Assembly: GCA_034620365.1 (NCBI GenBank)
Contig: JAQGEQ010000020.1
Coordinates: forward strand, 744,001-808,000
DNA from: Pegea sp. RAD2-039
Lineage: Eukaryota > Chordata > Thaliacea > Salpida > Salpidae
Direction: 5' to 3'
DNA length: 64,000 nt
Shown here one piece after another: positions 1 through 64,000 of the stretch; the first letter of the stretch is position 1, and each line of letters starts with the position of its first letter. The notes under the pieces were generated by a model. The model searched no databases, was not told where the DNA came from, and was given only the letters and a program-made list of their open reading frames with translations. The position numbers and the translations under genes were made by a program.

Positions 1-3000
1 TTTATTTAAGCTTAATCAATTTTATCTGAAGTATTATATTAAATTAAGAATATTGGTAATTAAAGTGATTCAAGCAATAAAAACTGTTTAATGAATTTGA
101 AGATGAAAAGTATTTGTTATTTTTGTACATCAATTCATTTTTATGCTCCTAATATTATTTCAAGCTTTTTCTTCAAAGATTTTTCTAATGATACTCACAA
201 AGAAATTTAGAGTTTTCATTATCGTTGGCAATAATTTGTACTGTTACTCTTAAATGAAAGGATAAAATCAAAGTTACAGAAATAAAACAAAAAATTATTA
301 TTAAACCTTTTGTTTGCTTTTGTGTAGCAACATATTTCATGACGTCAACCTAATTTGAAAATTGCTTTTGTTTGTTTTCCTCGAAACCATTTAGGCAACT
401 ATCGTTTTTCTAAATAAAGAACTTTTTCTAAAAGATATCTAAATAAAGGTGTATTTGTTTGTATCGACGAAGCATCTACTAAATAAAAACCGAAAAAATT
501 ACAATTTAATAGATGTGAAAAGCCGTAGGCAAGCTGAGTTGAGTAAGTCTGCTTTAGTTCTTATTTATTATGCTTTATATAGATAACATAATCACCAATG
601 TTCACACAAATAATTTTATCATTGTCTTTTTTTATTTTTAAAGTTGATTGACTAATTACTTTACAAACTTAATTTGTTATTGGTTTTAAAGGCAAACGCT
701 TTATTCATGTAAAAACTCTTGTTATCTCTAACAGTTTATAACTTTTTCAACTTTCTTTTCAAATCGATTATCATCAGTTTATCAATTGTGTATTTGTACA
801 GAGGTTTATTTGCTCTGTCTCTTTACATCAAAACTTGTTTTCAGCTATAAATCCGTAGCTTTGTGAAGACAAATGAGCATTAAGTGTTTCAAATACCATT
901 TAGTATTCCATAATTTACCGATTGGCTGATATGAGAACTATAAGTGTGTGAAAAAAGAAGTTTGATTTGAGAAGTAGATGTTGTAGACTACTTATGTAAA
1001 CACTAAACGCAAATCAAACAATATTGTCTCTCCATAAAGATAAATTTCTCTTAACTTCTAATTTTGACAGCGAAAAAAATACTTTGTGATTGAATAAATA
1101 ATTCATTAATATGAATTGAAACAGTTCTCCTGTTGCAACAAAAATATATTAGTTGGATTTTATTTATTGCAAAAGTTACTTTGCATTTAATTTTTCTAAA
1201 ATAAATCAAAAAATAAATTCACCATACAAACATAACTATTTGATTAAAATATGCATATGTATGAAACTAATTGCATATTGAAAGTCAACCTTATTGAAAG
1301 GTCATATCATAAAAAGAATAAATTCTTTAGCTTAATTACAATCTACACATACAGCAATTACATCATGGTTTGATCTGTCTTTGAAAATATATACAGATAT
1401 TACATTTATTAGCGTTTATAGCTGCTTACTACTTGTTGAAGTTGAAGCTTTCAAGTAAAAATTACATGATTCTGTAACATTATAAAACTTGCAGCCGTTC
1501 TTTCAACAACCCACTAATGCTACTAATGAAAGCTATAAATTAAGATTTTTTTATACTTCATACATATAGTAAGTTAGTTTTTAACAATTCTGTTGACAGA
1601 CAGTATCTATTAGATGACGTAATCACTAAATTTTAGCCCTTATATGTAAAAGATATTGTAAAAAAATCTTTTGACACAAATTGAAAAATTTATTTCAAAC
1701 AGGTAGATAATGAGTTCTACTAAAGTATTGAAAATGATCATCTAAAATTCAAACCTTGTGGTAAATGCTATGCAGTCGACATAGTAGTATGTAAGCAAGA
1801 AGTTTACAAAAATATAACAAAGAAAATTTGAATAAAGTTGGTTCTGAACGCATACTAATCTTAAGCATGATAAATATAAAAAATAATTGAGTTATTTTAA
1901 ATTTTACTTAAACTTTAATCAAATAAGATTCTGGCATTATATGAACTTTGAATAGTTACTCTATAAGAAGGAACAAGTTTGCTTTACTTAAAAGTTATTT
2001 TCTTAGATAAAAACTTAGAAAATCAGTTCTAGTGATGAAAAAATATTTGTTTAGTAATCTTAGATTAGATTGTGCTAACTAAACCTTGTCTCGTTACCTA
2101 AGCTGAAACACTTAATCACTTTTCTAAACAAGTAATCACTCTTAGTATGAACTATTCAGCTTAACTAGTCGTAGAAACAATTCTTTATTCTTCTTTTTAA
2201 TCTCGATCTTCATCTTTCAACTGATAGTTAGAAAACTTCTCCCAGTATAAACATTGAGTATTTCTTAGATGAATAGCATTTAAAAACTTAGACTTCGATG
2301 AGTATACTTTGTTGAAAAGGCAACAAACAATTAAATACTTGATGAAATATCTAAGTCTAAACATGATTGTAATTTATAAGACAAAATAATATAATCAATA
2401 TTTAAAACTATTTAAATTTAAAGATTAACAAACTCTTTTTAAAGATTTATTTTAAGTAATCACTCAAATATAGCTAATGTTTTAAATCACTGAAATATTC
2501 TTAATTTTTTTTTATTCATAGATTTTTTTTGTCTCCTTTTTTTCTAAACGAAAATGTTCAATAAGATTGACTATATCAAATAACTCATCAAACAAAATTT
2601 CATGTAACATTTTTTATCTGATAACTATATTAATAACTCAACTCAATTTGAAAGTTTTATAAAGTTTTCACATTTATTCTAGTTTTATTTAACTTCCTTA
2701 TATGCAAACTGATATACATTTTCTAATTGATGAAGTATAAGCCAACTTTTAATCAAATAAAATTAAATTGTTAACCAGAGTATATCAAACAATTGTTACA
2801 AAACATCTCGTAGAATAGATTCATAATTTTGGATTACCAAAAAGCCAATTTTATAAACTATTGAGGTAAAGTTTGTAGAATCATCATCAATTTGATAAAT
2901 TTCTTCAGTTTACAGATAATTTTGAAGTGAATATTTTCCTGAATTATATCACTAACAAAAATTTCAATTTTTTAGTTTTAATCGTCAAACAGCAAAGATC

Positions 3001-4853
3001 TTCGCTTAAGCAACTACATATTATTAAATTTCTAGCTTTGAATATTTGTTAATATTTTAAAATACTAAAAGTTTGTTTCTTGTTTGTCTGTTTTCTAAAG
3101 CTAAGTTTTCAGCTTAGGGTTGTGTAGTCAAAATATCTTTATATATATTTATGACTTGAAGACAATCTATCTCAAGCAACAAAACTTTCAATTGACTGTA
3201 ACTTCAGTTACTTGATTTAACCGACTTAAACATGATACATGAATGTATTGACATATACTCTAGAAAGGATCTACAAAGTCAAGTTATAAACTTTAAGACA
3301 ACAAATATTATTACAGAATCAAGTATCTGTGAACCCAAATTGAACTCTGCATAATATAAACTTTATTTCCTGTTTTTATAAAGTTGGGTACTTATTTTTG
3401 TGAATGAGTTAGGAATTCTTCATTTTTAACTGATCAAGTGAGTTTGACGTCATTTTCACGTTTGGATGAACACTTGTTTTGAAGATTCAGAACAAATATT
3501 TTTCTAACTTGATAGATGTTATTTGTGAGAATGTGTTTTAGCGAGAGGTACTCTCTTCATGCACCCTCCTTCGCATTTATTGTAATAAATAAATAAAAAT
3601 TGTTAGTATTATATATAAATTATATAATTTTTTAGTACTATACGGCTCTTTTAAAACTTATATTTTCTTCAATATCATCAAGTTCATAGTAAGAACAAAA
3701 AATATTTGAAATCATCAAATAAGGTTACTAATTAGAAAATTTATGGTCTTATTTAAAAATTTTTAATTTGTTTCTATAAATTTTAAACATTTAGAATATT
3801 AAGATACAATTTTGCATGTAAACAAAATATGTCTTATTTTTTTAGGTATACTTAAAGTTAAGTTGTTATGTTATTATTTGGCGATTAAATATTATTACGA
3901 CTTTCATTCAATATTTCAATAAGTTTAATCATAATTTTACAATGTTTACAATTTCTTTAGACATTGAAAAGTTCAAATATTTTTAATGTCATTTTTAATC
4001 TATCATATAAATGGAATTAAAATGATTAAGTATGTTTTGTTGTTAGAAGATTAAATGATTATTTAATTCTTTTACATCTAGTTTTTATAAACCAAATTGT
4101 ATTCAGCTCAAGTTGTATAGAAAGTTGTTTCATATTCAGGATTTGAACAAGTTTTAAAGCTTGAATATAATGGTTAACCTATTATTAACTTATTAAGGAC
4201 TAATAGATACTAGATAAATCTTGTATTTATCATAAACTTGAATACTTGAAACAAATAATCTTTAAGTTACTTTAAGATTAATACAAAATGAGTGATAATT
4301 TTTTCAACAATTTGAGTTTTTATTGAAAAAGTCTTATAATATAACACTTCTGAAGTGTTATGTTAGCTTTAGAAGAATTTAGCTACTTTTAGTAAGAGTT
4401 TTACCAACAGCATGCTTATTCTAAGAACTTAAACTTGCTTTTATGTTTTCTGAAATAAACATTTAGGAAGGTAGCATAAAAATAACATAACGTTAACTGT
4501 AGTAACAGCAATATAAAAATTTAATCAACTTTTTGAACTATCTTCTTTAAACCATAGCTGAAGGTAGATGGAACCTTAAAGAAAGGATTGTTAAATCTAT
4601 TTTTAAGTAAACAGTTATTTCTGTAGTCAAGTTATTAAACATTCTTTGTTTGATGATAACTTGTTGAAGGCTACACTTAGATCCAGTTTGCTATTAAGTT
4701 ATTTATTAGATAGTAGTGTTTGTGAAATGAATCTACTAGTTAAATATTAGTTGTTTTTCATATAGTTTGATTCTACTAACAACTTCACCTTGAAATTCCA
4801 CTTCGGTTTACCACTTTTATGAATAAGAACTGATGAATATTTTTACTTTTCAG
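1..4853. other. A+T-rich non-coding DNA, probably intron of the fibulin-like gene
   Basis: No reading frame in either strand looks like protein, and I found no cysteine-rich EGF-type exon although such exons would be expected upstream in a fibulin. The segment most likely is a long intron, or several, of the gene whose last exons begin at 4854. Two perfect TGACGTCA octamers lie here (340-347 and 3445-3452). I saw no repeat or RNA gene. Confidence 0.5.
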
Positions 4854-5545
4854 AAGACGAACAAATGTTGTGAAATGTGTTCATTCTGGAAATTGCCAAC
4901 GTAAACCACAACAATGTGCCAATATGGTGAAAGTTTACACTTATGTGAAAGTTCATATGTCGACAACTAGACAACTGTATGAAAATAGTACTCTAGTACT
5001 GAGAGTCAGAAAGGTAAACATTTTTCTTGTTATGTTTTGTTGGATAATTGAAGCGTTTTAATTCAAAACTAAATATAGTCAAGTTATATTTCTAGTTTAG
5101 GTAATATTTTTAATGAGAAGACTTTATTTTCATGTCTTATTGTTAATTTGATGATTTTTTACAGTCAGTTGAGATCTTATCTGCAAGTATTGCTGCTGGT
5201 AATGAAGAGGGGTACTTTGAACTTCGACCTGGCAGATCAAACTGTGAGTTTATGAGCGTGTACATGACATTAGCAGATATGTTAAGAAATCAGTTTAAAG
5301 TTGACAATTATTATAATTATTACTAACATTTATTTTTAAATAAATTGAAATAATAGCTTCAAAACTAAATAGATTACAGAAACATAACTTTTCTACTTTT
5401 TATAGTTTCTTTGTTTCTTCAACGACCAATTCGAGGCCCTTGGTCTACAAAACTTGTAATTAATTTTAAGGAAACTAGTCCAAGAAGAAAATCTGTTTAC
5501 AAGACTGTCGTTGTATTTGTATTCGTTTCGAAATATGAGTTTTAG
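4854..5545 (+). CDS. Fibulin/EFEMP-type matrix protein, C-terminal exons (partial)
   Basis: Three exons, 4854-5013, 5165-5243 and 5406-5545, join in frame with GT-AG introns and end in TAG. The joined product matches the C-terminal fibulin-type module of fibulins, EFEMP proteins and hemicentins. It has a short Cys segment (CVHSGNC...QQCANMV), a beta-rich stretch, then GNEEGYFELRPG, then LFLQRPIRGPW. It closes with RKSVYKTVVVFVFVSKYEF at the stop, resembling the hydrophobic ending of the fibulin module. These proteins are secreted glycoproteins of elastic fibres and basement membranes, with calcium-binding EGF repeats before this module. Those EGF exons must lie upstream of the window or in exons I could not see. 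Whether it is a fibulin or a hemicentin cannot be decided from the module alone. Confidence 0.75.
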
Positions 5546-7107
5546 TTGCTCTCAAAAACTGGTTAATCTCTAAAGTTATGAATATACTTAGTATGTAAAG
5601 GTCACATGCATGTAAAACACGATTTAAATGAAAACAACTTAATTTCTTAAATTTTACGTCAATATTGTTGTATCTGCAGATAAAATATTTTGTTTTTGAA
5701 ACTGGCATATCTAAGTCATTGAAATAACTATAAATGTAAATACAAAATTTTATTTTATTCTGAACGTTTGTACATTTTAGCTCTGAAAATAAGGAGATTT
5801 ATAAAGACTCAATTTAAGAAAAGATGAATTATAACTAAAGGTCAACTATAAGCAATTTCAAAAATTTTTAAATTAAGAAAGAAAATTAAGAAAAATATGT
5901 TTACGATTAAAACAAGATACAGGATTTACAGAGTATAAATTAATAACTATAAAAACTCGAAATATTTTACGAAATAGTTTTATAAAACATATGAAGCTTA
6001 TAACTGAGTTGTTTATACAAACAGTATAGGAATAAAACATTCCCAAAATCTAATGAGTTGTCGAACAACACTTAAGGAACAGAATCATTTAGAAATTTGT
6101 TTTAATCATACCTAGAGCCTTTTCAGTATCATATTATCAAATCATTCATGTAGAATCAAAAAACTTTTTTGTATTTTTGATTTTTTATATCCTCAAATTG
6201 TCTTACAACTTTTATCTTCTTCATTTTTACTTTAAGCAGAAGAATCAAACTTCAAAAAAATACTTTGGACAAAAATGTTCTTGCTAAACTTTAAAACAAT
6301 TTTTTTGAATCAAAAAAGCCTTCTATGAGTCTGCATTTCCCAAAATGTATAACAAAACTCATAAGAATGGAAAGTTGCTTTGTTTAATGCTATAATTTTT
6401 CAAGATATTTTTTATCTTTTGAAGTTTATCATCAAATTATCAGGTCTTTTAGGGAAATAAACATCGAAGTTCAACAAATTTTCCAATAATTAACAATTTA
6501 TAAGATTCAGTTAAATTATAAATCATATATTTGTCTTAGAATCTACTTACAAAAAAAATGTTAATGTTTAGTTGATGTGAACATGTATAAAATAAGCTCT
6601 TAAAATAATATTTGTTTGAAATCAAGATATTTATTTCTAAGTATTTATTTGCAGCAACAAAAGTTATCAGTAATTTTTTGTTTTGAAACAGATTAAGAGT
6701 TGAACCCTCTGACAATATAATTTCATATTTGAAACTTGTTATCTCTGATTTTATATTTATATGATAATAAATTTGTTGAAATGATTCATAGAATATCAAT
6801 TCTTCCTATAAATCAACGAATTGACTATCGAGACTAAATATTTTCAAATATTTATCAAACTTTTCAATAATCTCGAAGTAGATGAAAATTTGGAACCAAA
6901 AATTTCAGATAAATAAGAAAAGCGATTAAATAATTTCCTAAATTGATCTTTCCACTAACTCCTAAAGAATCTCATGAAGTTTATTCATCTGTAGTTCAAC
7001 TGTTAGTCATTCACAGCCAACAACCCAAATAAAAAATACAGAAAAAAAAATGAAATAAAAAAAGAAGAGTATTGCAACAAATGATGTAATTAAAGATCTG
7101 ATGAAGA
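5546..7107. other. Intergenic, A+T-rich
   Basis: Convergent 3' ends of the fibulin-like gene (+) and ATRIP (-) meet here. Minus-strand open frames at 5475-5708 and 6536-6799 have low-complexity composition and no recognisable family; I regard them as chance. Nothing else seen. Confidence 0.5.
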
Positions 7108-10100
7108 TCAGGAAGATCCATGATGTTGCTCCGGATCGCTTTCATCCAGGAATCCTGATAAACACTCTAATTCTTCTTCTATAGTCTTCATTATTTGAAC
7201 AAGTATTGAAGAAGGTGGCGTGGGATCACTTTCCACAAAACACTGAAACTTGATGAGCACAAGAGACTCGATAAACTCTTTGTGAAGAACAGGGAGCAAA
7301 TCATTAAACAGAGGATGACAAGTGTGGAGGAGGCGGATCAGATGAGGACGGAACCTCCAGCATCTGAACATGGATGATTAGTTTGATGAAACAAGTCAAC
7401 AAGGAACTTACGGACCTTTTATCAAGTTCATAATTAAGAATAGAATTAGCTACTGATTGAACCACTTGTAAAAGTTGAAGATTTGTTGAGTAGATTTTAT
7501 GATGAAGAGTAGTTACACTTCCTAAGAAGTTGATTACCTATAAAAATGTTCTTCTAAATTTGCTGCAGATGATTTCATCAAAACTTAAAACTAAGATAAG
7601 ATTATCGTCAATTTATTAATTATTGAAATATTTAATTATTTCATAAACTTTTCCTACCATCACTAACACCTCCTCGTGAAGATTACCATCTTTACTCAAG
7701 TCATAAGTTTGTTTAAGTTGTAAAATAAATTCTCCAATTCTACTTTCAGTTAGTAGCAAGGATGAAGCAGCTTCATGATCTTTTACTAGTAAGCAAGATA
7801 TCTTTAAGAAGATCGGCGTGAAAGGAGGCTCCATTACCTCGGATAATTTGACAAATCTACAAATAGAAAAAATTTAATTGAAAAACTCTTAAATCAACCG
7901 AGAAATTTGATGAAAAATACTTTTTATAATTACAAGGTTGAGTGTTTAGTAAAAGCCGGGTGATAATTGAGATCACATTATCTTCAAACTCTTTTTGATT
8001 TGCTCGATGAATAAGAATATTCAATCCATCAGCCTGTAACACGTTTCAACCTTTTTAAACACTCTAGTGAACTACTTCAAGATGAATTCTATTTTTAATT
8101 GAACTGTATTTCGAGTTCAATTGAATATAGCCCTTGAATTGAACCTTGAATTGAACTTTCTGAGGTTTTGGGGTCAAAATTGAAACGTTTCTACTTGGCA
8201 CGTGCTTAATAAGGTTTAATTCAATCATTCAGACAAACTTTAATCATTTATATATGAAACTTTAAAAAGCTAATTTTTACTCAACAAATGTTCGTTACAA
8301 AATTAACAGATAACCAATTACTTCAAAACTTACATTTTCAACAATATATTGACTAAGTGAATGAACATGTTTCACTAATAAAAGTAAATATTCTAAAATT
8401 TTGTTTTTGGATTCTACGTCAAAATCTGAAATGATTAAAAAATATAAATAGAAAAAATAAAGAGTTGATAAAACGTCACCTTCATTTGGTCTTGATTTAG
8501 ATGAACGTCGAAAAACAGATTTAAAAAACTCATAGAAAGGTAGACTCAACCTCAAAACCGAATCGTTTGCTGCATCAAGTAACAATTCAATAAACTTACT
8601 TCGAGTTTCAATTTAATATAACTCGAGTTACATCTTTAATTAAATCAATAATGATCGAAATTAATTAGAAAAGTAATTATTTACAGAAAAACACATCAAA
8701 TCCAACCTTGAGAACTAGTTTCTGGATAAGATTGAAAAATATATAAGCAAGAGCTTTTTGCTTTCACCAACAACCTCTTTTCATCTTCATTTCGGCAACT
8801 TCATGTAAATATTATCAACAACTTTTCATTTAAGATCGACAAAACTTACATAGTTAGCAACTTATCACAAAAAGTTGAAAGCAAACGACTATGAAAACAG
8901 GATGGTTCTGGAAAAAATGATTAAAGTTAGATAACCAACAAAACTGCAGAATTTTTCATTAAAAGAAAAAAGAATTTGTGAAAGCATAGAAGATTATAAA
9001 ATAGAAAGGCATCAAAACTCACTTTCTTGTAAGAAGTCAGATAATTTCAATTTGTTTGTTTTGAAACTTTTTTCGTCAAGTTTTTGGAGTTGTGAATCTA
9101 TAATTGAAAGTGAATTTAGTCAATTTCTGATACAGTTAGTTGGGAAACCTACTTTTATTCAAAAATTCATTATTTATCGACCTTGGTGTAGTAACTTTTA
9201 TTGTTTTGATTTGCTTGAAACGGGAGTTTAAATCTGGTGAGCTGCTGAAAAACGAAACTATTAATAAACAGAAGTAGTTGTATGATGCAAAAAACAAAGT
9301 TTGTTCAAAACAATTTCTTTCATGAAAAATAAAGTTTAAAAATTTTATAATTTTCTCTTTCAAACCAGGATTGAGAATCAACTGTCCAATGATCATCTTG
9401 CACCTGCAAATCTTTAATCTTTCTCTTTGCATTTTCAAGCTCTTGGTTTACAAATTCTATTTGATCTTCATAACTTTGTTTCTATGAAATTAACAAATTT
9501 TTATTTGTATTTCAAATAGATGACTACAACATACTTGTATTAAGAAATAATCAAATTAAATTTTACAAAACTCAAACTTTGATTATTAGTTAAAAGTCAA
9601 TTTTTCTTACATTTTTAATCTGATCGTTCTGAAATTTGGTTTTAATTTGATGAATTTCTTCATTTAACTTTGCTTTTTCGAGCCTTTCATTGGCTAATTG
9701 TTTTTCAACTCTGTGTAATTTCTCCTCAAGAAGCAATGACTTCCCAATCATCTCATTGTTTTTTCTCTTCATTGCTTCCATCTGATAATTCAAAATATTT
9801 CAAACTTTTAATTTAATAAAATATTAAACTAATTACAAATTTTTTTAAGTAAAGAACTTTTTTTAAGAAAATGCTGATAAAATTTCAACAAGAACATCAA
9901 AGTATAAAAAAGGTAATTCATAATCAAATGAAAAACAAAGTTTTAAAATGTGAAATAATAGATTAATGAAAATTATTAAGTTACAAAATACACAAAGAAT
10001 AAAAACTTATTTAGTTTTACTCTTTACTAAACATGCTTTTTTGAGTATTAAATAGAATGTTTAATTAGAAAATTTATAGTGTTTATATTATTATTAATTA

Positions 10101-11144
10101 TATATATTATTACATTATACTGCTAAGAAATGTACTACAAGAAAATTTACAGTTTTTATGAGTTGTTTATGTTAATTTATGTTTAAGTAATGTTTATCTA
10201 CATAATGTCAAAAGTTTTATTCAGATGAAGATGATCAGACTTTTAAACAAATAGTTGTATTATGTAACCACAACCAAGATATATGTTTATTTGAAGATAA
10301 TACTATCATAACATAAATAAAACTTCATGAATTTGTGCAGATAGCAAGAACTTTAAATTAAAATTCACCTGTTTGGTTTTTTTCTCATTTTCTCCATTTA
10401 AATTCTTAGCTTCAGTATCATACCTTAATCAATAAAATGACAATTTAAATAGTCCTTCAAATTTTATAAACCAGAATCAAATTCTAATAATTAGTGCATA
10501 AAAATATAATAATTTATAAAATTAAAAATCAGTAGTAACTAAACAACTTTGGATTTCTAGGTTTTCTTTACAACTAATAATAAAATTATATGATACTTTT
10601 CCTTAAGATTTTGAGACATAATAATTTATCAAAATATCACAGAAATTATTTTTTAAAATATTATTGACAAATTTTAACTGTAATTTCTGTAGTCTTTTAC
10701 TAGATAAACTTTTTATTAACTATTAAAATTTATTAACTCTTATCATCTAAAACATAAATAAATTTACAATTTATAGTTTTAAACAAAAAAAGAAAGAATA
10801 AATATATTTTTATGCTTAACATAAGTTTGATCATAACAAAGATTCTTATCTAACAACTTTTTATTCAATAAATCTTTAAAAACTATTATTCAAAACTTTA
10901 AAAAATTACTCTTAATAAGGTATAAAAAATGGAGTTATTAAAACTACAATTAAAAAGTACAATCAAAAAACAATAAAACTTACAAACTACTCTCAACAGC
11001 TTCTATTTTATCCATTTGTGTAGCAAAAAACTCTAATTCTTCTAAATCAGCTTGAGTAAATTCATCTTCTGAAGCAACATTTTCTACTTTTTGTTGTTTA
11101 TTATCAGTAGAATTCAATCGAGCTTTTTTTGCCTTTGGTTCCAT
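7108..11144 (-). CDS. ATRIP: ATR-interacting protein ATRIP
   Basis: ATRIP is the obligate partner of the checkpoint kinase ATR and carries it to RPA-coated single-stranded DNA. The first exon (11144 down to 10984) encodes a basic start (MEPKAKKARL) and then EFTQADLEELEFFATQMD. This is very close to the vertebrate ATRIP N-terminal segment FTADDLEELDTLASQAL, the acidic RPA-binding motif. Exons 10423-10369, 9781-9611 and 9481-9404 encode a coiled coil (MKRKNNEMIGKSLLLEEKLHR onward), the dimerisation region in ATRIP. Downstream exons near 9.1-9.2, 9.0-9.1, 8.3-8.6, 7.92-8.04, 7.64-7.83, 7.41-7.54 and 7.11-7.36 kb encode helical leucine-rich segments ending in the stop at 7108-7110. A phase mismatch after the 9404 donor means exons between 9.0 and 9.4 kb are uncertain. 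An acceptor-like TTTTTGTCAG lies 36 bases before the ATG. Confidence 0.75.
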
Positions 11145-12809
11145 TAAATTAGATTTTTGTAATTTTTAATATCCTCAATTCTGACAAAAACAATATGCCT
11201 TACACAACTGAAATTGATGTTTTAACGCTTGTATTAACAACGCTTCTGCAAACGTTAAATAAGTTTGTATACAATTTTGATGAAAAATTAGCCTAAAATG
11301 GTCATTTTAGTTGCACATTTTTTAGCTGTAGTAATTAATGTATAAAATACTGATGATATTATAAAACGTATTTCTTATTATATGCTGTCCGTCAAAAATA
11401 TTTTCTTCGACTTATTTTGAAAATTAGAGGAAGTAGCATCATAGAAATATACTTCACTACTTTTTCAAATCCTAACAAACAATGTAAGTGCATGGTAAAA
11501 CTTTTGCTTTTAGGCAAGATAATATTCTAGCACTATAAAAGATGTTGTGAGAAAAGTTATTTAGAAAGTATTTATCAGCACTAGACAACTATAACTTTTG
11601 GACAAAAAACAATTACAAAATTCTAACAATCTGAACAAAAAATCTCAAATCTGGTTTTTTGTCGTATAAAGTCCCACATAGCAATTTTATAGAGCATTTT
11701 ATAAATAATTTGTTTGTTATGTTAAGCCTTACACTTGTTGTTTTATAAGTTAAAGCAGCTTTTAAACTCAGGTGTGTCAAACAATATTACGAGTTGCTTA
11801 CAATTAGTTGAAAAGGGGTTAGGTCGACAATTTTCATCTTGTATTATTGCGTAAAACTAGTCAAAAACGATTTTAAATTTTGGTATTAACCAACCAACGA
11901 TGAGTTCGCTAACGATATCTTGATTCAACCTTTTTGAAAAAATTATTATCATGTAAATAGAAAATGACCGCCAGAGATTTATTATTAAAAATTGAATAAT
12001 GGTTATACAAAGCACCGAACATTTTTTTTTTATTATGAAGGCGGAATAATTTTCGCATTGAACCTTTTAATTACATAAATGCGTAGCTTATCTATCAATT
12101 ATAAGTTATCAATGTCATTAAATTAATATTTTTTTATTATTACAAAATTCTGTACTCGATTCTAAATTGCTGAATAAGTGAGTAATAATGATTAAACATT
12201 TATCTAAGATCTTGAAGAAGGCTTCTGCTGCATCCTAATAACTTAAACTTAACTAACCACTAAACTAACTAATCACTCAACAACCTTATTAGCTACATAC
12301 TTTTTTTTATTTTTTATTTATCGTTCCACAAACTTTCGTTTTCTTATTAAAGTAAACAAGATTTTTCGATACATTACAACAAACGATTATATGAAAGTTT
12401 TAAATGCTTAATATGATTTAAAATGTTCAGCTTTTAAAAAAAATTCATTTTTCTTATTAAATTTAGAAAAATCTTAGGTATAGGTTATAAATTTATTATT
12501 ATTTTTTAATTTATAATTATTAAATTGGTAAACCTACAAGGTTAAAAATGTCATAAGCTTCCACTTTCAAATAAAATTTAAACACGTACAGGCAGTTTCT
12601 ATCCCTGCCGTATTGTTAAAAGTTTATTATGAAACAGCTTTCATTTTATTATTATTTGTTAAATTATTATTTATAATCAATTATATTTTGACAAATTTAT
12701 TATGAATCGTTTAATATTTTGTAATAAAATTACTAGTTTTGTTTAATTTTTATGATAATCTTTATTTCCAGGTTAAGTTTTTGAAGTAAACTTATATAAA
12801 GATATCATA
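11145..12809. other. Divergent intergenic region between ATRIP and MDH1
   Basis: Both flanking genes start here and read outward, so promoters of both should lie within. I see no clear TATA box or other conserved element. A pyrimidine tract plus AG (TTTATTTCCAG, ending at 12771) lies 38 bases before the MDH1 ATG and looks like a cis- or trans-splice acceptor. Confidence 0.5.
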
Positions 12810-14658
12810 ATGGTAAGTATTAATTTTAATACTAATTATTAATTGTTATTGGTTACTGGTAGTAATTATTTATTTATAAGGATTATAATCAACTATTTTT
12901 ATAACTTTATAAAAAAATTACAGGATGTTTTATCTGTAAAAGACAAAGTTTGATTATTTCCATTAAAACTTAAAAATATTTATTTGTTATTCTCTGTTAT
13001 CAACTTATTATATTATATCATTTATTTTGATTATTTACTTTATAGAGTGAAGAACTGAAAGTTTTAGTAACTGGTGCTGCTGGCCAGATCGCTTATTCTT
13101 TACTTTTTGCACTCGCTAAAGGAGATGTTTTTGGAGCAAATCAAGTCTGTTATTTTTAAATTTAATTGTTATTTATTCAAATAAAATATAAAGTTTTTTG
13201 TGTTAAAGTTGTAGATTATAGTTGTTAAATTATTTGATTTTTAATAAATAAAATGTTTTTTTTATTTTAATCAAAATTTGCAATAAAATCATAAAACATT
13301 TTTTTTATCTTAGAATCTTCATTTGGTTCTTCTTGATATACCTCCAATGGCTAAAGCTCTTGATGGAGTCTGCATGGAGCTTGAAGACTGTGCCTTGCCT
13401 AATCTAAAGAGTGAGTTTTTTTCTTGAGCCCAGCAATTTAAACTTTTTATTTTTGAGTCATTTTAGTTTGCTTAGTTTTAGAAAAACTTAATTAATTTTT
13501 GTGAGCAGATGTTACTGCTACAACTGATATACAAGAAGCATTTACTGCAATTGATTTTGCTATACTTGTTGGTGCTATGCCAAGGCGTGAGGGAATGGAA
13601 CGGAAAGACTTACTGAAAGCCAATGTACGAATTTTTAAAGAACAAGGAAAGGCTTTAGACTCATTTGCCAAAAAAACTGTCAAGGTAAAAACACCCAAAA
13701 CTTGCAGATTATTGATAAAATGATTTGAGTAAATTCAAAATAACTTATTTTTCAAACTGTTTTTTCTATTCTAAATTTTAATCAAGTTTTCGTTTGTATT
13801 TTGATGTTCGAAATATTTTCTGGCAGGTTCTAGTTGTTGGAAATCCTGCTAACACTAACTGTCTCGTAGCTGCTCTTTCAGCCCCCAGCATCCCGAAAGC
13901 CAATTTTACTTGTCTAACCAGGCTGGATCAAAACAGGGCACAAGCTCAAGTATGTCTTTCTTGAAAGTAGCTTTTCTTCGATATTAAATAAAGCTGCTAT
14001 TTCACGTAAAATTTTACTGAACAAAATATAAAACTTCATTTAATTTCAGATTGCTGGTCGCATCCAAGTAGCCAACAGTGCCGTGAAAAACGTCATCATT
14101 TGGGGCAACCATTCTTCAACTCAATACCCTGATGTCAACCATGCAGTTGCTACATTAACTAGTGGCGAAACAGGTGTTGTGAAGGCTGTCAACAATGACG
14201 ATTGGTTGAATTCCGAATTTATTACTGTTAGTGTCTTCAGTAGACAAGTAACAGATACTAATCAACATTTCATGTACAGACTGTTCAAAAACGAGGTGCT
14301 GCTGTTATTGCTGCTCGTAAACTCTCAAGTGCCATGTCAGCTGCTAAAGCAATTTGTGATCATTTGCGTGATTGGCATTTTGGGATCGATGAAGGATGTT
14401 GGACTTCAATGGGAACTTACTCTAATGGAGAATATGGGGTTCCTGAAGGGATTGTCTATAGTTTTCCTATTCATATTCCTGTAAGAGGTGTTTGAAGTTT
14501 GATTTGTGATGTTTGTAACTTGTTTCTTGTAGTCTGAGGGATCTTACAAGATTGTTGAAGGTCTTACCATCAACGATGACTCTCGTAAACGTATGGAAGC
14601 AACCGCAAATGAATTAATTGAAGAAAAAGCTATGGCTCTTGAGTTTATATCTGAATAA
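12810..14658 (+). CDS. MDH1: Malate dehydrogenase, cytosolic
   Basis: The enzyme interconverts malate and oxaloacetate with NAD in the cytosol and serves the malate-aspartate shuttle. Eight exons join in frame: 12810-12812 (ATG alone), 13046-13144, 13314-13410, 13509-13684, 13827-13949, 14050-14226, 14280-14480 and 14533-14658. They give 333 residues, essentially the length of human MDH1 (334). The N-terminal Rossmann motif [15 protein letters not shown], the segment LVLLDIPPM, the substrate-binding segment [42 protein letters not shown] and the catalytic-His segment [17 protein letters not shown] are all present. The first coding exon holds only the start codon. The donor after exon 2 (GTCTGT) is weak, but reading frame and homology support it. 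There is no sign of damage. Confidence 0.97.
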
Positions 14659-15439
14659 ATTTGAAGTAATGTCGATGTGTACAATTCTGTTAATTACACA
14701 TGATATATCTAACTCAAATATACTACAATATTTTCAAATCATTATTTCTCAATTCTGACTGTACTTATGTTAAGCTACATCTTATTAAACAAATTATGAA
14801 ATCTGGTGCTGTGTATATCAAATCTTATCTTTATTAGTGTTGTTATTTATCTAGAAATAAAATATTCAAATTATTATATTTGTTCTCTGAGATCGATTTA
14901 TCAAACTTATCATCGAGCACGATAAAAACTTGAACGAATATGATAGTTACCAGGAATCTTTCGATTGAAGGACTATATCATATGATAAAGTTCAAATCAA
15001 CAATCTTGACATAGACTGCTGGATAAAGATGGAAGCTTGGCTGAATTAGAAAAAGTTTGAAAACAATCTCTTCAAGACAGCTCGCTTTCGCTTTTACTAC
15101 GACAATTAGTAATTGAAGAAGTGTCTCTCTACTCAACGAAGTACCACCGTGTCACTTATCTGCAACTTGAACATAAACACTAAATGTCAAAAGCGAACAC
15201 AACTCTACAAGCATGATAATATCTTATAGAATAAAATATCAAAGTTCTAGAGATTTATTTATTATTAAACGCCTGAAAGTAGTACCTTCCGCTAACACAC
15301 ATGTTCACAAATAATATGTAACGAGTGATATAACACATGGGATTTCAGAGGTCTTGGAAACATCTAACAATTACATAGAGTGTTAATAATATAAAAAAAT
15401 ACAGTTTAGAAATGACAATGTTGGCAATTTTATAAAGGT
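14659..15439. other. MDH1 3' untranslated region and intergenic DNA
   Basis: The first 200 bases are the likely MDH1 3' UTR. The rest, from about 14880, is less A+T-rich than usual for the window and abuts the LINE fragment. It may be an eroded transposon, but I recognise no motif in it. Confidence 0.4.
14856..14861 (+). terminator. Polyadenylation signal of MDH1
   Basis: AATAAA about 200 bases after the MDH1 stop codon, followed by T-rich and G-containing sequence, fits a poly(A) signal for that gene. Confidence 0.55.
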
Positions 15440-15991
15440 TCAACTTCTTCTTGACCAGCACGACTGATTCTGACATGCCAATGTCTGATGGGAGCTGGTT
15501 TCAAGTATTAATTGTACGGTATGACAAAAAATTGCTCTGACCAATGTACCAGGTGATATGAGCTTATTAAGATGTAATGGGTGTCGTCTGAGTCGATATA
15601 TCTTGAGGGAAGGACTAATCGAAAAGAGGTCATCAAAGTGAATGTCAATTAAATTGTGGAAAATTTTAAAAATAAGAATTAAGTCGTATTTAATCCGTCG
15701 AATTTCCAAAGTATCTAAATTGAAAAAGCTAAGACGATGTTTATAACTATCATATTTAATATTAAGTTTCCTGCATACTAATCTCGTAAATGTTGCCTGA
15801 ATAGACTCGATTTTTTTGATATCACTAACTTGATATGGCATCCATGCACTGACATTATATTCAAGAGTTGGACATACGTACAATTTGAAAAGGTTGATAA
15901 AAAAGCATGGGTCCTTAGAATTTAAGGTCTTTATAATAAGATAGACAAGGTTGGTTGATTTTGCAAAGATTTTAAAACATAATTGTGCCAT
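15440..15991 (-). mobile_element. Non-LTR retrotransposon (LINE) 3' fragment, end of reverse transcriptase
   Basis: The minus strand carries a 183-residue open frame that looks like the region following the reverse transcriptase fingers/palm in jockey- and CR1-like LINEs. Key stretches are FINLFKLYVCPTLEYNVSAW (a thumb-domain landmark), DIKKIESIQATFTRLVCRK and YKHRLSFFNLDTLEIRRIKYD with LILIFKIFHNL. There is no catalytic YADD box and no endonuclease, so this is a 5'-truncated insertion. A related, more decayed copy lies at 49787-50118 in the same orientation. The frame is still fairly intact, so this copy is younger than the other. Confidence 0.8.
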
Positions 15992-16546
15992 TTAAAGTCA
16001 GATAATCGGGTAATGCCAAGGTCTAGCTTAGATTTATAATTTTTATCTTTTTTTAAGTTAAACTATTATGGTGATTGTTGTTATTATTTTTGTTATCTTT
16101 TAATTTGCATTTTACTAAAAAGTAACTAAAAGTAAGTACTTTTAACACTGTTAAAAGAATTCGTATGTTAGGGGATTTTTAAAAGTTGGAACATGAATTT
16201 GTAGAAATTAAGAGAATATTTATTCAATGTATTGCTAAGTAATATTTGAAATTAATTTAATGTAATCGTGAAATTATTGTTTTTATAAAAAAAACTTTAA
16301 TCTTTTAAGTGTATCTTAGATAAACTGAAAAGTAAATATTAAATTCATACTTTTGTAAAAGTAATTAAAGATAATTTAAAATGATTTAATACTGAAATAA
16401 AGAATTTTATTTTTTAGATAATATTGTAATTCAATTATTCTTCTTGTTTTAGATTGAATTAGTTTACTTTTAAATTTTTTTTTTACTTTAGTTATTATTT
16501 GTATATTTTTTCTAATCTAATCATAACATTTAAAGGTTCTATCAAA
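15992..16546. other. Intergenic plus 5' leader of the NSUN4-like gene
   Basis: A+T-rich. A long pyrimidine run ending in TTTACTTTAG (AG at 16490-16491) lies 55 bases before the ATG at 16547 and resembles a splice acceptor with no visible upstream exon. Nothing else seen. Confidence 0.45.
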
Positions 16547-18117
16547 ATGTTAAAATCTTTTAAGATTGAATCATGTTTAAGGAACATCCAGCAAAAGAGT
16601 TTACAGAGAAGTTCAAAATTGATTAATTTCACACAAAATAGATTTAAAAGCAAAATTCCAAAAACAATTAGATTAGAAGAATTTAAATACATCAAAAACT
16701 ATGAAAATAATACTGCAACAGAAGCTGCTAAGAAATATTTCGATACAAATTATTCAAAACAATTTTCACAAAGTTTATGGAGATCTATGCGTTGTGCTTT
16801 GTTGTCTCGTAAAAAATATTGTACACTTCTTAATAACAACAAAGAGACAGAAGAATATGAATTAAGTCTCAAAGCCAAAGGAGCTTATGATATCATTGAA
16901 AAAATGAAAAAAAAAAGTATTTTATTAATCAATGATCTTAAGATTAAAATTGAAAAGACTCAAGCTGAATTATATGAAGTAGAAAATATAGAAAGTGATT
17001 ATAAAACATCGATTCAATCAATTAAGCTATTTTCTAAGCTTGAAAAATTAGAAGCGGAATTGTCCACAATAAAATCAATGCTACATTGTCAGCTTAAAGT
17101 TTATACTTTTGCAAGAGGAGACTTTTCGGAGTTTGAAGACCCAACTGAAGATGATTGTAGCTTTTTATTTGATCCAGCATCATTACTTCCAGTTTTGCTT
17201 CTTAATCCAAACTCTACAGACTCCATTTTGGATGTGTGTTCTTTTCCAGGAGAGAAGTTGAGTATCATGAGTCAACTATTGAGTCATGGAGGTAGTTTGT
17301 TTAAAAAAAATAATTTAATAAATAATTTATAATATTTTTTCAAGCTTATAACTTGGTGGCGAATGATATTTCGAAAGAAAATCGGAAAAATCTACAAAAA
17401 AGTATGAATAGAATTTTACCAGAAGATGTCATAAGTAGACTTAATCTGAAATTCACAAATTTTGATGGTGAAGAATGGTATGAAGGGGGATATTCAAAAG
17501 TAAATTAAAAAATGGAAATCACTCAAAGTTGAAATAATCAGTTTTCATGTAAAAATCTCCTTCAAATTAAAAACTAATCAATTTTCAAGATACTTGTTGA
17601 TGTACCGTCTACTGAGGATAGAACATCTCTTTATTTTCATGAAGATCAACGCAAAAGCATTTTCCATCGGAGCAGGAAACGTGAGATCAATGCTCTTCCC
17701 GGAACTCAAATGACTCTCCTGAGGTAACTGAAACTTCTTTAAATTTCTTCATTTTAATGTTTAATTGTTTAGAAATGCAATCTTAGCATGTGCTGATGAA
17801 GGTACAGTTGTATATGCAACCAATTCTTGTTCTTCATTTCAAAATGACTTTATTGTCGATCACGTGATTCAAGTAAGTTTCAGTAAAGTCAGTAAGCTTC
17901 TAAATTGATCTACTTGTAGGAATTGTGGGAAGAATTTGAAGTTGAAGTGAAAGTTCACTCTCTTGAACCTTTTATCAATATGTTTAGTGAAGAATTCAAT
18001 TTTATTACTTCATCTAAAGATGTACCATCTCATGGGGTCTTGATTTATCCAACATTAGATGCTAATGTTGGACCTGTTTACATTTCTAAATTAACAAGAA
18101 AATCGAAAATTATTTAA
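16547..18117 (+). CDS. NSUN4: NSUN4-like mitochondrial rRNA methyltransferase homologue, catalytic cysteines replaced
   Basis: Exons 16547-17291, 17345-17499, 17590-17723, 17773-17872 and 17920-18117 join in frame to give 443 residues. NSUN4 methylates a cytosine in mitochondrial small-subunit rRNA and, with MTERF4, aids mitoribosome assembly. The match covers the whole methyltransferase fold: FDPASLLPVLLLNPNSTDS, the SAM-binding loop LDVCSFPGEKL, LVANDISKENRKNLQ, LVDVPSTEDRTSLYF, FHRSRKREINALPGTQMTLL, VVYATNSCSSFQND and the ending YPTLDANVGPVYISKL. In active family members motif IV is PCT and motif VI is TCS. Here they read PST and TNS, so both catalytic cysteines are gone. The N-terminal part (to about residue 200) is basic with coiled-coil character and probably includes a mitochondrial targeting sequence. 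The ATG at 16547 is the first in this frame. Confidence 0.9.
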
Positions 18118-18653
18118 GATGTTTTTACTAAATAGAATTTAAATTTTCCAACAACAAATTTGTTTTTTTTTTGGATTGAGAAATTGTAGAAGAACTGACA
18201 GTTTGATTTATTAGTAACTAAAAAGCAAAACAACAAATTAAAAGTTTCTTTGAGATTTGGTTGATTGCTTGCTGGTTGTGCTCCAGAAATTGTGTCGTAA
18301 ACGAAATAAATATATTGAAAAAGAACGAGAAAAGTTGTTATTGTTTTCCGTCCAATATCTTGCTAAAACAGTTTTGCCTGCTTAGCATATTGTATGTTGT
18401 TGTCGGGCTAATGTGTATCAAGAATGTGTGACTGAGGTGTTTTGCTGCCACGATATATAATGGATGCGATGGAGGCAACAAAAGTGTTCAGTTTATTTTC
18501 ATCAGCCTTCGGCAAAGTCTAAGTCGTGTTTGATGTTATTTCTGTTTATTAGATAGTGATCGCAAGTTCTTTTTTGGGGAGTTATTATGTTTTTAATAAT
18601 TTTTGTGTTCAAAAACATTAATAAAAAAATTCATTCTAACTAGTAAAATTTTA
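18118..18653. other. Intergenic
   Basis: Includes the NSUN4 3' untranslated region. The part from 18240 to 18560 is less A+T-rich, with no open frame and no recognised element. No RNA gene other than the tRNA that follows. Confidence 0.45.
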
Positions 18654-18735
18654 TACTGGGTGTGGGGTTCGAACCCACGCGGACACCGTCCATTGGAACT
18701 TAAGTCCAACGCCTTAACCACTCGGCCAACCCAGT
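18654..18735 (-). tRNA. tRNA-Leu (anticodon UAA)
   Basis: On the minus strand the sequence folds as a class II tRNA. The 7-bp acceptor stem is ACTGGGT paired with ACCCAGT, with discriminator A at 18654. The D-arm matches the A box (TGGCCGAGTGG). The anticodon stem TTGGA/TCCAA closes the loop CTTAAGT, giving anticodon TAA. There is a long variable arm, and a T-arm with the B box GGTTCGAACCC. No intron is needed. A TTTT tract lies just beyond the 3' end. Confidence 0.96.
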
Positions 18736-20164
18736 TGATACAACTTTATAGTTTTTTATTTCTTTAATTAAACATTTTATTGTAAATTAGACTGACAAAT
18801 GGTAAGTGATTTACTAAAACATTAAAATAATTTCTGGTTTTACCCAGATTGTGATGGTTGACTTAAAATACAAAACTTATCTTATAATTTAAATTCTAAT
18901 AAAACATACAAACACGTTTTTGATTTGATAGAATTATTTAAAATAGATTTTTATTTAATTTGTTCCCAAACTTTTATTGAAAATTTGTATTTAATTGAAA
19001 TGGTTTTTATTTATGAAATATCTTTGAAATCATAAATTATATGATAAATAGTCAAAACATATATAAAGAAATTAGTAAAAGTTTATATGAAGCATAAAAT
19101 GTGTTATACTCAAAAGTAAATTGAATACTAAAATCAAATCTTAAACGATAAAATAGAAATTAATAATAAAATCAAAATATATAATTTTAAATTCATTTGA
19201 TAAAATTATGATGATAAAATCAAAAACAAAACATTTCGAAGTGATCTTATAAGATGTTGGAAAAATTTAATAAAAATTAAATATAAAAATTTTCAGAGTT
19301 TTTATAACAAATAACCTCAGGTGAAAAAAGATAAAATATATCTGTTTATTATTTGTTGTAAAATTATTTGATATTTTTATAAAAATTATTTGTATTTATC
19401 ACATTGGATGTATATCTCACTGATATTTCTTAAACTGTTAATAGAAAGTCAGCAAATATATAAGATGAGGATATTTTGTGAAATAAAGAAGGATAAGATT
19501 CGATTTATCAGCAAATTATTAGATTGATATCTCTGGAATAATTTGAAATTAGCTTCTTGAATAGACATCAAAAGGTAAACTAAATAAAAATTGATCTTAT
19601 ACAATGGTGCTCTGTGGAAACTAACTTCAGTTGTTGGTGACAGCAAAATACTCGGACCAAATGACACTTCAAAATATATTTTATTTGGTTATGTGCAAAA
19701 AACCTAAACATTCTCTCAACTTGAATACCTGTGGCTGATTTAATATTAAAAAGTCATCTTACTTCCTAGGAAGAAAACTTAAAAACTGAAGAGATTTAGA
19801 TGATAATGATTCCTAGAATTAAATTTTGAATCTATAGACTCCTTCCTAACAAACTGATTTTAGATTGTAATAATTGAATCATTTAAAGATGAATCTATTC
19901 GAGTATTTTTCAACTAAACCTTAATGAACGAAGCAATTTTATTTGTCGAGTAAAACCTAGATAGAAAACACATTCGTCAACAATTTTGAGGTTTTGTCAG
20001 CTACCCAAACCTTGCTTAGAAAAAATCATAAAAATGACAACAACAAAATATACGTTAAATTACTCTATTCTTGCAAATTAAAAAAGAGAGGAATAGTTAG
20101 CTTCTATCAGCTTCTGGACCTGAAAATTCATTGATGATTAGTGGAAGTCACGTGACGTCAGGCT
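18736..20164. other. Intergenic, A+T-rich
   Basis: Contains the 3' flank of ELYS. A 72-residue minus-strand open frame at 19449-19667 matches nothing I recognise. A perfect TGACGTCA lies at 20153-20160, next to the ELYS stop codon. Confidence 0.45.
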
Positions 20165-23100
20165 TCACCTGTTGCCAGCTTTACGTTTGTCTTTTCTGTT
20201 TGGAGTAATTAATTCTTCAGAAATTAGTTGCAGTTTCTTTGCTGTTGGTTTTGAAACGCGTTTGGGGCGAGGAGAGTCACCAGAAACTTCTTTATCATCT
20301 TCAATGATAGTTTTTAATAACGAGGACCTGACAGGCAGTCTCCGGGACCGACGAGGAGCCACTTCTTCCGTTGAGTCACTGTTACATGAAGTCAAGTTGA
20401 AAAATGGAAAAGTTCAACATCGAGTCATCACCTGGTACTTGATACTTCAGTTGAATCTGGTTTGATGACGTCATCACCCTTCTTGCGACTTCTTCGCGTA
20501 AATGTCGATGTTTCCTACAAATGAAGCTGAAAAGATGCTTGAAAGAAAAGAGATTTCAACCAACCGCTTCATTCTTGTCAAATCGAAGAGAGATCCGTTG
20601 ACTCCTTCTTTTTGAAGGAGTTTTTGGAAGATTTGTAGATTCAGGAAGATCTTTGGACTTCTTTTCTGGTGGTTCATCACTGTTTTTAAATATAGGAGGA
20701 CATAGAAGAGTCGGGAAGTTTGCTGGGGTCTTGAATTGAGATGGGATGAGATTGGAAGTAGGTGGTTTTGTAACTTTGCTACTTTTTCGTTTACATGATT
20801 GCTTTGGAAGTGAAGGAGCTGAAAATTCGAAGCTCAAACCTCGAATATCTAGAAATTAAAGAGATGGGAGTTTGTTCAAGACTTCTTCTTCTTACCGTGA
20901 ACTGTTCGCCTTTTATGATTACGTAATATAGGAGGTGAAAGTGAGAAATGAGGGCTGACGTCATCTCTTCGCAGTCTTTTCTTCGGTTTAACTTCTTCTG
21001 AAACATCAAATCTTGTTGAAATCAGCTGATAGATTTGTTGAAGGAACAAACCTTCTGATGTTGTTGACTTCGATTTACGCAAGCGAGAAGCAATTGGTTG
21101 CTGTGGTGACAAGACAACCAAACCAACATCTTTATCTTCTTTATCTGCATCTTCCTCATCTTCTTTAGCATCTTCATCTTCTTTATCTTCTTCATCTGCA
21201 TCTTCTTTATCTTTGTTTGACTTTTCAATCTTTTTATTTCTCATTTCTTTAATTTTTGACAACTTCAATTTTCTATTTCTTTTTCGAGATCGACACAATT
21301 TTTTTGAACTTTTTTTCACTTCCTTTTCGTCAAGTGAATCTTCAAGACCTTCAGACCTTATGACGCCATCAACTTCTTCTTCTTCATCAGCAGCAGATGT
21401 AATGACGTCATCAACTTCATCCTCATCAGGAAACGTTATGGCGTCATCAACTTTATCTTCAGCAGCAGCAGATGTAATGACGTCATCAACTTTATCTTCA
21501 GCAGCAACAGATGTAATGACGTCATCAACTCTATCTTCAGCAGCAACAGATGTAATGACGTCATCAACTTTATCTTCAGCAGCAACAGATGTAATGACGT
21601 CATCAACTTTATCTTCAGCAGCAACAGATGTAATGACGTCATCAACTTTATCTTCAGCAGCAACAGATGTAATGACGTCATCAACTCTATCTTCAGCAGC
21701 AACAGATGTAATGACGTCATTAACTTTATCTTCATCAGCAGCAGATGTAATGACGTCATCAACTTTATCCTCATCAGCAACAGATGTAATGATGTCATCA
21801 ACTTTATCCTCATCAGCAACAGATGTAATGATGTCATCAACTTTATCCTCAGAAGCAGACATGACTTTATCATCCTCTTCTTCAACTATGACATCGTCTT
21901 CATCTTCAACTATGACATCATCATCTCCTTCTTCAACTATGACATCATCTCCTTCTTCAGTTATGACGTCATCCTCTTCTTCAGCTATGATGTCATCGTC
22001 TCCTTCTTCAGCTATGACGTCATCCTCTTCTTCAGCTATGACGTCATCATCTCCTTGTTCGGCTATGACGTCATCATCTTCTTCAGCTATGACCTCATTG
22101 TCATCTTCAAGTATGACGTCATCATCTCCTTGTTCGGCTATGACGTCATCATCTTCTTCAACTATGACATCATCATCTCCTTCTTCAGTTATGACGTCAT
22201 CCTCTTCTTCAGCTATGATGTCATCGTCTCCTTCTTCAGCTATGACGTCATCCTCTTCTTCAGCTATGACGTCATCATCTCCTTGTTCGGCTATGACGTC
22301 ATCATCTTCTTCAGCTATGACGTCATCCTCTTCTTCAGCTATGACCTCATTGTCATCTTCAAGTATGACGTCATCTTCTTCTTCAGCTATGACTTCATCT
22401 TCTTCTTCGGCTATGACATCGTCTCCTTCTTCTAATATGACGTCATCTCCTTCTTCAACTATGACGTCATCCTCTTCTTCAGCTATGACGTCATCTTCTT
22501 CTTCAGCTATGACGTCATCTTCTTCGGCTATGACATCGTCTCCTTCTTCTAATATGACGTCATCTCCTTCTTCAACTATGACGTCATCCTCTTCTTCGGC
22601 TATGACGTCATCTTCTTCTTCTACTACTATGACATCATCATCTCCTTCTTCAGCTATGACCTCATTGTCATCTTCAACTATGACGTCATCTTCTCCTTCA
22701 TCAACTATGACATCATCATCTTCAGTCATGACATCGTCTCCTTCTTCTACTATGACGTCATCCTCTTCTTCAGCTATGACCTCATTGTCATCTTCAAGTA
22801 TGACGTCATCTCCTTCTTCTACTATGACGTCATCTTCTTCTTCGGCCATGACGTCATCCTCTTCCTCAGTTATGACGTCATCTTCTTCTTCAGCTATGAC
22901 GTCATCATCTTCTTCAGCTATGGCGTCATCTCCTTCTTCAGCTATGGCGTCATCTCCTTCTTCAGCTATGACGTCATCATCTTCCTCAGTTATGACGTCA
23001 TCTCCTTCTTCTACTATGACGTCATCTTCTTCTTCGGCCATGACGTCATCCTCTTCCTCAGTTATGACGTCATCTCCTTCTTCAGCTATGACGTCATCAT

Positions 23101-26100
23101 CTTCTTCAGCTATGACGTCATCTTCTTCTTCGGCCATGACGTCATCCTCTTCCTCAGTTATGACGCCATCTCCTTCTTCAACTATGACGTCATCATCTTC
23201 TTCAGCTATGACATCATCTCCTTCTTCAGCTATGACGTCATCTTCTTCTTCAACTATGACGTCATCTCCTTCTTCAGCTATGACGTCATCATCTTCAGTC
23301 ATGACATCATCATCTCCTTCTTCTACTATGACGTCATCTCCTACTTCAACTATGACGTCATCCTCTTCTTCAACTATGACGTCATCCTCTTCTTCAGCTA
23401 TGACGTCATCTCCTTCTTCAACTATGACATCATCTCCTTCTTCAGCTATGACGTCATCATCTTCTTCAAATATGAGGTCATCTTCTTCTTCAACTATGAC
23501 GTCATCTTCATCTTCAGCTATGACGTCATCCTCTTCTTCAGTAACGACGTCATTGTCATCCTCAGTTATAACATCATCTCCTTCTTCTACTATGACGTCA
23601 TCCTCTTCTTCAGTAATGACGTCACCATCATCTTCTTCAGCTATGACGTTATTTTCTTCTCCAGTTATTTCGTCAACATCTTCTGCTACTACCACGTCAT
23701 CGGTAACTACTTCATCAAGTTCTTCAACAATTTTAATATCTTCTTCTACTGAGTAGTTACTAGGAGCTGCTACGTCATCATTTTGTTGGATGACGTCATC
23801 AGTTTGTTGGATGACATCATCAGTTTGTTGGATGACGTCATCAGTTTGTTGGGTGACGTCATCAGTTTGTTGGGTGACGTCATCAGTTTGTTGGGTGACG
23901 TCATCAGTTTGTTGGATGACATCATCAGTTTGTTGGATGACATCATCAGTTTGTTGGATGACATCATCAGTTTGTTGGATGACATCATCAGTTTGTTGGA
24001 TGACATCATCAGTTTGTTGGATGACATCATCAGTTTGTTGGATGACATCATCAGTTTGTTGGATGACATCATCAGTTTGTTGGATGACGTCATCAGTTTG
24101 TTGGATGACGTCATCAGTTTGTTGGATGACGTCATCAGTTTGTTGGGTGACGTCATCAGTTTGTTGGGTGACGTCATCAGTTTGTTGGGTGACGTCATCA
24201 GTTTGTTGGATGACATCATCAGTTTGTTGGATGACATCATCAGTTTGTTGGGTGACGTCATCAGTTTGTTGGGTGACGTCATCAGTTTGTTGGATGACAT
24301 CATCAGTTTGTTGGATGACATCATCAGTTTGTTGGATGACATCATCAGTTTGTTGGATGACATCATCAGTTTGTTGGATGACGTCATCAGTTTGTTGGAT
24401 GACGTCATCAGAAGCTTTTGTTTCTCTTATGATGTCTACTTCCATATCTTCAACATCTGTTCGTGTGAAATTAAAATCAATTTTTTAAATTAAAAATCTT
24501 CAAAAACCTTTTTCAAATGAAGAGTAGGCATCATGGAAAGATAAATCGTCGCTCACATCAGCTTTACTCTCATCCATGAACTCATCTTCAGCTCTACTCT
24601 CATCCATGAGCTCATCTTCATCTCTACTCTCATCCATGAGCTCATCTTCATCTTTACTCTCATCCATGAGCTCATCTTCATCTTTACTCTCATCCATGAA
24701 CTCATCTCTATTTAAACCAATCGACATCAAACAATCAATTCTATGAAATCAGCCAACCTGTCGTTGGATGTTGCGGAGATTTCTTCATCAAATCGAATCT
24801 TCTTCTTTGTATCTAATCGATCTGTGTCCAACCTCTCTGATTTGTTCATCTCTGTGTAAATATTTGATCTTCGCCTAGAAGAAATTCAGTGAGTGAAAGA
24901 CACAAAACAACATTCACTACTCACAACTTGCTCTTCAGGATCGACTGTGGAGCTTCCGGACTTCGTTTTTGAACCCTTGATAGGACCGGGGTGTGTAGAA
25001 TAGCTTCAACTGATGCTTGTAATTTGCTACAAACAAGTTTTTAAGATTTATGAGATGAAGTTTAGAGTTACAACCTTAAATCTTTCAAAGGGGTCTTCTC
25101 AGCTGGTTTTTCGACTGTTTCTTTCAAAGGGGTCTTTTCAGCATCTCTCTTTTTTTCTGTGTTTCTGAATCTTGCAAATAACTCATCTTTAGACCAAGCA
25201 GACTTGGCAGCAACAGCAGGAACCACGTTCTTGTGGACTAAATAATCAAAAAGATCAGAAGATGAAGATCAGAAGATGAAGATCAGAAGATGAAGATTAG
25301 AAGATGAAGATTAGAAGATGAAGATTAGAAGATGAAGATTAGAAGATGAAGATTAGAAGATGAAGATTAGAAGATGAAGATGAAGATTAGAAGATGAAGA
25401 TTAGAAGATGAAGATTAGAAGATGAAGATTAGAAGATGAAGATTAGAAGATGAAGATTAGAAGATGAAGATTAGAAGATGAAGATTAGAAGATGAAGATT
25501 AGAAGATGAAGATTAGAAGGTGAAGATTAGAAGATAAAGATAAGAAGAAGAAGAAGATCAGAAGGTGAAGATCAGAAGATGAAGACTAGAAGATGAAGAT
25601 TAGAAGATGAAGATTAAAAGATGAAGATTAAAAGATGAAGATTAGAAGATGAAGATCAGAGGATGAAGATTAGAAGATGAAGATTAGAAGATGAAGATTA
25701 TAAGATGAAGATTAGAAGATGAAGATTAGAGGATGAAGATTAGAGGAGGACTTTTCACCTGTCTTATGTGACCTTGTCGAATTAGAATAGTTTTTAATAC
25801 TTGGGATGATAGACGTCAAACACGTGATCAATTTGCTGACGATAAGCCGGCTGGATGTTGAAGACTCATCAGTTGCCTTTACAAGGTAGAATCAGGTGAA
25901 AGAATAAAACGAAGGGGAGAGGATGTTACCCTTTTTCTGATAGTTTGACAACGTTGAAACGCTTCAAACGCTTCTTGATGACGGTAGCGGGTGAGGTGGT
26001 GAAGAATCAACATATCTGACGACTTGGAAGACTTCTCTTCTTGTAAAAACTTACACAAGAGTTTCTGTGGAGATAGGAGTTTGTAGTTGTTAGTAGCAAC

Positions 26101-29100
26101 CAATCACGAGCGTTTACGTCATCTTCCGCTGACAGATCCATCGATAGAAATTGTCGGAAGTTGTTGTTGATGAAGCTGATCTTGAAAAGATACGAGATGA
26201 TCTTCTGATCTTCCAGCTCTTCGGCTTTAGATTTAGCAAGATATAACGCCTCTAAAAATTTCCTATCAACATCCAAGAGATGACAAAGATATTAAGAGAC
26301 ACAGTATAGATCCTCACTTGTTGTCACATAAGATCCGCAGATGGAGTCTAACATCATCCGGCTGCTCACAAGGAGGTCGGAGAACCAACAAGTAACGAAA
26401 AGCGATATCCGCGCGATGACAAGACACAAAAGTGATCAAAAGATGACGATGTTGCCAGTCCACAAGTTGTTCGCTGACTTTACTCTCACATAACTTCTCA
26501 AACGACTCCTGGAAGTCAATGGAGTGAAATACGAGGATCATGTGATCAGTCGGGACATACTTCAAGATAACCGCGATCGAGAAACCAGAAAGCGCGCATC
26601 AACGAAGTAGTCTCTCTAGAAATACCAAAAGTGAAAAGAAAGCTGTTCAGCATCTCCTCCATCTTATTCAAAAACTCTTCATCCTTCTCTTGCTGCTGAA
26701 GATCACAGATATTAGTTTGAAAAATATCCAAGGATCTTCCTACTTCTAAATTCATCTCTATGACGTCAAACAGGAAGTAGAGAACGATGGACTTCTTGGT
26801 GACGTCATCAAGCTTGTTCAAGTAGAAAATGTCGAGAAGAGCCTGAAAGATGTGGAGTTAAAAGATCGCCTGAAGATGATCTGTAGCTTACAATGATGTT
26901 TGGAGGAGGATAACTTGTGTAGTGATGCGAGAACGTCCGCCATCGCTTTATGATGTCATCATGTGACTTCTCGATGACACCATCAATTAGTAACACACAG
27001 CTGGTGTGGTTGCTAAGCAACAAAGAAGTGAGTGCAAGCAGCACGTGACAAGTGACGCGACTTACGAGGTTTGTTTACGTTTGTTGTGAAAGAATTGTTG
27101 AAGACTTGAACTATCATAAAATAAATATTCTTCAATTTGTTCAGTCTTTGATCTTTCAGGCAACAATTTCACTTCAATAAACCAGAATAACATCTGAAAG
27201 AAACATTTGTGGGTGATGTTGGTGGGGTTAGGTAAGATGTACCATGATGTAGTCGACTAGAAGACACACCGCAGTCTTCTTCTCATCTACCAAGTAATGA
27301 TCTTCATGAGTTTGCTCACTCAACATCTAAACACAATCAATTAATTGTCATTTGAAGTTACTACAAGTTGAGTACCTGATAAATGCTGTTTAAATTATTT
27401 AACTTGGAACGGATACTTGATAACTTGGTGAGATTTTCATCGATACAAGAGTTAGATGTTGTGAACACTTCCACACCTGTGATTGTCGAAAGTAAGATTC
27501 AAATGACTCAAGCGTTAAAAGTACTTACAGAAACTGTTCAGTTGGTTTTTAGCTGAACAAACGTTGTCCCATGCCCATGTCAGGACAACTTTCAACACTG
27601 CCTGGGTGTGGACATCATCTTTGTTTTCAAACAAGCCTTCAATGATTCGCTTTAACAAAGTCATCAGGTTGTGTTTGATAGCTGAAAATATTAAAGTTGA
27701 AAATAGAATGAAAATGATGAGAAGACATACCTGCATCAAGAATACCAAACTGTTTATCTTCAGTAGAGGTCGAACGATCTTCTTCTAATAGACCCACAAG
27801 CTTCATTTGCTCATGTGCAGAATCAGGATATATCAATGAATATAAACCCTTCTTAGCTAACAAGTCGATCACCTGTACATCATCAAGTCTTAATATATCG
27901 ATAGTAAAATGATGAATGAAGAACCTGGCGCTGAACACCTTGTATAGAATAGTTAGAAATTTGGTTGGTTTGTAGACAGCATATGTTGAATGAAAGCGAC
28001 GAGGGAAGGGCGAATTGTGGAGGTGTGGGACGTGCCCTGGTATTGAAGGGTTTTAGACTGTCCACACAGGTACATAAAGACTGTAGAAGTAAAATTACTC
28101 GAAATAAATTTATCAAAATTAAATAATAGTCAAACTTACTAGAATTTGTTCCGGGTTGTTTTTAAGGATTGAATTGATGTTTTTCTTTATATAAAAAGAG
28201 TCATGATGATTCCATCTAGAGATCAAATCTAAAGTGAAGAGGAATCCAAAATCGATCTGTAACTTACCTGTAAGTGACAGGCATTTGTGCCATGTACCAA
28301 TTATTAAGATCAAATATAGTTGTAACTACATTGACATGTGATTTCGATTTCTTTTCTACCCACGACAACAAGTAGAAGCTAGCAGTTGGAGAGGTATTTT
28401 CTTCATTAAGTTCAAAGTTTTGAATATTTGAAGTGAAAAGTTCTGTAAGAAGATGTTGAAGAAGTTGCTGAGCAACTAGCAGCTTACCTAGAGTGTCTGA
28501 TTGTATAATTTGAGGTGGAAATATATTAGAATATTCCATGTAGTAACTTAGATTACAACTGTAGAAGTGACGATAATATGAGATGATTTGATCATGATAT
28601 CGTTGCGTTTGTTTAGCTTCAAATACAATTTCATACATCGAAGAAATTAGTTTGTAATTATCATTTGATCTGAAAAGAAAGAAAATTGAAATCTCATCAT
28701 TTTACTCGATGATATCTTACACTTGATCATAATCTTCCATCTCAGCGTTCTTCACAACCCATAAATAACAAACACTTCTTGGATCATTATCAGGTTCTTG
28801 TAGAGAAAACTTGACAACTGGAAGCATGCTGTCTAGCTGACTACTAAATCTGTAAACAGAAAGTGAATTCTTCAAATCATTATTTGATACAAAAATGAAG
28901 ACTTACACTAATGACAAGGTTGTCAGGTCGAACACTTGAAATTGACCAAAAGAGTAACCGACAAATAGAGACAGTGAGCGTTTGTCGAAGTACAAACACG
29001 TGATGGAAACTTCCTGCCGCTGGTATGAGTTTATAACTTCAGAATCAGGTTTAATGTAATTAAATATTTCTCCTTCTGCGGCAGAACCTGGAACTGATCA

Positions 29101-30120
29101 GTGAAATAAGAGATTAGTTTCAAAGATATCAAAATATAAGTCACCTAGCTCAATGGCAATGTGCTCATTGCTCTTATTGAGTTCTTGTCGAGTTTCTAGG
29201 AGTTGAGATTCAGATAACACATCAGTTACAGGTACAATTCTAGTGACTAAAGTACTTGCTGATGTTTCAAGCCTACGATTGAACAAAATCATCAAATTTC
29301 TATTTAAATATTCAGTAATTGATATAAACCTAAGATCTACTAGATACAGGCTTCCACATTTAGTTCCAACTGCTACAATTCCATGTAAATGGTGTAAATT
29401 AGATGAGAGACTCTTACAACAAGATAATTGGACGCAAGTGTCCATAATAGGCTCAAAACTACGAATCTAAAGTAGGAAAATTGGAAAATGATTTATATAA
29501 TGAAGAAAAATAGAAACTTTGAAGGGAACTTACCATATTAGGCATCTCAATATTTTTTAGAACAACTTTTGTTGAATAATTAAAAATATATAAAAGACCA
29601 ATTGTATCATCTACATCAACTGCAACTAAGATTATATTTCCTATTTTCTAAAAGTATAGAAAAAACAAGTTAAGATCTATCTATAAAAAAATGATAATAA
29701 AAATCGATATACCTTACAAGTAACAATTTGAAGGTTTCGATCTGCTGCTACAGATATAAATGAATAGTATAAAAACCTTCTTCCATTTTTTTGATTGAAG
29801 ATATATAACTTCAAGCCATTCGAAATCCAAGCTAGTTTTGCTTCTACAAATAATTTGTAAGTTTAATTGATATTTATCATCTATAAAATTATATTCTAAA
29901 TGATTTACATTTATATGAAATTATTTAAAACCTACTTATTCTGTTTCAAAAATAATTTATATCATATGCATTTAAATACTTAAATGAATATTAAAATTTA
30001 ACAAAACATATTTGTACCTGAATCAAGATAACCCCCTTTGCAATATCCCCCCTCATAAAATGAAGAACTTAAAGGAAGATTGGAAGAAGATATAATGGTT
30101 GGTTCAAAAGAAGTTTCCAT
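20165..30120 (-). CDS. AHCTF1: ELYS/AHCTF1 nuclear pore assembly factor with giant acidic repeat region
   Basis: ELYS binds chromatin, recruits the Nup107-160 complex after mitosis and helps at kinetochores. The ATG is at 30118-30120 and the stop at 20165-20167, with many short introns. The N-terminal beta-propeller exons include GIVAVGTKCGSLYLVDLRF, QEPDNDPRSVCYLW and FDLNNWYMAQMPVTYR; vertebrate ELYS has QEPENDPRNCCYLW and FDINRWYHAQMPDSLR. Alpha-helical exons follow: VVLTWAWDNVCSAKNQLNSF, the CVLLIDGVIEKSHDDIIKRW segment, RAFWFLDRGYLEVCPD and FLQEEKSSKSSDMLILHHL. The C-terminal half has an acidic 10-residue repeat (24.56-24.72 kb). After it comes a single exon, about 24457 to 20897, of over 1,100 residues made mostly of DDVI-based repeats. 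Basic tail exons (about 20838-20560 and 20395-20165) carry KR-rich, AT-hook-like pieces such as RSQRISLRF and APRRSRRLPVRSS, consistent with DNA binding. The repeat block is far larger than anything I know in this family. Identity is firm; exact exon borders are not all resolved. Confidence 0.9.
21370..21860 (-). repeat. 39-bp coding tandem repeat in ELYS (unit DDVITSVAAEDKV)
   Basis: About 13 tandem units of 39 bp encode variants of a 13-residue unit, with A/V, E/D and K/R exchanges. Each unit begins with the palindrome GATGACGTCATC. Units at 21.5-21.7 kb are nearly identical, implying recent homogenisation; edge units are more diverged (for example DDAITFPDEDEV). Confidence 0.95.
21862..23735 (-). 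repeat. 24-bp coding tandem repeat in ELYS (unit DDVIAEEE), about 70 units
   Basis: The plus-strand unit is close to TCTTCTTCAGCTATGACGTC plus ATCC, encoding DDVI followed by AEEE, VEEG, TEED and similar on the minus strand. Unit length wavers between 21 and 27 bp in steps of 3, so the frame is always kept. Longer blocks recur; for example, the string of units at 21950-22150 is repeated at 22190-22380. This indicates duplication of multi-unit segments. Confidence 0.95.
23771..24412 (-). repeat. 21-bp coding tandem repeat in ELYS (unit DDVIQQT), 30 units
   Basis: Thirty units of GATGACGTCATCAGTTTGTTG or one-base variants. On the plus strand, half the units keep GACGTC and half have GACATC. 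Eight of the thirty start GGTGAC, which changes Ile to Thr in the protein. Variants come in runs (eight GACATC units, then three, then three GGTGAC), showing blockwise copying. The array contains no stop in any of several frames on either strand. Confidence 0.97.
24560..24715 (-). repeat. 30-bp coding tandem repeat in ELYS (unit MDESKDEDEL)
   Basis: Five copies of a 10-residue acidic unit (MDES followed by KDEDEL, RDEDEL, RAEDEF and similar) lie in the exon before the DDVI arrays. The unit is unrelated in sequence to DDVI but equally acidic. Confidence 0.9.
25245..25748. repeat. 14-bp minisatellite in an ELYS intron
   Basis: Roughly 35 tandem copies of GATGAAGATTAGAA, with a few degenerate units near 25540-25560. 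The period is not a multiple of three and brings stops into all minus-strand frames, so it is intronic. In the sense of the ELYS transcript each unit reads TTCTAATCTTCATC. Confidence 0.92.
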
Positions 30121-31394
30121 TTATAATAGATGAATACAAAAAACTAGTCTTCAAGTTTATAACAAACAAAATCTGTCAAAAACATTTACTAAACTTTCTA
30201 AATGCTTAACTAACTAGAAAAAGAACGGTTTAGATAAAGTTTATAAAGAAAATCTAAATATATAATTTGTTTAATTAATAAGCATCAATTCAAAACTTTC
30301 TATTTATTTAATTGTAAAAAAATATGATTAATGAAAAAGTAATATTGAAACATGGTTTTGTTACAAATTAACTTATTTAATAATTTATTTATTAATAATA
30401 AAAGTTAGAAATATAAAACTATTCAAATAATTGAATGTAAATAGTTGCCAAAAGTAAATTATTAGATCTTGAATTTTTAAAAAGGTAGATTCAAAATAAA
30501 CAAGCTCATAATCAACATAAAAAAAAAAAAAGTATAATAACTATGCATATATAACATATATAATAATAACTATACAATAACTGGTGATAAAAACTAGAAT
30601 TACTTAAAATCTAATAACTCCTTGATGATTAAAAAACTCAATAAGATTATAAAAAAAATTTGGCTGAGCTGAAATTTATCACTGAAAAATATAATTTTTT
30701 ATATTACTTAATTGTTTTTATTATAAATACATTCATTATAACTTAAGACTAAATATAAAATAAAATTAATAAAACTAACTGTACTACATCATTACTATAA
30801 AGATGGTTTTATTACAATAAGCTAGTTAAATAAAAATATTAAATGCTCAGCATCGGAAAAGATCCAATCTTTTTGGTTACTATCGAAAATATAAAATTCA
30901 AACGAAAAATACTTTTAGTGAAATGAACAGACTAAATGACATTTTTGGCTAAAAAACAAAAATTTTCAAATTATAATTGAAAGTATTTTTTACTTTTTTA
31001 ACAATACTTTAAGTAAGTATGAAAGCTAGTCTTCTAATTACCTATGATCCGAGCATAAAACTTGTTTGTAAGAAAAGTTTTTCTTTTTTTGGTGTTGTTG
31101 ATCGAGGAGATTTTTGCAGGTCAAATTGTCATGCTAACCAAAGTTATTATTTAGTTAATCTCACACAAAAACTTAATACCGTAATAAGTAAAAACAAAGT
31201 ATAAAGTAATTTTAACCACAAAAAAATATTAACGAATGCCAGCCTTATTTATGAAATACCTTGGCTTTTAGCCTTATAAGGAACCTATTTGAAAATTAAA
31301 AAGCGCTACCAAACAACATTTTATTTTGTGCGTATGAGACATTAAAGCAAAAGAAAACACCGCTACAACTAACATACCTACAAGTTACAAAATT
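30121..31394. other. Intergenic upstream of ELYS
   Basis: Very A+T-rich and should hold the ELYS promoter. I see no clear TATA box, initiator or other element. The plus-strand open frame at 31019-31204 matches nothing I know. Confidence 0.4.
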
Positions 31395-32112
31395 ACTTCT
31401 TTACTGTGGAGCGGAATGTTTCTTTGGAAACTTGGGTCCATTGCCGCGCAAACGATTTCTTCAGTTTTTTTGTACTATTACAAGTTATAGCGCACGCTTT
31501 CGTCTTCAAGATACAAAAATCCTGAGGGCTTAGGTTTGATGATGAAGAAAGCTACAATTCTCTTCTCTAAAACGTATAGAGTAACGTCCACGCCAATTCT
31601 GAGTTTTTTAAAGTGCAAGAGCGTACCCTACTGTTTAAAAGTGTTGTCTTTGAAGTATTTCTTCATCTGGGATTGTTCTGGAATCAAAATATTCAAAATG
31701 AATCGGTACTGATTAGAAGAATACTGATTAGAAGCACTTTTTTCCAAAAGTTTGTTTTTCAAGTAGTTCAGTTTAACCTTCATAGCCATCATATTTTCGT
31801 ATCTTTTATTGTATTTAAATTAATTTAATTAATTAAAATAAATAAATAAATAAATAAATCTTTGTTCTGTCGAGCTTTTTTTGTTGTCTTATTTTTTTTC
31901 TAAAACTGTGAGCCTGGTGGTCATTTTAAAGGAGGTCTTCTGTGATAAAAGTTTTCACAATTTTTTTCTACGGTATCCAAACTCTTAGCGATCTTTTTTA
32001 CGTTTTTGGATTCCTTCTTATTCGCATCTTAATGTATTTAAGCTTGGCTGGACCGCGTGCAACGCAAAGTCGTCCTCTGTTACTCCGTGGTGCATCTGAT
32101 AAAATCTTAGTT
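31395..32112 (-). mobile_element. Decayed Tc1/mariner-type transposase
   Basis: Read on the minus strand with frameshifts and stops, pieces follow the order of a Tc1/mariner transposase. An N-terminal linker comes first, with KYIKMRIRRNPKT near 32000-32050, like the RIRRNP stretch of this family. After a stop comes an EDL...RKKIRQQKKLDRTK segment near 31850-31950. The C-terminal part at 31400-31560 reads SSSSNLSPQDFCILKTKACA, then LKKSFARQWTQVSKETFRST. This resembles the SPDLNPMDF...KACA...LKKSLAREW ending of arthropod- and chordate-type elements. The catalytic DDE region is not intact. Terminal inverted repeats were not found. Local base composition is less A+T-rich than the surroundings, in keeping with an insertion. 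Confidence 0.7.
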
Positions 32113-34530
32113 TATAAGCCGACTTAAAAGTCAAATAAATATTATATGCTTGTAGGAAGAAAATGAAATATAAATAGATAAATTTAGTAAATAAAAAGAC
32201 TTCAATTAAGAAAGTAAAACTTGATCGGAAATTTTCTATTTACTCTAAGCCCATTCCTGTGCTGTTTTTATAAACAACTTAGTTATAAAACAGACGTAGA
32301 GGATTATTAGAAGCCCATCTGCTGTAAACGTTACTGGCCATTTTATCGACAATGTAAAAATATTAATATTTTTTTATGTATTATTTGTTTAAGTTAGGTT
32401 CTCTTCTTCTCTATACCCTCCTAGGTCAAAGACTTAACTATAATATCATTCCAGAATGAGTCCTAGCTAAAAACGTTCTAGCGTTCCTCTTTATTCCTGG
32501 CAAGTATTTAATAGAGATAAAGCCAAAAGAATTATATCTGCTATCATTTGAAAAATCTTTTTAGGATTCAGAGTTATGTTAGTAGGTCGTCTTTTTAAAA
32601 CTGTTGGAATGTATTTTCATAAAAACTATTTATTTCTAACTTTTGAATTTTAGTGTGATGCTATAATAAAATTTCCATACCACCTTACCGAAGTGTTGAC
32701 TTCACTTCATTCAGACTACTAACAAGTATCAGCTATGAATCTTCAGCTTATGACTAATTTAAATGTTACGAGAGCAGACTATCTCAAGAAACAGCACCCT
32801 TGCAGCCGCAACCGACACCTAATACTCCACGCCACCTATTTTAAGATTTTTGTGTAGATTGTATGCTGGCTGTACTTTGATAGTTTGGCAAATTCATTCC
32901 ATTATTTATTACATTTGTTTATTGAAACTGTACCAGCTGGAACCATCTTACATGGTACTACCGGTAGTCTAGATGTCTAAAAAAAGTTGAAAATAAGGCT
33001 GGTTAAGCTCAATAAATATATAAAAGCAGAGTCAACAATTCTACAAATTAGATTAAAAATGCTACCTGGTTTGAACATCCGGGTTGAATTTAAGAAAGAG
33101 CGACTCAGACCTAAAGAAAGTTTGGTGAGGTTGTTGTAGAAAAATGTTTGCTCTTGGTATGATTTGGATTAATTGTGAGAAAAGCGCCAACAGTTTAAAA
33201 ATATCCTCTTTAAATAAATTAGAATATTTTGAAGACTTGCTTTCACTCAGCGCTTTTAGTAGTTTAAAGAAATCAAGGTCAAGTGGATTAAAAAAAACAC
33301 GACTGTGTAATGTCTTTGGAGTAATTTTTATATTCATTTTATATTTTTAGGTTAATTTAAGAAGAAGAAATTACAATTAGCTTTAAAAAACTTGTGACTG
33401 AATGAAAGAAGAAGTGGCCTGCTTCGGGCGATAAGCCAGGGCAAAATGATGGAGATCTAGTTGTTGTCCATACAGCAAGATACCACTTTCCACGTCAACA
33501 AGATATGTAACAGAATAGAAGAACTGATGCGGTTACACCAAGCTGGACTATCTATGAGGCTACAACTTTGTAGTTTTGAGCCCTGTAGTGTCATTAACTA
33601 AACTAACAAAGTCCTTCTACCCGGGTAGAATAGAGCTTGTCGCAAATATGTGTCCGCCTGAGCTTCAACCTTCCACGTGTTGGTTTGGGGTGATAATAAC
33701 TCATAAAGTTTGTTGAAGGTACTTTAACCAATTTTGGAATATGTTTTTGACTTTTAGTTGGATTTAATAAATACTTAGGTAAAATATCTGAATAATTTTC
33801 GAATTTTTTATTTTAATCTTTTAAAAAATGTAATCTGCGTTTCTAAGAAGCATGATATCTGTAAAGGCATATTTTTGTTAGTTTTTTTTATAGAAAAACA
33901 TCTTTCAAAATGTCAAGTAAGAAGCTTTTTAATTACTGAGTTTTTTTACAAGCCTAGGTAGATTTACTAAATTTTCTAAAATCAATTTACAAAGAGAACA
34001 ACAATTTATTATATTAATATAAATTGCTATGAACACCATAAATCAAATTACATAAAACGGAAAGTAATTAGAGTAGATTACTACTCAAATTTCTTTTCTT
34101 TTATTAAGAAATCAAACGGTATTGAGTAGATGAAGCTTAAAAAAGGTGCTGAGATTCAGCATAATAATTAGTAATACTTAAACGCTTGTAATTGGAAATG
34201 AAGTAGAGATTACTGATCTTTTTATTATTTGCTTCATCGAATATTTTGTTTTATATACCAGTTTTTAAAATCTTTTACTTTTGAGTGTAAATTTGATAAA
34301 CATTTTGTTTAAAAACAACAAAATCTTCAATTTTCAAAGAGAGTTTCCTCATCTGAAATTATAATTACAAAACCTTCTACAAGAATCGTAGTAAATACGA
34401 ATGAATACATCCGTTCTAATAGCTAAATAGATGAAGGAACAAATATTTCCTCACAACTAAATAGAAGTTGGGCGAGAAAAGGTACCATCGATGGTAGATT
34501 TGTAGTAATGGTTATGTCAGGTGTTAGTGG
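32113..34530. other. Intergenic with foreign-looking composition
   Basis: From about 32280 to 33720 the sequence is noticeably less A+T-rich than neighbouring gaps and has short open frames on both strands (33062-33337 minus, 33144-33350 plus). These overlap each other and match nothing I can name. It is probably decayed transposon DNA. Beyond 33760 it becomes ordinary A+T-rich 3' flank of MAD1. Confidence 0.4.
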
Positions 34531-37500
34531 TCAGTTTAAAATTGTCTGGTCACTAAACAATTCTTGAGTAACAGCACTAATGAACATAGGAAAGCTCTTT
34601 TGGTGATGTAGATGCAGATCTATCAAAGAGGTGACTTGTTTTGAGAAGTTGCTTTCAAGTAGGTTTACTTCTCCGTCAGGATCGATCTGAAATCATGATT
34701 TTAGTTGGGATCAACTTGAAAAGTTCACCGCACCTCAAACAGGAGGTGGTCATCTTTGGTTTCCGCATACATCGAAGTCAGTTTAAACTGACGTTCAACT
34801 GAACCATTGACAACCATATATCCAAACAAGCAGTAGAATACCTGTCGTAACTGCTCGATAATCTTAGAATAAGTCTCTCTCAATTGTTCTTCGCGTAGAT
34901 GCGCCAACTCGATTTGTTTTTTTGCTCGTTGTCCGAATTCGACTGACAAACAAACAAACATCAACTGACATCTACGTAGATATCAACTACAAACTTTCAG
35001 ACATCGACACTTCATGACCAGTCTGGATTTCCTTCAACTTGTGCTTTAAACGTTTGTTTTCCAACTGAATCTCTTCCAACTGTTTTTTGTGTGATTCTTT
35101 TGCTACATCTACTGGATTCATACAAAAATGTAGAACCTGAAATGGAATCGATTTATTTTCTGATATTTGGTTGAGTTGAAAGCTTGAAAACCTGAGTGCT
35201 GTCTGGGTTGTATCCTCCGCCATATTTGTTTTCAAATTTGTTCTTTAATTTCTCAAATTCTTGTAGAAGTCTCTCTTTCTAAAAAAATAGAATTTGCCAT
35301 CAAACGAGGTTGAATTAATGTTTAAGATACTACTGATGAAATTAGAAACTCTTTTGCTTTTTCACTTACTTCTTCTTGAAGACTTATACAAGATGTGCAG
35401 GACTTTTGGGTTTTAGAGGCTTCACTAGTGTGCTGGAATCAATTAGACAAATATTATTAGATAAAAAGGTTGAAGTAGCAAATAGTCAAACCATCTTATA
35501 TGCTTCTTCCAGCTTCTTCTGTAATTCTACATTTGTATCATGAAGTGATTTACATCTTCTTTGAAGTTGATTTGTGGATGTAGCATCAACTTCATATGTC
35601 TGAAAGATATTGATTGAGATGTGGATTAGAAGAAGATCAAATCACCTTCAACAGATTATGTAAACTATCCCGTTCATCACATGTGATCTTCAAACGCATC
35701 TTACATTCTAAATAACTTCTCTCAAGACTTTGAAAGTCTTCTGTGTTAGTTCGAATCTATTAAAATAAACTCGTGAATATCAATTCGTGAGAACACGAAT
35801 TCTCTCATCTGAAATATTACTGAAATTCTGTTAGAAATTTACCTGAGCTTTTAAAGATGTAACTTCATCTTGAAGTCTTTTCTTTTCTTCTTCACTAGAT
35901 GATAAATGATGTCTCATCTTGCTGTATGTTTTCAACAACTCTCTTTTTTCACTATCTAACCGAGTTACCTAACAACAAAACATAAGATAATAAACAAAAG
36001 TAGAGAAATATGAGACTGACTTCGACTTTCAGCACATCAGCAGTAGCTCGATTGTTATGATTGGCTTGCAGTTGCTTCACTTGTTTGTTTATCATCTCAT
36101 TTTCAGACTTCAGCTTGTCATAATCTTTACATTTGCTCCGAAATCTTTCCAGCTGACTCTCAAGAGCGTTGTTCCTCTCTTTGAGAAGGAAAATATTCTC
36201 ATTTCTCTCCCTGTAAGAACTTTCTGATTTCACTTTTGCATGACAAGTTCAGATAATTTAGTAGTTTTAGAAAAAGTAAAATTTTGAAATCTAAAACCAA
36301 AAAAAAGGTCTTTAGAAAGTAGAAACAAGAAAACAAACTTAATAGCAGAAAGTTTCTCATGTAGCTTCTTGTTCACTTCTTCAAGATTACTTAAGTTCTT
36401 CCTATTCTCATGAAAAGCCTATTTAAATCATGAAATGTTGATTGATTTGAAACAAACATGTTGATGAGGACATACATCTAGCATATGTTGGGTTTGCTTC
36501 ACATCTTCAAGTTTCGAATTCAAATCTTTAATAATTTTTTCAGCAATGCTCAGATTGTTCTTCAATTCATCGTTTTCGCATCGCATGCCACTCATCTTCT
36601 CTTCACTAATCCAAATAAAGTTTGAATTACAATAAGCTTGAAGTAGAATGTTTCAATAAGTAGTTAAATTTGCTTAAAGAAAATAAACTAGTTGAAAATC
36701 AAAGTGAACTTCTTTTCGACTCTAACACTAAACTCTGTTCGATTTACGTTTCTATATGTTTCTTGTTTATTTCTTCTTGGTATTTTAGATTCATCAACAT
36801 CAATTCTGATTTCAAAAAGTCTCGGTTGTCACTCAAACCTCGCCGGGTGTTTTCTTCTTTAGTGAGTTTACTCTGTAAATCTGAAAACAAAGTAAAAGTT
36901 GACTAAAACTTCTCTAGATGGGAAACTTTTAAAGATGAAGGCTATGTAGGGAAAATTGTTGAGTTTTTTATACCTGCAATGGCAGCCTCTTTACTATTTT
37001 CTATTTGAAATATTTCGCGTTTCAACTTTTCAATGATAACATCTTTTTTATTTGATTCTTCTACAGTGCTCTCATTAAGTTTAAAACTTTTTTTTAATAT
37101 ATCCTGATTTTCTTTTTTCAATTTATTATTTCTAGAAAGTATAAAAACTGAATTAAATTTCAACAACTAAAAAAATATGAGATTTTGATGAAAGTTATAG
37201 AAACAACTCACTTCTCTTCTAATTCACTGATAGTTGAAATCAAGCTAGTGTTTCGATCTTCTAAATCTTTTTCACGTTTTTCAAACAATCTTTTTTCATC
37301 TGAAAATTCATGTTTGGCTTTTTTCATTTCCAACTATAAAAGATTAAGCGAAAAAAGTAAATTAATCAGAAAAACCAATTATATGTAATATTATTAGATC
37401 TGAATCTCAGTTCTAAGCTGTATCAACGGTTAAGATATTTTTTTATTTAATAAATGTACTTCAAGCTACTTGAGAAAAAAATGATAAAACATAATATCAA

Positions 37501-37920
37501 CATTTTACCATAAAACCATTTAAATCAAATTGTAAAGAACTTTTTAAGATAGAAACAAACCTTGTGAGAGAAATTTAACAAATTTGTAGTGGTTTCATTG
37601 GTTTTATTTGTGGTAGAACTTGGTGTCTAAACATTCAAATAACATTTAGCAAAAATAAGTAAATATAAAAATTAAACAAGATGAAGTAACATCTTTGACA
37701 AAATCTACTTTAAAAAAAACTTAAAAAGTTAATTATAGTAACAAAATAACTTTATATTTGAAATATAAAAAATAATAATAAAATTGGAAAGAATTACTGC
37801 TTGTGAATATTGTTCATCTTCCATATATTCTTTATGAAAACTTTCCAAAAGATTTTGAACAATTGAGCTTTGGGATCGACTGCTAGAATTTTGTAGAAAA
37901 GTAGAGTCTTTTGAATACAT
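34531..37920 (-). CDS. MAD1L1: Spindle assembly checkpoint protein MAD1
   Basis: MAD1 holds MAD2 at unattached kinetochores and at nuclear pores in interphase. Start ATG 37918-37920, stop 34531-34533, about a dozen exons. Most of the protein is coiled coil (for example LEDRNTSLISTISELEEK and LKERNNALESQLERFRSKCK). Near the end comes PFQVLHFCMNPVDVA, matching the vertebrate MAD2-interaction motif KVLHMSLNPTSVA. A helix (REEQLRETYSKIIEQLRQVF) follows, then the RWD-type C-terminal domain with YCLFGYMVV and QFKLTSMYAE. The ending LIDLHLHHQKSFP...FISAVTQELFSDQT corresponds to LIEVHLRRQDSIPAFLSSLT...ELFSRQT in human MAD1. The first residue of the MAD2 motif is Gln where Lys/Arg is usual. An acceptor-like AG sits one base before the ATG. 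Confidence 0.9.
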
Positions 37921-40348
37921 CCTAATTGGTCAACAATGTTATACCATAAAAAAAGTAAAATTAATTCAAAATGAAAAAGCTGAAAAAATACTATATGTAT
38001 CCAAAAACTGCAAATATAAAATCATACTTTTGTTTTTTATCAAATTACATAAATATACTCAAAACATACTAATATATATATTTATAACAAGTTAAATATT
38101 TTAGATTTGATATCTAAGTTATTTTTTCCTATATTTCTTATAGTTTTATCACCACATATTAGAAAACAGAATATGAATCCATCAATAACTTAAAAAAGGA
38201 TAAGTTTGAATTTATTTGTAATCAGAAATTATTTAGAAGTTAATAATAATATTTTAAATAGCAAAAAAATAGTATCATAATATCAGCATTTAATTTATTA
38301 AATTTTACAAATAGTCATAAAATCTTAGCATCAAATATATTTGTTATGAAAGGGTTAAGCTTTCAAAAATTTAATGTTGGAGATATAGTGCGAAAATAAG
38401 TTAAACATTTTGGTCTAATATTTCCTTGTAAATAAATTAATCCGTTCTATGCTATAATAATAATCAAAGATAAACAAAAGTTCGGTAAATGTCATTAAAA
38501 AAGTTTAGTTTAAATAAATTTAAAACACGATTTTACTCAAAGTTAAAAAAGAGAAATCATAAATAAGAGCTCCACTTAATCATATTCAAGCATTGATCAG
38601 TGAAATTACTTAAAATTGTTTAAATTGCAAGACTTTACTAAAGAAAAACTTTTAATATTTTTCAAACTAAATTAACCGCAATAGTTTTTACTTACAGCTC
38701 ATTACAGCGCAAGAGCTTGAATACATCTTAACAATTGTATAAACTCCGTCCGAACTTTAATTTAATTTTGATTTGAAGTAGCAGTTAGTTTACCTAAAAA
38801 TTAAATAAGTATTTGGTAGATAAGACACATTGATTTGTAAAATTCATCACCTAAAAAATCAAAATTATATTTTTACCCATATATTTTTCAAAATGAATTT
38901 TTATTTGAATGATTGCATTCAAACTTTGACAGAACAAGGTGCTCTTTAAGTTTATTCAGTCACACTACAAGTTTTTATATATTTATTTATCCTATTTATA
39001 ATAGTTTATATATTTTTATAGCTCTAAGGACTGTACTTTTGAACACTTACTAAATTTCAATAAAAATTTAAGTTGAAAGTAGTACCTGGTACTACTCAAC
39101 CTGGTACTACTCAAACTGGTACTACTCAACCTGGTACTACTACTAGACCTGATAAGGATAACTAGAAAAAAAAGCGCAAAACCAGGCCAGTTAATGGTTA
39201 AAAGACTGTTCAATTGTTATACCTGGATTCACAGTCTGATTTTAGGACTTAGCACTTTAATCCTAACGAATAATTAACGAGCTCACCATAAGTTTTATTT
39301 ACAAATGAATTGATATTATCTAAACTAGCAAAGATTTTTAAATCAATAGTTATTTTTTAAAGTATTTATTTTTGTAGAATTTTTTTTGTTACGTGTATAT
39401 TATATATTATTTTATTATGTTTATATTATACCTGTTTAATTTTCAGTTGCTGCACATGCTAATAAGTTCGAAATTTGACTCTTTTAATAAAAAGCCTTAA
39501 AACCCATGATATACACTAGCATCTTTCTGAGTGATATCAACAACTTTACAAATTAAGTAAAGTAAAGGTCAAATTATTTAATGATCTTGTGTTTATTTAT
39601 CATCTATGTAATTAATTTTCTTAATCTTTTCCTTATTTACTAATTAATTAATTTAATATTGCCTATTTTGGTTTTATCTGTAATTTGATTTGAAGGACGA
39701 GTTTAGAAATAATTTAACCTTTAGCTGATTTCATCTGTGTTTTTATCTTTAAAGTAATCAACTTTGACTGCAGCAATTCTGAATGCTTAGTTTGCAATTC
39801 TTTAAAGTTTTGGATTTAATTCTTTGAAAGAGAAATTTGTTTTTGTGCAGCGAACTATTTATGACAACAATTATAGTTTTATATTCATAGAAAAATATTG
39901 ACAAGAATATAGAGAATTTAACATTTTTGATTTTGTAAACTTAAAAAGTAACTTGACTTTGAAATTTTTTATATATACGTAACATTTTCTATAAAATAAA
40001 AGAAAATAAAGCAAAGATGAATTATTTTTATAGTTTTGTAATACTGATAATTAAGCTTTTGTATTAATATGTTAGATCTAGATAAATAAAAGATAAATTT
40101 GAAGTTTTTGAGGAATTAATTAATTTTGTTTTTACTTTTTATCGTTTTTAAGCTTATTAAAATAATTATTTTTCATGATTGCTAAAATTTTAATGGAAAT
40201 TTAACTAATTTTCTTAAATACAAATTGATTAGTAATAATTATAAATAAACTTACTTTTTGCAATTTTTTCAACCTGAGTTTAATTTGATTTTTAAAATAC
40301 AGTTAAATATAACAAAGGTTATTTTGACAAAATTGTTAGAAGTTCAAA
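37921..40348. other. Divergent intergenic region between MAD1 and glycogen phosphorylase
   Basis: A+T-rich; both genes read outward from it. It contains the small 15-bp repeat at 39085-39146 and an acceptor-like TTTTAAAATACAG ending 46 bases before the phosphorylase ATG. No core promoter motif is convincing. Confidence 0.45.
39085..39146 (+). repeat. 15-bp tandem repeat (CCTGGTACTACTCAA)
   Basis: Four tandem copies of a 15-bp unit; in the plus strand they read PGTTQ PGTTQ TGTTQ PGTT before a stop at 39175-39183. The run is mucin-like but I cannot connect it to a start codon or to a convincing exon, so coding status is open. Confidence 0.7.
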
Positions 40349-44319
<3,971 letters not shown>

Positions 44320-44530
44320 ATTTATTGCTCTAATGTATAAAAGTCAGTACACTATTGTCTATTAACCACTGTATCTCAATAACCTTTATTGTACACATAC
44401 CTTTCTATACCATCATGTACTTTTCACGTTTTAATGGTGTTAGTCTTTCAATTTATGCATATTATAAAACTTAGTCGTTTAATTTCGCTGCAGTAAACAC
44501 ACAATTTCAAAAAAATGTTTTATTTGATCA

Positions 44531-47209
44531 TTAGTTCTCAATCTTACTATCTTCAACCGATCTAGAAGCAGCACAATAAACTTTGAAACTAAAGTCACCT
44601 TGTGAAAAAGATCCCTGAAAAAAAGATGTTAAAAATTGCTGAGAATTGTTTGAATCAACTCACTGTGTTGACACATTTACAATCCGCTAGCTCCACTTCA
44701 AACGGAGCCGTCTTTTTATCACATAACACAAGAAGATCGGGTAGCGGGTAGACTTGTAAAGATTGCGAATGATTCCAATAAACAGGGTTGACATGAAATG
44801 GTAGAGGGGAAAGATAAGACTGAGACAAAACCGATTTCATCAACTGAAAGATGAATTCTTTTCAAATAAATTTAATAAAATGTCAAATAGAAACTGACGT
44901 TGTCTGGCATATCGGAATTCGGATATTTAATCAAATTTCTGCACATTTTCTCCATCAAATTGTCACAATATACGATTACTTCTTGTGAGAAATATTGAAT
45001 TCTGAAATATAAATCTGAGAAATATGTTTCTTTTATGTGTGCTTCTTTGAAACCTGCAAGGGTTGGAAGTGAAAATTGCTTTTGTTATTTTCTTACTGAA
45101 TTCTTCAGTTATCATATTCGGAAGAGAAGGTCTTGGAAGAATTTTGTTCATTCCACAATCTTCTAATGAAGGAACAAAAACAAAATAACTTCTGCAGAGA
45201 ATTTGTAGATAAGATCATCAAATGGAAATTTATTCAAATCTTACTCTTTTTGAACATTTGGAAAAGAACTAATAATTTCAGCAAACTTAACAAGTCCTTC
45301 TTTTAGCTTGACATTATATGATGAGCCGTATGCAGAGCAAAATCGACCAGATATTACAAAACATATAGGCGGGCTGCTATCAAAACCCTCTAATAAAGTT
45401 TGTAAATTGTTTAAAGTTTTATCCTGCAAAAGATTTGAAGTCAAAAATAGAAAGTTTGAGTGAAAGGGAAAGTGACTTGGTCAAAATGTACATCGGAGAG
45501 AAAAACCATCATCCCCGCTTCACTTGATTCAATTTGTCGCATGCTAAGCAGCGATTGTTGGCTTGTTGGAGGATCAGAACTAAAAAAGTTTACATTTCCA
45601 TAAAACGATCTACAAAACAAGAAAAAAGCTTGAAGTGAGTCATCAGCACTTTATAATCTTCAACAAGATACTTTATATGAGAGAAGAAGTTAAAAATACA
45701 TTTTTATTAATATAAAGACCTTCAAACAACAGTAGTATCAAATAAGTAACCGACTTGGTTGTTTTTGAAGGTTCTAGTGGAGGAAAACCAAGAGCTGTGA
45801 TATGAAAAACTTCCTCTTCAAACCAACCCTCAGCAAGTACAAATGAATTTTCAGTAAATAATCCATCTTGAAAAACCTTTCAGCAAAATGTTTATTTTAA
45901 TAATAAAATATTAGAATTTATATTCTTAGTTGCTTATAAATGAATCGATTGAAATAATTACTGCATCTTTGAGATTGATTTCAACGACTCCAGTCGGATC
46001 TTCAAGATACAGTTTTTCCTAAAATTGAATTATCAGAAATATTTTCTCTTTTTTAAAACTAAATGAAAATTACATTCTTAATTCTTGCAATCATTCCCAA
46101 AATAATAATTTCTTTCAACTTTGAAGTACATCCCAATAAATATTCAACATTTCTCAATTGAAACTTCTTATTTAGTTTCTGGTTGCAGCCTAGAAATAAA
46201 CCGGTGATAATTGTACCTTCAGCACACTACAACATCTGATGATGGTGTAAATACCAGAAGCGGTTGGTGTAAATAATTTGTGGCGGGTGGTTCGTTGGTA
46301 AAGTAACCAATATCTATCTAAAAATGTTTTGACTTTTTTATTTGCAGCATCTTTTGCAGACTTTTTGTGTGAATTTTCATCACTAAATCATCAAGAATAG
46401 AAATTGAATTATTCAATAACAGCTAAATAAATAAAACTTACTTTATAAACTTTTTTAATTCCGTGTTGTAAGTGTATTTAGGAAAATCGAAAGCATTTTG
46501 CACAGAAAATGTGTGTTGTCTGAGAAAGAAAGTTTGTTAAAATTATTAAAACTTTTTGCCTAAACTTCACTCACATGTTTTCACCTTTTCTCTTGCATTG
46601 ATCAAGAACTTTTTGTAGTAAAGTCACATCTATTAATGTAGAGGTCACTAAAACAAAAAAAGTCTGAATACTGATTGTAAAATTACCAAAAATCCAAATA
46701 ATTTATGTAAATTATGCTATAATGAATACAACAACAAGAAAATCTTATTACATTTTTATTAAAAAAGTTAATGATCATTCTGACAAGTTTTCTTTCATTT
46801 TGTTTGTTTTCATTACATGAGATTACTAAATTTATAAAAGATATTTAAACGAGTAAAAAAATTACTCATTCTAAAAAACAACAGTTTTAGTAGAAAATAT
46901 TTTCAAACCTTTTAAATTATGAAAAAGTAGTAGAAAAATCAACATACTATTTTGCTTTTCCAAAACAGAAAAAATTTGATTTAAATAATCTTCTCTTTCA
47001 GATTTATTAAATCCACTCAAGGCTTCACAGATCAACTCATTTGCATCTCTAGTTTCAAAAAAATAAATAATCAAAATATGTGATCTTAAAAACTAAATGA
47101 TTTTATCTCTATTTAATTGCAGTAATCTTTCAACTCACTTTCTTAGCATATATCCATACATGCTAAAAGCAGAAATAATAGAATTTCTAAACTCATTGAT
47201 GAGCGACAT
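44531..47209 (-). CDS. POLE2: DNA polymerase epsilon subunit 2
   Basis: This is the B subunit of the leading-strand polymerase epsilon. The ATG is at 47207-47209, right behind an acceptor-like CAAAACAG two bases away; the stop is at 44531-44533. Exon 1 (47209-47139) plus exon 2 encode the N-terminal helical domain ([40 protein letters not shown]). Later exons carry the OB-fold part ([44 protein letters not shown]). The inactive phosphoesterase domain follows ([66 protein letters not shown], ending EDSKIEN). These follow human POLE2 closely ([48 protein letters not shown]). About ten short introns interrupt it; most internal borders are approximate. No damage seen. Confidence 0.93.
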
Positions 47210-49786
47210 CACTGTTTTGTTCACTTGTTAAAAAAATTAACTTTAAATATCAATTTACGTAAAGAAATAGAAAAAAACCTAGAAAAAAAAATAAATTATC
47301 TAGTTGTATACTTTGTCGTCATCCACTGAAAACAATAGAACTATCTATATATAATGTATAAGACAAGAGCTTAAGTCAGTTGGTTGCTAATCTATTGTGG
47401 TTTGCATGTGTGGGTTCAAATGCCACCTCATTTGCAAAGAAACAGTATGCATCACTATATGATCGTAGACTAGCATGAACTAAGGAGCTGAAAAGTATCT
47501 TCTCCAGCAATGGTCTCCAAGGGTCAACTCTGCATTGTAATAAAATCAAATCCACACACAAGCTGGAGTTCATGTATGTTTGGCAAGCAACTTCCTTCCA
47601 TTTACTACTTAAGTCTATGAATCTCAACCAAACAAATGTTTACAAATAACATAATTGTTGGTAAACAAGTTTACTTGTGATTTTTATAGAGTTAATAACA
47701 ATATATAATAAGGGAACATGAGGTGAGAACAACCATACAGAATGTGCTCTGAGTGATGATGTTAAAAAACAAAGCAAGACTCAATGAAATGGAAAATAAA
47801 TATATGAACAAGACACAATGAAATGGAATCAGAAAAACTTTCAGGGTTTCTTTATAGAGTTAATAAGTATAAAACCAACATAAAAATAATAATTGACAGT
47901 TAAAGTTCATTTTGATTTCATAATAATATAATTCTGTTTTACAAAATTATTCATCAGTATAAATTAATTCTAGATACACTAAATAGTAAAAAATAAAAAG
48001 ATAACTAAGAGATGGTTCTACTAAACTAAGCATTTATTATAACAAACTAAAATACTTATTTAAAAAAATTCTTTATTCCATAAGTTACTGTCGACAATAT
48101 AAGAGTTGAAAAATATTTTTGAAAAAAATGTGAAGTTAAATTATCATTATTATAGATAAAAATCTTTGTAAATAAAAATGGACACTATGTTTTAAGTAAA
48201 AAAATTATACCACCTTAAAACATATATCACTTATACTAATGTTGGAACCGAAGCTATTTATCAAAATTATGAATTTGAGCAAATAATGTGCGTCAAAAAT
48301 AATTTACAGTTTATTTTGTACAATAGTATAAAGAATTTATCTGATAATTTTGAAACTTTTTAAATTGTTCATATATATTTGTTTGGTTCTATCGAAAATT
48401 TACCCGCCAAACTATTTTGGCTAAAATAATATAATATTCTGATGAGGCTCAGGTTTCTTGTGAAAAACTTAAGTTCTCTAAATAATGGTTCATATGGAAA
48501 TATTTTAATAATAGTTTATTATAAGTCGTTTACTTATGATTGAATTAAAAGGTGATGATCTCCTAAAATCCATATTTTTTATTAATTTATAAAATTAATC
48601 TGCAGACTAAGTTTACGACTAAAAAGGTTGTGAAAAACTGACTTAGATGAATCATTACAGAAATAAAAATGTTTTAGCGAAGAAAAGCTTTTTATAAAAA
48701 GATAAAGTTACTTTTTATTGCTGTTTACTTGCATACAAGTTGTCTACAAAAGGTAGTTTCAGTTAATAGGAAGTTAACTTTTGGTCATTTTTGAAAACCT
48801 TAAAGTAAATAAATCATATAATATTTTTTTTATTTTCATTGATAGCTTATTTCATCAATTAATAAAAGACTTTTAATTATTCACTAAATTTCCGAATTTA
48901 TTAGAAAATATTTTACTTTTTAATTAAAAGTACAATAAGCTAGTATCTCGTTACTTATTTGTGAAGTTTTTAAATCGTGAGATGATTCACTTTCAAATTG
49001 TAGAAAGATCAGAAATATATACTTCAAGAAAATGATATTACGAAGCTTTAAAAATGTTTTCATTTTTGGTAGAAATACTAATTTAGATGTTTAGCTTTAG
49101 TATAATTCAAAATTTAGATTACGATCTATAATGTTACATTAAGTTGTAATTTGAACTTAAAAAGTCTTTGATACAAACTGTACGATCACACCCCATTTTT
49201 TAGGGGTTTCGTAAATTATTCAATCTATAAACTAAAGTAAATATCCTCTGAATTTTTTTCACTTTTTTATTCTAATTAGCTATCATTTCAGTATTTTCTT
49301 CAAATGCAGACCAAATGTTTAATGAACCTATGAGTTTTTAAATGTATTTTTATTTCAAACTTCGGAAGATTCAGCTATTTATTTTAAATGGAATGTTTAC
49401 GCTTTCAGACAGATCAACTTAAGAAATGTTTATTTATAAAAACAACTGTTTATAAGATTTAAAGACAGAATCGTGTAATCATTACCTTTAAATTACTTTA
49501 TTGCGTCAAAATTCGAAGATATGCAAGAAAATAAAGTTTTTGCAAAGTATAAAGTCCCACTTAATGCAGAGGGTCCCTTGGAGGTAGTGTTGAAGGAAAT
49601 ATTCATAAAAGATAAATGTATTTCCCCCCAAGATTTGGATCCGTGCAAAAGTATTGTCAGATCAACAGCTCTTTACAAGTCAATCTTTACCTCGGTTTTG
49701 AACTGCTTGTTACTGTAAACTCTTTTATGAAGTCAACCAAAAGCTCTGTCAGCATCAAATGATTTTATACTACAAACACTTGGAGT
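47210..49786. other. Intergenic, one unexplained open frame
   Basis: Mostly A+T-rich. At 47376-47627 the minus strand has an 83-residue frame of balanced composition (RVDPWRPLLEKILFSSLVHA and YCFFANEVAFEP) in a local patch of lower A+T. At 49521-49718 the plus strand has a 65-residue frame (KYKVPLNAEGPLEVVL) just before the LINE fragment. I recognise neither. Confidence 0.4.
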
Positions 49787-50118
49787 GCTGCATAAGCTCC
49801 AATGTCTGATGGCAGCTGGTTCTAAGTACTAATTGTGCGGTATGAAAAAAAATTTGCTCTGACCAATGTACTAGGTTATATAGGATTATTAAGATGTAAT
49901 GTGTTTCGTCTGAGTTGATATAACTTGAGGGAAGGTCTAGTGGAAAAGAAATCATCAACCTGAAGGTCAATTAAATTGTGGATAATTTTAAAATAAGAAT
50001 TAAGTCGCATTTAATTCGTCAAATTTTCAAAGTATGAAAATTGAAGAATTATAACTATCGTATTTAATTTCACGTTTCCTGCATACCAATCTCGTAAATG
50101 TCGCCTGAACAGATTCAC
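49787..50118 (-). mobile_element. LINE 3' fragment, decayed second copy
   Basis: It lines up along its length with 15475-15810, with many substitutions and small deletions, and the same orientation. Shared plus-strand landmarks are CCAATGTCTGATGG, TTGCTCTGACCAATGTA, TTATTAAGATGTAATG and CCTGCATACCAATCTCGTAAA. The reading frame is broken. Both copies end at the same place on the 3' side, as expected for target-primed insertion. Confidence 0.85.
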
Positions 50119-50611
50119 ATATATATGAAAGATGCATAAAAATATAATTAATTTGTATATATTAATTATTATAATATATTTTCCTACTTTTTATATTTGT
50201 TGAAAAGTGACACCACAAAAAATTATTGTGGTACCTGTAAGGACAATAACTCTCTATCAAAGCTTTTTAATCGCTATGTCTGCCGTCAAATGAGCTTAGG
50301 CATTCGGTAAGATGGTTTTCAGCTATAAAATTCAAATTTATCACAGTACCTAAGTAATATAAATATGTAATCGCTTCATAGTTTCTGATTTATAAAATAC
50401 CATTTCTCAATTATGACAAACAATAGGAGATTATGAAACCATGAATCACATGTTTTTGCTAATGACGAAATTAATTTGCATATCATTGGTTTATTAGATA
50501 ATTTAGTATGTAGCATTAGTGCAGAGTACATTAAAAAGTAGCATATATATTTGTGGCATTTGTATAGTGTTTATATTTTAAAAAAGCCTGAAAAAAGACC
50601 TATTTTCAAAG
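50119..50611. other. Upstream region of the metallothionein gene
   Basis: A+T-rich. I looked for metal-response elements (TGCRCNC on either strand) and saw none in the 300 bases before the start codon. A TATA-like stretch is listed separately. Confidence 0.45.
50543..50550 (+). promoter_or_regulatory. TATA-like element of the metallothionein gene
   Basis: ATATATAT within GCATATATATTTG about 62 bases before the ATG fits a TATA box for a short leader. In such A+T-rich DNA this is weak evidence. Confidence 0.35.
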
Positions 50612-51151
50612 ATGGATCCTTGTGATTGTAAAAGTAAATCTCTATTTATTTACTGCAAGCTTTATTTTATTATAAAAGTTTTTAAACTACATTTAAAAGC
50701 TGTACAAATTAAAATTTGATTTAAGTACTATCTTTTAAATAGGGCTATTCAAAAACGATTTTTTTTATTTTGTTAGTTTTCAATTTATATTTGCAATTTA
50801 TTACTAAAAGTATTGACAGGTTAAACTAAAGAACGATTAAAAAGATTTAATTTTAGGCTTAAAGTTCAAATAACATCTGATAATTGTTGAATGCAAAAAT
50901 TAGTAATTAAATAACTATATGTAGAAATAATGTTTGACTGAATAATTTTTTTTTCTAACTTATCTGCAAACTATTTATTACTTAGTTTTGTATGATGGGA
51001 ACACAAAGTTATTGGAATTTAAGAATTGTTTTTAAAACTGATTTATTTTTCAGCTACAGGAAAATGTAGCTGCAATAAATGCACAAGTTGTAGCGGATGT
51101 AACTGTGATTCAACTATCTGTGTTTGTAAAAAAAGTTGCTGCCCAAAATGA
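50612..51151 (+). CDS. MT: Metallothionein, 39 residues, 12 cysteines
   Basis: Two exons, 50612-50633 and 51054-51151, join across a GT-AG intron of 420 bases in phase 1. The product starts MDPCDCKTTGKCSCNKCTSC and ends VCKKSCCPK. Its cysteines fall at 4, 6, 12, 14, 17, 20, 23, 25, 30, 32, 36 and 37, giving five CXC or CXXC-linked clusters and a final CC. There is no aromatic residue. Metallothioneins bind zinc, cadmium and copper through such clusters. The start resembles vertebrate MTs (MDPCEC in fish), and an early intron after about seven residues also occurs there. Here only one 12-Cys domain exists, where vertebrates have two domains and about 60 residues. A 39-residue, 12-Cys form is what I recall for ascidian tunicates. 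The gene is too short and split to appear as a long open frame. Confidence 0.92.
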
Positions 51152-54100
51152 CCTTGAAAGGTCAAAAAGATTGAAAATATCCAAAATTTGTTTATTGATG
51201 CAGTGTATCATCGTACTTTTAATACTTTTAAAAAGCTCTCTTTATATTTAAGCTGTTAAAGAAAATTATTTATTATTAAAAGATATGTAAGTTTATGAAG
51301 TAAATAAAATAATTATAATCAAAAAGTGACTCTAAAAGTTGAAATTGTTAAAAGGTTAATTTCAGATGAAGATTCTATTTTGTGTTTATAAGCAGAATTG
51401 ATAACAATTATCCAAATATGATGTTTATGAAATCAGTTAAATAATTTAAATGTAAATCTACAAATCATACACATGTAATAGTAATTAACAGATACAACTT
51501 AAAACTCTATAGGACTACCTTCTTCAATACTTTGATTTTGTTTCTTATCGAAAGATATTTTAAACTACCTTACTTACTTAAAATCTGCATAGCATCGGCT
51601 AGCCCTAATCTTTACTAAATCTGCTTGTTAAACATTCCGTCTACTGCTATTTGCAAACATACAAAAATAGGTAAAGTAATAGTAAAGAAGTTAAACATAT
51701 TCATTTTGACAATAAATTTGAAACTTACTTTTGATTTTTCTTTTGTAAAGTTGAAACAGTTCTCAAAATTATCTAAGATGTTTTAGTGAAAGTAACATTT
51801 GAAAATCATTTTTTGCTAATTAGTATTTTTAATGCAAGTTACGCTTTTCAACGACCAGTCTCGAACGAAATCGAGCAAAGATACACTTATTCTTTTAATA
51901 AAAGTAACTGATGTAGAGTATGTGTTTAGTATCATTTCAGGGTTTTTTTATGACATTTAACCTCCTAGAGTATTTATTTGGTCATCTATTTGAACACTTT
52001 TATAAATATTGTTTTGTGAAACTGCTTTTCAGTCTCAATTCTAAAATTATGACTAAAATGGATTACCTTTTTGTTGATGTTTTTCCAATAATTTGAACCA
52101 AAGGTTTGATTGTCAGTTATAATTTCCAGATTTTAATGTTGGTTTTTCAACTATTTATTATTACAAAAATATAGCAATCAGAAAGTAGCTTTTTCAACTA
52201 TAGGTAAATAGTGCGACTACCTAATCGTTGCTTTGGGAGAAGCAAAGGCTATAGTAGTAATCTCATAAATACAGACTTTAATCCAGCAATCTTGATGTCA
52301 CTGTCCCAGATCATAGGTTCGTGTCACTGAACAGCGGATTTGAAGAGTGGGGACAGTTCAAGTCATTCTAATGTATTCAACTCTTTACAACAATTCCTTG
52401 TGAAGGAGTATGGCTTTCAACTTCCTCCTATTTACTGATTCCTTCTACGAAACACAGCTAAAACAAAATGGAGTAACAACGTAAAAGTCTTTATTATAAA
52501 CAGTTAAATAAATTAATAATATATAAGTATGTATACTTAAGACATCTACAAAATTAAATAAAATTATCCTGATTAACACAAAAAATCAGTTTGTAACATT
52601 TTGCTCTTATATCAATAGCAATTCCATCTTTGCAACGCCTTTTTGTCGCTCTCTTAAGATCATAGTTTTTTACTCCGCAGTCATCTATGCATTATCTTTG
52701 GACTTTCGAAGCCAATAATTAAATCCAATTCAAAATACAACATCAAAAGTAAAATTACTTTTAGAATACTAATTCATAATAATGAATCATTCAGTAAAAC
52801 TGGACATCACCGATAAAATTGTTATTTCATCAAAAAATTAGTTGAAAAAAGCATCCTTCTCATAAGAAAACAAAGCAGAAATTTAATACTAATCTGACAG
52901 ATTGGAAGGTTTCTAATAACACTAAATTTGGAATTTGAGAAGCTTTCACCTGAAAAAGTTAGAAAAAGTTTAACCTCGAAAGGTTATGGCATTTTTTGAA
53001 GATCATACAAACTAACATCAAAGTAGATACTTTAAGTAGAAGTACGAAACTTCTGAAAACTTTTGACTACCTTGCTATGAAATTTTGTAGTTCAAAACGT
53101 TAAATCGTTAAATAGTTGACCTCCCATAAACCTTTTTTACTCCATGCAGAGTTCGAAGCAGTTTGGATAATACAATTGCATAACAAATCTCGTATATATT
53201 AACCTTCATTTTAGACCAAGACAAAGAGGCAGTTGTGTCTGTTGATAAAGCAGATCGTCTGTAGATCGCCAGTCCTATGGCGATGGTATCTAAGCGCGGG
53301 TTACGTGCTGTTTTTGATTTGTGCTTTATTTTACTTGAAAGAAGCAACCTCTGCTAACATAATGTTTATCTTTTTCATGAAATAGTTAGTTCGTGAAGAA
53401 AGAGTAATTCAATCCTTTCTTCAAGCGATTCTTGTATAAACTAAAGTCTTAGTAGCAACTATTCTCTTTGAAAATATCATACACAACTAAATCCTGGAAA
53501 TAACTATTATTGTTATAAATTCTTATTTCATTAAAATTTTTTAAAGAATAATTTTGGAACAATTCTTATTCGTCTTATAATTATTAGATTTCTTGTTTAA
53601 TTACATTTTTGTATATATTTGTAAAGATTGTTCTAGAAAATTTCTTTCGTTTTCTTAATAATAATAAGGGGCGAACTGTCTCATAAACTTGTAATTTCAT
53701 CAATTTTAACGGCCGAATTTGATTTATTTCCTCTAGTTTAGCTTCTATACTCCTTTATTTCGATTTTTCATTTTATCTAGTTTGTTTATACAATGTGTTT
53801 ATAGAGATCTAGTATATATGAAATATTACTGTAGTTAAAAGAATTGATAATTTAGAGTTATGAACACAAAAAAATTGTATTTTTTTCAAACTGTGACTCT
53901 TATATTATTCTATGATTTTTTCATATTTAATAAAATAAATATTTAAAGATATAGATACAAAAAGTTCTGTTATCTAGTTGACCTTATACTAGCTTACCAA
54001 TACTTTAAATCTATGCCCCATCACCACTTATTTACTGAAATATTTCTATTTTTCTAGTTAACAAAAATTTAAGACATAAATATTCTATTTTAATTTATAA

Positions 54101-54849
54101 ATTCTGAAGTTATGATTAAGCTTTATGATTTTAAATGTTGTTTTAACTTATTTAATTTTTGTTTCTCATGTTGTCAACATTTTGATTTTTAACTGGTTAC
54201 TCAAGTTCAAATCTATGAAATTCATAGAAATAGTTTGACCTGAATAAATTGAAATAATAAAATAATTTTGAATTGAAATAGTTTTAGTTTATATAATTGT
54301 ATGAACTTTCTATTGTACTAATAGTTTATTTTCTGCTTTTTATTATAATAGACTAATATTTAATATGAAACTTTTAAATATATAAAATATTATTTAAATC
54401 GAATTTTTAATATATACTTTGAGTTGACATCATCAGTTTATTGTGAACAATTTTGAAGCTAATTACAAAATCTTTATTGATGATAGCAAGAGCTTATAAT
54501 ATATATATATGTAATATGATAATATCTAAATATGCTTAAAATTATCTTTATTAGTTTATAATATCATATAATAGTATTTGATTATTTATATAAGTGAAAT
54601 AAAGTTTGGATTAAACTATTTCTTTGTTTTCTTGGTTACTGCTTATTTGTGCTAATAACTACTTGTGTAACAAAACCAATCTTTTGACATGATATGTTTA
54701 TTTATGGATCACTATGACCAATTATAGTACCTGTTACATAAATATAACATTAGTTATTTACTTTTTTAAATAATTTATAATACATATAACTCATTATCTT
54801 GAAATTATTCAGGTTTTATTTCATTTCATTTATTTTGGTTGCTCTCAAA
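51152..54849. other. Intergenic, 3.7 kb
   Basis: Begins with the metallothionein 3' UTR. The rest is A+T-rich. Patches near 52230-52480 and 53100-53350 are less A+T-rich; the latter has a 79-residue minus-strand frame with no recognisable family. These are probably old repeats. An acceptor-like GAAATTATTCAG lies 37 bases before the ERI1 ATG. Confidence 0.4.
51303..51308 (+). terminator. Polyadenylation signal of the metallothionein gene
   Basis: AATAAA 152 bases after the metallothionein stop. Confidence 0.5.
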
Positions 54850-55728
54850 ATGAGTAAAGAAGAAGAAGCTGAGGACATGTTCCAGTTAGTTTTTCACGCC
54901 ATATCGAAACAAAACGGTAAGGTCAATCAAATGAAGAGCAAAGAAATAAGAGATCTTCTTAAAGAAAACGGCCTTAGAAGTGAAGGATTTAAAAACATAA
55001 TAAGAAAGCGCCTAAAGACACATTATAAGAGACAGGAACTATCAAAATCTCTTCCTGAAATGCTACCTGAGAACTTGTTGCTTCCTTTTTATATTGTGAT
55101 TGATTTTGAAGCTACTTGTACTAAATCAGAGCCTCAAGAATACCTAAATGAGATAATTGAGTTTCCAGCTGTTTTATATGATTCTAAAACTAAACAGGTA
55201 GTTAGTAGGTTTCATAGTTACTGTAAGCCGCTGATAAATCCCCTTCTATCAGATTACTGTACAGATTTAACTGGAATAACACAAGAACAAGTTGATGAAG
55301 CTCCAGTTTTTTCTACTGTCATTAAACAATTTGTTGATTGGTTAGAGTCAAATGACATCAATATAAATGAAATCAATGAAAATGTAGCTTTTGTCACTGA
55401 TGGTAGCTTTGACTTTAGCTACTTTTTGAATATACAATGTGAACTAAGTGAAATACCTTATCCTGAATGGGCCAAACAATGGATTAATTTGAAAAAAATT
55501 TATTGTAATGGTTATAAACTTTCTAAAAATTCATTATCTGCTATGTTAGAAAGCTTAGATTTACCATTTGAAGGAAGACTACATTCAGGTAAAGATGATG
55601 CAAACAACATCATGAATGTTTTTAAAATCATAGTTGAAGACGGTTTAGGCATTTCAATTAATGAAGCCCTTGTAAATGGTAGACGACAAAATGTTAAACG
55701 CACTTTAAAAACTTCTATGCCTGATTAA
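54850..55728 (+). CDS. ERI1: 3'-5' exoribonuclease ERI1 (intronless)
   Basis: ERI1 trims histone mRNA stem-loops and the 3' end of 5.8S rRNA, and limits small RNAs. One uninterrupted frame of 292 residues follows the ATG at 54850. Residues 20-65 look like the SAP domain (NQMKSKEIRDLLKENGLRSE). The DEDDh exonuclease domain has motif I FYIVIDFEATC, IIEFPAVL, LTGITQEQVDEAP, motif II VTDGSFDFSYFLNIQCELS and motif III RLHSGKDDANNI with its His and Asp. All catalytic residues are present. The human protein is about 349 residues, so this version is shorter at the N-terminus. It is the only multi-domain gene in the window with no coding intron. The frame continues upstream to 54799 without an ATG, but an acceptor-like site there suggests that part is leader or intron. 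Confidence 0.93.
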   Translation: MSKEEEAEDMFQLVFHAISKQNGKVNQMKSKEIRDLLKENGLRSEGFKNIIRKRLKTHYKRQELSKSLPEMLPENLLLPFYIVIDFEATCTKSEPQEYLNEIIEFPAVLYDSKTKQVVSRFHSYCKPLINPLLSDYCTDLTGITQEQVDEAPVFSTVIKQFVDWLESNDININEINENVAFVTDGSFDFSYFLNIQCELSEIPYPEWAKQWINLKKIYCNGYKLSKNSLSAMLESLDLPFEGRLHSGKDDANNIMNVFKIIVEDGLGISINEALVNGRRQNVKRTLKTSMPD

Positions 55729-55923
55729 AACTAATTTTGTTTGGTATTACATAATACTGAAGTTTTTGTTTATTATGTTTAAATCTGCAAGACTCGTCTT
55801 GTTAATGTCTGTTGGTTTAAATTGTCGATTTAATGTCAATGTATAACGAACTTTCTTTTTCTATGTTATCTTATTCTTTTTTGAATTTTTCAGTCATAGA
55901 AATTTATAGTTGAAATTATAAAA

Positions 55924-57784
55924 ATGGTTCAAAAAATGATTTCTAGACCAAGCGTTGGAAAGAAAATGCAATTCCAAAACAAGGAAAAACCAACTCAAAT
56001 CCGTGATAGTAATATTCAAGCTGCTAAAGCTGTAGCAGACTCTGTCAGGACCAGTCTTGGCCCCAAAGGAATGGATAAAATGATCCAAGATGAAAAGGGT
56101 GATGTCACCATCACTAATGATGGAGCTACTATTCTAAAACAAATGAAAGTTTTACATCCTGCTGCTAAAATGCTGGTGGAGCTTTCAAAAGCTCAAGATA
56201 TTGAGGCTGGAGATGGTACAACTTCAGTTGTTGTTATTGCTGGAAGTCTGTTAAATGCTGCCTCTAAGCTCCTCGGCAGAGGGTTGCATCCTACCACCAT
56301 ATCTGATTCATTTCAACTGTGTGCTGCTAAATCAGTGGAAATTTTAACAGCTATGTCAAAACCAATTGAATTAACTGATAAAGAAACCCTTCTTAAAAGT
56401 GCAAACACTTCTCTTAATTCTAAAGTGGTCTCTCAATATTCTGGAGTTCTTGGTCCAATGGCTGTTGATGCAGTGCTGAAAGTGAGTTTTTTAATTTAAG
56501 AAATTATTTATGTTGTGTTATTAGCTTCTCTAATATACAATTCCTATTAAGTTCAGATAAATTTTATTAAATAGAAACAATTTCCTAGTGACTGACAAGA
56601 TCCACCTTTGTAAGAAATCTCATTTTTTAGGTTGTGGACAAAAATAATCCTGAACTGGTTGATTTGAGAGATATCAAAGTGATTCCTAAAATTGGAGGAA
56701 CTGTTGAAGATACTGAACTTGTAGATGGATTAGTTCTTACTCAGAAAACCTTGTCTGGATCAAGCGGTGGTTTGAGACGAGTTGAAAAAGCCAAAATCGG
56801 ATTAATCCAATTTTGTTTGTCTGCTCCTAAAACTGACATGGACAATCAAGTTGTGTTGAGTGATTACACACAAATGGACAAAGTTCTACGTGAAGAACGA
56901 CAATATACCTTGAACCTGGTGAAGCAAATCAAAAAGTCCGGCTGTAATGTCCTGCTTATTCAGAAGTCAATTCTTCGTGACGCTATCTCAGATTTAGCAC
57001 TTCACTTTTTGAACAAAATGAAGATTCTTGTTGTAAAAGATATTGAGCGTTCAGACATCGAATTTGTTTGCAAAAGCACCGGCTGCAAACCAATCGCTAG
57101 TATCGATCACTTCAACCCCGAAATGCTTGCTACTGCTGAACTAGTCGAAGAAATAAGCGTTGGTTCCGGTAGGGTAGTTAAGGTAAGATCTTTCTCAGTT
57201 TGTTCAAATTAGTTGAGATGAAATCTGTTTGCAGTTTACTGGCTGCAATGTTGGTTTGAGAACTGTCTCAATTGTTGTACGTGGATCGAATAAGCTAGTT
57301 CTTCACGAAGCCGACCGCTCGATTCATGACGCTTTGTGCGTCATCAGATGCTTGGTGAAAAAGCGAGCCATCATCGCGGGGGGTGGTGCCCCTGAAACTG
57401 AACTTGCTGTTCAGTTACAAAAGTATGGCAGGACCTTGAGTGGTATGGAAGCGTACTGCTTTCAAGTGAGTAGTTTCATATTTACTTCTTTATCTCTTCA
57501 CTTCCGGCTTACAGGCATACTCTGAAGCGCTTGAAGTCATTCCATACACTCTCTCTGAAAATGCTGGTCTTAACCCTATTGAAACTGTAACTGATTTACG
57601 AAACCGACACGCGAATGGGGGTCAAAGCTTTGGTATCAACGTAAGAAGAGGTGGAATCTCTGATATGTACCAGGAGAATGTAGTACAACCTTTGTTAGTT
57701 TCAATTAGTGAGATTACACTTGCTACTGAAACTGTTCGAAGCATTTTGAAAATCGATGACATCGTCAATGCTTTTGGTCGATAA
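55924..57784 (+). CDS. CCT4: T-complex protein 1 subunit delta (CCT4)
   Basis: CCT4 is one of eight subunits of the cytosolic chaperonin TRiC/CCT, which folds actin and tubulin. Exons 55924-56481, 56631-57182, 57235-57465 and 57515-57784 join in frame to give 536 residues (human CCT4 539). Group II chaperonin motifs are intact: [31 protein letters not shown] and [13 protein letters not shown]. Delta-specific stretches include [20 protein letters not shown] and [10 protein letters not shown], and the end reads [20 protein letters not shown]. The start lies 195 bases after the ERI1 stop on the same strand, with an acceptor-like GAATTTTTCAG 30 bases before the ATG. This spacing makes an operon with ERI1 possible. 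Confidence 0.97.
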
Positions 57785-58356
57785 ATGTATTTTGTTGTTG
57801 CTAGAAAATATTGTTTTGTTTGACTCTAGAGGCTGTGTGTTTCTAGATTAGTATTAATATTTCATTTCAAAGATTTTCCAACTAGTAGGAAAGCTTTAAG
57901 CATGTCTTTTCAGTTAATGATAGATGTATACGGTAAATATTATCATGCTTTACAATAAATTACAAGTCTCTACAAATTATTACTGTCCAATAAGTTTGTG
58001 AGAATTATTTAGATTTATTTGGTAAAGTAGAAAAATATTTTATACTGAAATAGGAATCAAAGTAATTAACAAAAACAATTATAGAATTTGAAATTGTTTA
58101 AACAGTGATATACAAATCTCTAACTGCATCTGGGTTTCATGACAATTAAGTAGTTTTTCAATTTTAGCAAACTCAGATGGCAGTTTTACAATAAAATTAA
58201 ATCTTAAAATTAAATCGATTTAAAACTGACTGAATCTCTCAAGAGTTGCTTTTGTAAACAAATTCTACAATACTGGTGAATACTCAAATAAGATTTCAAG
58301 ACGATTTATTTAGATAAATACTAAAAGGAGAATTAATAAAGAATTTAAAAACATTT
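57785..58356. other. Convergent 3' region between CCT4 and the neugrin-like gene
   Basis: Two 3' untranslated regions face each other here. Nothing else seen. Confidence 0.5.
57954..57959 (+). terminator. Polyadenylation signal of CCT4
   Basis: AATAAA 170 bases after the CCT4 stop codon. Confidence 0.5.
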
Positions 58357-60000
58357 TTAAACAATTTTATACAAAAATCGTCCACTTTCATCATAGAAAT
58401 TAACATTGTCAGTTGTTACAAGTTTAAATGGTTTAATCTCAGCTGGTTCAGGTTCTTCTATCAAATGATCAGTATCCTCTTCGTCTTCAAGATCTTCTGA
58501 CTCTAAATCCTCTTCCATATTATCCGCAAATAAATCTTCATAGTGAAGATCTGATTCAAAGATGTTTTCCGGTTGTATCGAATCTTCATCACATATATCT
58601 TCAATAGATCTGAAAACTTCTAGATTTCGAAAGACTGAATGATTAGATGAGAATTTGGCTTCTTCAATGTTTTGAAACCATTTATTACTATATAAGAAAG
58701 ATTCCTTATTTTTTTTCATCTTTTTTTTAGAAGTTTCAGTTCTGTTTATGTTTTCATAAATCTGAAGACTTTTTCCAAGATCAGAGTGTATAGCATCTTC
58801 TGCTTTATAAAGATTATTTGATCGCTTTCTGCCTAAAACAATAGCATCAACTCTTCTTCTGGTCTCTTCATCTGGTACACTGGTTCCCCGAACAATTCTT
58901 GCGATTGTCTGAAACAAAAAAAGCAATTTTTCTCACACGAGTAGAACTATCTATGAATTAGCTATAATTTTTTATATCATCATCAAGTACTTTGATAACC
59001 TTATTTTTTTCTAAAATATAATTTACTAATAATCAGAAGAAAACATTTATTTATAAAAATTAATGAAATCAATGATAAGATAATTAACTATAAACTTTAT
59101 ACACAATTTAATTAGTGCTTTTAACATTGAATCAAAACAGGATCTTAATCTAACAAAAGAAATTTAGAGTAAATAAATCATGAATAATTTATATTATATA
59201 AAATTGAATTACATCTGGTTTGCTTCCAAATGAAATAGCAAGATTTTTATAAGTCCAAACATAAGGGTCTTCTTGATGTAAAAATCTAATTTGTTCCATT
59301 TGTTTATAAGTAAACTGTCTGGTCATATCTTTTGGAGCTGATTTTTTCCATTTCATTGCAGTGATTACTTTGCTTTTCTCAATTTTAGCTTTCCTAAATT
59401 AAGAAAGAATTTAATTTAAAGTATTTAATTGTAACTTAAAGTGTCCTTCAACTTGAAGTTGATTACAAATAAATGATCTAGGCATAACAGAATGCTATAT
59501 TTATTGACATAAATGTATAAAAGAAGTTTGTTTAAAAATTCTAACAACTAGTTAATATTTTTGGTAAAATAAGTTAGTTGATTTTTTTAAAACCATTATT
59601 TAAAAATTAAAATGGTAAACAATTAAAATAATAAACATTTATTAAAATATCAGTAAATGCAGTAAAACTTTTATATAAAATAAAATTTAATATTTTAAAT
59701 AGTTATTTGATTATAAGTATTTATCAAAATAAAGTTATTAACCTCTAAATAAAAAAAAATTAAATAAACTTACTCTAACAAACTTTTTTCAAAATCTATT
59801 GCTTCATTTATTTTTGTGTTTTGTCTCGCTATATCATCAAGAAAACCTTTAACATATCTTTCATTATATTTTGTTTCTCTATTCATCAAATGATTTTTTC
59901 GCCTGTTCTTAATATGGGAGGTTGAAAAGTAAAATTGCTCTTGTCTCATTCCAACATGAGTAACCAAAACTCTTAATTTTGTTGAGCAAAGCATTGCCAT
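58357..60000 (-). CDS. NGRN: Neugrin-like protein (NGRN family)
   Basis: Exons 60000-59774, 59393-59213 and 58908-58357 join in frame to give 319 residues. The second exon and the start of the third carry the neugrin core: FTYKQMEQIRFLHQEDPYVW, TYKNLAISFGSKPD, then TIARIVRGTSVPDEETRRRV. Human neugrin has MEQIRYLHEEFPESWTVPRL at the same place. Neugrin is a mitochondrial protein needed for 16S rRNA and mitoribosome function, associated with RNA granules. The start (MAMLCSTKLRVLVTHVGMRQ) is basic and amphipathic, as expected for a mitochondrial targeting sequence. The C-terminal third is acidic (SEDLEDEEDTDHLIEEPEP) and probably disordered. An acceptor-like TTTGCTTTAG lies 24 bases before the ATG. 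Confidence 0.78.
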
Positions 60001-61273
60001 AAATACTTTTAGATAAATTTTAATCTAAAGCAAATTGTTAACTTTTGTTGGTAGAAATCTATTACTGGATAGAAAAATTAAAGCAATTTTACTTATATGA
60101 TAACTTATACAATAATAATCTGCTTTTTAGGAAAGCTTAATGTAATGATATATTAAACCCATGATAGTTTTTTTAAAGTAATCTATTTAACAAGCCTTAT
60201 TTCATAAATTTAAGTAAACTTAAATAAATACAGTTCTGTAATAAACTTTCCAATTATTTATAAAAGAAAACATTGATTTTATGAGATATAATGGCTTTTT
60301 ATAATTAAAAAAAAATTGAAACGTTTTAAAAATTGGAAAAAAAAAATTTAAAGAAAGTTTACTGGCTAGCTTTAAGTAAGTTTATATAATATCATAAAAA
60401 TCTTATCTATTTTTTTTTATTATAATTGCATAACCAAATTACCAAAAATATCAAGGATACTAATCTTGTTTTACCTAAGCATACTTGAAGCTTAAAATTA
60501 AAACAAATCTTAATTAGAATAAAGTGAATCAATAAAAAAATTCGACTATAAAGATGACACAAGAACAAACAATTTCAATAAGTTTACAAATTTCTAATTT
60601 TATTACAATTTTTTGTTGAATCAAATAGCTGCTGTCTTTATAAACTTGAAAATTATAATAACATCTAATAATGTAATTGCGCTTTATAATAACTTTAATC
60701 TTAAAGTTGAAGTATCATTTCTTGAAAAACTTTAGTATTTTCCATAATTATTTTTATGATGAATTGTTTATTCAAATACCTTTAAAGAAATTCTTAGCCA
60801 GATCATTATAATTAAATCTTTTTAGACTTAAAGTCTGCATTTGTATAGGAAACAAGCTTAATACTTTTGAGTGAGGTTTTTAGAGGCTAAATAAAGTTCA
60901 TAATCCAAAGTTTAAAAAGTCATTCAGTAGAAATGGATAAGTGCTTTGATTTGAGATAATTTTGTTTGAAATTGTTTTGCTTACATTATGGTTTTAATTA
61001 CTATCGTAGTTCTATGGAACAAAAATTTATAATATTAAAAAAAAAAGAAATAATTAAAATAAAGGGATTGAATTGTTTCACTAAAAAGTAAACAAAGTTA
61101 TCAATAACTTTTATAAAAATTATTAATAGTAAGAAAAGATTTATGATGAAGGAAATTGATGGTATCTTATAAAGATTATGACGTTACAATAAAGATAACA
61201 ACTTGTATCTAAGCTTTTACAATCTTACCAGTTTGTTGAAATAGTTTTGATAGGAATTTACAAATAACTGCAA
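60001..61273. other. Divergent intergenic region
   Basis: Very A+T-rich. It lies between the neugrin-like gene (-) and the unknown gene (+). An acceptor-like CAATCTTACCAG ends 42 bases before the ATG at 61274. No promoter motif is convincing. Confidence 0.45.
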
Positions 61274-64000
61274 ATGCAGATGAATCCAACTTTTTACAGC
61301 CGTGGCGTTTTTCCATCTATTTTTAATGTCAATGTAATTGACTTTGGATATCTGAAAAGCCAAAAAAAGGATTTTATTAACGATTTATTACTTGGTAAGA
61401 TAAGTAGAGATGATCTGCTTAAATACTTGAAAACCAAAAGTTCAAATAGCTGTGGGTTAAGTAGTAGATGTCATGAACAATTTACAAACATACACAATAT
61501 TTCGACAAAACTAACAGATGATGGGAAATTTTTCGACAAAGGTATTAACCAAGAAAGGCAGAAGTACTCACAATCAAAAGAAACCCCAGATGTTCAGTTG
61601 TACAATAAACAAAGGACAACTTATGAATTAAGAGGTGAAAATCAAGCAACAGAAATTCTAGTAAACAATTTACAAACAGGAGATTGCAAAACGGTCAAGT
61701 CGAGTTTCACAGGAGTCTTTATTGGAACTTTAACTGATGATGATGCTGGCAAAAATGATGAAGTTTATTTTATTCCTGTAAAAAATGGAAGTAGAAGAGA
61801 TTGTGGGGAGAGTAAAAGTCTTCTTGAAGACATGTATCAACAGATTTACGACAGAAAGCAAATTATTTCTTGTAAGCTAGACGCTTTTACAGAAAATACA
61901 ACTTTATCATCAAATTTTTCAAGTTTAAAATTGAATGAAAAACCGAATTTTTCGAATATAAAGCCTGGCACAGTAAGGAGAATGCGTAAGAGGTTCCGTC
62001 GACTTCAACATGCTGAGAAAAAGCGAGAAAAAAGACAGGGATTAACAGAAATGGAAATTACATCAAGTACGGATATTGAAAACTTAGAGGACTACAAAGT
62101 TAAATGTAGACTGTATAGACGCAGAAATCGTAAGAAAGTTTCTAAGAGCCATAGTGAGCCGAAAATGATTGTAGCTAGCAAGTCAGGAAATGGGAAGACT
62201 AGCGGAGAAAAAGAAAAGTTGACACAAAGCGAAAGAAAGAATAAAACAAAAACACAAAATGACCAAAAAATTAATAGTTCTACTAATCAAAGTAAAAAAC
62301 AAAGTTCAAGGCAAAATGATAAGTTTTCTGACGCTTCAGAAAGTTCTAAAGAATTTAACAAAAATGGATATTGGAATTCGATGTTAAAAGATCACAATAA
62401 GGAGTCATCCTTATCTACTAGTTCTAGTGATAGTGATACAAGCTTACAATCCTCTATCATAGAGGAATTGAAAATTGATCAGAAAATAAAAAGTTCAAGC
62501 GAGGCCGAGGTTTCAGTGAAACAAGTGGCACTGGAGACTAGTAGTCATCGGCTAACAAAGAAACAAGTTCATTCCACCAATGAAAAAGCATCCAGTACTA
62601 ACTTAAAAAGTGATTCTAAACCGATTCCAGCACCTAGGAAAAGTTTGAAGCAGAAGGAACTTAGGTATAGATGTAAATGTAATCGATTTCAAGTTGAACG
62701 AACTTCTTCATGTGAAACTACATCAACTGAATGTACTATGCTCTGGCGCACCATTAGAAACAATTTGAACCCTCCTTTTAGTAGACTGAGAGCTCAAACC
62801 AAAACACATGATGAAGATGAGGCAGTAAATGGATCAACTTCTACTCAGTAAGTAAAAAAAGTTTCAAGATCTATAATTTGATTATTTCCTTTAATTTTGT
62901 AGCTGATTATTTTGACACACTTTTTAAGAGATTTAAGTTGATATTATAAAATTCAATTCAACAAAAATAAGTTAAGCTTTTACTTACGTTATCATTCCAA
63001 AAGCAAAATTAAATAACTGAAATATTTATCAAAATTAGACTTGCAAATGCGGAGCAGGAAACATCAAATAATCGTACTTCAAATATTATTTCAAAACATT
63101 CAAAAGATACAATGTTAAAGCCTCCGGAAAATGCAACTCTAAAATATCGAGAAGATACGATTTTAAACCAGCAAGGTGAAACAAAGCCCCTAAAAAGAAG
63201 CGACAACTCGAAGTGTGTTCATAATTCCTGCCCATCTTTACGAAATCATTCAAATACTTTGTTAAAATCTTTGCAAGCAACCTCTTTATCAGCTCCTAGA
63301 GTAAATTCAGAAATTGAAGAAGTTATTCATGAAGTTCGTAATATATCTGAAGAAAACAGCATCAACCATGTTGTAGCAGGTTTCAATTATTCATAAAATT
63401 AAGTATTTAATCAAATATAAACCTTGGCTAAAATATTTATAACATTTATGAAAAAGTTCCAATTATAGACTTTATAATTTTAGGTGAAGATGCTTTAGAA
63501 GATACGATATCAATTGATGAATCAGAAATAAGCTTTTCAGAGTTACAAACAGAGCTGAAAAAACTGAACGAAATCAGATTTCGAACAGTAAAGACTGATT
63601 ACAAGATGAGTTCTATCTCTTCATCTCCATCTTTGACTGAAATTTCTAAGAATTATTTTGACAAATTTCAAAATATGGAAAAAGTTTATCCAATTTTCAC
63701 CCCTAAGAGCAAACAAAATAATGAAAATATTGAAGAAGATGAACAAAAATCACAATCAAATCACAAGATTCCTGAAATGTCGATGCGATGTTATAAAATT
63801 GACTCGAAATCAACTCCAATTGTGGCTAAAAATCAAGCTCAGTCGTCGAGAAAATTTGAAGAGTGTGAAGAGATGTGTAAGCTTCTGCAGCATCATGTTA
63901 CAAGCTTCATATCTTTATTTCTAAATTGTTTCTTCTTAATTTCAGTTAAAGTTCATGAAATATATCAAGAAAGTAAGGGACTAAGGACAATCTCAAATTT
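61274..64000 (+). CDS. Unrecognised, largely disordered protein (partial, runs off the window)
   Basis: Exons 61274-62847, 63039-63379, 63484-63876 and 63946-64000 join in frame; the gene continues past the edge. I do not recognise the family. The first 45 residues look folded or motif-like (FYSRGVFPSIFNVNVIDFGY, then DFINDLLLGKISRDDLLKYL). Most of the rest is Ser-, Lys-, Asn- and Glu-rich low-complexity sequence. A very basic patch lies near residues 230-290 (VRRMRKRFRRLQHAEKKREK, then CRLYRRRNRKKV), possibly nuclear or RNA-binding. A proline/basic SH3-ligand-like PIPAPRKSLK and a short Cys cluster (YRCKCNRFQVERTSSC) lie near residues 450-475. A later exon has a short acidic/helical stretch (SFSELQTELKKLNEIRFRTV). 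Clean splice sites and a single long first exon argue for a real gene. Confidence 0.7.

Follow-up and report, generated by a model that had tools for sequence, protein, structure and literature searches.

Adjoining coding minisatellites in the ELYS gene of the salp Pegea, probably seeded by a palindrome iterated throughout the genome

What process could have placed about a thousand mostly acidic residues, encoded by three tandem arrays of different period with one common core, in the last exon of a gene for ELYS in Pegea sp. RAD2-039? The arrays were noticed in a preliminary description of the window, by which we mean the whole stretch of 64,000 nucleotides that was analysed. The features on which the argument draws are the following.

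20153..20473, no strand assigned: two single TGACGTCA sites (20153 and 20466) directly downstream of the ELYS stop codon
20879..21358, minus strand: basic tail of about 160 aa (159-160) after the arrays, with 44 K/R and 34 D/E
20956..20963, no strand assigned: one TGACGTCA copy within the basic tail (RRDDVS), not part of the arrays
21360..21857, minus strand: 39-bp array, 12 DDVITSVAAEDKV-like units of about 39 bp, TGACGTCA exact in 9 of 12
21870..23684, minus strand: 24-bp array, 75 DDVIAEEE-like units, TGACGTCA exact in 47 of 75
23772..24411, minus strand: 21-bp array, 30 units DDV(I/T)QQT, TGACGTCA exact in 15 of 30
24551..24707, minus strand: fourth coding array, 30-bp units (DELMDESKDE)
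25238..25758, minus strand: 521-bp ELYS intron with a 14-bp minisatellite at 25251-25744
26561..26842, minus strand: helical ELYS domain exon, aligned without gaps to solved ELYS
28267..29466, minus strand: beta-propeller exons of ELYS (28267-28701 and 29101-29466), weak and partial PF16687 matches

The three arrays, of period 39, 24 and 21 bp, adjoin each other in one coding exon, as the preliminary description had it, and share a single open frame of 1,202 codons on the minus strand; the earlier figure of about 110 units rises to about 117 on recount (30, 75 and 12), and the in-frame core-like sites that were listed number 124, among them two that were entered twice and two that lie beyond the arrays. 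The 12-mer GATGACGTCATC, said to open nearly every unit, occurs exactly in only seven copies, all within the 30-unit 21-bp array, whereas the shorter core TGACGTCA does hold, being exact in 71 units. Directly after GATGACGTCAT or its like, the 21-bp array has C in all of its 30 units, the 24-bp array A in 68 of 75 and the 39-bp array T in 11 of 12. The fourth coding array and the minisatellite of the long intron had escaped the earlier reading.

Fifteen exons spliced by hand (20879..27681, minus strand), separated by 13 short introns (48-55 bp) and a long one (521 bp), give the 3' half of the gene as a model of 1,872 aa without a stop. This model matches two solved ELYS proteins (6.9e-37 and 1.5e-31), and the helical ELYS domain PF13934 is recognized at 1.3e-26 (94.3 bits, above the curated cut-off of 28.8). 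The N-terminal beta-propeller PF16687, scored on single exons because splicing covered the 3' half of the gene only, reached 3.9e-5 in one exon (22.9 bits, under the curated cut-off of 25.8) and 0.1 in a second segment. On the matches of the model and of the helical domain the gene that carries the arrays is assigned to ELYS, and its tandem units lie in frame within an exon of a real gene, that is, they are coding minisatellites on the gene model. The location of the arrays inside ELYS and the succession of helical domain, acidic block and basic tail, both proposed earlier, are thus supported by the model and the residue counts. In the final 84 residues of the tail, which ends in KRRTVHGKKKKS, there are 19 K/R and 7 D/E; RGRP, which we take to be the core of the AT-hook, is absent from the tail, and no ELYS was found among the matches of the tail to solved chains. 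A search of the genome with the repeat protein gave strong matches at the window's own locus only and weak ones elsewhere, and on this search a second copy of the repeat block was discounted. The repeat exon also drew Pfam matches to COG3_N and an antifreeze beta roll, which were set aside as low-complexity matches. The strand opposite ELYS also has an open frame of 904 aa, not mentioned before.

The core of the arrays is a genome-wide word, which had been overlooked. In 105.7 Mb, ATGACGTCAT occurs in 11,048 copies, compared with 121 for its mirror and 74 for the palindrome of the same composition ATGAGCTCAT; the second palindrome, GTCACGTGAC, is present 814 times and its mirror 9 times, the mirror words being without CpG. 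In a 260-kb sample, 41 copies of TGACGTCA fall outside the ELYS arrays against 1.2 expected from an order-2 Markov model, an excess not attributable to chance, and among the 8-mers counted at least 20 times there it ranks first, 33-fold over this model, followed by GTCACGTG/CACGTGAC.

The single copies appear to have no common carrier. Flanks of 86 single sites are close to background past three bases, one further site at a locus end having been dropped and 46 of the 87 coming from two loci picked for their density; on these flanks, a mobile element or satellite as the carrier of the word is rejected. Two single TGACGTCA sites in the helical ELYS exon, at 26761 (FDVIE) and 26800 (LDDVT), and two further ones in conserved tankyrase exons all lie in gap-free alignments, and hence these four arose by substitution. 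The word is therefore dispersed, in great excess and set in unrelated flanks, as a highly iterated palindrome is.

Both palindromes also serve as minisatellite cores elsewhere. For TGACGTCA, 1,038 overlapping triple-core matches were found on both strands with unrelated spacers, and none for its mirror; manual grouping assigned the matches listed to 16 loci. For GTCACGTG the numbers are 922 and 0, with 7 loci among the matches listed. The control words TTGAAACT and CTTCAACT, similar in single-site abundance but richer in A+T than the palindromes, gave 113 matches (mirror 21; 3 loci among the matches listed) and 86 matches (mirror 104; 13 loci in the full list, two of them TGACGTCA arrays), respectively. 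A weak control, TCATATGA, with only 6 copies outside arrays in 255 kb, gave 132 matches, with one locus among those listed. Arrays comparable to those of ELYS also occur elsewhere, at L041 in an SR-rich open frame unrelated to ELYS and at L042 in DNA that is apparently noncoding, the latter changing frame, unlike the 24-bp ELYS array.

Taken together, the excess of the palindrome, the origin of its sites by substitution and its use as a core in unrelated arrays suggest that a DNA-level process acting at an iterated palindrome expanded ELYS. The most probable explanation, in which we place reasonable though by no means full confidence, is that the block consists of last-exon coding minisatellites, each seeded by a founder unit with this palindrome. 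Where the preliminary description had a single core captured into three types of unit, the shared core stands, and the rest is better described as three local expansions, each with its own founder, of a palindrome carried more than 11,000 times. The founder unit of each array would have held the palindrome (consensus TGATGACGTCATCA, core TGACGTCA). This site may be bound by a protein, which its sequence would suggest to be an ATF/CREB-like bZIP, and binding could favour breakage or the stalling of replication there; unequal exchange during repair between neighbouring copies would then produce tandem duplications, followed by expansion. Within the exon only frame-keeping expansions would survive, and ELYS would gain about 1,000 acidic residues between the helical domain and the putatively chromatin-binding tail, as a mainly tolerated spacer.

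Several observations count against seeding. Single sites cluster in GC-richer patches, which by itself brings copies near each other. The start and the end of the array both fell within the palindrome in 5 of 12 arrays, these being chosen by hand and scored with indels disallowed and limits set after viewing the data. Neither palindrome occurs in the three large arrays (L016, L021 and L025) of an evenly spaced 200-kb sample drawn from one contig, C1, nor did this sample contain any array with either word, and the 14- and 30-bp arrays of ELYS lack both. Moreover, a motif that attracts breaks should disappear through gene conversion, the hotspot paradox. According to a review on fission yeast, one full TGACGTCA at ade6 is neither bound nor active, and another shows little breakage (PMC9775316).

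In line with the role in chromatin contact or as a spacer that the preliminary description considered, the acidic block could be a functional element of ELYS kept by selection, e.g., a long tether or a mimic of the nucleosome acidic patch competing for the basic tail. This reading is compatible with seeding by the palindrome, and we consider it rather unlikely. From first to last core the block measures 1,017 residues including linkers, with 469 D/E and 13 K/R, in agreement with the earlier estimate of about 1,000 mostly acidic residues, and the added residues are probably disordered. Its strong acidity and its place ahead of the basic C-terminus speak for a function, and an RRK stretch near the C-terminus of Xenopus ELYS is reported to bind the nucleosome acidic patch (PMC6499780). 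All 75 units of the 24-bp array likewise keep the frame, their lengths (59 of 24, 13 of 27 and 3 of 21 bp) being multiples of three, and no stop is found among 33 distinct substitutions, scored in those 59 units that measure 24 bp. However, 10 of these 33 leave the amino acid unchanged, where about 21% would do so if selection were absent, which indicates weak constraint at most; apart from the reading frame, variation among the units shows little trace of selection on the protein. The acidity is a consequence of the DNA words themselves, and the similar arrays in the SR-rich frame and in apparently noncoding DNA also argue against a selected block.

It is unlikely that the palindromes are selected regulatory sites, ATF/CREB-like and USF/MITF-like, with ordinary slippage including one in an array by chance. 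Both words resemble what we take to be strong bZIP and bHLH-ZIP sites, and many single copies fall outside long open frames. On the other hand, copies are found inside conserved coding exons and reach up to 29 sites within 2.5 kb, which is not what promoters would lead one to expect, and the palindromes serve as array cores more often than equally abundant control words. Very improbable is an origin by slippage in which selection for Asp-Asp-Val-Ile produced the shared core as a side effect: all 72 exact TGACGTCA copies of the repeat exon do share one frame, but this bias is expected anyway, since the third frame of the word gives a stop (TGA), while the excess extends to introns, to intergenic gaps and to further frames, MTS being found besides DDV, and the core is found in arrays whose period is not divisible by three, e.g., 22 and 40 bp. 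An assembly artefact, through which a satellite was wrongly joined to ELYS or enlarged there, long arrays being difficult to assemble, is equally hard to credit given the graded divergence of units, the common frame of three arrays and the basic tail that follows in the same exon.

Beyond the seeding of the ELYS arrays, we tentatively put forward, as a possibility short of even chances, a highly iterated palindrome system, in which a sequence-specific process would create TGATGACGTCATCA and GTCACGTGAC within genes through substitutions, concentrate them regionally, nucleate minisatellites and remodel proteins such as ELYS. Such a system may label regions of active recombination under the direction of ATF-type and USF/MITF-type proteins. 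A dispersed palindrome at about 90- to 150-fold excess over controls, and shared as a core by unrelated minisatellites, would open to direct study the question of what starts tandem repeats, and one could ask if transcription-factor-like sites change proteins through DNA instability and not through protein-level selection. ELYS is a telling case: it initiates pore assembly after mitosis in the animals studied, yet in Pegea it has apparently put up with an insertion of 1,000 acidic residues.

With ELYS, MEL-28 and AHCTF1 the Pegea gene has in common the helical ELYS domain, a basic C-terminus with Arg/Lys clusters and perhaps the propeller, in a weak match under the cut-off; it differs in the approximately 1,000 residues of acidic tandem units ahead of the tail, and in a tail without RGRP and without an ELYS among its solved-chain matches. 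Our literature search, in which subscription papers were thinly covered, returned no title on an ELYS with such repeats or on a eukaryote with a palindrome dispersed in this manner. A further likeness is to HIP1 of cyanobacteria (GCGATCGC), described as a highly iterated palindrome, short, dispersed and in extreme excess, coding DNA included (PMC4390886). Pegea shares these properties but is a eukaryote, and its words TGACGTCA and GTCACGTGAC are CpG-centred, strongly clustered and also minisatellite cores. HIP1 has, besides, a DNA methyltransferase associated with it. The M26 or CRE-like meiotic hotspot of fission yeast is built on the heptamer ATGACGT and Atf1-Pcr1, and full TGACGTCA sites are reported as inactive there (PMC9775316). 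The likeness to M26 is one of sequence: each of the 11,048 copies of ATGACGTCAT contains ATGACGT on both strands. Coding minisatellites lengthen a protein by in-frame repeats, and in minisatellites with a shared core unrelated arrays have a short core in common; Pegea differs from the latter in that the core is as well the most over-represented single word of the sample.

An extreme excess of one palindromic word, dispersed across the genome, is evident from word counts. In a 260-kb sample (20 evenly spaced 10-kb stretches, all of contig C1 of the same genome, and the window minus its arrays), TGACGTCA occurred 41 times where an order-2 Markov model predicts 1.2, and among 8-mers counted at least 20 times over both strands it ranked first by excess, with GTCACGTG/CACGTGAC second; all 41 sites lay outside tandem arrays. 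Throughout the genome searched (105.7 Mb, 387 contigs, the window included), ATGACGTCAT has 11,048 sites; its mirror, used as a control word, has 121, and ATGAGCTCAT, another palindrome with identical composition, has 74. The second palindrome, GTCACGTGAC, exceeds its mirror about 90-fold (814 versus 9). Flanks of 86 single sites, taken from the sample and from two loci chosen for density, L043 and L044, are near background past three bases, and the consensus widens to TGATGACGTCATCA.

The sites are clustered. No TGACGTCA site was present in 10 of the 20 C1 stretches, and 63 of the first 100 ATGACGTCAT sites of C1 fall within G000:C1:2014525-2143133 (about 130 kb, 2.00-2.15 Mb). Both L043 and L044 lie inside this interval. 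L043, encoding tankyrase, carries 17 TGACGTCA within 5 kb, and L044 carries 29 within 2.5 kb in and around a BTB-domain gene (1.3e-14), three of the 29 belonging to a short 36-bp array.

Sites in conserved exons appear to have originated in place. The ELYS-domain exon of the nuclear-pore gene ELYS contains two single sites, 26761 and 26800, and one tankyrase exon contains two, 33 bases apart. The printed alignments have no gap at any of them: DDVT stands opposite DEMS and FDVI opposite LDIM in solved ELYS, and SDVT opposite ADLA and SDVI opposite LEII in tankyrase-1. Such gap-free alignments indicate that the four sites arose through base substitution, not insertion.

Both palindromes also serve as minisatellite cores. 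Triple-core matches (three copies of one word spaced 8-34 bases, both strands), which are overlapping matches and not numbers of arrays, amounted to 1,038 for TGACGTCATC and 922 for GTCACGTG, with 0 for either mirror. Among the matches listed (about 100, grouped by hand), TGACGTCATC forms arrays at no fewer than 16 loci, a few being loose clusters; their spacers are unrelated, and their periods range from about 20 to 42 bp. The matches listed for GTCACGTG include at least seven loci. Unrelated minisatellites built on GTCACGTGAC include L048, L049, L052 and L053. The control words TTGAAACT and CTTCAACT, A+T-richer and less clustered than the palindrome, have 56 and 38 single sites in about 255 kb versus 41; TTGAAACT gave 113 triple matches (mirror 21; at least three loci among the matches listed) and CTTCAACT gave 86 (mirror 104), which over the complete list fall in 13 loci, two being TGACGTCA arrays, one of them ELYS. 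If the matches listed are typical, the number of TGACGTCATC arrays would be around a hundred or higher, about tenfold that of the controls. The three large arrays in the C1 stretches contain neither palindrome, so these words are a way, though not the only way, for minisatellites to form here. Locus L025 (G000:C1:4900001-4910000) has about 68 tandem units of 21 bp between GTCACGTGAC sites C1:4900689 and 4903566; the 30-bp array at L021:6444-7932 (about 50 units) shows, on the minus strand, long Ser/Thr-rich open frames beside leucine-rich-repeat-like sequence.

The preliminary description placed three adjacent arrays of 39, about 24 and 21 bp in one exon of ELYS, and Tandem Repeats Finder together with a single 1,202-codon open frame on the minus strand spanning all three bears this out:

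21360-21857, minus-strand coding, 39-bp array
21870-23684, minus-strand coding, 24-bp array
23772-24411, minus-strand coding, 21-bp array

The roughly 1,000 mostly acidic residues said to be added correspond to a block of 1,017 residues, linkers counted in, with 469 D/E and 13 K/R. Nearly every unit was described as opening with the 12-mer GATGACGTCATC; the exact 12-mer proved to have just seven copies, all within the 21-bp array. Exact TGACGTCA is found in 15/30 units of the 21-bp array, 47/75 of the 24-bp array and 9/12 of the 39-bp array. The proposed capture of one core into three unit types fits separate local expansions better; the base after GATGACGTCAT is array-specific (C in 30/30, A in 68/75 and T in 11/12, respectively), and therefore each array spread its own founder unit.

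The identity of the host gene is likewise upheld. Spliced by hand from genomic sequence, the 3' half of ELYS comprises 15 exons and 14 GT-AG introns, of which 13 measure 48-55 bp and one 521 bp, and encodes 1,872 aa without a stop. PF13934 matches the product at 1.3e-26, and the propeller model PF16687 gave weak matches to single exons, under its cut-off. The repeat-free product matches the 2,266-aa human ELYS of 7r5j at 1.5e-31. It matches the 2,408-aa ELYS of entry 7vci at 6.9e-37, a chain assigned to Xenopus by the length stated in PMC6499780. The last exon is the repeat exon, and it closes with the basic tail anticipated after the acidic block (19 K/R and 7 D/E in the final 84 residues); a comparison of this tail with solved chains returned no ELYS. 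According to the same paper (PMC6499780), Xenopus ELYS binds the acidic patch of the nucleosome through an RRK stretch close to its C-terminus. The preceding exon holds a 30-bp coding array, and a 14-bp minisatellite (window 25251-25744) fills the 521-bp intron, the sole long one; the palindrome is absent from both. The 3' half of ELYS (window 20000-28000) is a patch richer in GC (0.37-0.42, against a background mostly of 0.23-0.34, in 2-kb steps with arrays counted in); the window has seven single TGACGTCA, and five fall there.

In the 24-bp array the reading frame is kept, all 75 units being 21, 24 or 27 bp long. The 59 units whose length is exactly 24 bp show 33 distinct substitutions from consensus, 10 synonymous, 23 nonsynonymous and 0 stops, with about 21% synonymous and about 3% stops expected; the residues look no more than weakly constrained. 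A 904-aa MTSS-rich frame is also open opposite ELYS (window 21042-23756, plus strand), because two frames of the palindrome are stop-free on either strand, and openness alone is thus little proof of coding. An apparent second coding case is the 706-aa frame at L041:2-2119, rich in SR and in acidic repeats, which had no match in Pfam; of its two repeat stretches, one KDED...QIS-like, the other DDVTNNKR, the latter is built on the palindrome. At L042, a 21-bp DDVITSV array shifts frame and looks noncoding.

The two palindromes resemble bZIP and bHLH-ZIP sites. A protein bound to the palindrome could cause breaks or stalled forks, and copies nearby would supply homology for unequal exchange. Precedent for a protein-bound site promoting recombination is M26 of fission yeast (ATGACGT), which the Atf1-Pcr1 bZIP pair binds, activating meiotic recombination; according to the same review, a full TGACGTCA at ade6 was neither bound nor active, and little breakage occurred at another (PMC9775316). 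Growth by exchange between two palindromes predicts arrays that start and finish in the palindrome. Of 12 arrays, five do, by limits set after the data were seen, which is at most suggestive.

Searches of open-licence papers listed no title on a comparable dispersed palindrome in a eukaryote and none on an ELYS with such repeats. Closest in kind is the cyanobacterial HIP1, likewise a palindrome that is dispersed and extremely over-represented. A ratchet via methylation-directed repair has been put forward for it (PMC4390886), the author of that paper inferring that gross excess of exceptional sequences does not necessarily imply selection. The palindromes described here differ from HIP1 in their words, their host, their clustering and their link to minisatellites.
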